The notes under the pieces: model-generated
Seen by the model: the letters and a program-made list of their open reading frames with translations, nothing else
Database searches by the model: none
Told to the model about the DNA's origin: nothing
Translations under genes and position numbers: made by a program
Shown here: one piece after another, positions 1-64,000 of the stretch
How positions within the stretch are numbered: the stretch's first letter is position 1
How the letters are laid out: every line of letters begins with the position of its first letter
Assembly (NCBI RefSeq): GCF_004342445.1
Contig: NZ_SLWW01000002.1
Span: 186,001-250,000 of the forward strand
Source of the DNA: Rhodovulum euryhalinum
GTDB taxonomy: Bacteria > Pseudomonadota > Alphaproteobacteria > Rhodobacterales > Rhodobacteraceae
Length of the DNA: 64,000 nt
Direction of reading: 5' to 3'

Positions 1-29
1 TCGTCTTCGCGGTGGTGCTCAAGTTCTGA
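1..29 (+). CDS. C-terminal tail of an upstream gene (possibly hemJ)
   Basis: An open frame entering from the left edge reads VFAVVLKF and stops at TGA 27-29. Only eight or nine residues are visible, so the product cannot be identified from sequence. The hydrophobic stretch followed by a basic residue would fit the end of a membrane protein. In related Rhodobacteraceae the gene before rho is often a CopD/HemJ-type membrane protein; that link is inference from gene order only. Confidence 0.35.
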
Positions 30-48
30 ACGACCTTGCTCTGGGTGA

Positions 49-77
49 TTGACTCGCGTCGGCGCTGCGCCTAAGAG
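49..77 (+). promoter_or_regulatory. Candidate sigma70 promoter for rho
   Basis: TTGACT at 49-54 and TAAGAG at 72-77 are separated by 17 bp. The -35 is good and the -10 mediocre. Transcription would begin near 84 and give a leader of about 78 nt before the preferred rho start. No attenuator hairpin with a T-run is obvious in that leader. Confidence 0.35.
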
Positions 78-161
78 CGAGGCGAACGCCCGCCGTCCGG
101 CGCTGCGATTTCCCTGCACCGACAGCCGCGCCGCATGGCGCCCTCTCTGCGAATGCATCCA

Positions 162-1433
162 ATGATCCAAGACAGCCTGAATCTCGCCGATCTCAAGGCC
201 AAGAGCCCCAAGGATCTTCTCGCCATGGCCGAGGAGCTCGAGATCGAGAACGCCTCGACCATGCGCAAGGGCGACATGATGTTCTCGATCCTCAAGGAGA
301 GGGCCGAGGAGGGGTGGGAGATCTCCGGCGAGGGGGTGCTAGAGGTATTGCAGGACGGTTTCGGGTTCCTGCGCTCGCCCGAGGCGAACTACCTGCCGGG
401 TCCCGACGACATCTACGTCTCACCCGACATGATCCGGATGCACAGCCTGCGCACCGGTGATACGGTCGAAGGGGTGATGGTCGCGCCGCGCGAGAATGAG
501 CGGTATTTTGCGATCACCAAGGTTACCCGGATCAATTTCGAGGATCCCGAGAAGGCGCGCCACAAGATCAACTTCGATAACCTCACGCCGCTTTACCCCG
601 ACGAGCGGCTGAAGATGGAAATCGAGGATCCGACGATCAAGGACCGTTCGGCCCGGATCATCGACCTCGTGGCGCCGATCGGCAAGGGCCAGCGCGCGCT
701 GATCGTCGCGCCGCCCAGGACCGGCAAGACGGTCCTGCTGCAGAACATCGCCAATTCCATCGAGACCAATCATCCCGAGACCTATCTGATCGTGCTGCTG
801 ATCGACGAGCGGCCCGAAGAGGTGACCGACATGCAGCGGAGCGTGAAGGGCGAGGTGATCTCCTCGACCTTCGACGAACCTGCAACGCGCCACGTCGCTG
901 TCGCCGAGATGGTGATCGAAAAGGCCAAGCGCTTGGTCGAGCATAAGCGAGATGTTGTGATTCTTCTCGATTCTATCACAAGACTTGGTAGGGCCTACAA
1001 CACCGTCGTGCCGTCCTCGGGCAAGGTCCTCACCGGTGGCGTCGACGCAAATGCGTTGCAACGGCCGAAACGCTTCTTCGGGGCGGCCCGGAACATCGAG
1101 GAAGGCGGCTCGCTGACCATCATCGCCACCGCGCTGATCGACACCGGCAGCCGGATGGACGAGGTGATCTTCGAGGAATTCAAGGGCACCGGCAACTCCG
1201 AGATCGTGCTGGATCGCAAGGTGGCCGACAAGCGGGTCTTCCCGGCGATGGACATCCTCAAGTCCGGCACCCGGAAAGAGGAGTTGCTGGTCGATTCCAA
1301 GGACCTGCAAAAGACCTTCGTGCTGCGGCGCATCCTGAACCCGATGGGTACGACGGATGCGATCGAGTTCCTGATCTCGAAGCTCAAGCAGACCAAGACG
1401 AATGGCGAGTTCTTCGAGTCGATGAACACCTGA
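162..1433 (+). CDS. rho: Transcription termination factor Rho
   Basis: Hexameric RNA-dependent ATPase that releases transcripts at Rho-dependent terminators. The 423-residue product has the Rho N-terminal helical domain ([19 protein letters not shown]), a cold-shock-type RNA-binding domain (DGFGFLR, YVSP) at about residues 60-115, and a RecA-like motor with Walker A PPRTGKT near residue 185 and Walker B VVILLDS near 265. Start ATG 162 gives the usual family N-terminus; ATGs at 135 and 153 would add nine or three untypical residues. No start has a clear ribosome binding site. A 50-bp patch at 941-990 is only about 40% GC and uses rare codons (ACA, AGA, AGG) around an inverted repeat. mnmE follows 22 bp downstream. 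Confidence 0.97.
955..981. repeat. Inverted repeat in a rare-codon patch inside rho
   Basis: TTGTGAT at 955-961 is the exact reverse complement of ATCACAA at 975-981, with a 13-nt centre. The repeat lies in the stretch of rho encoding the Walker B region, where codon choice abruptly becomes AT-rich (CGA GAT GTT GTG ATT CTT, then TCT ATC ACA AGA CTT GGT AGG). The half-sites resemble TGTGA boxes of the CRP/FNR superfamily, but the spacing is wider than the classical 6 bp, so no regulator is proposed. Confidence 0.5.
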
Positions 1434-1455
1434 GGCCTGTACCCGGAGATGGCCG

Positions 1456-2745
1456 GTGGACACGATCTTCGCTCTTGCGACGGCGCGCGGCAAGGCGGGC
1501 GTGGCCGTCATCCGCGTTTCGGGCCCCCGGGCGCTGTCTGCCGGGCAAACCCTGGCCGGTGATCTGCCGCCTGCACGCAAGGCCGGCTTGCGGCGCCTGA
1601 CAGATCCGCGGGGCGAAGTGCTCGACCAGGTATTGGTCCTGCAATTCGAAGAGGGTGCCAGCTTTACCGGCGAGAAGGTCGTCGAGTTTCACTGTCACGG
1701 CAGCCCTGCGACTGTGACCGCAGTCCTGCGGACGCTTGGCGACATGGACGGTCTCAGGATGGCAGAGCCGGGCGAGTTCACCCGGCGCGCGCTGGAAAAC
1801 GGGGTTCTCGACCTGGCGCAAGTCGAGGGGTTGAGCGATCTGCTGGAGGCCGAGACCGAGGCGCAACGCCGTCAGGCCCTGCGTGTACTGTCGGGCGCGT
1901 TGGGCGAAAAGGCCGAAGGCTGGCGGTCGGCGTTGATCCGGGCCGCCGCGCTCCTCGAAGCCACGATCGATTTCGCCGACGAGGATGTGCCGGTGGACGT
2001 GACGCCCGAGGTTCTGGATCTGCTTTGTGGCGTCGACGCCACGTTGAAGGCCGAGATCGCGGGGGTGGATGCGGCAGAACGCATCCGGGACGGGTTCGAG
2101 GTGGCCATCGTGGGCCCGCCGAACGCCGGAAAATCCACTCTGCTGAATCATCTGGCGGGCCGCGATGCGGCGATAACGTCGGAACATGCGGGGACGACCC
2201 GCGACGTGATCGAAGTGCGGATGGATTTGCATGGCCTTCCGGTCACGATGCTTGACACGGCTGGCCTTCGTGACAGCGCGGATGAGGTGGAATCGATCGG
2301 GATCGCCCGAGCAATCGCGCGGGCGAAGACCGCGGATCTGCGGGTATTTCTGCTTGATGGGACAGGCCGCACAGAAGGATTGGACCCTTTGCCCGACGAT
2401 ATCGTCGTGCGTGGCAAGGCGGATGTTGCCGACGCCGGGACATTTGCGGTTTCCGGCAAGACCGGGGCGGGGGTAGCGGATCTGGTGGCGCGCATAGCCT
2501 CGGTTCTGCAGGCGCGCGCCGCGCGCGCCGAAACGGCGACGCGCGAACGGCATCGGCTGGCGATGAAACGGGCGTGCGATGCTATCGTTGCGGCCGAGAA
2601 TCGGCTATCGCTTGGCATGGACGGGGCAGAGCTTGCCGCCGAGGATCTGCGCTGCGCGATCCGCGCCCTTGACTCGCTTGTCGGACGTATCGATGTCGAG
2701 CATGTGCTGGATGAGATCTTCGCCCGGTTCTGCCTTGGGAAGTGA
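1456..2745 (+). CDS. mnmE: tRNA uridine-5-carboxymethylaminomethyl modification GTPase MnmE
   Basis: GTPase that works with MnmG to install the (carboxymethyl)aminomethyl group at U34 of tRNAs, using a tetrahydrofolate one-carbon unit. The 429-residue protein has the N-terminal folate-binding TrmE domain, a helical domain, an inserted G domain (G1 GPPNAGKS at 220-227, DTAG, then a diverged NKxD region) and the C-terminal FCLGK that carries the catalytic CxGK motif. GTG 1456 is chosen because GGAG at 1445-1448 is well spaced from it. It lies between rho and mnmG and is probably co-transcribed with both. The partner enzyme is immediately downstream. Confidence 0.97.
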
Positions 2746-2748
2746 GGA

Positions 2749-4623
2749 GTGTTTCACGTGAAACATCGCGCCTTTGACGTGATCGTGGTGGGCGGTGGCC
2801 ATGCCGGGGCCGAGGCGGCCCATGCTGCCGCACGTCTTGGTGTTCGCGTGGCGCTGGTGACGCTGCACCGCGATGGCATAGGAGTCATGTCCTGCAATCC
2901 CGCTATTGGCGGTCTCGGCAAGGGGCATCTCGTGCGCGAGGTGGATGCGCTGGACGGCATCATGGGCCAGGCGGCGGACCGCGCGGGCATCCAGTTTCGG
3001 TTACTGAACCGACGCAAGGGGCCGGCAGTTCAGGGGCCGCGGGCACAGGCGGACCGAAGACGGTACCGCGAAGCAGTCCAGCACGCGCTATCGACGCTAG
3101 CGAACCTGACGATTCTCGAAGCCGAGGTCGGCGATCTGCTGGAAGAGCAGGGCCGAATTATCGGCGTGCGCCTCGTGGATGGCTCCGAGATCGCGTCGGG
3201 CGCCGTCGTTCTTACCACCGGGACATTTCTGCGCGGGGTGATCCATATCGGGGACCGGCAGATGCCGGGCGGCCGCATGGGCGACAGACCCTCGGTTCGA
3301 CTTGCCGAGCGGATCGACGGTTTCGGGTTGCCGCTTGGCCGGCTCAAGACGGGTACGCCACCACGGCTGGACGGGCGGACCATCGCGTGGGACCGCCTAG
3401 AAAAGCAACCGGGCGACGAAGAGCCTGTTCTTTTTTCATTTCTTTCCAAAGAATTGCATTTGCCACAGATCTCCTGCGGCATCACCCACACCAATGCCGA
3501 AACGCACGAGATCATCCGCGAGAACCTGTCCCGATCTGCGATGTATGGCGGGCATATCGAAGGGGTTGGACCGCGCTATTGCCCCTCGATCGAGGACAAG
3601 ATCGTGCGGTTCGCCGACAAGGACTCGCACCAGATCTTCCTTGAGCCCGAAGGATTGGATGATCCGACCGTCTATCCGAACGGCATCTCGACATCGCTTC
3701 CCGAAGAGGTTCAGCATGCTTACGTCCGATCAATCGCGGGCCTTGAGCAGGCGGTGATCCTGCAGCCCGGCTATGCGATTGAATATGACTATGTCGATCC
3801 GCGGGCATTGCGGAGCTCGCTCGAACTCAGAGAGGTGCCGGGATTGTTCCTGGCAGGCCAGATCAACGGGACAACGGGGTATGAAGAGGCGGCGGCCCAA
3901 GGATTGGTCGCGGGCCTGAACGCGACCCGGCAGGTTCTGGGCGAAGACCCGGTACCATTCGCCCGGACCAACAGCTATATCGGCGTGATGATCGACGACC
4001 TTGTAACCCGCGGGGTCAGCGAACCCTACCGCATGTTCACGTCGCGCGCCGAGTTCCGTCTTTCGCTTCGCGCGGACAATGCGGATCAGCGGTTGACGCC
4101 GATCGGGCGCGAGATCGGCTGTGTCGGCGACCTCAGGGCGCGTGCCTTTGCCGACAAGATGGACCGGATGTCCACCGCAAGAAGCCGTCTGGAGGCCATG
4201 TCCCTTACGCCAAAGCAGATCGCTGCCGCCGGGATCAAGGTCAACGCCGACGGCAACCGCAGGAGCGGGTTCGACATCTTGGCGTTTCCCGATGTCAGCT
4301 TTCAAGATATTGTGGTGCTTGATCCGGTGCTTGCCGATGTCGACCAGGAAATCCGGTCGCAGGTCGAGCGGGACGCGCTTTACGCGAACTATATCCGTCG
4401 CCAGGAGCAGGACGTGCAGGCCATGCGCCGCGACGAAGCACAGGTATTGCCGGGCGATTTCCCCTATGAGCGAATCGACGGGCTTTCCAACGAACTGAAG
4501 GACAAGCTGGCGGCGGCCCGGCCCGAAACGCTTGCCCAGGCTGCCCGAATCGATGGGATGACTCCCGCAGCGCTGACATTGATTCTCGCGCGCCTGAGGC
4601 ACATGGAGCGGCGCTCGGCATGA
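2749..4623 (+). CDS. mnmG: tRNA uridine-5-carboxymethylaminomethyl modification enzyme MnmG (GidA)
   Basis: FAD-dependent partner of MnmE in wobble-uridine modification. The 624-residue protein opens with a Rossmann FAD motif ([12 protein letters not shown]), has the family signatures [11 protein letters not shown] and [10 protein letters not shown], and ends in the helical MnmE-binding domain. Two GTG starts are possible. GTG 2749 gives MFHVKH and GTG 2758 gives MKHRAF; AGGAG at 2745-2749 is ideally spaced for the second. The parS palindrome 2750-2765 covers both, so the first codons are constrained by partition-site function. The stop overlaps the rsmG start (ATGA), indicating translational coupling. 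Confidence 0.97.
2750..2765. promoter_or_regulatory. parS: parS centromere site 1 (within mnmG)
   Basis: TGTTTCACGTGAAACA is a perfect 16-bp palindrome identical to the broadly conserved bacterial parS consensus. It overlaps the mnmG initiation region and is translated as part of FHVKH. ParB encoded at 6059-6973 should bind it and spread to form the partition complex. Confidence 0.95.
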
Positions 4624-5240
4624 GCGCAAATGTGAGTGGTTTCAGCGATGTTTCACGTGAAACATCGGCGCGGCTGACACGCTACGCGGCGCTATTGCGC
4701 AAGTGGAGCCCGGTGATCAACCTGGTCGCCCGGTCCACACTCGATGTGCTCGAAGAACGTCATCTTCTTGATTCTGCGCAGGTTTTCGAACATTTGCCAA
4801 GCCGGGCGCAACGCTGGACCGACCTCGGCAGCGGCGGCGGCTTTCCGGGCCTCGTGGTCGCGATCCTGGCGGCAGAGTGTGCACCGGAGCTGGAAGTCGA
4901 TCTGATCGAGAGCGATCAGCGAAAGGCTGTGTTCCTTCGCACCGTCGCTCAGGAACTTGGCCTGACCAATGTCACCGTGTTTTCGGAACGGATCGAAGAT
5001 GTCCCGCCACGCGGGTCCGATGTGGTTTCGGCGCGTGCGCTTGCACCATTGTCGGCGCTTCTGGGTCATGCGGACCGGCATCTTGCCCGGGATGGCATCG
5101 CGCTTTTCCCCAAAGGCGTGCGCCATGCCGCCGAACTGGACGAGGCGCTTGCATCCTGGCGGTTCGACGTCCAGAAAATTCCCAGCACGACCGACCCCCA
5201 GGCCGTCATCCTGAAAATCGGAGGCATTGCCCGTGTCTGA
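4620..5240 (+). CDS. rsmG: 16S rRNA (guanine527-N7)-methyltransferase RsmG (GidB)
   Basis: SAM-dependent enzyme that methylates N7 of G527 in 16S rRNA; loss in other bacteria gives low-level streptomycin resistance. The 206-residue product has the motif I variant [11 protein letters not shown] and the nearby acidic residue [10 protein letters not shown]. The start ATG overlaps the mnmG stop by four bases. Codons near residue 10 (DVSRETS) contain the second parS palindrome. The stop overlaps the parA start region, continuing a tightly coupled mnmG-rsmG-parA-parB block. Confidence 0.95.
4649..4664. promoter_or_regulatory. parS: parS centromere site 2 (within rsmG)
   Basis: A second perfect TGTTTCACGTGAAACA palindrome, 1.9 kb from the first, lies in the 5' end of rsmG and is read in another frame as DVSRET. 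I saw no third exact copy in this window. Confidence 0.95.
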
Positions 5241-6042
5241 TCCCACGAGACCGAAGGGTCCCAAGATCATCGCTGTCGCCAACCAGAAGGGCGGCGTCGG
5301 CAAGACCACAACCGCGATCAACGTGGCCGCGGCACTGGTCGAAGAGGGAAAAGCCGTACTGATCGTGGATATCGATCCGCAGGGCAACGCCTCGACCGGC
5401 CTGGGGGTCGAAGCTGAACAGCGGACCAAGACAACCTATGACCTGCTGCTTGACGAAGCCCCCTTGGACGAGATCATCCGGCGAACCGATATCGACGGGC
5501 TTATGATAGCGCCAGGGACGACCGACCTGAGTTCGGCGGATATCGAGATGGTGTCGAACGAAAAGCGCAGCTTTCTGTTGCATGACGCGCTGCGCCAGCC
5601 GGCGATCGACGCCTATGGCTTTGATTTCGTTCTGATCGACTGCCCGCCTTCGCTGAACCTGCTGACCGTGAACGCCATGGTGGCCGCCCATTCGGTTCTG
5701 GTGCCGTTGCAAAGCGAATTCTTTGCGCTCGAGGGGTTGTCTCAGCTCATGCTGACGATCCGCGAGTTGCGGCAGACCGCGAACCCCGAGCTGCGAATCG
5801 AGGGTGTGGTGCTGACCATGACGGATCGGCGCAACAACCTGTCGCAACAGGTCGAGAACGACGCCCGGGCCCATCTCGGGGATCTCGTGTTCAAGACGGT
5901 AATTCCGCGAAACGTGCGCGTCAGCGAGGCACCCTCTTACGCGATGCCGGTGCTGGACTATGATCCGCTGTCCAAGGGTGCACAGGCTTACCGGGCCTTG
6001 GCACGCGAGATGTTGGGGTCTACTGTCCAAGTGACCGCATGA
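5233..6042 (+). CDS. parA: Chromosome partitioning ATPase ParA (Soj)
   Basis: Deviant-Walker ATPase that forms DNA-bound dimers and moves ParB-parS complexes during origin segregation. The 269-residue product has the deviant Walker A KGGVGKTT at 19-26, the A' motif VDIDPQGN and Walker B FVLIDCPPS. GTG 5233 is preferred because CGGAGG at 5219-5224 is correctly spaced and yields the usual MSDPTRPKG start; TTG 5227 would add two residues. The gene overlaps the end of rsmG, and parB follows 16 bp after its stop. Confidence 0.96.
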   Translation: MSDPTRPKGPKIIAVANQKGGVGKTTTAINVAAALVEEGKAVLIVDIDPQGNASTGLGVEAEQRTKTTYDLLLDEAPLDEIIRRTDIDGLMIAPGTTDLSSADIEMVSNEKRSFLLHDALRQPAIDAYGFDFVLIDCPPSLNLLTVNAMVAAHSVLVPLQSEFFALEGLSQLMLTIRELRQTANPELRIEGVVLTMTDRRNNLSQQVENDARAHLGDLVFKTVIPRNVRVSEAPSYAMPVLDYDPLSKGAQAYRALAREMLGSTVQVTA

Positions 6043-6058
6043 TGTTGGGAGGATTTCG

Positions 6059-6973
6059 ATGAGCGTCAAGAATTCCGGAAAACGCGGTCTCGGGCGCGGT
6101 CTTTCTGCCCTGATGGCGGATGTTCAGATCGAACCGGCGCCCGAACGCGGCGAGGCGCCGCGTGCGAAACCCGATCAGGTGGTTCCGCTGGACCTGTTGG
6201 AGCCGAATCCGGACCAGCCCCGCCGCCTGTTCTCGGACGACGCATTGCAGGAACTGGCGGCGTCGATTCGCGAAAAGGGCGTGATCCAGCCGCTGATCGT
6301 CCGGCCCAGCAAGCGCAGCGAGGGCCGGTACGAAATCGTCGCCGGAGAGCGGCGGTGGCGGGCGTGCCAGCTTGCCCAGCGGCACGAGGTTCCGGTGATC
6401 GTGCGTGAACTTGACGATATCGAGGTGCTCGAGATCGCGATCATCGAGAACATCCAGCGCGCCGATCTCAACGCGGTCGAAGAGGCGATGGGCTACCGCC
6501 AGTTGATGGACCGGTTCGGCCACACCCAGGAAAAGGTGGCCGAGGCGCTGGGAAAGAGCCGCAGCCATATCGCGAACCTCTTGCGCCTGTTGCAACTGCC
6601 CGAAGAGGTTCTGGACCATGTTCGGCTGGGGCGGCTGACCGCGGGCCATGCGAGGGCGCTGATCACCACCGAGGACCCGGCGCGGCTGGCGCGCGAGGTA
6701 ATCAAGGATGTGCTGTCGGTACGCGAAACCGAGAAGCTGGCCAAGCGCTCGTCCGAGCCGCGTCCGGCGGCGCGCAAGACGGGCGGAGCATCCGAAAAGG
6801 ATGCCGACACGCGGGCGCTGGAACAGGATCTTTCGGCCAATCTGGGGATGAAGGTCACGATCGAACATTCCGCCGATGGGTCGGGGCGGCTGGTGATCGC
6901 CTACGGCTCGCTCGACGACCTCGACACGCTGTGCGGCGCGCTGAGTTCGACGCGCGAGACCGTGTTCGGTTAA
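6059..6973 (+). CDS. parB: Chromosome partitioning protein ParB (Spo0J)
   Basis: CTP-dependent DNA clamp that loads at parS and slides along DNA; partner of ParA. The 304-residue protein begins with a basic segment (KRGLGRGLSALM) resembling the ParA-stimulating N-terminus. It has the ParB/Srx nuclease-like domain with the CTP-binding GERRWRA motif near residue 98, a helix-turn-helix (VAEALGKSRSHIANLLRLLQLP) for parS recognition, and a short C-terminal dimerisation region. GGGAGG at 6047-6052 precedes ATG 6059. Both candidate parS sites lie 1.4-3.3 kb upstream in mnmG and rsmG. Confidence 0.96.
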   Translation: MSVKNSGKRGLGRGLSALMADVQIEPAPERGEAPRAKPDQVVPLDLLEPNPDQPRRLFSDDALQELAASIREKGVIQPLIVRPSKRSEGRYEIVAGERRWRACQLAQRHEVPVIVRELDDIEVLEIAIIENIQRADLNAVEEAMGYRQLMDRFGHTQEKVAEALGKSRSHIANLLRLLQLPEEVLDHVRLGRLTAGHARALITTEDPARLAREVIKDVLSVRETEKLAKRSSEPRPAARKTGGASEKDADTRALEQDLSANLGMKVTIEHSADGSGRLVIAYGSLDDLDTLCGALSSTRETVFG

Positions 6974-6979
6974 GGTGGA

Positions 6980-8143
6980 TCAGTCCGGCAAAAGCTCGCG
7001 GATCACCGCGTTCAGAACGGCGCGACCCGCCGCAGTCGCGCGCAGGATGCCCGCGTGGTGCTCTAACAAGCCCAGTTGTTCCAGATCCGCGACTTTGCCG
7101 GGGTCGATCTGTTCCTGGCCCAGGCGTTCGTAGCGGGCGACGGACAGACCTTCGACCAGACGAAGCCCCATCAACAGGTATTCCGCTGCCTGTTCGCGCG
7201 GGTTTAGGACCGTGCGCGGCGTCTCGCCACGCCCGGTCTGTGCTACCTGCGCTAGCCAGCTTGAGGGGGAGAGGGGCGTTTCGGTCGCCCAGCGCTGGCC
7301 GCCCAGCGTCAGACGCCCATGGGCGCCCGGGCCGATCCCGGCATAGTCACCGTAGCGCCAGTAGATCATATTGTGTCGCGACTCGGCACCGGGGCGAGCG
7401 TGGTTGGACACCTCGTAGGCGGGCAGACCCGCCGCCGCGCAGATCTCCTGTGTCGCCGTGAAGAGATCCGCGGCGCGGTCGTCGTCCGGCAGGCCGCGCA
7501 GCAACCCCCGCGCATGGCGGTCGCCGAAGGCGGTGCCGGGCTCGATGGTCAGTTGGTAAAGCGACAGGTGATCGGCGGCCATCGCCAATGCCTCGCCAAG
7601 CTCGGCCTGCCAGTCTGCCGGGGTCTGGCCTTGCCGGGCATAGATCAGGTCGAAGCTGACACGCTCGAAGGTCGACCGCGCGACGTCGAACGCCGCGCGG
7701 GCCTCGGCGGTACTGTGCAGGCGTCCAAGGCGGCGAAGATCGGCGTCGTTCAGCGCCTGCACGCCAAGAGAGACGCGGGTCACGCCGGCGTCGCGATATC
7801 CCCTGAACCGGCCGGCCTCGACCGAGCCTGGATTGGCTTCCAGCGTCACTTCCATGTCGTTGGCGCAAGGCCAGGTCGCGCGGACGGTCTCAAGGATCGC
7901 CGCGACCAGATCCGGTGCCATCAGGCTGGGCGTGCCGCCGCCGAAAAAGACGGTGTTCACGGTGCGCGGGCCTGTTTCGGTGCCGATTCGGCGGATTTCC
8001 GAAAGATAGGCGCGCTGCCATGCCGCCATGTCGATGGTGGCCGCCACATGGCTGTTGAAGTCGCAATAGGGGCATTTCGACAGGCAGAACGGCCAGTGAA
8101 TGTAAAGCCCGAACCCGCCCGCCTGCCAGTCCTCAGCGGTCAA
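6980..8143 (-). CDS. hemW: HemW-type radical SAM heme chaperone
   Basis: Radical SAM protein of the coproporphyrinogen III oxidase-like family. In characterised HemW members the role is heme delivery to respiratory enzymes rather than coproporphyrinogen oxidation. The 387-residue product starts with the GLYIHWPFCLSKCPYC segment holding the CxxxCxxC cluster motif, followed by VFFGGGTPSLM. The start appears to be TTG 8143, overlapping the rdgB stop by about 11 bp; no ATG or GTG occurs before the conserved domain. HemN-specific N-terminal features were not seen, so HemW is favoured. It is the last gene of rph-rdgB-hemW and converges on parB with a 6-bp gap. Confidence 0.88.
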   Translation of the reverse strand: MTAEDWQAGGFGLYIHWPFCLSKCPYCDFNSHVAATIDMAAWQRAYLSEIRRIGTETGPRTVNTVFFGGGTPSLMAPDLVAAILETVRATWPCANDMEVTLEANPGSVEAGRFRGYRDAGVTRVSLGVQALNDADLRRLGRLHSTAEARAAFDVARSTFERVSFDLIYARQGQTPADWQAELGEALAMAADHLSLYQLTIEPGTAFGDRHARGLLRGLPDDDRAADLFTATQEICAAAGLPAYEVSNHARPGAESRHNMIYWRYGDYAGIGPGAHGRLTLGGQRWATETPLSPSSWLAQVAQTGRGETPRTVLNPREQAAEYLLMGLRLVEGLSVARYERLGQEQIDPGKVADLEQLGLLEHHAGILRATAAGRAVLNAVIRELLPD

Positions 8144-8741
8144 AGGCTGCCACCAGCTTTTCGAACGCGCGGCCGCGGTGGCTGATGCGGTTCTTCTGCC
8201 AGCGGTCCATTTCGCCGAAGGTCAGATCGCTGCCTTCGGGTTGGAAGATCGGGTCGAAGCCATGGCCCTGGTCGCCCCGCATCGGCCAGACGATCCGGCC
8301 CGGCATGCAGCCCTCGAACACCTCGTCATGGCCATCGGGCCAGGCCAGCACGAAGGTACAGCGGAACTCTGCCCGCCGCGGTTCGGGCGCGCTGGCCGAC
8401 TCGAGCTCGCGCCAGACCCGCTCCATGGCCATCCCGAAGTCGCGACCAGACCCTGTTTCGGCCCAATCCGCGGTATAAACCCCCGGCGCGCCACCCAGAG
8501 CCTCGACCGACAGGCCGCTGTCATCCGCCAGTGCGGGCAGGCCGGTGGCCCGCGCCGCGGCATGGGCCTTGATGCGGGCGTTGCCGACGAAGGTGGTTTC
8601 GGTCTCGGCCGGTTCGGGCAGGCTCATCTCGGCCGCGCCGATCACGGTGATCCCGAAGGGTTCCAGAAGGTGCGCGATCTCGTCCAGCTTGCCGCGGTTG
8701 TGCGTCGCCACCAGCAGCCGGTCGCCCGTGAAACGGCGCAT
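8133..8741 (-). CDS. rdgB: dITP/XTP pyrophosphatase RdgB (Ham1 family)
   Basis: House-cleaning enzyme that hydrolyses non-canonical purine triphosphates (dITP, XTP) to monophosphates. The 202-residue product shows the family opening LLVATHNRGKLDEI, the metal-site region ALADDSGLSVEALGG and GHGFDPIFQPEG near the C-terminus, plus SHRGRAFEKL. It begins three bases after the rph stop and overlaps the hemW start, so the three genes are almost certainly one operon. The rph-rdgB pairing is common in alphaproteobacteria. Confidence 0.95.
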   Translation of the reverse strand: MRRFTGDRLLVATHNRGKLDEIAHLLEPFGITVIGAAEMSLPEPAETETTFVGNARIKAHAAARATGLPALADDSGLSVEALGGAPGVYTADWAETGSGRDFGMAMERVWRELESASAPEPRRAEFRCTFVLAWPDGHDEVFEGCMPGRIVWPMRGDQGHGFDPIFQPEGSDLTFGEMDRWQKNRISHRGRAFEKLVAAFDR

Positions 8742-8744
8742 CCG

Positions 8745-9461
8745 TCAGACTCCGACCGCGGCCTTCTGCGCCGCGACCAGCTGGGCGACACCGGCATCGG
8801 CCAGCCCCAGCAGCTTGTCCATCTGCTCGCGCGTGAAGGTGGCGCCCTCGGCGGACATCTGCACCTCGATCAGCCGGCCCGAGCCGGTCATCACGAAATT
8901 GCCGTCAACCCCAGCCTCGCTGTCCTCGGGGTAATCCAGGTCCAGGACCGCCTGGCCGGCATAGATCCCGCAGGACACCGCCGCCACCGGGTCGGTCATC
9001 GGGTCCGAGATCACCTCGCCCGTCTTCATCAGCTTGTTGACCGCCAGCCGCAGCGCGACCCAGCCCCCGGTTATAGCTGCGCAGCGGGTGCCGCCATCGG
9101 CCTGGATCACGTCGCAATCGACGGTGATCTGGCGTTCGCCCAGCGCCACACGGTCGACGCCGGCCCGCAACGACCGCCCGATCAGGCGCTGGATTTCCAC
9201 CGTGCGCCCGCCCTGCTTTCCGGCCGACGCCTCGCGCCGCATCCGCGTCGTCGTGGCGCGCGGCAGCATCCCGTATTCGGCCGTGACCCAGCCCAGGCCC
9301 GAGTTCTTCATGAAGGGCGGAACGCGCTCTTCCAGCGAGGCGGTGCACAGGACATGGGTATCGCCGATCCGGATCAGGCACGACCCTTCGGCATGTTTCG
9401 TTACCCCGGTCTCGATTGAAACCGGGCGCATTTCGCTTACATCACGACCAGACGGGCGCAT
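8745..9461 (-). CDS. rph: Ribonuclease PH
   Basis: Phosphorolytic 3'-5' exoribonuclease that trims tRNA precursors. The 238-residue product matches the family throughout: [14 protein letters not shown] at the N-terminus, [46 protein letters not shown], and the C-terminal [18 protein letters not shown] lies six bases before ATG 9461. It heads rph-rdgB-hemW and is transcribed divergently from hrcA, with a 119-bp shared upstream region. Confidence 0.96.
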
Positions 9462-9523
9462 GGAAAGTCCTCTCTCGGGTTTGGCGCTTTGCTCCCACGA
9501 GAGGGGGGCCGATGCAAGCCCGA

Positions 9524-9551
9524 TTGACGCAAGCCTGCCCTGTCCTTTAAT
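9524..9551 (+). promoter_or_regulatory. Candidate sigma70 promoter for hrcA-grpE
   Basis: TTGACG at 9524-9529 and TTTAAT at 9546-9551 are 16 bp apart, ending 29 bp before the hrcA start. No CIRCE operator (TTAGCACTC-N9-GAGTGCTAA) is present, so HrcA autoregulation here is not supported. Confidence 0.45.
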
Positions 9552-9580
9552 TGCATCGCCCTGCTGGAGACACGCGTCAG

Positions 9581-10651
9581 GTGACCGACACCCAAGCCCT
9601 TCTCGACGAGATGAACGACCGCTCGCGCGAGGTGTTCCGCCGGGTTGTCGAGGGCTATCTGGAAACCGGCGACCCGGTGGGCTCGCGCACGCTGACCCGG
9701 ACGATGAACGAAAAGGTCAGCGCGGCCACGATCCGCAACGTGATGCAGGATCTCGAGTTCCTCGGCCTGCTGGACAGCCCGCATGTCTCGGCGGGCCGGG
9801 TGCCGACGCAGCTTGGCCTGCGGATGTTCGTCGACGGCCTTCTGGAGGTGCGCGAGCTTGAGAACGAGGACCGCGAAAAGATCGACGCTACGCTATCCAG
9901 CAACGACCGCGGCATGGGCGCGATGCTGGACCGGATCGGCGCGGCACTGTCGGGCGTGACGCGGGGCGCAAGCCTTGTCCTTGCGCCCAAGCGAGAGGCG
10001 CCGATCCGCCATATCGAATTCGTCAGCCTCGCACCGGACCGGGCCCTGACGGTTCTGGTCTTTGCCGATGGCCATGTCGAGAACCGCATCTTTCAGCCCG
10101 CGCCGGGCCAGACGCCGTCATCAATGCGCGAGGCCGCGAATTTCCTCAATGCGCTTGTCGCCGGAAGGACGCTGAGCGAATTGCGCGAGGTCATGCAGGT
10201 CGAGATCACGCGCCGCAGGCAGGAACTGAACGAGCTTGCCCGAACGATGGTCGAGGCCGGGCTGGCGGTTTGGGAGAACGAGGGTCAGCCGCACGAGCGG
10301 CTGATCGTCCGGGGCCGGGCTAACCTGCTGGCCGCCAGCGCCGAGGCCGAGGATCTTGACCGCATCCGCACGCTGTTTGACGACCTCGAACGCAAGCGCG
10401 ACATCGTCGAGTTCCTGGAACTGGCCGAAGACGGCGAAGGTGTGCGCATCTTCATCGGATCCGAAAACAAGCTTTTTTCACTTTCGGGTTCCTCTCTGGT
10501 GGTCTCTCCATATATGAACGCTGACCGGAAGATCATCGGCGCCGTTGGCGTGATCGGGCCGACCCGGCTGAACTATGGGCGGATCGTCCCCATCGTCGAC
10601 TATACGGCACAACTGGTCGGGAAACTGATCACCGACCAGGGCAAGGGATAA
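9581..10651 (+). CDS. hrcA: Heat-inducible transcription repressor HrcA
   Basis: Repressor that binds CIRCE operators and classically controls groESL. The 356-residue protein has an N-terminal winged helix ([24 protein letters not shown], then [14 protein letters not shown]) and the C-terminal ligand-sensing/dimerisation domain ending [11 protein letters not shown]-like ([20 protein letters not shown]). GTG 9581 is favoured because GGAG at 9566-9569 precedes it; TTG 9551 would add ten untypical residues. grpE follows three bases after the stop. No CIRCE was found in this window, so its targets lie elsewhere. Confidence 0.95.
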
Positions 10652-10654
10652 GGC

Positions 10655-11203
10655 ATGGCAGAACCTGAGAAGACAGAAATCGAGATCGAAATCGCCCCCG
10701 AGGACGCCGCGGCAGGGGAAGCGTCGGCGGCCGAGCAAGAGATCGCCGCGTTGCGCGCCGAGCGTGACGAATTGCGCGACCGTTTCATGCGGGCGCTTGC
10801 GGATGCCGAGAATTCGCGCAAGCGCGCGGATCGTGACCGGCGCGAGGCCGAGAACTACGGCGGAGCCAAGCTCGCCCGCGACGTGCTGCCGGTCTACGAT
10901 CACCTGTCGCGCGCCCTCGACGTGGTCACCGAGGAACAGCGCGAGGCGCACAAGGCGTTCCTGGAAGGGGTCGAACTGACCCTGCGCGAATTGCTGAACG
11001 TCTTTTCCAAGCACGGGATCGAGCGCGTTGTCCCCGAAATCGGCGACCAGTTCGACCCGCAGATGCATCAGGCGATGTTCGAGGCGCCGGTGCCAGGCAC
11101 ACGGGCAGGCGACATCATCCAGGTGATGACGGTCGGCTTCATGCTGCACGACCGGTTGCTGCGGCCCGCCCAGGTCGGCGTGTCCTCGTCGCCCGCGTCC
11201 TAG
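10655..11203 (+). CDS. grpE: Nucleotide exchange factor GrpE
   Basis: Homodimeric exchange factor that releases ADP from DnaK. The 182-residue protein has an acidic variable N-terminus, a long charged helix ([32 protein letters not shown]) for dimerisation, and the C-terminal beta domain with [19 protein letters not shown] and FDPQMHQAM. It lies directly after hrcA; its partners dnaK and dnaJ are at 55-58 kb in this window. The TAG stop shares a CTAG tetranucleotide with the mutS stop on the other strand. Confidence 0.95.
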
Positions 11204-13857
11204 TCGGGGCGGGCGAGCGTCTTCAGTTCGTAGATCAATTCCAGCGCCTGTTTCGGCGTCAGCTCGTCGGGATGCACCCCGGCGAGCCTTTGGTCCACGG
11301 CAGACGCACCCTTCGCGGCTTGCGCCGGAGTCGCGGCGCGCACGGCCGAGAACAGCGGCAGATCGTCGATCAGTGTCTTTTGCGGCCGTCCGCCCTCGCG
11401 CTCGCCACGCTCCAGCGTCTCCAGAACGACGCGGGCGCGCTCGACCACCGCTTCGGGCAGCCCGGCAAGCCGGGCGACCTGAACGCCGTAGGACCGGTCC
11501 GCCGCGCCCTTGCGAACCTCGTGCAGGAAGATCACGTCGCCTTCCCACTCCTTGACCGCGACAGTCGCGTTCTCGACGCCCGGCAGCTTGTGCGCCAATG
11601 CTGTGAGCTCGTGGTAATGCGTCGCGAATAGCGCGCGGCAGCGATTGACGTCGTGCAGGTGCTCCAGCGTTGCCCAGGCGATCGAAAGGCCGTCATAGGT
11701 GGCCGTGCCGCGCCCGATCTCGTCGAGGATCACCAGCGCCCGGTCGTCGGCCTGGTTCAGGATCGCCGCGGTTTCCACCATCTCGACCATGAAGGTCGAC
11801 CGGCCGCGGGCCAGGTCGTCGGACGCACCCACCCGGCTGAAAAGCTGTGAAACCATCCCGATATGGGCCCGCGCCGCCGGAACGAAGCAGCCTGCCTGCG
11901 CCAGCAGCGCAATCAGCGCGTTCTGGCGCAGGAAGGTCGACTTGCCAGCCATGTTGGGACCGGTCAGCAACCAGATCGCGGCGCCGTCTCGGCCATCCGA
12001 CAGGGCGCAGTCGTTTGCGATGAATGGCGCGCCGCCTTGCCGCCGCAACGCGCGTTCCACGACCGGATGGCGCCCGCCCTCGATCACGAAGGCGCGGCTG
12101 TCGTCCACCTTCGGTTCGCACCAGTCCTCGCCGCGGGCAAGATCGGCCAGTGCGGCCGCCAGGTCGATTTCGGCCAGCGCGCCCGCGGCCTGCCCGACAC
12201 GCCCGGCCTTGGCCAGAACGGCATCTTTCAGGCCGTCATAGAGACGTTTCTCGATCTCCAGTGCCCGGTTGCCGGCGTTGAGGATCCGGGTTTCAAGCTC
12301 GGAAAGTTCGACCGTCGTGAACCGCACCGCGTTCGCCGTGGTCTGGCGGTGGATGAACCGTTCCGCCAGTGGCGGGGACAGCATCCTTTCCGCGTGGGTC
12401 GCCGTGACCTCGATGAAGTAGCCCAGCACGTTGTTGTGCTTGATCTTGAGCGAGGCGATGCCGGTTTCGCGGGCGAAACCCGCCTGCATGGCCGCGATCA
12501 CCCCGCGCCCCTCGTCCCGCAGCGTGCGCGCCTCGTCCAGATCGGCGTCGTGGCCCCGTGCGATGAAGCCGCCGTCGCGGATCAGAAGCGGCGGCTCGGC
12601 GACCAGCGCGGCCTCCAGCACCTCGCGCAGCGCCTCATGGCCCACCAGCGCCCCCCGCGCACCGGTCAGAAGCGGGGGCAGATCGTCCGCAAGGCGCGCG
12701 GCCACCGCCGCCGCCTGCGCCAGCCCGTTCCGGATCGCCGCCAGGTCGCGCGGGCCGCCCCGGTCGAGCGCCAGCCGCGACAGGGCGCGGTCCATGTCGG
12801 GGCATTTCCGCAGCGCATCGCGCAGCGCGGTGCAAAGGCCCGCGTCGTCGACCAGCGCGCGCACGGCGGCCAGCCGGGCGTGGATCGTGGGCAGATCCCG
12901 CGAGGGGCTGGAGATGCGCCGTTCCAGAAGCCGTGCGCCGGGTGCGGTCACGGTGCGGTCGATGGCGTGCAGCAGGCTGCCCTCGCGCCCGCCTGACAGG
13001 CTGGCGGTCAGTTCCAGGTTCCGTCGTGTCGCCGCGTCGATCTGGACCGTGCCGCCCGAGGCCTCGCGCACCGGGGGGCGCAGCAGCGGCAGCTTGCCCT
13101 TCTGCGTGATCTCCAGATAGTCGACGATGGCGCCCATCGCTGCGATCTCGGCCCGACCGAAGCTGCCGAACCCGTCCAGCGTGTCCACCCCGAACAGCGC
13201 CGCCAGCCGCCTTTCGGCCGAGGCGCTGTCGAAGCTCGCCCGCGACAGCAGCGTGAGCGCGGCCCCGGAGTCAGTGACTATCCCGGCCCAATCGGCCCCG
13301 GACGCCTCGCTCAGCAAAACCTCGCGCGGCGCGAGGCGGGCCAGTTCCGGCCCCAGCCGCACGGGCGGGCACTCGGTCACCCGGAACGCCCCGGTCGAGA
13401 TGTCGACCCAGGCCAGGGCGCCCGCGTCCCGCACCTCGGCGAAGGCCGCGAGGAAATTGTGCCGCCGCGCCTCGAGCAGCGAATCCTCGGTCAGCGTGCC
13501 CGGCGTGACCAGCCGCACCACGTCGCGTTTCACGACCGCCTTGGACCCGCGCTTCCGCGCCTCGGCCGGATCCTCGAGCTGTTCGCAGACCGCCACACGG
13601 AACCCCTTGCGGATCAGCGTCAGCAGGTAGCTTTCAGACGAATGGACCGGCACGCCGCACATCGGGATGTCCTGCCCCAGATGCTTGCCGCGCTTGGTCA
13701 GTGCGATGTCCAGCGCCTCGGCCGCGGCGACGGCATCGTCAAAGAACATCTCGTAGAAATCGCCCATCCGGTAGAACAGCAGCGCGCCCGGATGCGCCGC
13801 CTTGATCTCCTGATACTGCGCCATCATCGGCGTGACGGTTTCGGCCTCTGCGCTCAC
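11200..13857 (-). CDS. mutS: DNA mismatch repair protein MutS
   Basis: Mismatch-recognition ATPase of methyl-independent or MutL-dependent repair. The 885-residue product has the mismatch-binding F-x-E motif (GDFYEMF, Phe34 and Glu36), connector, lever and clamp domains, and the ABC-type ATPase with GPNMAGKST, a signature region and [16 protein letters not shown]. The short C-terminus ([17 protein letters not shown]) resembles the MutS tetramerisation region. GTG 13857 gives the family start ([12 protein letters not shown]); the frame extends 51 codons upstream, but those residues do not resemble MutS. It is divergent from maeB and overlaps grpE tail-to-tail. Confidence 0.95.
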
Positions 13858-13987
13858 CTTGCCCCCCGGTCTGTCGAACCCGGACCTTACAAACGGCGCC
13901 CGCACCACGAAAGCGGGAAATCCTCGTCTATTGAGGACCGCCCACCGTAGCGATAAGAGGCACAATGTGCAGGAGGAGACCCGCGGA

Positions 13988-16246
13988 ATGGCCGACAAGT
14001 CGAAAATCACCCCCGAAGAGGCGCTGAGCTATCATATTGACCCCATTCCGGGGAAATACGAAATCGTGGCGACCAAGCCGATGACCACGCAACGCGACCT
14101 GAGTCTGGCCTATTCGCCGGGTGTCGCGGTGCCGGTGCAGGCGATCGCCGACGCGCCCGAGACTGCCTATGACTACACCACAAAGGGCAACATGGTGGCC
14201 GTGGTGTCAAACGGCACCGCGATCCTCGGCATGGGGAACCTGGGCGCGCTGGCATCCAAGCCCGTGATGGAGGGCAAGTCGGTCCTGTTCAAGCGCTTTG
14301 CCGACGTGAACGCCATCGACATCGAACTGGACAGCGAGGACCCCGAGGACATCATCAAGGCGGTCAAGCTGATGGGGCCGACCTTCGGGGGGATCAACCT
14401 CGAGGATATCAAGGCGCCGGAATGTTTCATCATCGAGCAGCGGCTCAAGGAAGAGATGGACATTCCCGTCTTTCACGACGACCAGCACGGGACGGCGGTG
14501 ATCTGCGCCGCGGGGCTGATCAACGCGCTGCACCTGACGGGGAAGAAACTGGCAGACTGCCGGATCGTGCTGAACGGGGCAGGGGCGGCCGGGATCGCCT
14601 GTCTGGAACTGATCAAGGCGATGGGGGCCCGCCACGACAACTGCATCGCGTGTGACACCAAGGGCGTGATCTATCAGGGCCGCACCGAGGGGATGAACCA
14701 GTGGAAATCGGCGCATGCGGCCAGGACCGACGCGCGCACGCTGGAAGAGGCGATGGTGGGCGCCGACGTCTTCCTGGGCGTCAGCGTCAAGGGCGCGGTA
14801 ACGTCCGAGATGCTGGCCAGCATGGCCGACAACCCGGTGATCTTCGCCATGGCGAACCCCGATCCCGAGATCACACCCGAAGAGGCGCACGCGGTCAGGC
14901 CTGACGCGATCGTTGCCACCGGGCGCAGCGACTACCCGAACCAAGTGAACAACGTCCTCGGCTTCCCCTATCTCTTTCGCGGCGCGCTGGACATCCACGC
15001 CCGCGCGATCAACGACGAGATGAAGATCGCCTGCGCCGAGGCGCTGGCCGAACTTGCCCGCGAGGACGTGCCCGACGAGGTCGCCATGGCCTATGGCAAG
15101 AAGCTGAGCTTTGGCCGCGACTACATCATCCCGACGCCCTTTGACCCGCGGCTGATCTACACCATCCCGCCGGCGGTGGCGCGGGCAGGAATGGACACCG
15201 GCGTTGCCCGGCGGCCGATCGTCGACATGGACGCCTACCGCCACAACCTCAAGGCCCGGATGGACCCGACCGCCTCGGTACTGTCGGGGATCGCGGCGCG
15301 GGCCAAGGCGGCGCAAGCGCGGATGATCTTTGCCGAGGGTGACGACGAACGCGTGCTGCGCGCCGCGGTTGCCTATCAGCGGTCGGGCTATGGCAAGGCG
15401 CTGGTCGTGGGCCGCGAGGCGGACGTCAAGGAAAAGCTGGAACAGGCAGGCCTGGGCGACGCCTATCGCGAGCTTGAGGTGGTGAACGCCGCCAACACCC
15501 GGCACCTGGAGGCCTATCGCTCGTTCCTCTACCAACGGCTTCAGCGCAAGGGGTTCGACACGCATGACATCAACCGTCTGGCCCAGCGCGATCGGCACGT
15601 GTTTTCGGCGCTGATGCTGGCGCATGGCCATGGCGATGCGCTGGTGACGGGTGCGACACGGAAATCGGCCCATGTTCTGGACCTGATCAACCACGTCTTC
15701 GATGCCCGGGCCGAGGATGGGGCGGTGGGCGTGACCGCGCTGTTGAACAAGGGCAAGATCGTCTTCGTGGCCGATACGCTGGTGCATGAATGGCCCGAGG
15801 AGGAGGAGCTTGCCACCATCGCCGAACGCGCGGCGGGCGTGGCGCGCAGTCTCGGGCTGGAACCGCGCGTCGCCTTCCTGTCGTTCTCGACCTTCGGCTA
15901 TCCGATCTCGGAACGGGCGACCAAGATGCACCTCGCGGCGCGGGTTCTGGACCGGCGCGGGGTGGATTTCGAGTATGATGGCGAGATGACCGTGGACGTC
16001 GCCCTGAACCCGGCGGCGATGGCGAAATACCCGTTCTGCCGGCTGACCGGTCCGGCAAACATCCTTGTCGTGCCCGCCCGTCACTCGGCCTCGATCTCGG
16101 TCAAGCTGATGCAGGAAATGGCCGGCGCCACCGTGATCGGGCCGATCCTCGCGGGTGTCGACAAGCCGATCCAGGTCTGCTCGACCGGCTCGACCGTGAA
16201 CGACATCATGAACATGGCGCTGCTGGCGGCCTGCGAGGTCGGCTAG
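13988..16246 (+). CDS. maeB: NADP-dependent malic enzyme fused to a phosphotransacetylase-like domain
   Basis: Oxidatively decarboxylates malate to pyruvate with NAD(P), linking the TCA cycle to gluconeogenic and NADPH supply. In the 752-residue product residues 1-430 are malic enzyme ([37 protein letters not shown], then [13 protein letters not shown]). Residues about 440-752 resemble phosphate acetyltransferase ([32 protein letters not shown]). In known MaeB proteins this C-terminal domain is regulatory and not an active PTA. AGGAGG at 13971-13976 precedes ATG 13988. The TAG stop overlaps the kinase GTG start by one base. Confidence 0.94.
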
Positions 16247-17106
16247 TGACCGTTTATTGCCTGGGCTCGATCAATGCGGACCATGTCTATTCGGTGCCGC
16301 ATCTGCCCGCACCCGGCGAGACGCTTGCCGCGACGGCGCTGTCGCAAGGTCTGGGGGGCAAGGGCGCGAACCAGTCCGTCGCGGCCGCGCGCGCCGGGGC
16401 ACGGGTCGTCCATGTGGGTGCGGTGGGCGCGGACGGGGCCTGGGCGGTCGAGCAACTGGCCGCGTTCGGGGTCGAGACCAGCCATGTCGCCCGTGTCGGC
16501 CATCCTACCGGGCACGCGATCATCAACGTCGCGCCCGACGGCGAGAACTCCATCGTGATCCTTCCGGGCGCCAACGCCCGGCAGGATACCGGCCGGATCG
16601 CGGCGGTCCTGGCCGAGGCCGGGCCGGATGACACGCTGCTGTTGCAGAACGAAACGTCGCACCAATCCGAAGCGGCGGCGCTGGCGGCAGAACACGGGTT
16701 GCGCGTGGTCTATTCGGCCGCGCCCTTCGAGATCGGGGCGCTTTCCGCGGTGCTGCCGCACGTCTCGCTGCTTGTCCTGAACGCGGTCGAGGCGGGGCAG
16801 ATGGGCGCCGCGCTTGGCCCGGTCGAGGGGCCCGAGATCATCGTGACGGATGGTGCACGCGGGGCGCGCTGGCGTTTCGGGGGACAGACCCTGTCGGTGC
16901 CTGCCTTTCCCGTCATGCCCGTCGATACCACCGGGGCGGGGGACTGCTTCATCGGGTCGCTGGTCGGTGCGCTGGACCGCAGGCTGTCGCGTGCGGACGC
17001 GCTGCGCTATGCCGCTGCGGCCGCCGCACTGCAGGTGACCCGGCCCGGCACTGCCGACGCGATGCCCGCCCGCGCCGAGGTCGAGGCGTTCCTGGCCCGC
17101 GCCTAG
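16246..17106 (+). CDS. PfkB-family carbohydrate kinase, ribokinase-like
   Basis: Predicted sugar kinase, probably phosphorylating ribose or another small sugar. The 286-residue protein has the ribokinase substrate loop [17 protein letters not shown] at about 35-50, [11 protein letters not shown], and the C-terminal anion hole/catalytic motif [15 protein letters not shown] with the catalytic Asp. It begins at GTG 16246, overlapping the maeB stop (TAGTG), so translation is likely coupled. There is no rbs transporter or rbsD nearby, so the substrate is not fixed by context. Its stop shares CTAG with the msrA stop on the opposite strand. Confidence 0.85.
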
Positions 17107-17768
17107 CTGCCTGCAAAGGGTGCCCGATCGCCCCAAAGCGCCCGAACCCGCGCATCGCGGCCGCAGGCCTGGCGGTAAAGCCTGTAGGCCTCGGCCCTGG
17201 TCTTGACGCCGAACCGGGTCACGACGCGATCGGTGCTCTTGTAATAGTCCTGATGATAGTCCTCGGCCGGATAGAACGCGGCCGCGGGCAGGATCGGCGT
17301 CACGATCCGTTGCCCCAACTCGGCCTCGGCGCGGTCCTTCGCTGCTTCGGCAGCCCGCTTTTGGGCCGGATCAGAGACGAAAACCGCGGTGCGATAGCTG
17401 TCTCCCCGGTCGCAGAACTGCCCGCCGGTGTCGGTCGGATCGACCGAGCGGAAGAACAGCGACAGAATCTGGTCATAGCCGATCACGCCGGCATCATAGG
17501 TGATCTGCACCGCCTCGTAATGGCCGGTGCCGCCGCGCGTCACCTGCTTGTAGGTCGGGTTCGCGACTGTGCCGCCGGTATAGCCCGAGACGACCTCGGC
17601 CACGCCCTTCACCTTCTCGAAATCGGCCTCGACGCACCAGAAGCAACCGCCCGCGACAACCGCGGTCTGCATGTCGGCGGCGCGCGCCTCGTTGCATTCG
17701 GCGGCGATGCCAAGCGCGATCGCGACCGCCAGTAGCATCGGTTTGATGTCCTTGAATGTAGCCAGCAT
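17103..17768 (-). CDS. msrA: Exported peptide-methionine (S)-S-oxide reductase MsrA
   Basis: Reduces the S epimer of methionine sulfoxide in proteins. The 221-residue product has the catalytic GCFWC motif at 41-45 (nucleophilic Cys42), [26 protein letters not shown], and EDYHQDYY. A Sec-type signal sequence precedes the domain ([16 protein letters not shown], then EARAADM), implying periplasmic action, unlike the typical cytosolic MsrA. ATG 17768 is preferred; ATG 17738 ([10 protein letters not shown]) is an alternative that still keeps the hydrophobic core. The cysteine at 25 is not in a good lipobox. No MsrB is adjacent. Confidence 0.93.
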
Positions 17769-17913
17769 GTCCGGTCTCCCTTTGCGATGGACGATACGCC
17801 CGGCCGAAATGCACGGGGAAGGCACAAACCCGTGACCTCACACAGGCGGGACCGCTTGTAACACTCCGTTGGTTCGCTAGGCTGCCCCGGGGCAGGCTGG
17901 GAAAGGGTGGAAC

Positions 17914-18636
17914 ATGCGCATCGCGATGTGGTCGGGGCCGCGCAACCTGTCCACGGCCATGATGTATGCCTTCGCGGCCCGGGGCGACTGCGCGGTGTGG
18001 GATGAACCCTTCTACGCCGCCTATCTGGTGCGGACGGGCCTGACTCACCCGATGCGGGATCAGATCGTCGCCGCGGGCGCGACCGACCCGGCCCTTGTCG
18101 CCACACGGCTGACCGGCCCGGTGCCGGGGGACAAGCCGCATTTCTACCAGAAGCACATGTGCCAGCACATGGTGGCGGGCGTGCCGCGCGACTGGATGGC
18201 AGATGTGACCAACGTCTTCCTGATCCGCCACCCGGCGCGGGTGATCGCCAGCTTCGCCGCGAAATACGAGAATCCGACGCTCGCCGATCTGGGCATCGTG
18301 CAGCAGGCCGACCTGTTCGACCGCGTGGCCGACGCGACCGGCGCGGCGCCCATCGTGATCGACAGCGCCGATATCCGGGCCGATCCCGAAGGGATGCTGC
18401 GGCGTCTGTGCGACGCGCTGGGGCTGGAATTCACCCCAGCGATGCTGTCCTGGCCTGCGGGGGGTCACCCCGAGGATGGAATCTGGGCGCCGGTCTGGTA
18501 CGGCGCCGTGCATCGCAGCACCGGGTTCGCAGGGCCAGAGGGGCGGCTGCCCGATCTTTCGGCCAGCCATGACCGCCTCGCCGAAGCGGCGCTGCCGCTC
18601 TACGAGCGTCTCTTTGCAGTCCGCCTGATGCCTTAG
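17914..18636 (+). CDS. Sulfotransferase-like protein
   Basis: Probable P-loop sulfotransferase-superfamily protein of unknown substrate. The 240-residue product begins with [17 protein letters not shown], resembling the 5'-phosphosulfate-binding loop of PAPS-dependent enzymes. [15 protein letters not shown] at about 104-118 resembles the 3'-phosphate motif (Arg and Ser). Related proteins in Rhodobacteraceae are usually annotated only as sulfotransferase family or branched-chain aminotransferase-like. It stands alone, divergent from msrA and convergent with argG (shared TTAG at 18633-18636). No PAPS-synthesis gene is nearby, so chemistry is inferred from motifs. Confidence 0.7.
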
Positions 18637-19853
18637 CCGCCCAACCGCCGCTTGCGCATCGCGATCAGCCGGAGCCGCAGCGCGTTCAGCTTGATGAAGC
18701 CCTGCGCGTCCTTCTGATCGTAGGCGCCCGCGTCGTCCTCGAAGGTGACGTGGCTTTCGGAGTACAGCGAATGGTCGGACCAGCGGCCGACCGTGCGCAC
18801 CGAACCCTTGTAGAGCTTGAGCCGCACGGTGCCGGTGACGTGTTCCTGCGACTTGTCGATCAGCGCCTGCAGCATCTCGCGTTCCGGGCTGAACCAGAAG
18901 CCGTTGTAGATCAGTTCCGCATAGCGCGGCATCAGCTCGTCCTTCAGATGCGCCGCGCCGCGGTCGAGCGTGATCTGCTCGATGCCCCGGTGCGCCTCGA
19001 GCAGGATCGTGCCGCCGGGGGTTTCATAGATGCCGCGCGACTTCATGCCGACAAAGCGGCCCTCGACCAGGTCGAGCCGGCCGACGCCATGCCGTCCGCC
19101 GATCTCGTTCAGCCGGGTCAGCAGCGTGGCGGGCGACAGCGCCTCGCCATTGATTGCGACCGCATCGCCGCGCTCGAAGGCGATCTCGACATATTCGGGC
19201 GCATCGGGTGCCTTTTCGGGATCGACGGTGCGCTGATAGACGTAGTCAGGCGCCTCGACGGCCGGATCCTCCAGCACCTTGCCCTCGGACGAGGTGTGCA
19301 ACAGGTTCGCATCCACCGAGAACGGCGCCTCGCCGCGCTTGTCCTTGGCGATCGGAATCTGGTTCTTCTCGGCGAAGTCGAGCAGTTTCGTGCGGCTGGT
19401 CAGGTCCCATTCCCGCCAGGGCGCGATCACCTTGATCTCGGGGTTCAGCGCGTAGGCGGAAAGCTCGAACCGCACCTGATCGTTGCCCTTGCCGGTCGCG
19501 CCATGGGCCACCGCATCGGCGCCGGTTTCCTCGGCGATCTCGATCAGGCGTTTCGAGATCAGCGGCCGCGCGATCGACGTGCCCAGCAGGTAAAGCCCTT
19601 CGTAAAGCGCGTTCGCCCGGAACATCGGAAAGACGAAGTCGCGCACGAATTCCTCGCGCAGATCCTCGATATAGATGGCGCTGGCGCCCATCATCTCGGC
19701 CTTGGCGCGGGCGGGTTCCAGCTCTTCGCCCTGGCCCAGGTCGGCGGTAAAGGTCACCACCTCGCAGCCATAGGTCGTCTGCAGCCATTTCAGGATGATC
19801 GAGGTGTCGAGGCCGCCGGAATAGGCAAGGACGACTTTCTTGGGCGCGGACAT
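18633..19853 (-). CDS. argG: Argininosuccinate synthase
   Basis: Joins citrulline and aspartate with ATP cleavage to AMP in arginine synthesis. The 406-residue product has the N-type ATP pyrophosphatase loop [17 protein letters not shown] at about 8-24, [18 protein letters not shown] for citrulline/aspartate binding, and [20 protein letters not shown]. Length and start ([14 protein letters not shown]) match the family. It is transcribed alone, divergent from ilvA; another arginine gene, argJ, is 27 kb away. Confidence 0.97.
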
Positions 19854-19965
19854 GCGGAGAACTCCGGTTGAGGGAAGTCCCGGCGGCGTTTATTGCGTTT
19901 CGGTCAGAGGGGCAAGGGCAGCCCGGGGCTTGCGTCCGGGCGGCCCATCGCGCCAGAGGAGTGCC

Positions 19966-21213
19966 ATGAGCGATTTCGTCACCAGGGCCCGCGCCGCCGA
20001 ATCGGCCTTGCGCGAGCTGTTCCCGCCGACGCCCCTCCAGGGAAACGTCCACCTCTCCGAACGGTTCGGGGCCGAGATTCTGCTGAAACGCGAGGATCTG
20101 ACGCCTGTCCGGTCCTACAAGCTGCGCGGCGCCTTCAATGCGATGCGCAAAGTGCTGGCCGCACGGCCCGATCAGCGGGTCTTTGTCTGCGCCAGCGCTG
20201 GCAACCACGCCCAGGGGGTAGCCTTTGCCTGCCGGCATTTCGGGGTGACGGGCGTGATCTTCATGCCGGTCACGACGCCGCGCCAGAAGATCGACAAGAC
20301 CCGCATCTTCGGAGGCGAGAACATCGAGATCCGCCTGACCGGCGATTACTTCGACGACACGCTGGCCGCGGCCCAGGGCTATTGTTCCGGGGAGGGGGGG
20401 CATTTCCTGGCGCCCTTCGACGACGAGGACGTGATCGAGGGCCAGGCCTCCGTCGCGGTGGAAATTCTCGACGCGCTCGACCGGGCGCCGGATCTGGTGA
20501 TCCTGCCGGTGGGGGGCGGGGGGCTTGCGGCGGGCGTGGTGTCGGTGCTGCGCGAGGTATCGCCCGACACGCGCGTCAGGTTCGTGGAACCCGCGGGGGG
20601 TGCCTCGCTTGCGGCGGCGGTCGCGGCGGGCGGCCCGGTCACGCTGCCCAGGGTCGATACCTTCGTGGACGGGGCGGCGGTCGCGCGGATCGGCGAGAAG
20701 ACCTTCGGGGTGCTGCGGGGCATCGACCCGGAGGACGTTCTGGCCGCCCCCGAGGACCGGATCTGTGCCACGATGCTGGAGATGCTGAACGTCGAGGGGA
20801 TCGTCCTGGAACCCGCAGGCGCGCTGGCCGTCGATGTATTGCCGGTGCTGGCCGATCAGATCGCGGGCAAGCGGGTGGTTTGTATCACCTCGGGCGGGAA
20901 TTTCGATTTCGAGCGGCTGCCCGAGGTCAAGGAACGCGCCCAGCGCTATTCCGGGGTGAAGAAGTATTTCATCCTGCGCCTGCCGCAGCGGCCCGGCGCG
21001 TTGAGGGATTTCCTTGACCTGCTGGGTCCGGACGATGACATCGCGAGGTTCGAGTACCTGAAGAAGTCAGCACGGAACTTCGGCACGGTGCTGATCGGGA
21101 TCGAGACATCGCGGGCAGAGAATTTCCCCGCACTCTTCGCCCGGATGGGCGAGCGGGGTCTGGTCCATCGCGACATCACCGATGACGTGGTGTTGTCGGA
21201 ATTCCTGATCTAG
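19966..21213 (+). CDS. ilvA: Threonine ammonia-lyase (threonine dehydratase)
   Basis: PLP enzyme converting threonine to 2-oxobutanoate and ammonia, the first step of isoleucine synthesis. The 415-residue product has the PLP lysine in PVRSYKLRGAFNAM, the phosphate-binding PVGGGGLAAGV, SAGNHAQGVAFAC and the C-terminal CITSGGNFDFERL. Residues about 330-415 (YFILRLPQRPGALRDFLD) form an ACT-like domain, so allosteric control is likely. This is the shorter single-ACT form, not the 510-residue E. coli form. ATG 19966 follows GAGGAG. Its stop shares CTAG with the Hpt gene. Confidence 0.92.
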   Translation: MSDFVTRARAAESALRELFPPTPLQGNVHLSERFGAEILLKREDLTPVRSYKLRGAFNAMRKVLAARPDQRVFVCASAGNHAQGVAFACRHFGVTGVIFMPVTTPRQKIDKTRIFGGENIEIRLTGDYFDDTLAAAQGYCSGEGGHFLAPFDDEDVIEGQASVAVEILDALDRAPDLVILPVGGGGLAAGVVSVLREVSPDTRVRFVEPAGGASLAAAVAAGGPVTLPRVDTFVDGAAVARIGEKTFGVLRGIDPEDVLAAPEDRICATMLEMLNVEGIVLEPAGALAVDVLPVLADQIAGKRVVCITSGGNFDFERLPEVKERAQRYSGVKKYFILRLPQRPGALRDFLDLLGPDDDIARFEYLKKSARNFGTVLIGIETSRAENFPALFARMGERGLVHRDITDDVVLSEFLI

Positions 21214-21539
21214 GCGACCTTGGTGCCGGCCTTGGCCGAGCCGATCAGCAGCGATTTCGACTCGCCATAACAGTCGAGCAGCGCGCCCAGATCGACGGGT
21301 TCACCGCGAGCCAGCCGATGCTCGAGGCCCTGGCAGATCGTGCAGAATTCCTTGAGACCGAGATTCAGCGCAGAGCCGCGGACGAAATGCAGATCCGCCG
21401 GAAGGCAATCGGAGTCCGGCGCCTCGCGCAGCCGGTTCATCACCTCGTCGACCTCTTCGAGGAACAGGTCAAGCACCTCGTCAAAGGCGTCCTCCCCGAC
21501 CTCGGCACGCAGTTCCTCTACCCTGGTCCAGTCGATCAT
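21210..21539 (-). CDS. Histidine phosphotransfer (Hpt) domain protein
   Basis: Small phosphorelay carrier. The 109-residue product is essentially one Hpt four-helix domain. The motif HFVRGSALNLGL places the phosphorylatable histidine at His51, matching HxxxGxxxxxG. ATG 21539 follows an AGAGG-type site; the frame extends 17 codons further without domain features. It is transcribed divergently from the response-regulator/PP2C gene at 21696. A functional pairing is an attractive inference, but no histidine kinase lies in the neighbourhood to feed either protein. Confidence 0.85.
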   Translation of the reverse strand: MIDWTRVEELRAEVGEDAFDEVLDLFLEEVDEVMNRLREAPDSDCLPADLHFVRGSALNLGLKEFCTICQGLEHRLARGEPVDLGALLDCYGESKSLLIGSAKAGTKVA

Positions 21540-21695
21540 CGCACTCTTCACCTCTGGCAGGCCCCCGCCTTGACGTCCAACCATAGGCACCGGGGTTTAA
21601 CGCTGCGTATGCCGGAAGGGAAAAATAGCTCGAAAACGATCTTTCACCGGCCGTTAATCCGCAGCGGGGTATCCCGGTCGAAACCAAGCGCAAGG

Positions 21696-22961
21696 ATGCC
21701 CGTGAACGTCGAGACCGAACACCCGGAATTCCGGCAGGATCCGCCGTCGCTGGTCCGGCTCGTCCTGCTGGTGGACGACAGCCGGCTTCAGCGGCGAATC
21801 CTCCGCGCCTCGCTGGAGCGGTGGGGTTATGCCGTGGCCGAATGTGGTTCCGCCGAAGAGGCGCTGGACATCTGCCGCGAGCGGCCGGTCGACCTGATCA
21901 TCAGCGACTGGATGATGCCGGGCATGAACGGACCCGAATTCTGCAGCGCCTTTCGCGCGTTGCCGCGTGACAGCTATGGCTATTTCATCCTGCTGACCTC
22001 GAAATCCGAGACCGGCGAAATGGTGCACGGCCTCGACGTGGGCGCCGACGAGTTCCTGACCAAGCCCGTCAACGCGAACGAGTTGCGCGCGCGAATCGCC
22101 TCGGGCGAACGCATCCTGAGAATGGAGCATCAGCTACGCGAGCAGAACCGGCTGCTCAGCGCGACGCTGGCGGAACTGCGCACGCTTTACGACGCGATCG
22201 ACCGCGACCTCGTCGAGGCGCGCAAGCTTCAGCAATCGCTGGTGCGCGAACATTCGCGCCGCTTCGGCGCGTCCGAGGTCACGCTGCTGCTGCGGCCCTG
22301 CGGCCATGTGGGCGGCGATCTCGTCGGTTTCTTCCCCGCCGGGGATGGCAAGGTCGGCCTGTTTTCGGTCGATGTCTCGGGGCATGGGATCAGCTCGGCG
22401 ATGGTGACCGCCCGGCTCGCGGGGCTTCTGGTCTCGTCCTCGCCCGATCAGAACCTCGCACTCGAAGGGGGGGAGGACGGTACAATTCATGCCCGCCCAC
22501 CCGAAGAGGTGGTGGAACATCTCAACCGGCTGTTCCTCGAAGAGCTGGAAACCGAGCACTATTTTACCATCCTGCTGGCGCTGGTATCGCTGGATACCGG
22601 CGAGATGCGGTTCGTGCAGGCCGGGCATCCCTATCCGGCGATCCAGCGGGCCGACGGCACGATCGAGTTCCTGGGCGCGGGCGGGCTGCCCGTGGGCCTG
22701 ATTCCCGGTGCCGGTTTCGAGGCCGGCGTCGCGCATCTGGCGCCCGGCGACCGGGTGTTCCTCGCTTCGGACGGGATCACCGAATGTCCCTCTCCGACGG
22801 ACGAACAGCTTGGCGAAGAGGGGCTGTGCCGGCTTCTGAAAACCAACGCGCATGTCCGGGGCGAGGCGTTCTTTGCGGCGATCATGGAAGACCTTGTCGC
22901 CTATGCGGGAACCGCCGACATGCCCGACGACATCTCGGCGGTGCTGTTCGAGTTCGGCTAG
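21696..22961 (+). CDS. Response regulator fused to a PP2C/SpoIIE-type Ser/Thr phosphatase
   Basis: Signalling output protein in which phosphorylation of a receiver is expected to control a protein phosphatase. The 421-residue product has a receiver domain at about 15-135 (LVDDSR, phosphoacceptor Asp in DLIISDWMMPGMNG, TSK, and Lys in FLTKPVNANEL). A coiled-coil linker at about 140-180 (HQLREQNRLLSATLAELRTLYDAI) follows, then a PP2C domain with metal aspartates in GGDLVGFF, FSVDVSGHG, LASDGITE and MPDDISAVLF. ATG 21696 or GTG 21702 may be the start. Such proteins usually act on anti-sigma-factor antagonists; none is encoded here. Confidence 0.9.
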   Translation: MPVNVETEHPEFRQDPPSLVRLVLLVDDSRLQRRILRASLERWGYAVAECGSAEEALDICRERPVDLIISDWMMPGMNGPEFCSAFRALPRDSYGYFILLTSKSETGEMVHGLDVGADEFLTKPVNANELRARIASGERILRMEHQLREQNRLLSATLAELRTLYDAIDRDLVEARKLQQSLVREHSRRFGASEVTLLLRPCGHVGGDLVGFFPAGDGKVGLFSVDVSGHGISSAMVTARLAGLLVSSSPDQNLALEGGEDGTIHARPPEEVVEHLNRLFLEELETEHYFTILLALVSLDTGEMRFVQAGHPYPAIQRADGTIEFLGAGGLPVGLIPGAGFEAGVAHLAPGDRVFLASDGITECPSPTDEQLGEEGLCRLLKTNAHVRGEAFFAAIMEDLVAYAGTADMPDDISAVLFEFG

Positions 22962-23404
22962 CGCGTCCAGCCCAGAAAGCGCGCGACGAAATGCCGGTCG
23001 CCCGCATTCCCGAGCCGGGCCAGCGCCTCTTCGGGTGCCATCCAGAAGGCCGAATGTCCGGGCTCGCGCGGGGCCCCATGGGCGCGGACCGGGCGGGCAA
23101 GGTAGATGCTGCAAAGCTTCTCGGCCCAGAGGTCGTATTCCGGCATGTAGGTGAACCGCCGGAACGCGCCCAGCCGCCGGGTGACGTCGATGCGCCATCC
23201 GGTTTCCTCGAACACCTCGCGATGCAGCGCCGTCAGGGGTGATTCGCCGGGGTCGATCCCGCCGCCTGGCAGCTGGAATTCGGGGATCGGCTCTTGCTGA
23301 TGCGTGACCAGCAGCGCGCCATCGCGTTCCAGCACGGCATAGGCCCCGGGCCGCATCCGATACCGCCGGTCCGACTGCACCGCCTCGCCGAATCGCCTGA
23401 TCAT
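22958..23404 (-). CDS. NUDIX hydrolase
   Basis: Predicted nucleoside-diphosphate-X hydrolase of unspecified substrate. The 148-residue product has the NUDIX box GGGIDPGESPLTALHREVFEETGWRI with the expected E-x-x-E-E helix. The N-terminus MIRRFGEAVQSDRRYRMRPGAYAVL precedes the fold and ATG 23404 gives a complete domain. It is convergent with the response-regulator/phosphatase gene (shared CTAG) and divergent from hslO, so it may share the control region at 23405-23480. Substrate cannot be deduced from the sequence. Confidence 0.85.
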   Translation of the reverse strand: MIRRFGEAVQSDRRYRMRPGAYAVLERDGALLVTHQQEPIPEFQLPGGGIDPGESPLTALHREVFEETGWRIDVTRRLGAFRRFTYMPEYDLWAEKLCSIYLARPVRAHGAPREPGHSAFWMAPEEALARLGNAGDRHFVARFLGWTR

Positions 23405-23415
23405 GCCCACCCCCT

Positions 23416-23444
23416 TTGTGCTCGGGACGCGGCATCTATATAAG
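23416..23444 (+). promoter_or_regulatory. Candidate promoter of hslO, RpoH-like
   Basis: TTG at 23416-23418 and TCTATATAAG at 23435-23444 resemble the alphaproteobacterial RpoH pattern (CTTG, 17-18 bp, CYTATNTNNG). They differ by one base in the -10 and a 16-bp spacer. Reading TATATA as a sigma70 -10 is equally possible. Heat-shock control would suit an Hsp33 gene. Confidence 0.4.
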
Positions 23445-23480
23445 GCCCGTGGGCCGACGCACAGTGCCAAGGAAAACCCC

Positions 23481-24482
23481 ATGTCCATCGGATCGCAGAT
23501 CGCCTGGGACGATACCGTCCTGCCCTTCCAGCTTGACCGCAGCGATATCCGCGGGCGGGTCGCGCGGCTGGACGGTGTGCTGGACCAGGTGCTGGCGCAG
23601 CACAGCTACCCGCCCGCGATCGAGGCGCTGGTGGCCGAGGCGGCGCTGCTGACCGCGCTGATCGGTCAGACAATCAAGCTGCGCTGGAAGCTGTCGTTGC
23701 AGGTGCGGGGCGACGGACCAGCCCGACTGATCGCCACCGACTACTACGCGCCGGCCGAGGACGGGGCGCCTGCCCTGATCCGCGCCTATGCCAGTTTCGA
23801 CGCCGGGCGGCTGGCCGAGGGGGCCGACCCGTTCCGGCAGATCGGCACCGGCTATTTCGCGATGCTGATCGATCAGGGCCGGGACATGGTGCCCTACCAG
23901 GGCATTACCCCGATCTCCGGCGGCTCGCTTGCGTCCTGCGCCGAGACCTATTTCGCGCAGTCCGAGCAGCTGCCGACGCGCTTTGCCCTCAGCTTCGGGC
24001 GGACCCGGCTTCCCGGCCAGGCCGAGCGCTGGCGCGCCGGCGGCGTGATGTTGCAGATGATGCCCGAGGCGTCGATCCCGGCCGCGGGCGAAGGCGGCAG
24101 CGGCGAGTCGGGGCTGTTGCATGCCGACGATATCCTCGGGGGCGACGAGGCCGAGGCCTGGACCCGGGCGAACTTGCTGCTCGATACGGTCGAGGACATG
24201 GAACTGATCGGCCCGGTCGTGCAGCCGACCGAACTGCTGGTAAGGCTGTTCCACGAGGAACGCCCGCGCGTCTTCGACCCGCAGCCCGTGCAGTTCGGCT
24301 GTACCTGTTCCGAGGATCGCGTCCGGCAAAGCCTGTCCATCTACTCGGCCAAGGATATCGGCCACATGACCACGGACGAGGGCATTGTCACCGCCGATTG
24401 CCAGTTCTGCGGCGCCCATTACGAGCTGGACCCGGCGACCCTGGGCTTCGAAGCCGAGAAGGGCCGCGATGGCGGGGAATGA
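23481..24482 (+). CDS. hslO: 33 kDa redox-activated chaperone Hsp33
   Basis: Holdase chaperone switched on by oxidation of a zinc-bound cysteine cluster. The 333-residue product has the N-terminal Hsp33 fold (ALLTALIGQTIKLRWKLSLQVRGDGP) and the C-terminal redox switch FGCTCSEDRV plus CQFCGAHYEL, giving the CxC and CxxC zinc ligands. ATG 23481 is preceded by AAGGAAAA. A TATATAAG element lies about 40 bp upstream. The 3' end overlaps the next NUDIX gene by 14 bp, so hslO, that gene and the CCA-enzyme gene probably form one transcript. Confidence 0.95.
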   Translation: MSIGSQIAWDDTVLPFQLDRSDIRGRVARLDGVLDQVLAQHSYPPAIEALVAEAALLTALIGQTIKLRWKLSLQVRGDGPARLIATDYYAPAEDGAPALIRAYASFDAGRLAEGADPFRQIGTGYFAMLIDQGRDMVPYQGITPISGGSLASCAETYFAQSEQLPTRFALSFGRTRLPGQAERWRAGGVMLQMMPEASIPAAGEGGSGESGLLHADDILGGDEAEAWTRANLLLDTVEDMELIGPVVQPTELLVRLFHEERPRVFDPQPVQFGCTCSEDRVRQSLSIYSAKDIGHMTTDEGIVTADCQFCGAHYELDPATLGFEAEKGRDGGE

Positions 24483-25071
24483 TCCGCTGGGCGCCCTGCG
24501 CGCGGCGCTGGCCCGGCCGGGCGGCGAGACATCCGACCACGATCTCAACCCCGATTTCGTGATGCCCGAGGGCCGCGTGCTGCGCGCCGCCGCGGTGCTG
24601 GTTCCGATCCGGCCGGCGCCTTCGGGTCTTCGGGTGATCCTGACCAAGCGGTCCTCACGGCTCAGGCACCACCCGGGCCAGATCGCCTTTCCCGGGGGCA
24701 AGCTGGACGAGGGCGACGATGGGCCGGTCGGTGCCGCCCTTCGGGAATCGCACGAAGAGATCGGCCTGCCGCCCGGGCTGGTCGAGGTGCTCGGCACGCT
24801 GCCGCCACACGAGACCGTCACGGGCTTCACCGTCACCCCGGTTCTGGGCCATGTTCGGGATGCTTTCGATCCGGTCCCCGAGGCCGGAGAGGTGGACGAG
24901 GTGTTCGAGGTGCCGTTCGACCATGTGATGGACCCCGCGCGGTTCGCGGTCCAGTCGCGGATCTGGCGGGGTCAGCGGCGGCACTATTACACGGTGCCCT
25001 ATGGTCCCTACTACATCTGGGGCGCGACCGCGCGCATCCTGCGCGCGCTGGCCGACCGGGTGGCGCGATGA
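24469..25071 (+). CDS. CoA pyrophosphatase-type NUDIX hydrolase
   Basis: Probably hydrolyses coenzyme A or related nucleotides to 3',5'-ADP and phosphopantetheine. The 200-residue protein has the UPF0035/CoAse signature KRSSRLRHHPGQIAFPGGK immediately before the NUDIX box GGKLDEGDDGPVGAALRESHEEIGL, the combination that marks the NudL/CoAse group. ATG 24469 lies inside the end of hslO, and the stop overlaps the next gene (ATGA). Substrate specificity is assigned by family signature only. Confidence 0.85.
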   Translation: MAGNDPLGALRAALARPGGETSDHDLNPDFVMPEGRVLRAAAVLVPIRPAPSGLRVILTKRSSRLRHHPGQIAFPGGKLDEGDDGPVGAALRESHEEIGLPPGLVEVLGTLPPHETVTGFTVTPVLGHVRDAFDPVPEAGEVDEVFEVPFDHVMDPARFAVQSRIWRGQRRHYYTVPYGPYYIWGATARILRALADRVAR

Positions 25072-26219
25072 TTCGGGTCGAGGGCGACTGGTTCTTCGCC
25101 GATCACACCCAGGCGGTGTGCCGGATGCTGACTGACGCCGGACATCTGGCGCTGTTCGTCGGCGGCTGCGTGCGCAACGCGCTTCTGGGCGCCGCGGTGA
25201 CGGATATCGACATCGCCACCGATGCGCGCCCCGAACGGGTGATGGACCTGGCCGAGGCCTTGGGGTTGAAGGCCGTGCCGACCGGGTTCGAGCATGGCAC
25301 GGTGACGGTCGTGGCCGGCCATCTGCCGCACGAGGTCACGACCTTTCGCCGCGATGTCGAGACCTTCGGGCGGCATGCGGTGGTCGCCTTTGCCGACACC
25401 GCCGAAGAGGACGCCCACCGTCGCGACTTCACGATGAACGCGCTTTACGCCACGCCGACAGGCGAGGTGATCGATCCGCTGGGCGGACTGCCCGACCTGA
25501 TCGCCCGGCGGGTGCGGTTCATCGACGACGCCGATGCGCGCATCCGCGAGGATTACCTGCGCATCCTGCGGTTTTTCCGGTTCCATGCCTGGTATGGCGA
25601 CCCCGAGGGCGGGCTTGACGCCGAGGGGCTGGCGGCCTGCGCGGCCAACACCGGCGGGCTGGCACAGCTTTCGCGGGAACGGGTTGGCGGCGAGATCCGG
25701 AAACTTCTCTCTGCGCCCGATCCCGGCCAGAGCGTTGCGGCCATGGCCCGTTGCGGCGTGCTGGCGCATACCTTGCCCGGGTCCGATCCGGCGCTTTTGC
25801 CCGTGCTTCTGCACATGGAAGCGGCGTGGGGGCAGGCGCCGGACCCGATCCGGCGCCTTGCGATCATGGGTGGCGACGACCATGCCGAGCGGTTGCGCCT
25901 CAGCAAGGCCGAGGCGCGACGGCTTGACCGGCTGCGCGCGGCGATGGGCGCGGCCGAACCTGCCGAGGCGCTGGGCTACCGGCTGGGCGCCGACGATGCC
26001 CGCGACGCGGTGCTGTTGCGCGCGGCCGCAACCGGGTGCGAGCCCATTGCCGACACGCCTGCGCGCATCGAACATGGCGCCGCTGCCAAGTTTCCGCTGT
26101 CCGCGCGGGACCTGATGCCGGGCCTTTCGGGGCCCGCACTGGGCGAGCGGCTGAAGCAGCTGGAGGAGCGGTGGATCGCGTCGGGCTTTACCCTGACAAG
26201 GGAGCAGTTGCTTGGCTAG
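25068..26219 (+). CDS. cca: CCA tRNA nucleotidyltransferase / poly(A) polymerase family
   Basis: Adds or repairs the 3' CCA of tRNA, or possibly polyadenylates RNA. The 383-residue product has the class II nucleotidyltransferase head (LFVGGCVRNALLGAAVTDIDIATDA, with the catalytic DxD), the ribose/template region RRDFTMNAL, and EDYLRILRFFRFHA of the neck. It is similar in length to alphaproteobacterial CCA enzymes and lacks the E. coli HD domain. Class II sequences cannot be split reliably into CCA and poly(A) enzymes by eye; CCA-adding is favoured from alphaproteobacterial precedent. It overlaps the preceding NUDIX gene by ATGA. Confidence 0.88.
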   Translation: MIRVEGDWFFADHTQAVCRMLTDAGHLALFVGGCVRNALLGAAVTDIDIATDARPERVMDLAEALGLKAVPTGFEHGTVTVVAGHLPHEVTTFRRDVETFGRHAVVAFADTAEEDAHRRDFTMNALYATPTGEVIDPLGGLPDLIARRVRFIDDADARIREDYLRILRFFRFHAWYGDPEGGLDAEGLAACAANTGGLAQLSRERVGGEIRKLLSAPDPGQSVAAMARCGVLAHTLPGSDPALLPVLLHMEAAWGQAPDPIRRLAIMGGDDHAERLRLSKAEARRLDRLRAAMGAAEPAEALGYRLGADDARDAVLLRAAATGCEPIADTPARIEHGAAAKFPLSARDLMPGLSGPALGERLKQLEERWIASGFTLTREQLLG

Positions 26220-26252
26220 GCGGAACCCCGGATCGGGCCGGGTCAGAGACGC

Positions 26253-26837
26253 ATGATGCTCGACCCGCTTTACCTCTTTGTCTTCGCGGGGCTGTTCTCG
26301 CCGGGGCCGAACGTGATCCTGCTGACCGCGTCGGGCGCAAGGTTCGGGTTCCGCCGCACGCTGCCCCATGTGGCGGGGGTGGTCGTGGGGGTGGGCATCA
26401 CCTCGGCGCTGACCGCGCTGGGGATCGGAGCGTTGATCCTGTCCCACCCGGCGCTGGCCAGTCTTCTGCGCCTGCTGGCGGCGGGCTGGATCCTCTGGAT
26501 GGCGTGGAAGCTGCTCACCGCCATGCGGCAACCCCGTGCCGAGGCCGGGCACCGCCCCTTTACCTTTTTCGAAGCGGTGCTGTTCCAATGGGTGAACCCC
26601 AAGGTCTGGGCGATCGCGCTGGCCGCCGCTTCGGGCCATGCCGCCGGGCTGGGCCCCTGGGGCGAGGCGCTGCGGATCGGGTCGGCGTTCTCGGGGATCA
26701 ACCTTTTCGTCTGCCTGTTCTGGTCGTTTGCCGGGTCGCTTCTGACCTATCTGTTGACCAGCGAACGGGCCTGGCGGCTGTTCATGGGCAGTATGGCGCT
26801 TGCGCTTGCGGCTTCGGCGGGGATGGTGGTCCTCTAG
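26253..26837 (+). CDS. LysE/RhtB-family amino acid exporter
   Basis: Small inner-membrane exporter of amino acids or homoserine-lactone-like compounds. The 194-residue product has about six hydrophobic segments and the family N-terminal signature FAGLFSPGPNVILLTASGARFG (Pro-Gly-Pro), plus FQWVNPKVW near residue 110. It starts 33 bp after the CCA-enzyme stop and 50 bp before the ABC exporter gene. Substrate is unknown. Confidence 0.88.
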   Translation: MMLDPLYLFVFAGLFSPGPNVILLTASGARFGFRRTLPHVAGVVVGVGITSALTALGIGALILSHPALASLLRLLAAGWILWMAWKLLTAMRQPRAEAGHRPFTFFEAVLFQWVNPKVWAIALAAASGHAAGLGPWGEALRIGSAFSGINLFVCLFWSFAGSLLTYLLTSERAWRLFMGSMALALAASAGMVVL

Positions 26838-26887
26838 GTCCGGCCGGTCTATAGTTTCCACCCGTACAGCGCGAAGGCCAACGCTCC

Positions 26888-28729
26888 GTGTTCCGTTTTT
26901 TCGAGACCCTCGTCGACCCCTTCATGCCCTACGAACAATCCGACGTCCCACCCGGGCGTCTGGGGCCGTTTCTGTGGACTTATGCGCGGCCGTTCCGCCG
27001 GATCTTCGCGGTGGCGATCCTGCTTTCGATCGTCGTGGCGGCGGTCGAGGTCTGGCTGATCCATGCGATGGGGCGTGTGGTCGACATCCTGTCGACCGGC
27101 ACGCCCGCGCAGGTCTGGGACGAGCAGGGCGGGTTCCTGATCGCGCTGGCGGTGCTGATCCTGTTGGTGCGGCCAGTGCTTCAGGGAATGGATACGGCGA
27201 TTCTGAACAACGGCGTCATGCCCAATTTCGGCACGCTGATCCGATGGCGGTCGCATGCCCATGTGCTGCGCCAGTCGGTCGGCTGGTTCGAGAACGATTT
27301 CGCGGGCCGGATCGCCAACCGGATCATGCAGACGCCACCTGCCGCGGGCGAGGCGGTGTTCCAGGTGTTCGATGCCATCGCCTTTGCCGTGGCCTACACC
27401 CTGGGCGCCGTGATCCTGCTGAACCAGGCGGACCCGCGGCTGGCGCTGCCGCTGCTGCTTTGGCTGGTGCTTTATGCCGGGCTGGTGCGGTGGACGATCA
27501 CGCGTGTCGGCCCCGCGTCCAAGGCCGCGTCGGATGCGCGCAGCGCCGTCACGGGTCGGGTGGTGGACGCCTATACCAACATCCACTCGGTCAAGCTGTT
27601 CGCCCATCACGACCGGGAACTGGCCTATGCGCGCGAAGCGATCGAGGAAACCCGCCGCACCTTTGCCATCGAGATGCGCATCTTCACCAAGATGGACATC
27701 GCGCTGACCGCGCTGAACGGTCTTTTGATCGTGGGCGTGGTGGGCTGGGCCATCGCGCTGTGGATGCAGGGCTCTGCCAGTGTCGGCGTGGTGGCGGCTG
27801 CGACCGCGCTGACCCTGCGGCTAAGCGCGATGACCGGCTGGATCATCTGGGCGATGTCGAGCTTCTTCCGTTCGTTGGGGGTGGTGGCGGAGGGGATGGA
27901 AACCATCGCCCAGCCGATCACCCTGACCGACGCGCCGGATGCCCGGCCGCTGGATTTCCGGACGGGCGAAATCCGGATTCAGTCTCTGACTCACCACTAT
28001 GGGCGGGGCAGCGGCGGGCTGGAGGGGATCGACCTGACCATCGCGCCGGGCGAGAAGGTGGGCCTTGTCGGCCGGTCCGGGGCGGGCAAGTCGACGCTGG
28101 TCAAGCTTTTGCTCCGGTTCTACGACGCCGAAGGCGGGCGCATCCTGATCGACGGTCAGGACATCGCCCGCGTGACGCAGGAATCGCTGCGCCGCCATAT
28201 CGGCATGGTCAGCCAGGATTCCAGCCTGATGCATCGCTCGGTGCGGGACAACATCCTCTACGGCCGTCCCGAAGCCAGCGAGGACGAGATGATTTCGGCC
28301 GCAGAACGGGCCGAGGCGCATGGCTTTGTCCTGGACCTGCAGGATCCCGAGGGGCGGCGCGGTTATGACGCCCATGTGGGCGAACGGGGGGTCAAGCTGT
28401 CGGGCGGGCAGCGCCAGCGGGTGACGCTGGCGCGCGTGATCCTGAAGGATGCGCCGATCCTGGTGCTGGACGAGGCGACGTCCGCGCTGGACTCCGAGGT
28501 CGAGGCGGCGATCCAGGAAACGCTTTACGGCGTGATGGAGGGCAAGACTGTGATCGCCATCGCTCACCGTCTGTCGACCATCGCGCATATGGACCGGATC
28601 GTGGTGCTGGACGATGGCCGCATCGTCGAAGAGGGGCGTCACGCCGAACTGCTGGCGCGCAACGGGCTTTACGCCCGCTTCTGGGCCCGCCAGTCCGGCG
28701 GGTTCATCGGCACGGAGGCGGCCGAGTGA
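26888..28729 (+). CDS. ABC exporter, fused permease-ATPase
   Basis: MsbA/HMT-type half-transporter that should work as a homodimer. The 613-residue protein has six transmembrane segments in the first 330 residues. The nucleotide-binding domain follows (Walker A GLVGRSGAGKST at about 395, Q-loop VSQDSSLMHRSV, signature LSGGQRQR, Walker B ILVLDEATSALDS, H-loop IAHRLSTI). The start is GTG 26888. The stop overlaps the rRNA-methyltransferase start by four bases (GTGA). Substrate is not evident: lipid, drug or metal-conjugate export are all possible. Confidence 0.9.
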   Translation: MFRFFETLVDPFMPYEQSDVPPGRLGPFLWTYARPFRRIFAVAILLSIVVAAVEVWLIHAMGRVVDILSTGTPAQVWDEQGGFLIALAVLILLVRPVLQGMDTAILNNGVMPNFGTLIRWRSHAHVLRQSVGWFENDFAGRIANRIMQTPPAAGEAVFQVFDAIAFAVAYTLGAVILLNQADPRLALPLLLWLVLYAGLVRWTITRVGPASKAASDARSAVTGRVVDAYTNIHSVKLFAHHDRELAYAREAIEETRRTFAIEMRIFTKMDIALTALNGLLIVGVVGWAIALWMQGSASVGVVAAATALTLRLSAMTGWIIWAMSSFFRSLGVVAEGMETIAQPITLTDAPDARPLDFRTGEIRIQSLTHHYGRGSGGLEGIDLTIAPGEKVGLVGRSGAGKSTLVKLLLRFYDAEGGRILIDGQDIARVTQESLRRHIGMVSQDSSLMHRSVRDNILYGRPEASEDEMISAAERAEAHGFVLDLQDPEGRRGYDAHVGERGVKLSGGQRQRVTLARVILKDAPILVLDEATSALDSEVEAAIQETLYGVMEGKTVIAIAHRLSTIAHMDRIVVLDDGRIVEEGRHAELLARNGLYARFWARQSGGFIGTEAAE

Positions 28730-29949
28730 GCCACCGGATCGACCGGCTGAGCCTGCGCGGCGAGGGGCTGACAGCCGAGGGTGTGACCGTCGCGCTGGCC
28801 CTGCCGGGCGAAGTGGTCGAGGGCGAGATCGCGGAGGGGCGCATTGCCCGTCCGCGGATCCTCTCGCCGGTCCCGGACCGCGTGCGCCCGCCCTGCGCCC
28901 ATTTCGCCAGTTGCGGGGGGTGCGCGCTGCAACATGCCAGTGACGCCTTCGTGGCGCAGTGGAAGACCGGGGTGGTCGAAGCCGCCCTTGCCGGACAGGG
29001 CCTGTCGGCGCCCATGCGGCCGATCCATACCTCCGCGCCTGCCAGCCGCAGGCGCGCGGTGCTTGCCGGGCGGCGCATGAAAAAGGGCGTTCTGGTGGGA
29101 TTCCATGCCCGGGCCTCGGACCAGATCGTGGCGATCCCCGAGTGCCGGTTGCTGCATCCCGACCTTATGGCCGCCCTGCCCGCCTGCGAAGAGCTGACGG
29201 CGATGGGGGCCTCGCGCAAGGGCGAGGTCACGCTGACCCTTACCCGGTCCGGAGACGGGGTCGATCTGGCCGTCGATGGCGGCAAGCCGCTGGACGAGGC
29301 GTTGCGTATCGGGCTTGCCGGAATTGCAGGGCGGCACGGGCTGGCGCGGCTGACCTGGGCCGGTGAGACGGTGGCGGCCCGCTGCCCGCCTCGACAACGG
29401 ATGGGTTCTGCGCATGTCGTCCCGCCCCCCGGCGCGTTCCTGCAGGCGACCGAGGACGGGCAGGCGGCGCTGACCACCGCCGTCCGCGAGGCCATAGAGG
29501 GTGCGCGGCGGATCGCCGACCTGTTCGCAGGGTGCGGTACCTTCGCCCTGCCGCTGGCCGAAGCCGCCGAGGTCCATGCCGTCGAAGGTGACGCCGCGAT
29601 GCTGGCCGCGCTGGACGCGGGCTGGCGGGGCACACCGGGGCTGAAGCGCGTCACCCACGAGGCACGCGACCTGTTCCGCCGTCCGCTGCGCCGCGACGAG
29701 CTCAACCGCTTTGACGCCGTTGTGCTGGACCCGCCGCGGGCGGGTGCAGAGGCGCAGGTGGCCGAGATCGCAGGTTCGGGCCCGGCCCGCGTGGCCTATG
29801 TCTCGTGCAATCCCGTGACCTTCGCGCGCGACGCGAAACGGCTCTGTTCCGCGGGATTCCGCCTCGACTGGGTGCAGGTCGCCGACCAGTTCCGCTGGTC
29901 GGCCCATGTGGAGCTTGCCGCGGCGTTCTGCCGGGCCCATATCGCCTGA
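28726..29949 (+). CDS. RNA (uracil-5-)-methyltransferase, RlmD/TrmA family
   Basis: SAM-dependent enzyme that makes m5U in rRNA or tRNA. The 407-residue product has an N-terminal TRAM-like segment and an iron-sulfur motif PPCAHFASCGGCALQH (Cys at about 57, 63, 66, with a later Cys). Next come SAM motif I LFAGCGTFALPLAE, VVLDPPRAGAEA, and the catalytic YVSCNPVTFARD with nucleophilic Cys. It resembles RlmD/RlmC more than TrmA because of the cluster, but target uridine is unproven. It overlaps the ABC exporter stop. Confidence 0.88.
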   Translation: MSHRIDRLSLRGEGLTAEGVTVALALPGEVVEGEIAEGRIARPRILSPVPDRVRPPCAHFASCGGCALQHASDAFVAQWKTGVVEAALAGQGLSAPMRPIHTSAPASRRRAVLAGRRMKKGVLVGFHARASDQIVAIPECRLLHPDLMAALPACEELTAMGASRKGEVTLTLTRSGDGVDLAVDGGKPLDEALRIGLAGIAGRHGLARLTWAGETVAARCPPRQRMGSAHVVPPPGAFLQATEDGQAALTTAVREAIEGARRIADLFAGCGTFALPLAEAAEVHAVEGDAAMLAALDAGWRGTPGLKRVTHEARDLFRRPLRRDELNRFDAVVLDPPRAGAEAQVAEIAGSGPARVAYVSCNPVTFARDAKRLCSAGFRLDWVQVADQFRWSAHVELAAAFCRAHIA

Positions 29950-29978
29950 CGGACCGGTTAACCATTTCGGGTGGGGCG

Positions 29979-30806
29979 ATGACGGACAGACTGGCGCGGC
30001 TGCTGGAGCAGCCGTCGACGCGCAATTTCATCATGGGCGTGATCCTGTTCAACGCCGTTCTGCTGGGGATGGAGACGTCCGACCGGCTGATGGGCCGATT
30101 CGGCTGGCTGATCCTGGCGCTGGACAAGCTGTGCCTCGCGATCTTCGTAGCCGAGATCGCGGCCAAGCTGGTCGCCTACCGGCTGTCCTTCTTCCGCTCG
30201 GGCTGGAACAACTTCGATTTCCTGATCGTCGGCATCTCTCTGGTGCCCGGCGCGCAGACCCTCAGCGTTCTGCGGGCACTGCGCATCCTGCGCCTCCTGC
30301 GCGTGATCTCGGTCGCGCCAAGGCTGCGCCGCGTGGTCGAGGGCTTCATCACCGCGCTGCCGGGCATGGGCTCGGTGTTCCTGTTGATGGGGATGATCTT
30401 CTATATCGGTGCCGTGATGGCGACGAAGCTGTTCGGCGATGCCTTCCCCGAGTGGTTCGGCACGCTGGGGCTTTCGGCCTATTCGCTGTTCCAGGTGATG
30501 ACGCTGGAAAGCTGGTCGATGGGCATCGTCCGCCCGGTGATGGAGGTCTATCCCTATGCCTGGGCGTTCTTCGTGCCCTTCATCATGGTGACGACCTTCG
30601 CGGTGGTGAACCTGCTGGTGGGTCTCATCGTGAACTCGATGCAGGACGCCCACCACGAAGAGGACGTGCAGCGCACCGACGCCTATCGTGACGAGGTGCT
30701 GGCCCGTCTGTCGGCGATCGAGGCCCGGCTCGTCGCCCGCGACGAGCGCTCCGAGACGCTTTCGAGGGATGAAACCGCCCGCAGGATCGCGTATGATCGC
30801 CGGTAG
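29979..30806 (+). CDS. Bacterial voltage-gated sodium channel (BacNav)
   Basis: Single-repeat six-transmembrane channel expected to form homotetramers. The 275-residue product has S1-S3, an S4 voltage sensor with regularly spaced arginines (RALRILRLLRVISVAPRLRR), S5, and a pore loop whose selectivity filter TLESWSMGIVRP is the same as that of the structurally known NavAb channel as I remember it. S6 reads FAVVNLLVGLIVNSM. The C-terminus (DAYRDEVLARLSAIEARL) looks like the coiled-coil tetramerisation tail of this family. ATG 29979 follows GGTGGGG. Sodium selectivity is inferred from the Glu-Ser-Trp filter. Roseobacters are known to carry such channels. Confidence 0.93.
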   Translation: MTDRLARLLEQPSTRNFIMGVILFNAVLLGMETSDRLMGRFGWLILALDKLCLAIFVAEIAAKLVAYRLSFFRSGWNNFDFLIVGISLVPGAQTLSVLRALRILRLLRVISVAPRLRRVVEGFITALPGMGSVFLLMGMIFYIGAVMATKLFGDAFPEWFGTLGLSAYSLFQVMTLESWSMGIVRPVMEVYPYAWAFFVPFIMVTTFAVVNLLVGLIVNSMQDAHHEEDVQRTDAYRDEVLARLSAIEARLVARDERSETLSRDETARRIAYDRR

Positions 30807-30835
30807 GCAAGAAACCGGAACGGGCGGATTCCAAG

Positions 30836-31330
30836 ATGATGAAACGGCGGGCTTTCGTCGCGGCGGGGGCGTGTCTGGCGCTTTCGGCCTGCGCGTCGAA
30901 GTTCAAGACCTATGACGGCCCCGAAGTCACGCGCATCGTCGTGATGAAAGAACGTCGGCAGATGTATCTGCTGCACCATGACCAGGTGCTCAAGTCCTAC
31001 CGCATCGGTCTCGGCTATGCACCCGGCGGGCACAAGCTGCACGAGGGCGACGGCCGCACGCCCGAGGGGCGCTATTACATCGACCGGCGGAATCCGAACA
31101 GCGCGTTCCACCTGTCGATCGGGATTTCCTACCCGAACCAGCGCGACGTCGAGGTGGCGCGCGGGCTGGGGCTCGATCCGGGCGGCGACATTTTCATCCA
31201 TGGCCGCGCGCGCAAGAACCGTGGCAAGGGGCCGGACTGGACGGCGGGCTGCATCTCGGTCAGGGACCGCGATATCGAGGATATCTACGCGATGGTGCGC
31301 GACGGGACGGTGATCGACATCCTGCCCTGA
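30836..31330 (+). CDS. L,D-transpeptidase (YkuD) lipoprotein
   Basis: Probably forms 3-3 peptidoglycan cross-links or attaches proteins to the wall. The 164-residue product has a lipoprotein signal (MMKRRAFVAAGACLALSAC, lipobox LSAC). The YkuD domain carries the catalytic histidine in DIFIHGRA and the nucleophile in TAGCISVRD (H-x-G, then S/T-x-G-C). Two adjacent ATGs at 30836 and 30839 can start it. It is convergent with the CAP-domain lipoprotein gene, and a second L,D-transpeptidase lies at 32043. Confidence 0.88.
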   Translation: MMKRRAFVAAGACLALSACASKFKTYDGPEVTRIVVMKERRQMYLLHHDQVLKSYRIGLGYAPGGHKLHEGDGRTPEGRYYIDRRNPNSAFHLSIGISYPNQRDVEVARGLGLDPGGDIFIHGRARKNRGKGPDWTAGCISVRDRDIEDIYAMVRDGTVIDILP

Positions 31331-31337
31331 ACGGGGC

Positions 31338-31874
31338 TCAGAGGCCGGCCATCTCGTCGGCACGGCGACCGGTGACCATCGTCCACCAGATCTTGCCGTT
31401 CGCTTCCTGGAAGAAGGCGAACCCCAGGTGGGTCGCCTGCGGATCGAGCACGACGTTCCGTGTATCGGGCTGCTCCATCCAGGCGGCCAGCGTTTCGAGT
31501 TCGGTCTCGTAGGTCTCCGAGATGTTCTCGCCGCGCATCTCGCCGCGGAACCCTGCGCGTTGTACCCGATCGAGCGGCGACGACCCGTCCGAGCCGAAAT
31601 GCCAGGGCCGGTTCTGAACCGACATGTCGCGGGAATGGGTCGCCGCGGCAGCGTTCAGGCGCGAATCGAGATCGAGCGGACCCATGCCCCGCGCCTGCCG
31701 CAGCGCGTTCACCGAATCAAGCATCCGGTACTGGATCTTGGCGCTGTCCCCTTGCGAGATGCGGTAGACCATCGGCAAGGGCTTGCCGTCCGGTCCGATG
31801 CGGACGGGCTCTGTCGAGGTGCAGGCCGACAGAGCGGCGAGGGCGATCAGAAGAGCCGGGACCAGACGGGTCAT
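31338..31874 (-). CDS. CAP/SCP-domain lipoprotein
   Basis: Secreted cysteine-rich-secretory/pathogenesis-related-1-like protein of unknown biochemical activity. The 178-residue product has a lipoprotein signal with lipobox LSACTS. The SCP fold shows LDSVNALRQARGMGPLDLDSRLNAAAATHSRDM, followed by HFGSDGSSPLDRVQRAGF, GENISE and ATHLGFAFF. Bacterial CAP proteins are often found with cell-wall enzymes, and this one lies between two L,D-transpeptidases. ATG 31874 follows GAAGGA; long upstream codons in the same frame lack domain features. Confidence 0.85.
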   Translation of the reverse strand: MTRLVPALLIALAALSACTSTEPVRIGPDGKPLPMVYRISQGDSAKIQYRMLDSVNALRQARGMGPLDLDSRLNAAAATHSRDMSVQNRPWHFGSDGSSPLDRVQRAGFRGEMRGENISETYETELETLAAWMEQPDTRNVVLDPQATHLGFAFFQEANGKIWWTMVTGRRADEMAGL

Positions 31875-32042
31875 GGAAATGTCCTTCGCGGTGTTCGGGA
31901 TCTCTCTAGCGACAGTTTTGCGGCGGTTCAAACGCTTCCGGCTGATCCCCGCGCATCCTGACGGGTCTTTGAATTGCGGCGGCGCGTGCCGATGCGTATA
32001 TGATCGCCTGAACGGTCTTGCCCTGTCACGACGGAGCCTGAG

Positions 32043-32639
32043 ATGCGCATCCGACCTGAACTCTCTCTCAGCCGCCGCCACTTTCTTGGCGGCTCGGCGC
32101 TTGCGCTGGGCGGTCTTGCCGCGCCGGCCGCGATCAGCCAGACAGTCGAGATCGAGCCCGATGTGTCGGAGATGGTGCGGCACAACATCTCCAGCTTTCG
32201 GGCGCTGGACTGGCGGCCCTATTTCGCGAATCTGCGTGCCGGGGCGATCCTGGTAGATACCACCTCGCGCGCGCTGCACTACTGGTCAGAGGACGGGTCG
32301 ATCTACAAGCTTTACCCGACTTCGGTGCCGATCTCCGAGGACCTGACCCGCCGCGGGCGGACCGAGATCGTGCGCAAGGTCGAGGGGCCGGACTGGCGGC
32401 CGACTCCGGCGATGAAGCAGCGCAACCCCGAATGGCCGGACTACGTGCCGCCCGGGCCGGACAACCCGCTGGGTACCCACGCGCTCTATCTTAGCTGGAC
32501 CTATTACCGAATCCACGGCACCCACGACACGCGCAAGATCGGGCGCAGGTCGTCGAATGGCTGCATCGGTCTTTTCAACGAGCACATCGCGGAACTGTTC
32601 GGACTCGCCAAGGTCGGCACGCAGGTGTTGCTTATTTGA
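32043..32639 (+). CDS. Tat-exported L,D-transpeptidase (YkuD)
   Basis: Second peptidoglycan L,D-transpeptidase of the region. The 198-residue product opens with a twin-arginine signal (LSRRHFLGGSALALGG). It has the catalytic YRIHGTHDTRKIGRRSSNGCIGLFNEHI arrangement with His and Cys of the H-x-G / S-x-G-C-I-G active site. The domain is the short alphaproteobacterial type with the sequence YLSWTYY just before the catalytic His. It is divergent from the CAP lipoprotein; promoters for both should lie in 31875-32042. Tat export differs from the lipoprotein paralogue at 30836. Confidence 0.88.
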   Translation: MRIRPELSLSRRHFLGGSALALGGLAAPAAISQTVEIEPDVSEMVRHNISSFRALDWRPYFANLRAGAILVDTTSRALHYWSEDGSIYKLYPTSVPISEDLTRRGRTEIVRKVEGPDWRPTPAMKQRNPEWPDYVPPGPDNPLGTHALYLSWTYYRIHGTHDTRKIGRRSSNGCIGLFNEHIAELFGLAKVGTQVLLI

Positions 32640-32679
32640 CGACATTTTCCGCGACCGCAGGGCAAGGTCTTCTCTCGGA

Positions 32680-32708
32680 TTGAAAAAATCGGAAGCTCTG
32701 GATTAGAC
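32680..32708 (+). promoter_or_regulatory. Candidate sigma70 promoter for the 59-residue small protein
   Basis: TTGAAA at 32680-32685 and TTAGAC at 32703-32708 are separated by 17 bp. Transcription would start near 32715, leaving a leader of about 64 nt. That leader contains an ACGGGA (32736-32741)/TCCCGT (32753-32758) inverted repeat before the ribosome binding site. Confidence 0.4.
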
Positions 32709-32778
32709 AGGAAGTACATGTTTACCATGCATGCGACGGGAGGAGTTATCCGTCCCGTGCTGTTACCAGGAGAGACCA

Positions 32779-32958
32779 ATGAAAAAGATCGCCCTTGCTG
32801 CCGCTCTTTCGGTCGCCGCGACCGCCGGCTTCGCCGGTGGCTACTCGGAGCCGGTGATGGAGCCGGAAGTCATCGTTGAAGACACCTCGTCCTCGGCCGG
32901 TGGCATCCTCGTCCCCGTCCTCGCCCTGATCCTGTTCGCGCTGGCCGTTTCGGACTGA
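32779..32958 (+). CDS. 59-residue exported membrane-type small protein
   Basis: Unknown function. The product has an N-terminal signal (MKKIALAAALSVAATAGFAGG), a short acidic segment (SEPVMEPEVIVEDTSSS) and a C-terminal hydrophobic segment (GGILVPVLALILFALAVSD). A strong CCAGGAGAG ribosome binding site precedes ATG 32779, and a strong terminator follows at once, so it is an independent, probably well-expressed transcript. I recall similar AGGYSEP-type small proteins in Rhodobacteraceae, often several per genome and often beside hemH, without assigned function. The AGG after the signal suggests cleavage after Ala, leaving a peptide of about 40 residues with one membrane helix. Confidence 0.85.
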   Translation: MKKIALAAALSVAATAGFAGGYSEPVMEPEVIVEDTSSSAGGILVPVLALILFALAVSD

Positions 32959-32978
32959 TCTGCGGACCATCGGGAACG

Positions 32979-33012
32979 AAAAGGCGGTGGTTTTCCACCG
33001 CCTTTTTCTTTT
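32979..33012. terminator. Strong intrinsic terminator, probably bidirectional
   Basis: AAGGCGGTGG (32981-32990) pairs perfectly with CCACCGCCTT (32995-33004) around a TTTT loop, followed by TTTCTTTT. The A-run before the stem would act as a U-run for the opposite strand, so it may also end the convergent hemH transcript. Confidence 0.92.
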
Positions 33013-33033
33013 GCCAATGGCGACCGCCCGCCG

Positions 33034-34128
33034 TCAGTCGAGCCAGCCCTTCAGATGCGTGCGGACGACTTCGCACAGTGCCGCGATGTGGTGGTCATCG
33101 TCATTGAGGCAGGGGATATAGGTGAACTCCTCGCCGCCAGCCTCCTCGAAGCTCTCGCGAATCTCTTCGTTGATCTCTTCCAGCGTCTCGATGCAGTCGG
33201 CCGAGAAGGCGGGCGCGATGACCGCGATCTTCTTCTTGCCCCTCTCGGCCAGCCGCGCGACCTCTTCGACGGTATAGGGTTGCAGCCATTCCTCGGGACC
33301 GAATCGGGACTGGAAGGTGGTGGTGATCCGGTCGTCCGTCCAGCCGAGCTTTTCCTTGAGCAGGCGCGTCGTCTTCACGCACTGGCAGTGATAGGGATCA
33401 CCCTCGGTCAGATAGCGTTGCGGCACCCCGTGATAAGAACAGACCAGCACGTCGGGCTGGTGTTCCAGCGCGGCATAGGCGCGCTCGACCGAGGCGGCCA
33501 GCGCCTCGATGTATTTCGGATCCTCGAAATAGGCGGGCACGGTACGCACCTGCGGCTGCCACTTTTCTTCCATCAGGGCGCTGAAGAAATGGTCGTTCGC
33601 GGTGGCCGAGGTGGCGCCGGAATACTGCGGGTAGAGCGGGAAGAACAGGATCTTGCGGCACCCCATGTCGACCATCTCGCGCACCTTCGACTTGGTCGAC
33701 GGATTGCCGTAGCGCATGCAGAAATCGACCATGACGCGGTCACCGAACGCCGCCTGAAGCGTGCCGCGGATCTTCGATGTCTGCGACTTGGTGATGGTCA
33801 TCAGCGGGCTTTCCCCCGCCTCGTGGTTCCAGATCGACTTGTACGCCTCGCCCGAGGCGAAGGGGCGCTTGGTCAGCACGACCAGTTGCAGGATCGGCTG
33901 CCAGACCCAGGGGGAATAGTCGATCACCCGCTTGTCTGACAGGAACTCGTTCAGATACCGCCGCATCGACCAGTAGTCGTAATTGTCCGGTGTGCCGAGG
34001 TTCGCAAGCAGAATGCCCACCTTCTCGCGCGGGATCTTCGGGTGGTCGGCCGGGGCATGGGCGGGGCGCTCAGCCATCGCGGCGGCGGACGCAGTGCTTT
34101 TGCTCCCGTCGTGCTTGGAGTCGAACAT
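33034..34128 (-). CDS. hemH: Ferrochelatase
   Basis: Inserts ferrous iron into protoporphyrin IX in the last step of protoheme synthesis. The 364-residue product has GILLANLGTPDNYDYWSMRRYL, the catalytic region VLVCSYHGVPQRYLTEGDPYHCQCVKT and FQSRFGPEEWLQPYT, and the C-terminal PAFSADCIETLEEI. ATG 34128 (MFDSKHDGSK) is preceded by GGAAAAGA; M18 is a possible alternative. It is about 30 residues longer at the N-terminus than the minimal enzyme (low-complexity, Ala-rich). It converges on the small-protein gene and shares its terminator. Confidence 0.95.
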   Translation of the reverse strand: MFDSKHDGSKSTASAAAMAERPAHAPADHPKIPREKVGILLANLGTPDNYDYWSMRRYLNEFLSDKRVIDYSPWVWQPILQLVVLTKRPFASGEAYKSIWNHEAGESPLMTITKSQTSKIRGTLQAAFGDRVMVDFCMRYGNPSTKSKVREMVDMGCRKILFFPLYPQYSGATSATANDHFFSALMEEKWQPQVRTVPAYFEDPKYIEALAASVERAYAALEHQPDVLVCSYHGVPQRYLTEGDPYHCQCVKTTRLLKEKLGWTDDRITTTFQSRFGPEEWLQPYTVEEVARLAERGKKKIAVIAPAFSADCIETLEEINEEIRESFEEAGGEEFTYIPCLNDDDHHIAALCEVVRTHLKGWLD

Positions 34129-34201
34129 CGTGTCTTTTCCGGGATCTCTGTCAAACTTCAACTTGGAATTCCTCAAGCACATAAACGGATTCTGCCGGGG
34201 G

Positions 34202-35044
34202 TCAATCGGCGGCCGGGCCGTCCCGACCCGCGAACCCCCGCTCGCTCGTTCCCAGGGCCTCGGCCAGCCGGCTCCGCGCCGAACCGGGGCGCAAGGGCCT
34301 TGGTTGAGTGTCGGCGGGTGCCCACCCCGCAAGGTAGATCATCTCGACGGTCGCGGGGATGCGGCCATCCGGCCCGGCATGGGCATTTTCATATCGGCGG
34401 GCCGCCTCGGCGAACAGGGCACGGGGTGGCGTCCGGCGGTGGCGCGCGGCCAGCGCGTTGGTCTCGCCCATCGCGCGAAGATCGCGCAGCAGGTGGAACG
34501 GGGTTTCGTAACTGACTGTATGCGTTGTCGAATCAGCGACCGGCAGCGCGAATCCGGCGCGCTGCAACAGCGCGCCAAGGTCGCGGATTTCACCCATCGG
34601 CAGAACGCGCGGCGACAGCCCGGCGGTCAGCGCGATTTCGGCCTCGGCCAGGGCGGTGCGTAGTTCGTGCAGGCTGCGTCCGCCGAACAGAACGGCCAGG
34701 AACAGCCCGTCGGGCTTGAGCGCGCGGCGGCACTGGACAAGCTGGCCGACGGGATCGTTCGCCCAATGCAGGCACAGCGCGTGGATCACGAGATCGTGTG
34801 CCCCCGGATCCAGCGCCAGCGTTTCGGTATCGTCGACGATCACCGCCCCCGGCAGGCCTTCCTGCCAGAGTTCGGGGAAACCGGTGACCACGGCGGGCGC
34901 CGTAAAGGTTCTGTTAACCTCGGTGAGCCTTTCCTGAAGCTCGGCCAACGCGAGTCCCTGCAGGAAAGGTTCGGGCGCGCGGCGGGCGCGGGCGCGTTGG
35001 CGGATCAGTGCCGCACGGTCGGTAAGGTCAGGTGGGCTCTGCAT
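34202..35044 (-). CDS. NDUFAF5/BioC-like methyltransferase-fold protein
   Basis: Resembles the C-terminal two thirds of the complex I assembly factor NDUFAF5: LHWANDPVGQLVQCRRALKPDGLF, then FGGRSLHELRTALAEAE, RVLPMGEIRDLGALLQRAGF and MGETNALAAR. In the 280-residue product the glycine-rich SAM motif I expected near residue 45 (D-x-G-C-G) is replaced by VVTGFPELW, so SAM binding may be altered or lost. ATG 35044 follows GGGAGA. It is divergent from comF with only 44 bp between the two starts. A role in NADH dehydrogenase assembly is inference from the mitochondrial homologue. Confidence 0.75.
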   Translation of the reverse strand: MQSPPDLTDRAALIRQRARARRAPEPFLQGLALAELQERLTEVNRTFTAPAVVTGFPELWQEGLPGAVIVDDTETLALDPGAHDLVIHALCLHWANDPVGQLVQCRRALKPDGLFLAVLFGGRSLHELRTALAEAEIALTAGLSPRVLPMGEIRDLGALLQRAGFALPVADSTTHTVSYETPFHLLRDLRAMGETNALAARHRRTPPRALFAEAARRYENAHAGPDGRIPATVEMIYLAGWAPADTQPRPLRPGSARSRLAEALGTSERGFAGRDGPAAD

Positions 35045-35088
35045 CGGGTCTCCCGTGATCGAAACCGCAATGTAGGGTCGGGGGGACA

Positions 35089-35808
35089 ATGTTTCAAAGC
35101 GCGCTGCGACTGATCTATCCACCCCGCTGCGTATCCTGCGGCGAGATGGTCGAGCGTGACTTTGCGCTGTGCGCGACGTGCTGGGGCCAGATGGACTTCA
35201 TTTCCGGCCTGGTCTGTGATTGCTGCGGCACGCCCCTTCCGGGCGAGGAAAATGGCGAACCCGAGTATTGCGACGAGTGCCTTGCCCGCCCGCGGCCCTG
35301 GTCGCGGGGGCGCGCCGCGGTTCTCTACCGCGACAAGGCGCGCAAGCTGGTGCTGGCCTTCAAGCATGGCGACCGGACCGACCTTGCCCGCCCGGCGGCA
35401 GACTGGATGCTGCGCGCGGCCCGGCCGATCCTGAGCCCCGGCATGGTGGTGGCCCCGGTGCCGCTGCATCGCTGGCGGATGGTGACGCGGCGCTACAATC
35501 AGTCCGCCCTGCTGTCGCAGGCGATCGCCCGGAACGCGGGGTTCACCCATTGGCCCGACCTGCTGGTGCGCACGCGCAAGACCCGGGTGCAGGACGGGAT
35601 GGGGGCCGAGGAACGTTTCGCCAACCTTGCCGGCGCCCTTACGGTCCACCCCCGCTATCGCGAGCGGTTGCGCGACCGCATGGTTCTGCTGGTTGACGAC
35701 GTGATGACCTCGGGCGCGACGCTGTCCGCGGCGGCGGACGCCTGTCTTGCTGCGGGCGCCGACGAGGTTCGCGTGCTGGTTCTGGCCCGCGTTGCGAAAG
35801 CGCCCTGA
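35089..35808 (+). CDS. comF: ComF-family phosphoribosyltransferase-like protein
   Basis: Family implicated in DNA uptake or replication-fork metabolism. The 239-residue product has an N-terminal zinc-ribbon-like cysteine set (PPRCVSCGE, CATCW, VCDCCGTPL, CDECL) in residues 12-66 and a type I PRTase fold ending in the PRPP motif MVLLVDDVMTSGATLSAAAD. RYNQSALLSQAIAR is the other family hallmark. It leads into grxC with a 36-bp gap. Enzymatic activity has not been established for most family members. Confidence 0.9.
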   Translation: MFQSALRLIYPPRCVSCGEMVERDFALCATCWGQMDFISGLVCDCCGTPLPGEENGEPEYCDECLARPRPWSRGRAAVLYRDKARKLVLAFKHGDRTDLARPAADWMLRAARPILSPGMVVAPVPLHRWRMVTRRYNQSALLSQAIARNAGFTHWPDLLVRTRKTRVQDGMGAEERFANLAGALTVHPRYRERLRDRMVLLVDDVMTSGATLSAAADACLAAGADEVRVLVLARVAKAP

Positions 35809-35819
35809 TCACCTATAGT
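35792..35819 (+). promoter_or_regulatory. Candidate sigma70 promoter for grxC
   Basis: TTGCGA at 35792-35797 and TATAGT at 35814-35819 are 16 bp apart. The -35 lies in the last codons of comF. Transcription would begin near 35826, giving a leader of about 19 nt with the AAGGGAAACGG ribosome binding site. Confidence 0.5.
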
Positions 35820-35844
35820 GCACCCGAGGCAAGGGAAACGGATC

Positions 35845-36102
35845 ATGCGACCGGTGGAAATCTACACTTCGCCCTATTGCGGCTATTGTCATGCTGCCAA
35901 GCGGCTGCTGGACCAGAAGGGGGTCAGCTATTCGGAAATCGACGTGGGGACGCAGCCCGCGCTGCGCCAGCAGATGATGGCCCGCGCCCATGGCCGCCAC
36001 ACGGTGCCGCAGATCTTCATCGGCGAGACCCATGTCGGCGGCTGCGACGAACTTTACGCGCTGGACCGGTCGGGCAAGCTCGACCCGCTGCTGGCGGGCT
36101 AG
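35845..36102 (+). CDS. grxC: Glutaredoxin 3
   Basis: Glutathione-dependent thiol oxidoreductase. The 85-residue product has the dithiol active site YTSPYCGYCHAAK at about 7-19 (CGYC rather than the commoner CPYC), the cis-proline TVPQIF, and the GSH-binding GGCDEL. ATG 35845 is preceded by AAGGGAAACGG. The next gene starts six bases after the stop, so grxC and the amidase gene are likely co-transcribed. Confidence 0.93.
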   Translation: MRPVEIYTSPYCGYCHAAKRLLDQKGVSYSEIDVGTQPALRQQMMARAHGRHTVPQIFIGETHVGGCDELYALDRSGKLDPLLAG

Positions 36103-36108
36103 GGTCCA

Positions 36109-36942
36109 ATGCGCGCGGCGCTGATCCAGATGACCTCGGGCGACCGGCCCGACGCGAACATCGCGATGGCCTGCGGTATGGTCCGCGAGGCTGCCAGCGG
36201 GGGCGCGCAGTTCGTGCTGACGCCCGAGGTGACGAACTGCGTGTCCTCAAGCCGGGCACACCAGGCGCAGGTGCTCTGCCACGAGGAAGACGACGCGATG
36301 CTGTCCGCCCTGCGCCAAGAGGCGGTCAATGGGCGCATCTCGCTGCTGATCGGATCGCTGGGGCTCAAGACGCACGATCCGGATGGGCGCTTCGCCAACC
36401 GGTCCTTCCTGATCGCACCGGACGGGTCCATCGTCGCGCGCTATGACAAGATCCACATGTTCGATGTGCAGATCACCGAGACCGAAAGCTTTCGCGAATC
36501 AGAAGGCTACCGCCCCGGCGACCGTGCCGTGCTGGCCGAGACGCCGTTCGGCAAGGTGGGGCTGTCGATCTGCTATGACCTGCGCTTCCCGCATCTTTTT
36601 CGCGCGCTTGCCCATGGCGGCGCCGAGATCCTGACCGTGCCGGCCGCCTTTTCGCCTGTGACGGGCGCCGCACATTGGGAAACGCTGCTGCGGGCCCGCG
36701 CCATCGAGAACGGCTGCTATGTGCTGGCCCCCGCGCAATGCGGGCTGCACCCGGCGACCGAGGGGCGCCCACGCCGGACCCATGGCCATTCGCTGGCCAT
36801 CGCGCCCTGGGGCGAGGTTCTGGCCGATGGCGGTACCTCACCCGGAATCACCTATGTCGAGATCGACCGGCAGGAGGTGGCGCGCGCCCGGGCCCGCGTG
36901 CCCTCGATCACGCACGACCGGCCCTTTGCGCCGCCGACGTGA
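36109..36942 (+). CDS. Nit-type carbon-nitrogen hydrolase (deaminated glutathione amidase-like)
   Basis: Nitrilase-superfamily amidase. The 277-residue product carries the Glu-Lys-Cys triad in TPEVTNC, RYDKIHMFD and GLSICYDLRFP, the pattern of the Nit1/Nit2 group that hydrolyses deaminated glutathione or omega-amides. Position directly after glutaredoxin supports a glutathione-repair role, by inference. The stop overlaps the MarR-family start (GTGA). Confidence 0.87.
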   Translation: MRAALIQMTSGDRPDANIAMACGMVREAASGGAQFVLTPEVTNCVSSSRAHQAQVLCHEEDDAMLSALRQEAVNGRISLLIGSLGLKTHDPDGRFANRSFLIAPDGSIVARYDKIHMFDVQITETESFRESEGYRPGDRAVLAETPFGKVGLSICYDLRFPHLFRALAHGGAEILTVPAAFSPVTGAAHWETLLRARAIENGCYVLAPAQCGLHPATEGRPRRTHGHSLAIAPWGEVLADGGTSPGITYVEIDRQEVARARARVPSITHDRPFAPPT

Positions 36943-37382
36943 CCGAGATCGGCGACAGTCTGGCCGTGACGCTGTTCAGCGAGATCTTCATGGCTGACCA
37001 ACTGGCGCGGAACCGGATCGCGCGGGCGTTGCCCAAGGGGATGGAACTCAGCCATTTCTCGGTGTTGAACCACCTGGCCCGGATCAACGAGGAACGCAGC
37101 CCCGCGCAACTGGCCGCAACGTTCCACGTCACCCGCGGCGCGATGACCAACACGCTGAACCGTCTGGACTGGGCGGGCCATGTGCATATCCGCCCAGATT
37201 GGGACGATGCCCGGCGCAAGATGGTTTCGATCAGCCCGTCCGGCCGGTCGGCGCGCGATGTGGCGATCCAGGCGATCGCGCCCGTTCTCGCCGAGGCCGT
37301 GGCCGATATAGGCGAGGACCGGCTGCGCGCGGCGCTGCCGGTCCTGCGGATGCTGCGCCAGAAGCTGGAGGGCCGGCGCTAG
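36939..37382 (+). CDS. MarR-family transcriptional regulator
   Basis: Winged-helix dimeric regulator. The 147-residue product has helix-turn-helix [26 protein letters not shown] followed by a wing ([22 protein letters not shown]). GTG 36939 overlaps the amidase stop by four bases, giving a complete MarR fold; no ATG occurs before the first helix except in EIFMADQL. Context suggests it is translated with the glutaredoxin-amidase unit and might control it. It converges on ubiG with a shared CTAG. Confidence 0.85.
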
Positions 37383-38125
37383 GCCGGTTTGACCGACGCC
37401 GTGACGTAGTTCACGCTCAGGTCGCGGCTCGACAGCGACCAGCCCCAGGTCAGCGGGTTGAACACGAACCCGGTCCGGTCCACAGGTTTCAGCCCGGCCT
37501 GTTCCAGCAACTGGCACAACTCGTCCGGGGTGATGAATTTCGACCATTCATGCGTGCCCTTGGGCAGCCAGCGCATCACGTATTCCGCGCCCACGATTGC
37601 CATGGCGAAGCTTTTCGGGTTGCGGTTGATCGTGGAACACAGGTGCAGGCCACCCGGTTTCAGCAATTGCCGACAGGCGGCCAGGTAGGTCAGCGGGTCC
37701 GACACATGCTCGACCACTTCCATGTTCAGCACGATGTCGAATTGTTCGCCCGCCGCGGCCAGATCCTCGGCAGTGGTGTGGCGATAGTCGATTTCCAGCC
37801 CCGATTGCTCGGCATGGATGCGCGCAACGGGGATGTTGCGGGGCGCGGCGTCGGCCCCGACCACTTCGGCCCCCAGCCGCGCCATCGGCTCGGACAACAG
37901 CCCGCCACCGCAGCCGATATCCAGCAGGCGCAGCCCCTTGAACGGCGTTTCGGCCGACAGGTCGCGGTCGAACTCCGCGGCGATCTGGCGCGTGATATAG
38001 TCCAGCCGGCAGGGGTTCAGCATGTGCAGCGGCTTGAACTTGCCGTTCGGATCCCACCACTCGGCGGCCATCGCCTCGAATTTCGCGACTTCGGCGGGGT
38101 TGACGGTGGTTTCGGCTGCTTGCAT
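37379..38125 (-). CDS. ubiG: Ubiquinone biosynthesis O-methyltransferase UbiG
   Basis: SAM-dependent enzyme performing the two O-methylations of ubiquinone synthesis. The 248-residue product has the family start [31 protein letters not shown], motif [31 protein letters not shown] and [13 protein letters not shown] 38125 (MQAAETT) is chosen; an upstream start would add 11 unconserved residues. It is transcribed divergently from the proline iminopeptidase gene. Confidence 0.96.
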
Positions 38126-38160
38126 CGCGCGCTCCGTTCCTGTCTTCTGTCTGCACACCC

Positions 38161-38188
38161 TTGGGGCGTGTCGCTCGGGCGTTATATA
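38161..38188 (+). promoter_or_regulatory. Candidate promoter giving a nearly leaderless pip mRNA
   Basis: TTGGGG at 38161-38166 and TATATA at 38183-38188 are separated by 16 bp. A start seven bases after the -10 would fall within about two bases of ATG 38197, and no ribosome binding site precedes that ATG. Confidence 0.45.
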
Positions 38189-38196
38189 GGCGGCTC

Positions 38197-39186
38197 ATGG
38201 ACAAATCCGCAGGCCAAAAGCGCGCATCGCAACTTCTTTACCCGCCGGTCGATCCGTTTGACCAGCGGATGCTGGATGTGGGCGACGGCCACCGGATCTA
38301 TGTCGAGCAATGCGGCCATCCCAAGGGCATCCCGGTCATAGTGCTGCATGGCGGCCCCGGCGGCGGCTGCAGCCCGGCGATGCGGCGCTATTTCGACCCC
38401 GAGGAATTCCGCGTGATCCTGTTCGACCAGCGCGGCTGCGGCCGGTCGCGGCCCCATGCCAGCGTGTCGGCCAACACGACCTGGCATCTGGTGAGCGATA
38501 TCGAGACGATCCGCAGCACGCTTGGCATCGAGCGCTGGGTGCTGTTCGGCGGAAGCTGGGGCGCCACGCTGGCGCTGATCTACGCCCAGACCCATCCCGA
38601 GCGTGTGGCCTACATGGCGTTGCGGGGCGTCTTCCTGATGACGCAGGCGGAACTGGCCTGGTTCTACGGTGGCGGCGCGGGGCAGTTCTGGCCCGATCTC
38701 TGGTCCCGCTTTGCCGAGATCATCCCCGAGGACGAGCGCGCCGACATGATCGGCGCCTATCACCGCCGCCTGTTCTCGGGCGACATGATGCTGGAAACCC
38801 GCTATGCCCGCGCCTGGGCGGCGTGGGAGAACGCGCTGGCCTCGATCGACCATGACGGCCCGATGGGCGAGGCCCCGGCAGACTACGCCCGCGCCTTTGC
38901 CCGGCTCGAGAACCACTATTTCAGCAACGCAGGCTTTCTTGACCGCGACGGCCAGATCCTGCAGGACGTGGCCCTGATCTCGCATATCCCGGCGACCATC
39001 GTGCAGGGGCGTTACGACATGGTGTGTCCGCCCGCATCGGCATGGAAACTTGCCGAACGGTGGAGCCGCGCGGATCTCAGGATGGTTCCGCTGGCCGGCC
39101 ACGCCCTGTCGGAACCGGGTATCAGCGCGGAACTGGTGCGCACCATGAAAGGCGTGCAGCGGCAGGCGGTGGCACTGGGGTTGTAG
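38197..39186 (+). CDS. pip: Proline iminopeptidase
   Basis: Serine aminopeptidase of the alpha/beta-hydrolase fold that removes N-terminal proline. The 329-residue product has the oxyanion motif VLHGGPGGGCSPAMRRYFDP, FDQRGCGRSRPH, the nucleophile elbow GGSWGATLAL (Ser at about 116), and the acid and histidine in VQGRYDMVCPP and LAGHALSEPG. Peptidase family S33. It appears to be monocistronic or joined to the methyltransferase that starts four bases after its stop. Confidence 0.93.
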   Translation: MDKSAGQKRASQLLYPPVDPFDQRMLDVGDGHRIYVEQCGHPKGIPVIVLHGGPGGGCSPAMRRYFDPEEFRVILFDQRGCGRSRPHASVSANTTWHLVSDIETIRSTLGIERWVLFGGSWGATLALIYAQTHPERVAYMALRGVFLMTQAELAWFYGGGAGQFWPDLWSRFAEIIPEDERADMIGAYHRRLFSGDMMLETRYARAWAAWENALASIDHDGPMGEAPADYARAFARLENHYFSNAGFLDRDGQILQDVALISHIPATIVQGRYDMVCPPASAWKLAERWSRADLRMVPLAGHALSEPGISAELVRTMKGVQRQAVALGL

Positions 39187-39190
39187 GCGC

Positions 39191-39838
39191 ATGAGCGTGA
39201 ATGTCCGTTTCTGGGACCGGCTGGCCCGGCGTTACGCGCGCATGCAGGTGCGCGATCCCGAGGCCTATGACCGCAAGCTGGCGATGACGCGAGCGCATTT
39301 CCCGCCTGATGCAAGGGTCTTCGAATTCGGCTGCGGCACGGGGACGACCGCGCTGAAGCACGCGCCCCATGTCGGGCATGTGACCGCCATCGACTGTTCG
39401 GCCAACATGATCGGCATCGCGCGCGAAAAGGCGGCGGCCGAGGGGATCGGCAACGCCACCTTCAAGGTCGCATCGCTGGAGGACATGCCCGAGGCGCCGG
39501 GCGCCTGGGACATGGTCATGGCGCACAACGTGCTGCACCTGCTGCCCGACCGGCAGGGCGCGCTGGCCCGCGTCAACCGCATGCTGAAACCGGGCGGGGC
39601 GTTCGTGTCCTCCACCGCCTGCGCCGCCCGCGCGCCCTGGCTGTTCCGCGCGATCCTGAAGACCGGCCACGCGCTGCGCCTGTTGCCGCTGTTCAACTTC
39701 CTGACCGAGGCGCAGCTGAAGGCCGAGATCGAGGCCGCCGGGTTCGAGATCGCCGAGGAATGGCTGCCGCCCGGCGGCCGGTCGGCGCTGTTCCTGATCG
39801 CGCGGAAGAAAAACGAACTACCGAGAGGTCCATCGTAG
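39191..39838 (+). CDS. Class I SAM-dependent methyltransferase
   Basis: Small-molecule-type methyltransferase of unknown substrate. The 215-residue product has motif I VFEFGCGTGTTALKHAPHVGHVTAIDCS, the post-II region NVLHLLPDRQGALARVNRMLKPGGAF and an FNFLTEAQLKAEIEAAGFEI C-terminal segment typical of UbiE/BioC-like enzymes. It begins four bases after pip. The neighbours give no firm clue to substrate. Confidence 0.8.
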   Translation: MSVNVRFWDRLARRYARMQVRDPEAYDRKLAMTRAHFPPDARVFEFGCGTGTTALKHAPHVGHVTAIDCSANMIGIAREKAAAEGIGNATFKVASLEDMPEAPGAWDMVMAHNVLHLLPDRQGALARVNRMLKPGGAFVSSTACAARAPWLFRAILKTGHALRLLPLFNFLTEAQLKAEIEAAGFEIAEEWLPPGGRSALFLIARKKNELPRGPS

Positions 39839-39850
39839 AGAGGGAGAGCC

Positions 39851-40165
39851 ATGAAAGGCGAAGGCTGGAGTCTTGGCCCTGTGTGGGTTGGCCTAATTTC
39901 GTTGGTTGTTGCTACGGTCTCCTTTTTTGTTGGTGTCAATCAAGGCATTGAGGCCGCGCCAGAAGTGGCAGCAGCCGAGCGCGAAAGTGCAGAGTCATTC
40001 CAGCGCTGGGTGGAGGAAGAATCAGAAATAAGGCCTTGGTATCCTAGCGACCGATACGAGGCTTGTGACCGGATGTTTGAGTGGGCAGTGGACATCATTG
40101 ATCAGGAGAGAATGGAGCAGATGCGGAACGAAGAGCCAATTGGCGATCCATATCGTGATCGCTAG
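39851..40165 (+). CDS. AT-richer orphan, single-pass membrane protein
   Basis: Not recognised. The 104-residue product has one N-terminal transmembrane helix ([20 protein letters not shown]) and then an acidic helical domain ([39 protein letters not shown]) expected to be cytoplasmic or periplasmic. By hand count the gene is about 53% GC against a much higher local average, and it uses codons rare nearby (ATA, AGA, AGG, TTT). AGAGGGAGAG precedes ATG 39851. It sits between the methyltransferase and the rimP promoter, suggesting a recent insertion or acquisition. Function cannot be assigned. Confidence 0.7.
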
Positions 40166-40199
40166 CGGCTTGCGTCATTGATCCCGCCGAACAATCTCC

Positions 40200-40228
40200 T
40201 TGCACCTGCGGCCCATTCCGCCTATATC
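40200..40228 (+). promoter_or_regulatory. Sigma70 promoter of the rimP-nusA-infB operon
   Basis: TTGCAC at 40200-40205 and TATATC at 40223-40228 have an optimal 17-bp spacer. Initiation would be near 40235, about 89 nt upstream of rimP, so the terminator hairpin at 40285-40308 would lie in the leader. Confidence 0.65.
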
Positions 40229-40236
40229 GCCCTCAA

Positions 40237-40308
40237 CAACGGCGGTTCGGCCTCCACACCCGATCCTCCACCGGTGATCTTCGCACGGGCCGTTGGCCCG
40301 TTTTTTTT
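40237..40308 (+). promoter_or_regulatory. Attenuator-like leader of rimP-nusA-infB
   Basis: The leader ends in an intrinsic terminator: ACGGGCC (40285-40291), loop GTT, GGCCCGT (40295-40301), then a T-run to 40308. An upstream segment CAACGGC (40237-40243) is exactly complementary to GCCGTTG (40289-40295), overlapping the stem arms and loop. Pairing there would prevent the terminator. The two alternatives are mutually exclusive, as in transcription attenuation. The terminator ends 15 bp before the rimP ATG. Alternatively, termination here could release a small RNA of about 75 nt. Confidence 0.6.
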
Positions 40309-40323
40309 GTGTCTGGACGCCAG

Positions 40324-40917
40324 ATGAACGACCTTGTCGCCAAGACCTCCATCGACCGGCGCCTCGCCGAGATCCTGACCCCCCTGATCGAGGGGATGGG
40401 ATATGAACTGGTGCGCATCCGGCTTATGGGTGGCAACACCAAGACGCTCCAGATCATGGCCGAGCGCCCCGAGGGTGGCATCGAGGTGGACGACTGCGCC
40501 AGGATCTCGACCGCGGTGTCGGCCTTGCTGGATGTCGAGGACCCGATCGAGGATGCCTATACGCTGGAGGTGTCGAGCCCCGGCATCGACCGCCCGCTGA
40601 CCCGGCTCAAGGATTTCGAGACCTGGGAAGGCCACGAGGCCAAGATCGAGACGACCGAACAGATCGACGGCCGCCGCCGCTTCAAGGGGATGCTGCAGGG
40701 CACCGAAGGCAACGAGGTTCTGATCGAGATCGACGGGCCTGATGGCGCGCCGGTGACCATCGGGCTGGAATTCGAGTGGCTGTCGGACGCGAAGCTGGTG
40801 CTGACCGACGAGCTGATCCGCGAGATGCTGCGGGCGCGCAAGGCGGCGGGCATCATCGACGAAAGCGACTTTGACGAGATCGAGACGGACGAGGGTTCCG
40901 TCGCGCAGGAGGACTGA
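40324..40917 (+). CDS. rimP: Ribosome maturation factor RimP
   Basis: Needed for 30S subunit maturation. The 197-residue product has the RimP N-terminal domain ([65 protein letters not shown]) and the C-terminal SH3-like domain ([17 protein letters not shown]), plus an acidic tail. ATG 40324 follows the leader terminator directly. nusA begins three bases after the stop, which is the classic arrangement. Confidence 0.96.
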
Positions 40918-40920
40918 GAC

Positions 40921-42540
40921 ATGGCGATTACCTCTGCCAACCAGCTGGAACTGCTGCAGACCGCCGAGGCGGTGGCGCGGGAAAAGATGATCGACCCCGA
41001 TCTCGTCGTGCAGGCGATGGAAGAGAGCCTCGCCCGCGCGGCCAAGTCGCGCTACGGGTCCGAGATGGACATCCGGGTCAAGATCGACCGCAAGACCGGC
41101 CGGGCCAGCTTTACCCGCGTGCGCACCGTGGTCGAGGATGATGCGGTCGAGAGCTACCAGGCCCAGCTGACCGTGGCGCAGGCGAAACAGTATCTCGACG
41201 ATCCCAAGGTGGGCGACACCATCGTGGACGAGGTGCCGCCGGTGGAACTTGGCCGGATCGCCGCGCAGTCGGCCAAGCAGGTGATCCTGCAGAAGGTCCG
41301 CGAGGCCGAGCGCGACCGGCAGTACGAGGAATTCAAGGACCGCGTCGGCACCATCATCAACGGCCAGGTCAAGCGCGAGGAATACGGCAACGTCATCGTC
41401 GATATCGGGCGGGGCGAGGGCGTGTTGCGCCGCAACGAGAAGATCGGCCGCGAAAGCTATCGCCCGAACGACCGCATCCGCTGCTACATCAAGGATGTCC
41501 GCCGCGAGGCGCGTGGGCCGCAGGTGTTCCTGTCGCGCACGGCGCCCGAGTTCATGGCCGAACTCTTCAAGATGGAAGTGCCGGAAATCTATGACGGCAT
41601 CATCGAGATCAAGGCCGTGGCCCGCGATCCGGGCAGCCGGGCCAAGATCGGGGTGATTTCCTATGACAACTCGATCGACCCGGTGGGCGCCTGCGTCGGC
41701 ATGCGCGGCAGCCGCGTTCAGGCCGTGGTGAACGAGCTTCAGGGCGAGAAGATCGACATCATCCCGTGGAACGAGGACCAGGCCACGTTCCTGGTGAACG
41801 CGCTGCAACCGGCCGAAGTGTCGAAGGTCGTGATCGACGAGGAGGCCGGCAAGATCGAGGTCGTGGTCCCCGACGACCAGCTTTCGCTCGCCATCGGCCG
41901 ACGCGGCCAGAACGTCCGGCTGGCGTCGCAACTGACCGGGCTTGATATCGACATCATGACCGAAGCCGATGAAAGCCAGCGCCGCCAGGCCGAGTTCGAG
42001 GAACGCACCCGGCTCTTCATGGACACGCTGGACCTGGACGAGTTCTTTGCCCAGCTTCTGGTGTCGGAAGGCTTCGGCAATCTCGAAGAGGTCGCCTATG
42101 TCGATATCGACGAGCTTCTGACCATCGAGGGTGTCGACGAGTCCACCGGGGCGGAACTGCAGGCGCGCGCCCGCGACTACCTGGAAGAGCAGAACCGCAA
42201 GGCGCTGGAACATGCCCGCGAGCTGGGGGTCGAGGACAGCCTGGTTGAATTCGAGGGTCTGACGCCCCAGATGCTTGAGGCATTGGCCGAGGACGGCATC
42301 AAGACGCTGGAAGACTTCGCCACCTGTGCCGACTGGGAGCTTGCCGGCGGCTGGACCACCGTCGATGGCCAGAGGGTCAAGGACGAGGGTATCCTCGAGA
42401 AATTCGACATGTCGCTGGAAGAGGCGCAGACCCTGGTGATGACCGCGCGGGTCATGCTGGGGTGGGTCGATCCGTCGGAACTGACTGGCGAGGCCGAGGA
42501 AGAGCCCGAGTCCGAAGACGAGGAGGAGGCCGGGGCCTGA
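40921..42540 (+). CDS. nusA: Transcription termination/antitermination protein NusA
   Basis: RNA-polymerase-associated factor affecting pausing, termination and antitermination. The 539-residue product has the N-terminal polymerase-binding domain, S1 domain ([22 protein letters not shown]), and two KH domains ([50 protein letters not shown]). Two C-terminal helical repeats ([26 protein letters not shown] and [27 protein letters not shown]) and an acidic tail follow. NusA often feeds back on its own operon, which makes the upstream attenuator-like leader relevant. Confidence 0.97.
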
Positions 42541-42555
42541 TCCGGGGCGGAACGC

Positions 42556-43167
42556 ATGACCCGTGGAGGTGCGCGAAAACCGGCTGACGAACCGGAACGG
42601 CGCTGCATCGCGACCGGCGAGGTGCAGCCCAAGGCCGGGCTGATCCGCTTTGTCGTCGGTCCCGACGACCGGATCGTGCCCGACCTGCTGGGCAAGCTGC
42701 CGGGCCGCGGTATCTGGGTCACCGCCGAGCGGACGGCGCTTGAGACCGCGGTCAGGAAGCGCCTTTTCGCCCGGGCCGCCAAGCGCGCGGTCACGCTGCC
42801 CGAAGATCTGGTCGATCAGGTCGAGGCCGGGCTGGTGCGGCGGGTGGTCGAGGCGCTGTCGCTGGCCCGCAAGGCCGGGCAGGCCGTCGCGGGCTACGAG
42901 AAGGTCAAGGGCTGGCTCGACGGGGGCGAGGCCGCCGTCCTGATCCAGGCGTCGGACGGGTCGGAGCGGGGCAAGACCAAGCTCAGACCGCCGCGTCCCG
43001 AGGGTGCCTATATCGGCTGTCTGACCGCCCGGGAAATCGGTTTGGCTTTCGGCCGGGAACATGTGATACATGGCGCGCTTGCGGCTGGCGGACTCACTGA
43101 ACGTGTAGTAGAGGATGCCGCCAAGCTTTCGGGCATCCGCAAGAAGATTGGGGGCGGGACCCCCTGA
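42556..43167 (+). CDS. YlxR (DUF448) protein with L7Ae-like C-terminal domain
   Basis: Putative RNA-binding protein of the nusA-infB operon. The 203-residue product has an N-terminal YlxR domain ([36 protein letters not shown]) and a C-terminal L7Ae/YlxQ-like segment ([50 protein letters not shown]). In Firmicutes ylxR and ylxQ are separate genes between nusA and infB; here the two appear as one polypeptide, as in other alphaproteobacteria. Molecular role is not firmly established. Confidence 0.85.
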
Positions 43168-43183
43168 AAGGGTTGAAGGCCTT

Positions 43184-45682
43184 ATGGACGACACTGACGG
43201 CAAGAAGACACTCGGTTTGCGCGGCGGCCCGCGGTCCGGTCAGGTGAAGCAGAGCTTCAGCCATGGCCGCACGAAGAACGTGGTGGTCGAGACAAAGCGC
43301 AAGCGCGTCGTCGTGCCCAAGCCCGGAACCGCGAAATCCGGTGGGGCCGCGACGGCCGGCGTGTCGGGCAGCGATCCGGCCAAGCGTCCTGCGGGGATTT
43401 CCGATGCCGAGATGGAGCGGCGCCTGAAGGCGTTGCAAGCCGCCAAGGCGCGCGAGGTCGAAGAGGCCGCGCAGCGCGCGGCCGACGAGCGCCAGCGCGA
43501 GGAAGACCGCCAGCGCCGCCGTGAAGAGGCCGAGGCGAAGGAGCGCGAGCAGCGCGAGATCGAGGAAGCCGCCCGGCGCAAGGCCGAGGAAGAGGACGAG
43601 CGCCGCCGCGCGGAGGCCGAGCCCGCCAGCAAGCCGGCCGCCGCGCCGCCGCCCGCAGCGGTTACGGCCACGCCGATGGCCGATGCCGACAAGGGCGCGG
43701 CGAAGCCCGTCGCGCGCAAGGTCGACCGCGAGCGCGAGCGCAGCGACGAACGCACGGCCCGTGCCAAGGTCAAGGACGACGCGCGCCGTGGCGGCAAGCT
43801 GACCCTGAACCAGGCGCTCGACGGCGAGGGTGGGCGGCAACGCTCGCTTGCCGCGATGAAGCGCAAGCAGGAGCGGTTGCGCCAGAAGGCGATGGGCGGG
43901 GCCGAGTCCCGCGAGAAAGTCGTGCGCTACGTGCAGGTGCCCGAGACGATCGTGGTGTCCGAGCTGGCCAACCGCATGGCCGAGCGCGCCGCCGACGTGG
44001 TCAAGGCGCTCATGAAGATGGGCATGATGGTGACGCAGAACCAGCCGATCGACGCGGACACCGCCGAGTTGATCGTCGAAGAGTTCGGCCACAGGATGCA
44101 GCGCGTCTCGGACGCGGATGTCGAGGACGTGATCGACAGCGTCGAGGACAAGCCCGAGGATCTGACGACGCGTCCCCCGGTTGTGACCATCATGGGCCAC
44201 GTCGACCACGGCAAGACCTCGCTTCTGGACGCGATCCGTGACGCCAAGGTGGTCGCGGGCGAGGCCGGGGGCATCACCCAGCATATCGGCGCCTACCAGG
44301 TGACGACGGACAGCGGCTCGACGCTGACCTTCCTCGACACGCCGGGCCACGCGGCCTTTACCTCGATGCGCGCCCGGGGTGCCCAGGTGACGGACATCGT
44401 GGTGCTTGTGGTCGCGGCCGACGACGCGGTGATGCCGCAGACCATCGAGGCGATCAACCACGCCAAGGCGGCCAAGGTGCCGATGATCGTGGCGATCAAC
44501 AAGATCGACAAGCCCGCCGCCGACCCGCAGAAGGTGCGGACCGACCTGCTGATGCACGAGGTCGTGGTCGAGAAGATGTCGGGCGAGGTGCAGGACGTCG
44601 AGGTTTCGGCCAAGACCGGCGAGGGCCTTGACGAACTGCTTGAGGCGATCGCGCTGCAGTCCGAGATTCTCGAACTCAAGGCCAATACCACCCGCGCGGC
44701 GCTGGGCGCCGTGATCGAGGCCAAGCTCGACGTGGGCCGCGGCCCGGTCGCGACGGTTCTGGTGCAGAACGGCACGCTCAAGCAGGGCGACATCTTCGTC
44801 GTAGGCGAGCAGTGGGGCAAGGTGCGCGCGCTGATCAACGACAAGGGCGAGCGCGTGGAAAGTGCCGGGCCCTCGGTTCCGGTCGAGGTGCTGGGCCTGA
44901 ACGGCACACCCGAGGCCGGCGACGTGCTGAACGTGGTCGAAACCGAGGCGCAGGCCCGCGAGATCGCGGAATACCGTCACGCGAAGTCCAAGGAAAAGCG
45001 TGCTGCCGCCGGGGCCGCCACGACGCTGGAACAGCTCATGGCCAAGGCCAAGGAGGACGCGACCGTTGCCGAGCTGCCCATCGTGGTCAAGGCCGACGTG
45101 CAGGGCTCGGCCGAGGCGATCGTCCAGGCGATGGAGAAGATCGGCAACGAAGAGGTCCGGGTGCGCATCCTGCACGCGGGTGTGGGTGCCATCACCGAGA
45201 CCGACGTGGGCCTTGCCGAGGCATCGGGCGCGCCGGTCTTCGGCTTCAACGTGCGGGCCAACGCGCCGGCGCGGAACGCCGCGAACCAGAAGGGTGTGGA
45301 AATCCGCTATTACAGCGTGATCTACGATCTGGTCGACGACGTGAAGAAGGCGGCATCCGGCCTGTTGTCGGCCGAGATTCGCGAAACCTTCATCGGCTAC
45401 GCGCAGATCAAGGAGGTCTTCAAGGTCTCTGGCGTGGGCAAGGTCGCGGGCTGTCTGGTCACCGAGGGCGTGGCGCGCCGGTCGGCGGGCGTGCGTCTGC
45501 TGCGCGACAACGTGGTGATCCACGAGGGCACGCTGAAGACGCTGAAACGTTTCAAGGACGAGGTGTCCGAGGTCCAGTCGGGCCAGGAATGTGGCATGGC
45601 GTTCGAGAATTACGACGATGTCCGGCAGGGAGACGTCATCGAGATATTCGAGCGGCAGGAGGTCGAGCGCACGCTCGCCTGA
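43184..45682 (+). CDS. infB: Translation initiation factor IF-2
   Basis: GTPase that places fMet-tRNA in the ribosomal P site and promotes subunit joining. The 832-residue product has a long charged N-terminal region (many E, R, A, K; about 60-220), then the G domain with G1 GHVDHGKTS near residue 337, DTPGHAAF, and NKIDKP. EF-Tu-like domains follow, ending in IF2-C2 ([27 protein letters not shown]). ATG 43184 begins [19 protein letters not shown], the alphaproteobacterial start. An intrinsic terminator follows at 45704. Confidence 0.97.
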
Positions 45683-45703
45683 GTCTGCGGTCACCGAAGA
45701 TTG

Positions 45704-45736
45704 GAAAGGGCGCTCCGTTGGAGCGCCCTTTCATTT
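45704..45736 (+). terminator. Intrinsic terminator after infB
   Basis: GAAAGGGCGCTC (45704-45715) pairs perfectly with GAGCGCCCTTTC (45721-45732) around a five-base loop. The downstream T-run is short, but the strong stem 22 bp after the infB stop fits the end of the operon. It may serve the convergent small gene as well. Confidence 0.8.
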
Positions 45737-45762
45737 CGCGTGAGTGGTGTGGTTTGGCCGCT

Positions 45763-45897
45763 TCAGGCGGCCTTGTTGACCGGACGGCCCTCATAAAGCC
45801 GATCGCCCACGCGGACGACGATCCGGCCATCCGGCCGGCGCGCAACAAAGGCGCCTTGAACCGATACGCAAGACCCAAGCACGATCGTTTCGATCAT
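45763..45897 (-). CDS. 44-residue conserved small protein
   Basis: Unknown function. The peptide reads MIETIVLGSCVSVQGAFVARR, then a positively charged beta-rich segment (DGRIVVRVGDRLYEGRPVNKAA). ATG 45897 is chosen because GAGGGAC lies eight bases upstream; a start at 45957 would add 20 residues but has no ribosome binding site. I recall similar peptides in this position after infB in Rhodobacteraceae, so it is probably real. The alternating hydrophobic pattern suggests a compact beta fold; no signal peptide is evident. Confidence 0.65.
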   Translation of the reverse strand: MIETIVLGSCVSVQGAFVARRPDGRIVVRVGDRLYEGRPVNKAA

Positions 45898-46051
45898 CTG
45901 TTCGTCCCTCGTGTAGAAACTTACCTTTTGTAATTCGGGAACGATTCGGCGCGACATTTTATTTCGCCGCAGGCCGCGCGCATGCGCGGATTCCTGCCGA
46001 AGCGGATCCAAAGGCCCCCGGTGGCCTTGTCCTCTGGCGGAACGGTTCCGC

Positions 46052-46450
46052 CTAAAGCAAGTCCCTCAGGAACGGGATAAGCGGCAGATCGGCCGGCGGC
46101 ATCGGATAGGTGCGCAGGTCCTTCGGACGCACCCAGGCTAGCGCCTGGCCCTCGTGGCCATGCGGCTGGCCCTGCCATTTCCGGCAGACGAACAGCGGCA
46201 TCAGCAGGTGGAAGTCCTCGTAGCCATGGCTTGCAAAGGTCAGTGGCGCGAGGCAGCTGGACCAGGTGTCGATCCCCAGTTCCTCTTTCAGCTCGCGCAT
46301 CAGCGCCGCCTCGGGCGTCTCGCCGGGCTCGACCTTGCCACCCGGGAACTCCCAGAGCCCCGCCATCGCCTTTCCCTGGGGGCGCTGCGCAAGCAGCACC
46401 CTGCCGTCCGCATCGACCAGCGCGACCGCCGCCACGAGGACGATCTTCAT
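46052..46450 (-). CDS. mutT: 8-oxo-dGTP diphosphatase MutT
   Basis: Cleanses oxidised guanine nucleotides from the pool. The 132-residue product begins KIVLVAAVALVDADGRVLLAQRPQGKAMAGLWEFPGGK and has the NUDIX box GGKVEPGETPEAALMRELKEELGI, characteristic of MutT. Its ATG overlaps the argJ stop (ATGA), so it is translated downstream of argJ in the same transcript. Confidence 0.93.
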   Translation of the reverse strand: MKIVLVAAVALVDADGRVLLAQRPQGKAMAGLWEFPGGKVEPGETPEAALMRELKEELGIDTWSSCLAPLTFASHGYEDFHLLMPLFVCRKWQGQPHGHEGQALAWVRPKDLRTYPMPPADLPLIPFLRDLL

Positions 46451-47820
46451 GACCGGTAGTCGGCGTTGATGTCGATGTAGCGATGCGTCAGGTCGCAGGT
46501 CCAGACCGTGGCCGCGCCGGTGCCAAGACCCAGATCCACGCCGATCACCAGCTCATCGCGCCGCATGTAGGCGGCCCCCGCCTCTTCGGCATAGCTTTCC
46601 GCGACCCAGCCCTTTTCCGCGACGAGGATGTCGCCGAAGCGAATCGATAGCCCGTCCCGATCCGCCTTGGCGCCCGACTTGCCCACCGCCATCACGATCC
46701 GGCCCCAGTTCGGATCCTCGCCCGCGATTGCGGTCTTGACCAGCGGCGAGTTGGCGATCGCCATGGCGATCTTTCTGGCGTCGGCTGCGCTGGCCGCGCC
46801 GGTTACCGCGATTTCGACGAACTTCGTGGCGCCTTCGCCATCGCGCACAACCTGGTGCGCGAGATCCATCATCACCCGTTTCAGCGCGTCCTGGAACGCC
46901 CGCGCCGGCGCGCTGCGCAGGTCGGTGATCTCGGGCGCCCTGGACTTGCCGGTAGCGGCCAGAAGCAGCGTGTCCGAGGTCGAGGTATCGCCATCGACCG
47001 TGATGCAGTTGAAGGTCTCGTCGGTCAGGCGGCCCAGCATCCGTTGCAACGGTGCCTGCGCGATCCTGGCATCGGTGAAGATGTAGACCAGCATCGTCGC
47101 CATGTCGGGCGCGATCATGCCCGAGCCCTTGGCGATGCCCGCGATCCGCACCTCGTGACCGTCGATCTCGACCGTGGCCGTCGCGCCCTTGGGGAAGGTG
47201 TCGGTCGTCATGATCGCGCGCGCCGCCTGGGGCATCCCCTCGGGCGACAGCCGCGCGGCAAGATCGTCAAGGACAGCGGTGATCCGGTCATGCGGCAGCG
47301 GTTCGCCGATCACGCCGGTAGAGCTGGTGAACACGCGTGCCTCGGGCACGCCTGCCGCCCGGGCCACGCCCGCACAGATCGCCTGCACCGCCTCGACGCC
47401 CTTCGCACCGGTGAAGGCGTTGGAGTTGCCGGAATTCACCAGGATCGCCGCACCTTGGCGCGGCCCGGCCGTGGCGCCGATCTTGGCCTCGCAGTCGAGA
47501 ACGGGCGCCGAGCGCGTGGCCGACCGGGTAAAGACCCCGGCAACCGCCGAGCCGGGGGCGAGCCGTGCCAGCATGACGTCCAGCCGGCCCTTGTAGCGCA
47601 CGCCTGCCTCGGCGGCGGCGAACTCCACGCCGGCAATCACCGGCAGCGCGGGAAAGCCGTTCGCGGGTGCGAGTGGCGACAGCGCCGGGCCGCGGGACGC
47701 CGGTGCTGCGGTGCCCGCCAAGTCCAGCGCCTCGCGCAGCCGTGCGACTTCGCGCTTCAGCGGCTTGACCTTCGCCTTGGTGATCTTCTTTTCGAGCTTC
47801 TTCTTTTTAGACTTGGCCAT
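46447..47820 (-). CDS. argJ: Bifunctional ornithine acetyltransferase/N-acetylglutamate synthase ArgJ
   Basis: Recycles the acetyl group in arginine synthesis. The 457-residue precursor has LVNSGNSNAFTGAKG, TSSTGVIGEPLPHDRI, and the autoproteolysis site GMIAPDMATMLVYIFTDA, where cleavage before Thr yields the two chains. CITVDGDTSTSDT and EDPNWGRIVMAVGKSGA are further hallmarks. The enzyme proper starts near residue 48 (LSPLAPANGFPALPVIAGVEF). The preceding lysine-rich helical extension (KSKKKKLEKKITKAKVKPLKR) is unusual. ATG 47820 has a good AAGGGA site, so the extension is probably translated. Confidence 0.95.
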   Translation of the reverse strand: MAKSKKKKLEKKITKAKVKPLKREVARLREALDLAGTAAPASRGPALSPLAPANGFPALPVIAGVEFAAAEAGVRYKGRLDVMLARLAPGSAVAGVFTRSATRSAPVLDCEAKIGATAGPRQGAAILVNSGNSNAFTGAKGVEAVQAICAGVARAAGVPEARVFTSSTGVIGEPLPHDRITAVLDDLAARLSPEGMPQAARAIMTTDTFPKGATATVEIDGHEVRIAGIAKGSGMIAPDMATMLVYIFTDARIAQAPLQRMLGRLTDETFNCITVDGDTSTSDTLLLAATGKSRAPEITDLRSAPARAFQDALKRVMMDLAHQVVRDGEGATKFVEIAVTGAASAADARKIAMAIANSPLVKTAIAGEDPNWGRIVMAVGKSGAKADRDGLSIRFGDILVAEKGWVAESYAEEAGAAYMRRDELVIGVDLGLGTGAATVWTCDLTHRYIDINADYRS

Positions 47821-47846
47821 CGCCGTCCCTTTCGCGCGCCTTGGAC

Positions 47847-48692
47847 CTATTCGCCCAGCAGATCGCGGTTCTTCAGAATGGCCGGGTCGATCTCGATCTC
47901 GGTACGGGTGATCTCGGCCTCGGCCGTGTATTTCTCGAGCGCCGCCTCCATCGCGTCACGCTGAAGCTGCTGGACGATGTCCGCCCGCACCTCGTTCAGC
48001 GGGGGGGCGTCTTTCAGGCGGGTCTCGTTCAGCTTGATGATGTGCCAGCCGAACTGCGTCTCGACCGGCCCGGAGACCGTGCCGGGCTCCATGGCGAGGA
48101 CGGCATCCTCGAAGGGCTTGACCATCATACCAGCGCTGAACCAGCCCAGGTCGCCCCCGTTGGGGCCCGAGGGGCCCACGGATTTCGACTTGGCAAGCTC
48201 GGCGAAATCGGCGCCGTTCTCCAGTTCGGCCAGCACGGCCTGGGCCGCCTCCTGGCTTTCGAGGAGGATGTGGGCCGCCTGGAATTCCGTCGTGGGCTCG
48301 GCCGCGGCATAGGCCGCCTCATAGGCCGTTTGCACCGCCTCGTCGGTCGCCGCCTCTTCGGCGACGCGGGCCAGTGCCTCGCCAGCGAGGTAAGACCGCT
48401 GCTCGTTCTCGAGCGAGAGCCGCGCACCCAGCGACAGTTCGGTGCCGATCTGCTCGGCCACCGCGCTTTGGCGGATCAACTGGTCAAGCACCGCCTGGTA
48501 AAGTACGTCGTCGGGCAGTTGCTGGTATTCCGCGGGCAACTGGGCACGCAGCACGATCATGTGACCCAGCGTGATCTCGGTGGCGCCGACGCGTGCCACG
48601 ACGGTATCGGGACCGATCTCCTCGGCGGCGGCGGGCAGGGCGAACCCGGCCACCAGGGCAAGCACAAGCAGCGGTTTCGAGGCTTTGGGCAT
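47847..48692 (-). CDS. Exported PpiC-type peptidyl-prolyl cis-trans isomerase
   Basis: Parvulin-type foldase of the periplasm. The 281-residue product has a Sec signal (KPLLVLALVAGFALPAAAEE), a SurA/PrsA-like helical N-terminal part, and a parvulin domain at about 135-230 (FQAAHILLESQEAAQAVLAELENGADFAELAKSKS, GGDLGWFSAGMMVKPFEDAVLAM, TQFGWHIIKL). It is transcribed divergently from secA, 26 bp upstream of argJ. Linkage to secA is common in this group and fits a role in folding secreted proteins. Confidence 0.92.
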   Translation of the reverse strand: MPKASKPLLVLALVAGFALPAAAEEIGPDTVVARVGATEITLGHMIVLRAQLPAEYQQLPDDVLYQAVLDQLIRQSAVAEQIGTELSLGARLSLENEQRSYLAGEALARVAEEAATDEAVQTAYEAAYAAAEPTTEFQAAHILLESQEAAQAVLAELENGADFAELAKSKSVGPSGPNGGDLGWFSAGMMVKPFEDAVLAMEPGTVSGPVETQFGWHIIKLNETRLKDAPPLNEVRADIVQQLQRDAMEAALEKYTAEAEITRTEIEIDPAILKNRDLLGE

Positions 48693-48729
48693 AGGGGCAA
48701 CTCCTTTCCTGCCGCGCGCTTGGGCGACG

Positions 48730-48758
48730 TTGACACCATTCTGACCGGCCCTTACATC
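48730..48758 (+). promoter_or_regulatory. Sigma70 promoter of secA
   Basis: A consensus TTGACA at 48730-48735 is followed after 17 bp by TACATC at 48753-48758, or after 16 bp by TTACAT. Initiation near 48765 gives a leader of about 110 nt before the secA ATG. Confidence 0.65.
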
Positions 48759-48793
48759 GCAGGTGGTCCTTAGGGCCGGTCCTAAGTCTTAGG
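48743..48793. promoter_or_regulatory. Nested palindromes at the secA promoter/leader
   Basis: GACCGGCCCT (48743-48752) and AGGGCCGGTC (48772-48781) form a perfect 10-bp inverted repeat around the -10 and start. Three overlapping boxes follow: CTTAGG (48769-48774), CCTAAG (48781-48786) and CTTAGG (48788-48793), in alternating orientation. The arrangement looks like an operator or a structured 5' leader. No known regulator is proposed. Confidence 0.6.
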
Positions 48794-48873
48794 CCACTTC
48801 TTATTGCCGCATCGACAGGCGGGCAAGGCGTCCGTCGAACAACATCCCTTGAGACAGCCGCCGCGGAGAGAAC

Positions 48874-51585
48874 ATGCTGGGCATCGGAACAGTCAGCCGC
48901 AAGGTCTTCGGCACGAAGAACGACCGAATGGTCAAGAAGGTGCGCCCGCTGGTGGCCCGCATCAACGAGCTGGAGCCCGAGTTCAAGGCGCTGTCCGACG
49001 AGGGGATCAAGGCGAAGACCGAGGAGTTCAAGCGCCGGATCGCAGGCGGCGAGGAACTGGACGACCTGCTGCCCGAGGCCTTTGCCAATTGCCGCGAGGG
49101 CGCGCGCCGGGCGCTGGGCCTGCGCGCCTTCGACATGCAGCTGGTGGGCGGCATCTTCCTGCACCGCGGCAACATCGCCGAAATGAAGACCGGCGAGGGC
49201 AAGACGCTGGTCGCGACGTTCCCGGCCTATCTGAACGCGCTGACGGGCAAGGGCGTGCACATCGTCACCGTCAACGACTACCTTGCCAAGCGCGACGCGG
49301 AATGGATGGGCAAGGTCTATGCCCATCTGGGCATGACCTGCGGCGTCGTCTATCCGTGGCAGCCGGACGCCGAGAAACGCGCCGCCTATCGCGCCGACAT
49401 CACCTACAGCACCAACAACGAGCTGGGCTTCGACTATCTGCGCGACAACATGAAGTCCGAGCTGTCCGACATGGGCCAGCGGGGCCATTACTTTGCCATC
49501 GTCGACGAGGTGGATTCGATCCTGATCGACGAGGCGCGCACGCCGCTGATCATCTCGGGCCCCAGCCAGGACCGGTCGGAACTTTATCTCTCGCTGGACA
49601 AGGTGGTGCCCGATCTGACCGAAGAGCATTTCAAGCTCGACGAGAAGGTGCGCAACGTGACCTTCACCGAGGACGGCAACGAGTTCATGGAACAGCGGCT
49701 CCATGAGCTTGGCATCCTTCCCGAGGGTCAGTCGATGTACGACCCCGAAAGCACCACCATCGTCCACCATGCGCAGCAGGCGCTGAAGGCACACAAGCTG
49801 TTCCAGCGGGACAAGGACTACATCGTCCGCGACGGCGAGGTGATGCTGATCGACGAATTCACCGGCCGGATGATGCGGGGCCGCCGCCTGTCCGAGGGCC
49901 TGCATCAGGCCATCGAGGCCAAGGAAGGCGTGCAGATCCAGCCCGAGAACGTCACGCTCGCGTCGGTCACGTTCCAGAACTATTTCCGCCTCTACGAGAA
50001 ACTCGCCGGGATGACCGGCACCGCCGTGACCGAGGCCGAGGAATTCATGCAGATCTACGGCCTGGGCGTGGTTGAGATCCCGACCAACCGCCCGGTGGCG
50101 CGCCGCGATGAACACGACGCCGTCTATCGCACCGCGCGCGAGAAATACGAGGCCATCGTCGAGACGATCAACGAGGCTTACAAGCGCGGCCAGCCAATCC
50201 TGGTCGGCACGACCTCGATCGAGAAATCCGAGATGCTGTCGGCCCGGCTCAAGGCGGCGGACATCCCGCATAACGTGCTGAATGCCCGCCACCACGAGCA
50301 GGAGGCCCAGATCGTCGCCGATGCAGGCCGGTTCGGCGCAGTGACCATCGCCACCAACATGGCCGGCCGCGGCACCGACATCCAATTGGGCGGCAATGTC
50401 GAGATGAAGGTGATGGAGGCGCTCGCCGCCGACCCCGAAGCCCATCCCGACGAGATCCGGGCCCGGATCGAGGCTGAACATGCCGACGAGAAACGCCAGG
50501 TGCTGCACGCTGGCGGCCTGTTCGTCCTCGGCACCGAGCGCCACGAATCCCGGCGCATCGACAACCAGTTGCGTGGCCGGTCGGGCCGGCAAGGCGACCC
50601 GGGACGGTCGGCGTTCTTCCTGTCGCTCGAAGACGACCTGATGCGGATCTTCGGGTCGGAACGGCTGGACAAGGTGTTGTCGACGCTGGGAATGAAGGAG
50701 GGCGAGGCGATCGTCCATCCCTGGGTGAACAAGTCGCTGGAAAAGGCCCAGGCCAAGGTCGAGGGGCGCAACTTCGACATCCGCAAGCAGTTGCTCAAGT
50801 TCGACGACGTGATGAACGACCAGCGCAAGGTCATCTTTGGCCAGCGACTGGAGATCATGCAATCCGCCGACCTGTCCGAAATCGTCCAGGATATGCGCCA
50901 CCAGGTGATCGACGATCTGGTGGAAACCTACATGCCGCCCAAGACCTATGCCGACCAGTGGGATACCGACGGCCTGCGCGAGGCGTTGATCGACCGGTTG
51001 AATCTTGACGCCCCGGTCGCCGTCTGGGCCGACGAAGAGGGCGTGGATGACGACGAGATCCGCGAGAGGCTGTATACCGCCTCCGACGAGTCGATGGCGG
51101 TCAAGGCCGCGCAATTCGGCCCCGAAACGATGCGCAACATCGAAAAGCAGGTGCTGTTGCAGACGATCGACGGCAAGTGGCGCGAACATCTGCTGACGCT
51201 GGAACATCTGCGATCGGTCGTGGGATTCCGCGGTTATGCACAGCGCGACCCGCTCAACGAATACAAGACCGAGTCCTTCGCGTTGTTCGAATCGATGCTG
51301 AATGCACTGCGTGAGGAGGTCAGCCGCAAGCTTGGCCAGATCCGTCCCCTGACCGAGGAAGAGCGCGGCGCGATGCTGCGCCAACTTGCCGAGCAGCAGC
51401 AGCGCATGACCGAGGCCGCGGAGCAAGGCACCGCCGAACATGCCGATGAGCCCGCACAGGCGCCGCAGATGGCCGAAGGCTTTGACGATACAAGGCCGGA
51501 AACCTGGGGCAACCCGGGGCGGAACGACCCGTGCCCCTGCGGATCGGGACGCAAGTTCAAGCATTGCCACGGTCAGCTCGTCTGA
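48874..51585 (+). CDS. secA: Preprotein translocase ATPase SecA
   Basis: Motor of the Sec pathway that pushes preproteins through SecYEG. The 903-residue product has NBD1 with [10 protein letters not shown] at about residue 101-110, [33 protein letters not shown], the preprotein cross-linking domain, and NBD2 ([26 protein letters not shown]). The helical scaffold/wing region and the C-terminal zinc tail [16 protein letters not shown] for SecB/lipid binding follow. GGAGAG precedes ATG 48874. Its leader carries striking palindromes. Confidence 0.98.
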
Positions 51586-51596
51586 CTCAGCTTCGC

Positions 51597-51616
51597 CCGG
51601 CGGTCGTCGCCGGTTT
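51597..51616 (+). terminator. Weak hairpin after secA
   Basis: CCGGCG (51597-51602) pairs with CGCCGG (51608-51613) around GTCGT, followed by TTT. The stem is only six base pairs and the T-run short, so read-through into the next gene is likely. Confidence 0.35.
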
Positions 51617-51690
51617 CCCGCAAGGCTGCCACGTCCTCGCCGCTTTTCCCGCTTAACCAGGATGCAATCTTGGTACGGCAGGAAAGAGCC

Positions 51691-52644
51691 ATGGGCAGAC
51701 GAAGAAAACTGTGGCTTCTGGCGATCGGGCTGGCCTTGCCGGGCCTGGTGGCCCTTGGCCGGCACATGGACCTTGGCGACCCGATTTCGGTTGGCGAACC
51801 GGCCCATCGCTCCGCATCGCTATCGGGCCTCGAACCTCTGGCTGCGCGCGCCGGGGGCCTGCCCACCCTGCCCGACGACCCGGCCGGTCCTGCGGTCCTG
51901 CACCCGATCCCCGTTCGTCTTGCCATCGGAACAGACGACCTTGTGACCGGCGCGCAACTCGCCATGCCGGCCTATGGCGTCTCGGGCCTGCCTTGCCGCC
52001 CCAGCCTTGTGGCCACCCCGATCGGCGCGGCGGTGGTGCGGCTGGTCCTGTCGGCGCCCTGTCGCCCCGGCAGCCGCGTCACCGTTCACCACGATCTGAT
52101 CAGTTTCACCGAACGGACCGACCAACTGGGCCTACTTAGTGTCGAACTGCCTGCGATGACCCCAACTGCCGCCTTCCTGGCCGAGTTCGACGACGGTGTC
52201 ACGGTGCGCGACACGGTCTCGGTTCCCGCGGCAGCCGGGCTGACCCGGGCCGCGCTGATCACGCGGGGCGATAGCGGCATGCACCTTCACGCCTTCGAGG
52301 CGGGCGCCGGGTTCGGCGGCGGCGGCCATGTCTGGGCTGACGCACCCCGGGGTGATGGCGCTGCGGGGACGATTCGCATCCTCGGCGATCCTGCAGTCGA
52401 GAACGGACACCGGGTCCAGATCTACACCGCCCCGGCCGCTACCCCCGTCCCCCGCCTGTCGGTCGAGGTCGAGGTGACCCGGGCCAACTGCGGCCGGCGG
52501 GTCGAGGCCGAAACCGTGCTTCCCGACGCTGACGGGCGAATGGGTACGGGGGTCGTCACCTTCACCCTGCCAGGATGCGAGTCGGTGGGGGAATTTCTGG
52601 TGTTGAAAAACCTGCCCCAAGGCCGGAAACTCGCCACGAACTGA
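51691..52644 (+). CDS. Secreted/anchored protein of unknown function downstream of secA
   Basis: Not recognised by domain. The 317-residue product has a basic N-terminus and one hydrophobic segment (RRRKLWLLAIGLALPGLVALG), probably an uncleaved anchor or signal. The remainder appears beta-rich and extracytoplasmic, with two similar parts: PCRPSLVATPIGAAVVRLVLSAPCRPGSRVTVHH and ANCGRRVEAETVLPDADG. Four cysteines (PCRP, PCRP, NCGR, PGCE) could make two disulfides. GGAAAGAG precedes ATG 51691. Homologues beside secA are sometimes labelled translocase in databases, apparently from position only. Confidence 0.7.
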   Translation: MGRRRKLWLLAIGLALPGLVALGRHMDLGDPISVGEPAHRSASLSGLEPLAARAGGLPTLPDDPAGPAVLHPIPVRLAIGTDDLVTGAQLAMPAYGVSGLPCRPSLVATPIGAAVVRLVLSAPCRPGSRVTVHHDLISFTERTDQLGLLSVELPAMTPTAAFLAEFDDGVTVRDTVSVPAAAGLTRAALITRGDSGMHLHAFEAGAGFGGGGHVWADAPRGDGAAGTIRILGDPAVENGHRVQIYTAPAATPVPRLSVEVEVTRANCGRRVEAETVLPDADGRMGTGVVTFTLPGCESVGEFLVLKNLPQGRKLATN

Positions 52645-52665
52645 GGCGGTCCGGTCCCTGCAGAC

Positions 52666-54222
52666 ATGCGTTTTTTCGGATGCGCGGTGGTCCTCGCCGC
52701 GCTGTGTCATTCCTTCTGCCCCTCCCCCGCTCGCGCGCAGGACGTCACGCTGACCTCGCGCGACGGGTCGGTCGAGATTAGCGGCACGCTGATCGGCTTC
52801 GATGGCGAGTTCTACAGGGTCGATACGATCTATGGGCCCCTGACCCTGGACGGTCAGGGCGTGGTCTGCACTGGTCCCGGCTGCCCGGACATGGAGGCAC
52901 ATGTCGCGCGATTCCGCCTGTCCGGCGCGCCCGCTCTGGGCGAGGTGCTAATCCCCGCGCTGATCGAGGCCTATGCGGTCCAGCGCGGGCTTGCCGTCAC
53001 GCGGGACCGGGCCGGGACGGATACATCCTTGGTGCTGACTGACAGCGATGCGGGGTACGCGGTGGCCGAGATCGCCGTGGGGGTTGGCAGCACCGAGGAA
53101 GGCTTTGCCGATCTGCTGGCCGATGCGGCGGACATCGTGATGGCCGCGCGCGAGCCCCGGCCCGAAGAATTGCGGCGGCTGGTCGAGGCAGGTTATGGCG
53201 ACCTGTCCGATCCGGCGCGGCGCCTTGTCGTCGCGCTGGACGCGATCGTGCCGGTGGTGGCGCCGGGCCAGCCCGTTCAGGCGCTGGCCATCGACGACCT
53301 GATCGGCATCGTCACGGGCAAGATCGTCGACTGGGCGGCGCTGGGCGGCCCTGACGCCCCGGTGAGCGTGCATCTTCTCGACCGGCAGAACGGGATGCAA
53401 CAGGCGGTGGTGCTGCGGCTCCTCTCGGGGGCGCCGCCCGCCCCGTCGGCCCGGCGCCACAAGGGCACGGCCGCGCTTGCCCAGGCGGTGGCGCGCGATC
53501 CCCTGGGGATCGGCCTGACCCGGCTTTCGGCGCTCGGCGCGGCGCAGCAAGTGCCGCTGATCGGCGGCTGCGGGATGCGCCTTGTTGCCACGCGCCAGTC
53601 GGTCAAGACCGAGGACTACCCCTTTGTCGCACCGCTGTTCCTGTACACGCCCGCGCGCCGTTTGCCGCTTTTCGCGCGCGAGTTCCTTGACTGGCTGGAC
53701 ACGCCCGCGGCGCAACTGGTGATCCGGCGGGCGGGCTTTGTCGACCAGTTGGCCGATACCATCCCCTTCGGCCGCCAGGGTGACCGGCTGGGCCAGGCGA
53801 TCGCCACGGCCGGCCCCGAGGTGCCGCTGTCCGAGCTTCAGCGCCTCGTGGCGGTGCTGTCGGGGGCCGAGCGGCTGACCAGCACCTTCCGGTTCCGCGA
53901 GGGCGGGTCGGCCGAGCTTGACGCGCAGTCCTACGGCAATGTCGGCGCGCTGGCCCGGGCGGTCGAGGCAGGACGGTTCGACGGGCGAGAGTTGATTTTC
54001 GCGGGCTTCAGCGATGGCGAGGGGCCGGCCGAGGCCAACCGCCGCCTTGCCCGGACGCGGGCCGAGGCGGTGCGGGACGCCGTGCGTGCCGTGGCAACGG
54101 CCGCGGATCCTTCGCGGGTAAAGCTGCGGGTCGAGGCCTTTGGCGAGGCGTTGCCCATCGCCTGCGACCAGAGCGCGTGGGGCGGGATCATCAACCGCCG
54201 GGTCGAAGTCTGGCTGCGCTAG
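52666..54222 (+). CDS. PstS-like substrate-binding protein fused to an OmpA-like domain
   Basis: Periplasmic fusion protein. In the 518-residue product a signal peptide (AALCHSFCPSPARAQ) is followed by a small beta domain (VEISGTLIGFDGEFYRVDTIYGPLTL). A phosphate-binding-protein-like region at about 85-375 comes next (AYAVQRGLAVT, VALDAIVPVVAP, DLIGIVTGKIVDWAALGG, YPFVAPLFLYTP). The C-terminal OmpA domain (GFSDGEGPAEANRRLARTRAEAVRDA, NRRVEVWLR) should bind peptidoglycan. The ligand may be phosphate or another anion. No pstCAB genes are near. It starts 21 bp after the preceding secreted protein and is probably co-transcribed with it. Confidence 0.82.
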   Translation: MRFFGCAVVLAALCHSFCPSPARAQDVTLTSRDGSVEISGTLIGFDGEFYRVDTIYGPLTLDGQGVVCTGPGCPDMEAHVARFRLSGAPALGEVLIPALIEAYAVQRGLAVTRDRAGTDTSLVLTDSDAGYAVAEIAVGVGSTEEGFADLLADAADIVMAAREPRPEELRRLVEAGYGDLSDPARRLVVALDAIVPVVAPGQPVQALAIDDLIGIVTGKIVDWAALGGPDAPVSVHLLDRQNGMQQAVVLRLLSGAPPAPSARRHKGTAALAQAVARDPLGIGLTRLSALGAAQQVPLIGGCGMRLVATRQSVKTEDYPFVAPLFLYTPARRLPLFAREFLDWLDTPAAQLVIRRAGFVDQLADTIPFGRQGDRLGQAIATAGPEVPLSELQRLVAVLSGAERLTSTFRFREGGSAELDAQSYGNVGALARAVEAGRFDGRELIFAGFSDGEGPAEANRRLARTRAEAVRDAVRAVATAADPSRVKLRVEAFGEALPIACDQSAWGGIINRRVEVWLR

Positions 54223-54225
54223 CGG

Positions 54226-54993
54226 CTACAGATAGCCCTCGGCCCGGAAACTCAGCTCGCGCTCCTTGCCGACGATGAGGTGATCGTGCAGCACGATCCC
54301 GAGCGCGGTGCAGCCCATCGCGATCTGCTCGGTCATCAGGATGTCCGACTCAGACGGCGTGGGATCGCCCGAGGGATGGTTGTGCACCAGGATCAGCGCC
54401 GAGGCATTCAGTTCCAGCGCGCGCTTGACGACCTCGCGGGGGTAGACCGGCACATGGTCGACGGTGCCGCGCGCCTGTTCCTCGTCGGCGATCAGGACGT
54501 TCTTGCGGTCGAGAAACAGGACGCGGAACTGTTCGGTCTGGCGATGCGCCATCGACGCATGGCAGTATTCAAGCAGTGCGTCCCAACTGGAAATCACCTG
54601 GCGGTGCATGACGCGGGCCCGCGCCAGCCGGTGTGCCGCAGCCTCGACCAGCTTGAGTTCGACCAGCACCGACTCGCCCACGCCCTTGACCTCGCGCAGC
54701 CGGGCCACGGGCGCCGACAGGACACCGTTGAAATCGCCGAAGGTCTCCAGCAGCGCGCGGGCCAGCGGTTTTACGTCCTGCCGCGGGATGGCGCGGAACA
54801 GCACCATCTCGAGCAATTCGTAATCCGGCATGGCATCGGCCCCGCCCTCCATGAAGCGGGTCCTGAGCCGCTGGCGGTGGTCGCGCAGGTAGGATGGCAG
54901 CCGGTCGCCCCGCGACAGCGGGACGGGCTGCGCGTCGGCGAAGATCGGCAGCGGCGGCTCGGAGAAACGCGTGGTGTCATTCGGGCGAGTCAT
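54226..54993 (-). CDS. radC: RadC-family JAMM/MPN domain protein
   Basis: Widespread protein of uncertain function, despite the historical DNA-repair name. The 255-residue product has an N-terminal helix-hairpin-helix region ([47 protein letters not shown]) and a C-terminal MPN/JAMM domain with the metal motif [16 protein letters not shown]. It lies between the OmpA-fusion gene (3-bp gap, convergent) and dnaJ, which it precedes in the opposite direction of the + strand genes. Confidence 0.9.
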
Positions 54994-55032
54994 CGCCCCG
55001 AGCCTAGGGAAATCATCCTGAACGAAGCGTTA

Positions 55033-55056
55033 ACGCCGCAGCGGATTTTGCGGCGT
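55033..55056 (-). terminator. Hairpin at the 3' end of dnaJ
   Basis: ACGCCGCA (55033-55040) pairs with TGCGGCGT (55049-55056), an eight-base-pair stem that overlaps the first base of the dnaJ stop on the minus strand. No T-run follows, so termination efficiency is doubtful; it could protect the mRNA end instead. Confidence 0.4.
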
Positions 55057-56204
55057 CAGCTCTTCATCCCCTCCCAGAAGCTCTTGACCTTGCGGAAGAA
55101 GGACGACCCCTCGGGGTTGTTCTCCTCGCTCAGTTCCTCGAACTCGCGCAGCAGCTCTTTCTGCCGGGCCGTCAGGTTCACCGGGGTTTCCACCGCAAGT
55201 TCGATCAGCAAATCGCCATGCCCGCCACCCCGAAGCGCCGGAATCCCCTTGCCGCGCAGGCGCATCTGCTTGCCCGACTGGCTGCCCTCGGGCACCTTCA
55301 CGCGCGACCGGCCGCCGTCGATCGTGGGCACCTCGATCTCGCCGCCAAGCGCGGCGGTGGTCAGCGACACCGGCACCCGGCAGAACAGGGTCACGCCATC
55401 GCGTTCGAAGATCGGGTGATCCGCCACCTCGATGAAGATGTAGAGATCGCCCGGTGGCCCCCCCCTCAGCCCCGCCTCGCCCTCGCCGGCCAGGCGGATG
55501 CGCGTGCCGGTCTCGACGCCCGGGGGGATGTTGACCGACAGCGCCCGGTCTTTCTCGACCCGGCCCGCGCCGCCGCAGGCCTTGCAGGGATTCTTGATGA
55601 TCTGGCCCATGCCGCCGCAGGTCGGGCAGGTCCGTTCCACGGTGAAGAAGCCCTGCTGGGCCCGCACCTTGCCCATGCCTGAACAGGTCGGACAGGTGGC
55701 CGGTTCCGCGCCGCCCGCGGCCCCCGTGCCGCTGCAGATGTCACATGCGACCGAACCGGGCACGTTGATCGTCTTTTGCAGGCCGCGATAGGCGTCCTCC
55801 AGCTTGATGCGCAGGTTATAGCGCAGGTCGGATCCGCGGGTGGCCCGCTGCCGCCCGCCCGGGCCGCCGCCCATGAAATCGCCGAACAGGTCGTCGAACA
55901 CGTTCGAGAAGGCCGAGGCGAAATCGCCGCCACCGCCAAAGCCCGGTCCGCCCGGGCGTGGCCCGCCACCCATGCCGCCTTCGAAGGCGGCATGGCCGAA
56001 GCGGTCATAGGCGGCCTTCTTGTCGGGATCCTTCAACGCCTCGTAGGCCGCGTTCACTTCCTTGAACTGGGCCTCGGCGTTGGGGTTGTCCGAGTTTCGG
56101 TCGGGATGCAGTTCCTTGGCCTTCTTGCGATAGGCCTTCTTGATCTCGTCGGCCGAGGCGCCGCGGGCGACGCCGAGAACCTCGTAGAAATCGCGCTTTG
56201 CCAT
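55056..56204 (-). CDS. dnaJ: Chaperone protein DnaJ
   Basis: Co-chaperone stimulating DnaK ATP hydrolysis. The 382-residue product has the J domain with HPD ([11 protein letters not shown]), a Gly/Phe-rich linker ([24 protein letters not shown]), four CxxCxGxG-type zinc motifs ([42 protein letters not shown]) and the C-terminal substrate-binding domains. It follows dnaK after 73 bp containing a large GC hairpin, so its expression may be set by read-through or processing. Confidence 0.97.
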
Positions 56205-56231
56205 CAGCTATCCCTCTGTCCGGAACACGCG

Positions 56232-56257
56232 GGCCGGCCCGGTTTCCCGGACCGGCC
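56232..56257 (-). promoter_or_regulatory. dnaK-dnaJ intercistronic stem-loop
   Basis: GGCCGG-C-CCGG (56232-56242) pairs with CCGG-A-CCGGCC (56247-56257) with a single internal mismatch and a TTTC loop. This very stable hairpin between the dnaK stop and dnaJ start lacks a T-run and may act as an RNA-processing, stabilising or partial termination element. Confidence 0.55.
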
Positions 56258-56277
56258 GCCTGACATCCGGTCGTGTC

Positions 56278-58194
56278 CTACGAGCGCTTCCTGTCGTCGT
56301 CCAAGTCCTCGAACTCGGCATCGACGATGCCCTCGTCCACGCCACTGGGACCGTCGTCGTCATGGGCGGCGCCTTCGGCCTGCTGCTGCTGGGCCTTGTA
56401 GATCGCCTCGCCCAGCCGCATCGCCGCCTCGGAGACGTTCTGGATGCCGCCCTTGATCTTGCCGACATCCTCGGTTTCCAGCGTGTCCTTGAGCGCGGCG
56501 ATGGCCAGTTCGATCGCCTCGACGGTCGAGGGGTCGACCTTGTCGCCATGCTCCTCGATCGACTTCTCGGTCGAATGGACAAGGCTTTCGGCCTGGTTGC
56601 GGGTCTCGACCAGTTCGCGGCGCTTCTTGTCCGCCTCGGCATTCGCCTCGGCGTCCCGGACCATCTTGTCGATCTCGTCGTCCGACAGACCGCCCGAGGC
56701 CTGGATCGTGATCCGATGCTCCTTGCCGGTGCCCTTGTCCTTGGCGCTGACCGACACGATGCCGTTCGCGTCGATGTCGAAGGTCACCTCGATCTGCGGC
56801 ATGCCGCGCGGCGCGGGCGGGATGTCTTCCAGGTTGAACTGGCCCAGCATCTTGTTGTCAGCCGCCATTTCACGCTCGCCCTGGAACACCCGGATCGTCA
56901 CGGCGTTCTGGTTGTCCTCGGCGGTCGAGAAGATCTGCGACTTCTTCGTGGGGATCGTGGTGTTGCGGTCGATCAGGCGGGTGAACACGCCGCCCAGCGT
57001 CTCGATCCCCAGCGACAGCGGGGTGACGTCCAGCAGCACCACGTCCTTGACGTCGCCCTGCAACACACCCGCCTGGATCGCGGCACCCATCGCCACGACC
57101 TCGTCGGGGTTCACGCCCTTGTGGGGTTCCTTGCCGAAGAACTTGGTCACCTCCTCGATCACGCGGGGCATCCGGGTCATGCCGCCGACAAGGACCACCT
57201 CGTCGATATCCGAGGTCGACAGGCCCGCATCCTTCAGCGCCGCCTGGCAGGGCTTGATCGAGTTCTTGATGAGATCGCCCACCAGACTTTCCAGCTTGGC
57301 GCGCGTCAGCTTCATCACCAGATGGAGCGGCGTGCCCGAATCCTTGTTCATCGAGATGAACGGCTGGTTGATCTCGGTCTGGCTGGAGGACGACAGCTCA
57401 ATCTTGGCCTTCTCGGCGGCTTCCTTGAGCCGCTGAAGCGCCATCTTGTCCTTGGACAGGTCGACGCCGTGCTCTTTCTTGAACTCGTCGGCCAGGTAGG
57501 CGACGATCCGCATGTCGAAATCTTCACCGCCAAGGAAGGTGTCGCCGTTGGTGGATTTCACCTCGAACAGGCCGTCGTCGATTTCCAGGATGGTGATGTC
57601 GAAGGTGCCGCCGCCCAGGTCATAGACCGCAATGGTACGGGTTTCCTTCTTGTCCAGGCCATAGGCCAGCGCGGCCGCCGTCGGCTCGTTGATGATGCGC
57701 AGCACCTCTAGGCCCGCGATCTTGCCGGCATCCTTGGTCGCCTGGCGCTGGGCGTCGTTGAAATAGGCGGGTACGGTGATGACGGCCTGCGTCACGGTCT
57801 CGCCGAGGTAGCTTTCGGCGGTTTCCTTCATCTTCTGCAGGATGAAGGCGGAAATCTGGCTGGGCGAATACTTTTCGCCGCGCACCTGCACCCAGGCATC
57901 GCCATTGCCGCCATCGACAATGGTATAGGGGACGTGCTTGCGGTCCTTCTCCACCTCGGGGTCGTCGGCGCGGCGCCCGATCAGGCGCTTGACCGCGAAG
58001 ACCGTATTGTCGGGGTTGGTGACCGCCTGCCGCTTGGCCGGCTGGCCCACGAGGCGCTCGGTTTCGGTGAAGGCGACGATCGAGGGGGTCGTCCGCGCGC
58101 CTTCGGAATTCTCGATCACCCGGGGTTGCGAGCCGTCCATGATGGCGACGCAGGAGTTCGTGGTCCCAAGGTCGATCCCGATGACTTTGGCCAT
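56278..58194 (-). CDS. dnaK: Chaperone protein DnaK (Hsp70)
   Basis: ATP-dependent chaperone. The 638-residue product has the actin-like ATPase domain ([43 protein letters not shown]), the substrate-binding domain ([16 protein letters not shown]) and a C-terminal lid ending in an acidic EFEDLDD-type tail. Its promoter region contains an excellent match to the alphaproteobacterial RpoH consensus. Cofactors grpE (10.7 kb) and dnaJ (adjacent) are in the same window. Confidence 0.98.
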
Positions 58195-58302
58195 GTCTGT
58201 TACCTCTTCTTCGGCGATGTTGAGGAGAACAGACCCTGAAAAGGCCTCTGCCCTCCGATCCCAGAATTCGGCCGGGAACTTGTCCCGGCCCCATGTCTCG
58301 GG

Positions 58303-58334
58303 CGTATATAAGGAGGGGTCCGGAGCCCTGCAAG
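58303..58334 (-). promoter_or_regulatory. RpoH (sigma32-type) promoter of dnaK
   Basis: Read on the minus strand, CTTG (58334-58331) is followed after 18 bp by CTTATATACG (58312-58303), matching the alphaproteobacterial heat-shock pattern CTTG, N17-18, CYTATNTNNG at every specified base. Initiation would fall about 100 nt before the dnaK start. Confidence 0.75.
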
Positions 58335-58369
58335 CATGGCTTGTGACAGAAATGTGAGCGTGGTGAACG

Positions 58370-59002
58370 ATGTCCGAAACAGGTCAAAGCGGTCGTCCGG
58401 CGCCCGGACTGGTGGTCCGCGGGGTCGAGCTCTACCCGGGCTGGCTGGACCCGCCCGCCCAGCAGGCGATGGTCGAGGCGCTGCGTGCCGTGGTTGCCGC
58501 CGCCCCGCTGTTCCAGCCCGAGACGCGGTTCGGGCGCAAGATGAGCGTGCGGATGACCTCGGCCGGGCGGTTCGGCTGGGTGTCGGACCGGCGCGGCTAT
58601 CGCTACGCGCCGATGCATCCCTCGGGCGGGGCCTGGCCGCCGATCCCGGCCCCGGTTCTGGCGGTCTGGGACGCGATCACCGGCCTCGACCGGCGGCCCG
58701 ATTGCTGTCTGCTGAACTACTATGCCGAGGGCGCGCGGATGGGGATGCATCAGGACCGGGACGAGGCCGATTTCGGCTGGCCCGTGCTGTCGATCTCGCT
58801 GGGCGACCAGGCGCTGTTCCGGATCGGCAATCTCGATCGCGGCGGGTCGACCGAAAGCCTTTGGCTGAGCTCGGGCGATGTACTGGTGATGGGGGGCGAG
58901 GCAAGACTTGTCCACCACGGCATCGACCGGGTGCGCGCGGGGTCATCGACGCTCTTGCCCGGCGGCGGACGCATCAACCTGACGCTCCGGGTTGTGGACT
59001 AG
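58370..59002 (+). CDS. alkB: AlkB-type 2-oxoglutarate/Fe(II) dioxygenase
   Basis: Oxidative demethylase that repairs 1-methyladenine and 3-methylcytosine in DNA or RNA. The 210-residue product has the iron ligands in MGMHQDRDE (His, Asp) and LVHHGIDRV (distal His), the 2-oxoglutarate-binding arginines near the C-terminus (INLTLRVVD), and [13 protein letters not shown] 58370 is the likely start. It is divergent from dnaK, and no Ada or AlkA gene is adjacent. Confidence 0.93.
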
Positions 59003-59105
59003 CATCCGGTCCGGAGGGGGCCGCCCTTTGCGACCCCCCGGGGGCAAGGCTTGTCTCGTTGCGCCACGCCGGACGGCCGGCCGACCTGACCGGCCGGATC
59101 TGCCT

Positions 59106-59546
59106 CTATGGCTGGACCGTGACGGCGATCGGCTCGGACATCACCGGGGGGTCGTGCGGCAGATGCGCCGCATCGCCAAGCAGCAGCCACAGCGAATGTT
59201 CGCCCGCGGGCAGGTCCAGCGTCACCTCGGTCTGGCCGCCCCCGAAATGGATGTGGGCGTCGTCGGCTGGTACGGCCACCGAGAAATCGTAGTCCTCCTG
59301 CGGAACGTTGATGATGAGGTGGTGGTGGCCCGTCCCCTCGGCCATCGTCCCCGCGGGGGCGACGCCCATGCCTTCCAGACCGAACCGGATCGTCACCGGG
59401 TTCGAGACGGTGGCGCCATTCTCGGGGCTGATGATGTAGGCGCGGGCTCCCTCGGGGGCTGGCGTTCGGTCCTGCGCCGCGGCGGGCAGCGCCAGCGTGG
59501 CGCAAAGCGCGATGGCGCCGGGGCGCAGCAGTGTAGTGCGGATCAT
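59106..59546 (-). CDS. DUF4399-type exported protein
   Basis: Small periplasmic protein of unknown function. The 146-residue product has a signal peptide (LLRPGAIALCATLALPAAAQD) and a beta-sandwich domain with ARAYIISPENGATVSNPVTIRFGLEGMGVAPAG, a GTGHHHLIIN histidine cluster, AHIHFGGGQTEVTLDLPAGEHSLWLLLGD and PPVMSEPIAVTV. The His residues and the fold are reminiscent of the DUF4399 family. GGAGGAG precedes ATG 59546. The histidines suggest metal binding, by inference. Confidence 0.8.
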   Translation of the reverse strand: MIRTTLLRPGAIALCATLALPAAAQDRTPAPEGARAYIISPENGATVSNPVTIRFGLEGMGVAPAGTMAEGTGHHHLIINVPQEDYDFSVAVPADDAHIHFGGGQTEVTLDLPAGEHSLWLLLGDAAHLPHDPPVMSEPIAVTVQP

Positions 59547-59637
59547 GGCAGACTCCTCCCTGTCTGACGATGTCTGTCCCCCGAGATCCTCTTGCGGGAT
59601 CGTGATGACCGGAAGAATAGGCCGGGCCGCCCGCCGT

Positions 59638-60186
59638 TCAATCCTCGGCGGGGGCGGCCGGTGCGCGGGGCGGGATCGGGATCCACAGCCCCGTGACATG
59701 CACGTCCACCAGTTCGTCGCAGTGGAACAGCGTGTAGGTGAAGATCGTCTCGGGCTTGCGCATGATCCGCGGCCCCGAGGTCAGCAGGCCGGCCGGTTGC
59801 GGGCGCACGCCGGGCTGCATCCGCGGGCCATGGATCCGCTGGGCGGGCGAGACCACAACCTCGGCCAGGGGCAAGCCGGGACCGAAGGCGCCGGGCCGGA
59901 TCAGGATCGGCAATGCCTCGGGATGGCAGGCCAGAAACGCCTCGTCCAGAACGTAGCGGTCCAGCCAGACGATGCGCTTGAACGGTCCGCGGCGGGTACG
60001 GACCCGGTCTCCGACGCGCAGCGTCTGCGCCGGGAAGTCGCCGAAATCGGTCGTGATGCGGGTCATCGGGCCAAAGCCGGGCAGAGTCCATGCCGGGGGC
60101 TGACACCGCGTGCCGGACGCCTGTCCCGGCGCAGAGAGTGGGGCGGCGGGGCTGGACACGCCCCTGGTGGAATACGGGTCGGACAT
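59638..60186 (-). CDS. Degenerate Hint (Hedgehog/intein) domain protein
   Basis: The 182-residue product contains a Hint_2-like fold at about 43-155 (GDFPAQTLRVGDRVRTRRGPFKRIVWLDRYVL, PILIRPGAFGPGLPLAEVVVSPAQRIHG). The usual N-terminal catalytic cysteine is absent (residues around 41 read GPMTRITTD), and the expected Ser-Pro-x-His reads SPAQRIHG. It is therefore probably not self-splicing and may be a binding module. ATG 60186 and internal ATG 60066 are both possible starts. A long intergenic region with strong RNA-like structure lies immediately upstream. Many Rhodobacteraceae have standalone Hint proteins of unknown role. Confidence 0.7.
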   Translation of the reverse strand: MSDPYSTRGVSSPAAPLSAPGQASGTRCQPPAWTLPGFGPMTRITTDFGDFPAQTLRVGDRVRTRRGPFKRIVWLDRYVLDEAFLACHPEALPILIRPGAFGPGLPLAEVVVSPAQRIHGPRMQPGVRPQPAGLLTSGPRIMRKPETIFTYTLFHCDELVDVHVTGLWIPIPPRAPAAPAED

Positions 60187-60255
60187 CGTCTGCCTTCACG
60201 CCGTGGCTGCCGCAATGCTACGCGTCCGCCAATCGAGGGCGGTACCCGCACTGCG

Positions 60256-60521
60256 TTGGGGTGCACAGGACCGAACAAACCGAAGGCCCGTGCACCCCAA
60301 GCAACCACACCACTGGTTACAAGCCCCGAAGGGCCCCCACCCGGGACCGGACGATGCCGTCCCGCGGGTGAGTACGCTCTCGGAATAGGTCAACTCTCGG
60401 GTGGAGTCCTGCCGCTTTGTGGAGCTTTGGTGACGTGGCTTCCACAAGGCCGCGAAAGCCGTTTCGGGCCTGTCGTCGCAACGGCGACAGTTGGACCACG
60501 CAACCTGACGGAAAGTCAGGT
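60256..60521. ncRNA. Candidate structured RNA, strand and class unknown
   Basis: Between the Hint gene and smpB is a 566-bp stretch without a convincing gene. It holds a run of strong stems: TTGGGGTGCAC/GTGCACCCCAA (60256-60266, 60290-60300); AACCA/TGGTT (60303-60318); GCCC-CGAA-GGGC (60323-60334); a 10-bp stem with a 2-nt bulge (60338-60370). Next come a stem of up to 12 bp with one bulge (60414-60450), CGAAA/TTTCG (60453-60466), a 9-bp stem with CAA loop (60470-60490) and ACCTGAC-GGAAA-GTCAGGT (60503-60521). Hallmarks of RNase P, SRP, tmRNA and 6S RNA are absent. If read on the minus strand it would be the 5' leader of the Hint gene. Confidence 0.5.
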
Positions 60522-60737
60522 CGATGCCGGTGCCATCCCTGTTTTCGTTTCCCGATGATCAACAATGGATGATGGCAGTTTCGCCACCTTTCGGTCGTTC
60601 GCGAAGCGTGGACAAACCGTTTCCGGCGATTTTTCGACGTCTCTTCGGAAAATCCAAGGGGATTCCCTGCCGCACGGACCGCGACTCACCCCAACCACTG
60701 CGCCGCCTGACCGCTTCCCCCCCGCGCCGGTTTCGCC
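60522..60737. other. Intergenic stretch before smpB
   Basis: After the last strong stem of the candidate RNA, I see a T-rich segment at 60540-60550 (TGTTTTCGTTTC). It could mark the 3' end of a plus-strand RNA, with a short GATG/CATC stem just before it. From there to the smpB -10 element I see no gene, repeat or terminator. Confidence 0.5.
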
Positions 60738-60743
60738 TATATG
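60738..60743 (+). promoter_or_regulatory. Candidate -10 element of smpB
   Basis: TATATG at 60738-60743 lies ten bases before ATG 60753, with only a weak -35 (TTCCCC, 17 bp upstream). A start near 60750 would make the mRNA leaderless or nearly so. This also argues against the upstream ATG at 60741, which would lie inside the -10. Confidence 0.4.
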
Positions 60744-60752
60744 CGCTCCACC

Positions 60753-61229
60753 ATGGCAAAAGCGAAATCCGATCCCAACTACAAGGTGATCGCCGAAAAC
60801 CGGCGGGCGCGCTACGATTACGCGATCGAGGACGACCTCGAATGTGGGATCATGTTGCAGGGCTCCGAGGTCAAGTCGCTGCGCGAGAACGGCGCCAACA
60901 TCGCCGAAAGCTATGCCAGCGTCGAGAACGGCGAGTTGTGGCTGATCAACGGCTATATCCCGCCCTACGAGCAGGCCAAGACATGGGGCCACGAGGAACG
61001 GCGCCGCCGCAAGCTTCTGGTCAGCCGCAAGGAACTGGCCCGACTCTGGTCCGACACCCAGCGCAAGGGCTACACGCTGGTGCCGCTGGTTCTGTATTTC
61101 AACCACAAGGGCGTGGCCAAGCTGAAGATCGGCATCGCCAAGGGCAAGAAGACCCAGGACAAGCGCGCCACCGAGGCGCAGCGTGACTGGCAGCGCCAGA
61201 AACAACGCCTGTTGAAGGACCACGGCTGA
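60753..61229 (+). CDS. smpB: SsrA-binding protein SmpB
   Basis: tmRNA-binding protein essential for trans-translation. The 158-residue product has [65 protein letters not shown], and the lysine-rich C-terminal helix ([31 protein letters not shown]) that enters the ribosomal decoding centre. ATG 60753 gives the usual [17 protein letters not shown] start; ATG 60741 would add MRST. No ssrA tag sequence was found nearby. Confidence 0.97.
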
Positions 61230-61293
61230 TCGCCTTGCCAGGCGGGCGGCACCGTTTTAAGTGGGAACGGTGCTGCGCGAGGCGGAGGGGTGC

Positions 61294-62157
61294 ATGGCCT
61301 GTGACGATCCGAAGACGCTGGTCTCGACCGAGTGGCTGGCGGCCCACCTGAAGGACCCCGACCTGCGCATCCTCGACGGGTCATGGTACCTGCCCACGAT
61401 GGGCCGGGATGGCCGCGCGGAATACGCCGCCGCCCACATCCCCGGTGCGCGGTTCTTCGACATCGACGAGATGTCGGACCAGCGGTCCGAGATCCCGCAC
61501 ATGGCACCCCCGGTGGAAAAGTTCATCAGCCGGATGCGCGCGATGGGCGTGGGCGACGGCCACCAGGTCGTGGTCTATGACGGTGCGGGGCTGTTTTCGG
61601 CCGCGCGGGTCTGGTGGACCTTCCGGCTGATGGGCAAGACCGACATCGCGGTGCTGGACGGCGGGTTCCCGAAATGGCTGGCCGAGGGGCGCCCGGTCGA
61701 GGACATGGCGCCCATGGTGCGCGACCGGCACATGACGGTGCAGCGCCAGGCGCATCTGGTCAAGGACGTGACCCAGGTGGCGGCGGCCTCCAAGCTGGGC
61801 GATCACGAAATCATCGACGCCCGCAGCCCCGGCCGCTTCGAGGGCCGCGAGCCCGAACCGCGGCCGAACCTGCGGTCGGGTCACATTCCGGGGTCGAAGA
61901 ACGTGCATTTCGCCACGCTCCTGAACCCCGACGGCACGATGAAGTCGCCCGACGCTCTGCGCGCGCTGTTCGCGGCCGCGGGCGTGGACCTGAAGAAGCC
62001 CGCGATCACGTCCTGCGGGTCGGGGGTGAACGGGGCGATGCTGAACCTCGCGCTGGAACTTGTGGGCCACCGCAACCACGCGCTTTACGACGGGGCCTGG
62101 ACGGAATGGGGCATGTATAACGATCTGGCGGTCGAGACGGGGCCTGCGAAATGCTGA
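61294..62157 (+). CDS. sseA: 3-mercaptopyruvate sulfurtransferase
   Basis: Rhodanese-family enzyme transferring sulfur from 3-mercaptopyruvate to thiols or cyanide. The 287-residue product has two rhodanese domains: the inactive N-terminal one (LRILDGSWYLPTMGRDGRAEYAAAHIPGARFFDIDEMSD) and the active C-terminal one with the cysteine loop ITSCGSGVNGA. The CGSGV loop marks mercaptopyruvate rather than thiosulfate transferases. ATG 61294 is chosen because GGAGGGG lies directly upstream; GTG 61261 would add 11 residues. Its end overlaps the aminotransferase start. Confidence 0.92.
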   Translation: MACDDPKTLVSTEWLAAHLKDPDLRILDGSWYLPTMGRDGRAEYAAAHIPGARFFDIDEMSDQRSEIPHMAPPVEKFISRMRAMGVGDGHQVVVYDGAGLFSAARVWWTFRLMGKTDIAVLDGGFPKWLAEGRPVEDMAPMVRDRHMTVQRQAHLVKDVTQVAAASKLGDHEIIDARSPGRFEGREPEPRPNLRSGHIPGSKNVHFATLLNPDGTMKSPDALRALFAAAGVDLKKPAITSCGSGVNGAMLNLALELVGHRNHALYDGAWTEWGMYNDLAVETGPAKC

Positions 62158-63335
62158 ACCTGCTGTCCCCGCAGACGCCCGACAAGATCATCGGCCTGAT
62201 GCAGGCCTTCCGGGCCGATCCGCGAACGGACAAGATCGACCTGGGCGTGGGGGTCTACCGCGACGACGAGGGCCGGACCCGGGTGTTGCGTGCGGTCAAG
62301 GCCGCCGAGGAACGGCTGTGGCGCAGCCAGGACACCAAGGGCTATGTCGGGATCGAGGGCGATCCGGCTTTCCTCGACGCGATGCGGGGGCTGGTGCTGG
62401 GCGGTTCCGTGGCGCCCGAGCGGGTGGCGGCGGTCGCCACGCCCGGCGGCACGGCGGCGGTGCGGATCGCGCTTGACCTGGTCCGGCTGGCCAACCCCAA
62501 GACGCGGGTCTTCGTGCCCGATCCGAGCTGGCCGAACCATGCGGCGATCATCGGGTTCGTCGGCCTCGAACGGGTGGATTACCGGTACTACGATGCCGTG
62601 GGACGGACGCTCGACATGGCCGGCCTGCTGGCCGACCTGGAACGGACGGGGCCCGGCGATGTCGTGATCCTGCATGGCTGCTGCCACAACCCGACCGGGG
62701 CGGATCTGAGCGCGCGGGACTGGGCCGAGGTGGGCAAGGTGCTGGCGCGGACGGGTGCGCTGGTGATGGTGGACCTCGCCTACCAGGGGTTCGGCGCGGG
62801 GATCGAGGCGGATGCGGCCGGGCTGCGCGCGCTGGCGGCCAGCCTGCCCGAGATGCTGGTCGCGGTGAGCTGTTCCAAGAATTTCGGTCTTTACCGTGAA
62901 CGGGTTGCGGCGATTCTGGCGGTGTCGGCCGATGCGGCGACCGCGGGGTTGGTGCGGGGCAACCTGTCGAACCTGAACCGGCAGACCTATGCCTTTCCGC
63001 CCGACCATGGCGCGCGGGTCGTCACCGAGATATTGGGGGACGCGGCGCTTTGCGATCAATGGATGGTTGAGCTCGACTCGATGCGGTTCCGGATGCAGGA
63101 GTTGCGCACGGCGCTGGCTGAAACCCTGCGCGACATCAGCGGATCGGACCGGTTTGCCTATCTGGCGGGGCAGCGGGGCATGTTCTCGCTGTTGGGTGCC
63201 AGTCCCGTGCAAGTCGCGAAAATGCGTGACGAAAAAGGGGTTTACGTGATCGGGGATAGCCGGATGAACGTGGCCGGCCTGACCGAGGCGAACATCCCGC
63301 GGGTGGCCGAGGCGATGCTGGCTGCGGGGCTTTAG
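62151..63335 (+). CDS. Aromatic/aspartate aminotransferase (class I)
   Basis: PLP-dependent aminotransferase. The 394-residue product has the family start LDLGVGVYRDDEGRTRVLRAVKAAEERL, PGGTAAVRIAL, CCHNPTGADLSARDW, the PLP lysine in AVSCSKNFGLYRERVA, and the C-terminal arginine region VIGDSRMNVAGL. It resembles the TyrB/AspC subgroup. Overlap with sseA suggests coupling: transamination of cysteine by such enzymes yields 3-mercaptopyruvate, the SseA substrate. The pair may act as a cysteine-catabolism unit, by inference. Confidence 0.9.
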   Translation: MLNLLSPQTPDKIIGLMQAFRADPRTDKIDLGVGVYRDDEGRTRVLRAVKAAEERLWRSQDTKGYVGIEGDPAFLDAMRGLVLGGSVAPERVAAVATPGGTAAVRIALDLVRLANPKTRVFVPDPSWPNHAAIIGFVGLERVDYRYYDAVGRTLDMAGLLADLERTGPGDVVILHGCCHNPTGADLSARDWAEVGKVLARTGALVMVDLAYQGFGAGIEADAAGLRALAASLPEMLVAVSCSKNFGLYRERVAAILAVSADAATAGLVRGNLSNLNRQTYAFPPDHGARVVTEILGDAALCDQWMVELDSMRFRMQELRTALAETLRDISGSDRFAYLAGQRGMFSLLGASPVQVAKMRDEKGVYVIGDSRMNVAGLTEANIPRVAEAMLAAGL

Positions 63336-63371
63336 GGCGCCGCGACCGATTATCGGAATTCCATATGGCAA

Positions 63372-63405
63372 AACGGCGGGGCCTTGGCCCCGCCGTTCGC
63401 GTTTC
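63372..63405. terminator. Terminator between aminotransferase and amtB
   Basis: AACGGCGGGGCC (63372-63383) pairs perfectly with GGCCCCGCCGTT (63386-63397), a twelve-base-pair stem with a minimal loop. It is preceded by an A-run and followed by a few T residues. It lies between two convergent genes and probably serves both. Confidence 0.8.
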
Positions 63406-63421
63406 GCACGACCCCTTCGGA

Positions 63422-64000
63422 TCAGCTGTGATAGGCCGCCTCGCCGTGGCTTGTGAGGTCGAGGCCCTGACGCTCGCTGTCGCTGTCGACCCGCAGGCCC
63501 ACGGTCATGTCCACGAGCTTGTACAGGACCAGCGAGACCAGGCCGCACCACACGATGGTGACGCCCACGGCCTGTGCCTGGATGATGGTCTGGCCGATCG
63601 CCGAATAGTCGTCGCCACCCTGGCCGCCGAACATCGAGCCGCCGAACAGGCCGGTGCCCAGCGCGCCGACGATGCCGCCGATGCCGTGGATGCCGAACAC
63701 GTCCAGGCTGTCGTCATAGCCGAACTGGTGCTTCACCTTGGCCACGAAGAGATAGCAGATCGGCGACACGATCAGACCCAGGAGGATGGCGCCCATCGGA
63801 CCCAACTGGCCACAGGCCGGGGTGATGGCAACCAGACCGGCGACCATGCCCGAAGCCGCGCCCAGCATCGAGGCCTTGCCGCGCAGCAGTGCCTCGACCG
63901 CCGACCAGGACAGAATCGCCGCCGCTGTCGCCACGAAGGTGTTGATGAAGGGCAGGCCGGTGAAGCCGTTGGCCTCGAGGTTCGAGCCCGCGTTGAAGCC
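63422..64000 (-). CDS. amtB: Ammonium transporter AmtB, C-terminal part
   Basis: The reading frame is open to the right edge, so the N-terminus lies outside the window; 192 residues are visible. Features are GFNAGSNLEANG, ILSWSAVEALLRGKASMLGAASGMVAGLVAITPACG, GIHGIGGIVGALGTGLFGG (with the conserved pore histidine context DVFGIHGIGG), and VVWCGLVS-type terminal helix segments. The short C-terminal tail (DLTSHGEAAYHS) fits Amt proteins that interact with GlnK. glnK is often adjacent in this family and may lie just beyond the edge. Confidence 0.95.
   Translation of the reverse strand, partial: GFNAGSNLEANGFTGLPFINTFVATAAAILSWSAVEALLRGKASMLGAASGMVAGLVAITPACGQLGPMGAILLGLIVSPICYLFVAKVKHQFGYDDSLDVFGIHGIGGIVGALGTGLFGGSMFGGQGGDDYSAIGQTIIQAQAVGVTIVWCGLVSLVLYKLVDMTVGLRVDSDSERQGLDLTSHGEAAYHS

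Follow-up and report, generated by a model that had tools for sequence, protein, structure and literature searches.

A candidate structured small RNA of the genus Rhodovulum, encoded next to smpB

Does the sequence upstream of smpB in Rhodovulum euryhalinum encode an RNA and, if so, how long is it, on which strand does it lie and what might it do? The question arises in the window, by which we mean the whole stretch of 64,000 nucleotides that was analysed, where a Hint-domain gene (59638–60186, minus strand; Pfam Hint_2, E = 1.4e-18) and the divergent smpB gene (60741–61229, plus strand; Pfam SmpB, E = 6.8e-55) flank a series of inverted repeats. The initial annotation took 60187–60560 for an undescribed structured RNA, either free or, on the minus strand, the leader of the Hint gene. 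The repeats lie where it had placed them (60256–60269/60287–60300, 14 nt, 93%; 60411–60423/60441–60453; 60470–60478/60482–60490; 60503–60509/60515–60521), and the hairpin at 60338–60370 is also seen in folds. Of its "at least eight" hairpins, four, all within 60254–60363, have comparative support, whereas for those at 60411–60521 the nearest relatives show only partial conservation. A 384-nt region folds better than its dinucleotide shuffles on both strands (z = −3.4 plus, z = −2.4 minus; 0 of 100 shuffles as good). The single-sequence z-scores of the cores described below range from −1.6 to −4.1, and that of the window copy does not favour the minus over the plus strand, so that folding energy alone cannot decide the strand.

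The region matches no known RNA family, as the initial annotation had supposed. Rfam 15 at gathering thresholds gave no match in the whole window; permissive scans gave nothing beyond chance-level matches in 59900–60800 (E up to 10), and nothing beyond a tRNA and chance matches in seven homologous loci. The tmRNA is the partner of the SmpB protein, and the region likewise adjoins smpB, but ARAGORN detected neither tRNA nor tmRNA anywhere in the window, cmscan was equally negative for tmRNA in the region, and the alpha_tmRNA of the genome (RF01849, 304 bits) is on contig C9. RNase P RNA and 6S RNA, two structured RNAs that every genome of this kind should have, are absent from the region and encoded elsewhere: the sole genome match to RF00010 is on contig C12 (279.6 bits) and that to RF00013 on contig C7 (54 bits). 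Moreover, 6S RNA forms a long rod interrupted by a central bubble, whereas here there are several short hairpins.

A structured core on the minus strand

Loci retrieved by SmpB similarity identified the closest relatives as Rhodovulum species, and a DNA search of 101 genomes found the region at 71–79% identity in other members of this genus and elsewhere as short fragments only. The region upstream of smpB was inspected in all 16 Rhodovulum genomes, one per species (that of R. robiginosum, G010, included). Ten copies fall into two related types, type A in the window genome (G000), G005 (R. marinum), G006, G007, G008 (R. strictum) and G013, and type B in G001, G004 (R. visakhapatnamense), G014 (R. 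kholense) and G015. A covariance model built from these ten copies (R1) picked up two types that it had not seen, type C in G003, with four of its copies clustered beside or near smpB, and type D in G011 (R. adriaticum). The refined model (R2) finds 16 clear copies (at least 72 bits) of four divergent types in 12 of the 16 genomes, five of them in G003; R. robiginosum is among the species in which no copy was detected. In the window, the two models place the core at 60254–60393 on the minus strand, with its 5′ end at 60393 and its 3′ end at 60254 (R1, 134.5 bits; R2, 94.8 bits). Thus the new structured RNA of the initial annotation holds up by the lack of an Rfam match and by covariation, but its extent does not: the supported core has about 140 nt, not 374.

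Covariation in the homologues is strong. In a first alignment made with MAFFT, in which structure was not used, the four helices give 276 standard pairs on the minus strand versus 248 on the plus strand. An alignment of all 16 copies (A3) leans towards the model, to which it was fitted. In A3, 92.4% of the cells are paired versus 80.9% in shuffles, a control that does not keep relatedness; 16 of 29 pairs are changed on both sides (9.3 in shuffles), cells with a change on both sides number 58 (17.7 in shuffles), and pairing drops to 37–50% when the partners are slid by 1–3 columns. The bulk of the covariation signal is in helices P2 and P5. Consensus folding of A3 yields −37.6 kcal/mol in the minus-strand sense versus −16.7 kcal/mol in the opposite sense, and 62 cells pair on the minus strand only versus 7 on the plus strand only. 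Since a G·U pair on the true strand is an A–C mismatch on the other, this asymmetry marks the strand of the RNA and argues against a palindrome that acts only as DNA; an RNA encoded by the plus strand of the core was rejected on this ground. The MAFFT pair counts, together with types C and D, which were found by a model built without them, are free of the bias of A3 towards its model. For the core, these comparisons show conserved structure and minus-strand identity.

Read 5′ to 3′ on the minus strand, each of the four types has a C-rich stretch ahead of P2 (type A, CUCCACC; type B, UUCCCGAC; type C, UUCACCC; type D, UUCCCAC). P2 (60344–60363; 60363–60357 with 60350–60344) has five of seven pairs changed on both sides and 91% of its cells paired; the window copy carries one A–G mismatch. 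P3 (60321–60336; 60336–60331 with 60326–60321), which is closed by a UUCG loop, has three of six pairs so changed (88% paired), and P4 (60301–60320; 60320–60316 with 60305–60301), with the loop CAGUGGUGUG, is the weakest helix (two of five; 83.5%). The terminal hairpin P5 (60256–60300; 60300–60290 with 60266–60256) is strong, with six of 11 pairs changed on both sides and 99.4% paired. No spacers separate P3, P4 and P5. Coding frames are interrupted by stops in most copies and none is open across all of them, and the 16-copy alignment contains indels in the core; compensatory changes on one strand without a conserved coding frame are what a freestanding structured non-coding RNA would be predicted to display. 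A frame with a GTG start that runs through P4 and P5 into the Hint gene in G005, considered as a leader peptide and rejected, is absent in the window.

Because no U-tract follows P5 in the window sequence, and a consensus sigma-70 promoter was sought and not found, we infer both ends of the RNA. Two copies in G003 are 99% identical over 204 bp; this repeat starts in an A-rich stretch, 58 nt ahead of the model core, and stops just past P5. It points to a gene unit about 200 bp long, which would take in promoter or 5′ sequence and have P5 at its end. In the window, the region upstream of the core (60394–60530), which may hold the promoter and the 5′ part of the RNA, contains the further inverted repeats at 60411–60453, 60470–60490 and 60503–60521 and is partly conserved. 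In all six type A genomes the block GTCACCAA[A/C]GCTCC[A/G]CAAAG is invariant or near-invariant, and the block GTCACCAAAGCTCCACAAAG is nearly invariant. The palindrome at 60411–60453 (GCTTTGTGGA...TCCACAAAGC), with a third CAAAGC within its loop, may serve as an operator or as a switching hairpin, and the pair counts of 60394–60530 vary with the strand that is folded. A replication origin was considered and rejected, the GC-skew minimum of the contig being about 100 kb off and dnaA about 50 kb off. Two additional partial DnaA-domain matches were seen in G015 (C1:3831458–3832530), some 270 kb away from its full dnaA match.

Distribution and genomic context

Of the 12 carrier genomes, 11 have one or more copies upstream of smpB. 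In an SmpB gene tree, which has weak support in places, each of the two main branches includes carriers, and the four genomes without the RNA are dispersed. The best reading, with which this agrees, would be that the RNA is ancestral in Rhodovulum and was lost several times, although very divergent copies could have been missed.

The initial annotation had proposed to collect homologues from the Rhodobacteraceae; in the genomes and smpB loci searched they are restricted to Rhodovulum. Nothing convincing was found outside the genus with R1 and R2 in 80 smpB loci, with R2 in 41 relatives, or with both models in 397 genomes of the family, where the large scans scored the best 7–8 first-look candidates per genome under strict filters, so that divergent relatives could be missed. 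The outside matches reach at most 24.5 bits, are over the 397 genomes no more numerous than expected by chance and lie mostly in long open frames, which speaks against a family-wide RNA; matches beside smpB in Lutimaribacter overlap the end of the neighbouring gene. Within what was searched, the sequence comparisons show a distribution limited to the genus. A plasmid or phage RNA was also considered and rejected, no similar DNA having been found in phage and plasmid collections searched with types A and C. One weak R2 match (19.8 bits) in a locus of another genus (L184, genome G025) shares GUAC-GAGUGACAUU-GUUAC-CUUGGG with type B at its P4/P5 junction and is probably due to chance.

The surroundings of the RNA differ from species to species. 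In the window, 68 nt separate the end of the core from the start codon of Hint, which is on the same strand; the RNA likewise stands ahead of a Hint gene on the same strand in G005 and precedes a DUF4399 gene in G015. The five copies of G003 form two clusters of opposite orientation, 14–15 kb apart (L152:2638–3577 and 17252–17711): three stand in tandem, with smpB on one side and a tRNA-Gly gene on the other, while the remaining two, in reverse orientation, end against a convergent gene. A transposase-like frame (8405–10051 of L152) is situated between the two clusters. In R. adriaticum the single copy is away from smpB (L174, about 7398–7545), flanked by a DUF167/YggU-like gene and a convergent gene, which indicates that the locus was moved or rearranged. 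The contexts in G003 and R. adriaticum show by position that in at least two species the element stands on its own, and that a role as Hint leader is not general.

Possible functions

The favoured reading, to which we give somewhat better than even chances, is that of a freestanding Rhodovulum gene for a small non-coding RNA on the minus strand, divergent from smpB, which would regulate in trans by pairing with mRNAs. The RNA would be transcribed divergently from smpB from a promoter upstream of about 60400, and P5 would form or protect its 3′ end near 60254; exposed stretches, namely the C-rich segment before P2 and the loop of P4, would then pair with mRNAs. Antisense regulation in trans is ranked first because small intergenic RNAs of bacteria generally act in this way most often, and because every one of the four types has the C-rich stretch before P2. 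Against the favoured reading we count that P5 has no U-tract and that no sigma-70 consensus promoter turned up, the four of 16 species without the RNA, and possible co-transcription with Hint in the window.

Freestanding regulatory RNAs are found in the same bacterial family: in Rhodobacter sphaeroides these are StsR and the CcsR/cuckoo RNAs, the CcsR RNAs occurring in several tandem copies and the CcsR/cuckoo RNAs carrying the motif CUCCUCCC in a stem-loop. StsR and CcsR are likewise small and structured; the strand and structure of the Rhodovulum RNA are known from sequence comparison, and no relation in sequence or model to them is apparent; CUCCUCCC is absent from both strands of 60187–60560, the nearest match being at 59553–59560. 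According to two studies, the motifs HRC-8-4 and uORFC-8-2 (PMC8632094) and the SAM/SAH riboswitch (PMC2864571) are structured candidates recognised by covariation, limited to the order Rhodobacterales and found order-wide by cco operons, cysS or metK. The Rhodovulum RNA, in contrast to these, is confined to one genus and lies mostly upstream of smpB. Neither smpB nor Rhodovulum is mentioned in the main text of PMC11109978, PMC8632094 or PMC2864571, and in the literature on Rhodovulum small RNAs, which was searched mostly outside subscription papers, no description of this RNA was found. Its novelty should therefore be understood as "not found in the literature and databases searched" as opposed to "never reported".

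A serious rival, unlikely as it is, holds that the freestanding RNA binds a protein, as sponge or scaffold, instead of pairing with mRNAs. The compact stacking of P3, P4 and P5, the better conservation of structure than of sequence, and the presence of five copies in one genome, as for titrating RNAs, would suit this role. However, no known protein-binding RNA family matches, 6S RNA being encoded elsewhere, and no repeated protein-binding motif was identified.

That the RNA is a cis-acting 5′ leader, i.e., an attenuator or riboswitch of the downstream Hint or DUF4399 genes in which P5 would be the hairpin that switches, is distinctly improbable. The arrangements in the window, G005 and G015 speak for it, but a leader would be expected in a constant same-strand position upstream of one gene or function, and the downstream neighbour varies between types: it is Hint, DUF4399, a tRNA or a convergent gene. 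Indeed, there are other species in which the RNA is upstream neither of Hint nor of any co-directional coding gene: in G003 three tandem copies precede tRNA-Gly and two face a convergent gene, as does the copy in R. adriaticum. Thus, of the two options of the initial annotation, the free RNA is favoured, placed on the minus strand by the G·U asymmetry, and the Hint leader finds no support as a general role.

We consider it very improbable that the element acts as DNA, as operator palindromes or a recombination site. The repeats at 60411–60453 do resemble operator half-sites, but the G·U asymmetry (62:7) of the core at 60254–60363 is unexpected for a DNA palindrome. Even less credence can be given to an RNA that joins SmpB or the ribosome in an accessory role in trans-translation: its usual place upstream of smpB is accounted for by shared synteny alone, the R. 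adriaticum copy is not beside smpB, there is no tmRNA-like or tRNA-like match, and a normal alpha_tmRNA is present on another contig. Least probable of all would be a genus-specific second rescue-related RNA, encoded divergently from smpB and working with SmpB or the ribosome.

With a freestanding small RNA as the preferred reading, the wider importance is modest for now: one more small RNA in one genus. It is, nevertheless, a structured RNA family new to Rfam, whose compensatory changes are clear and whose strand is defined, and since some named Rhodovulum type strains carry the RNA and others are naturally without it, tests by expression, deletion and transfer would be simple.
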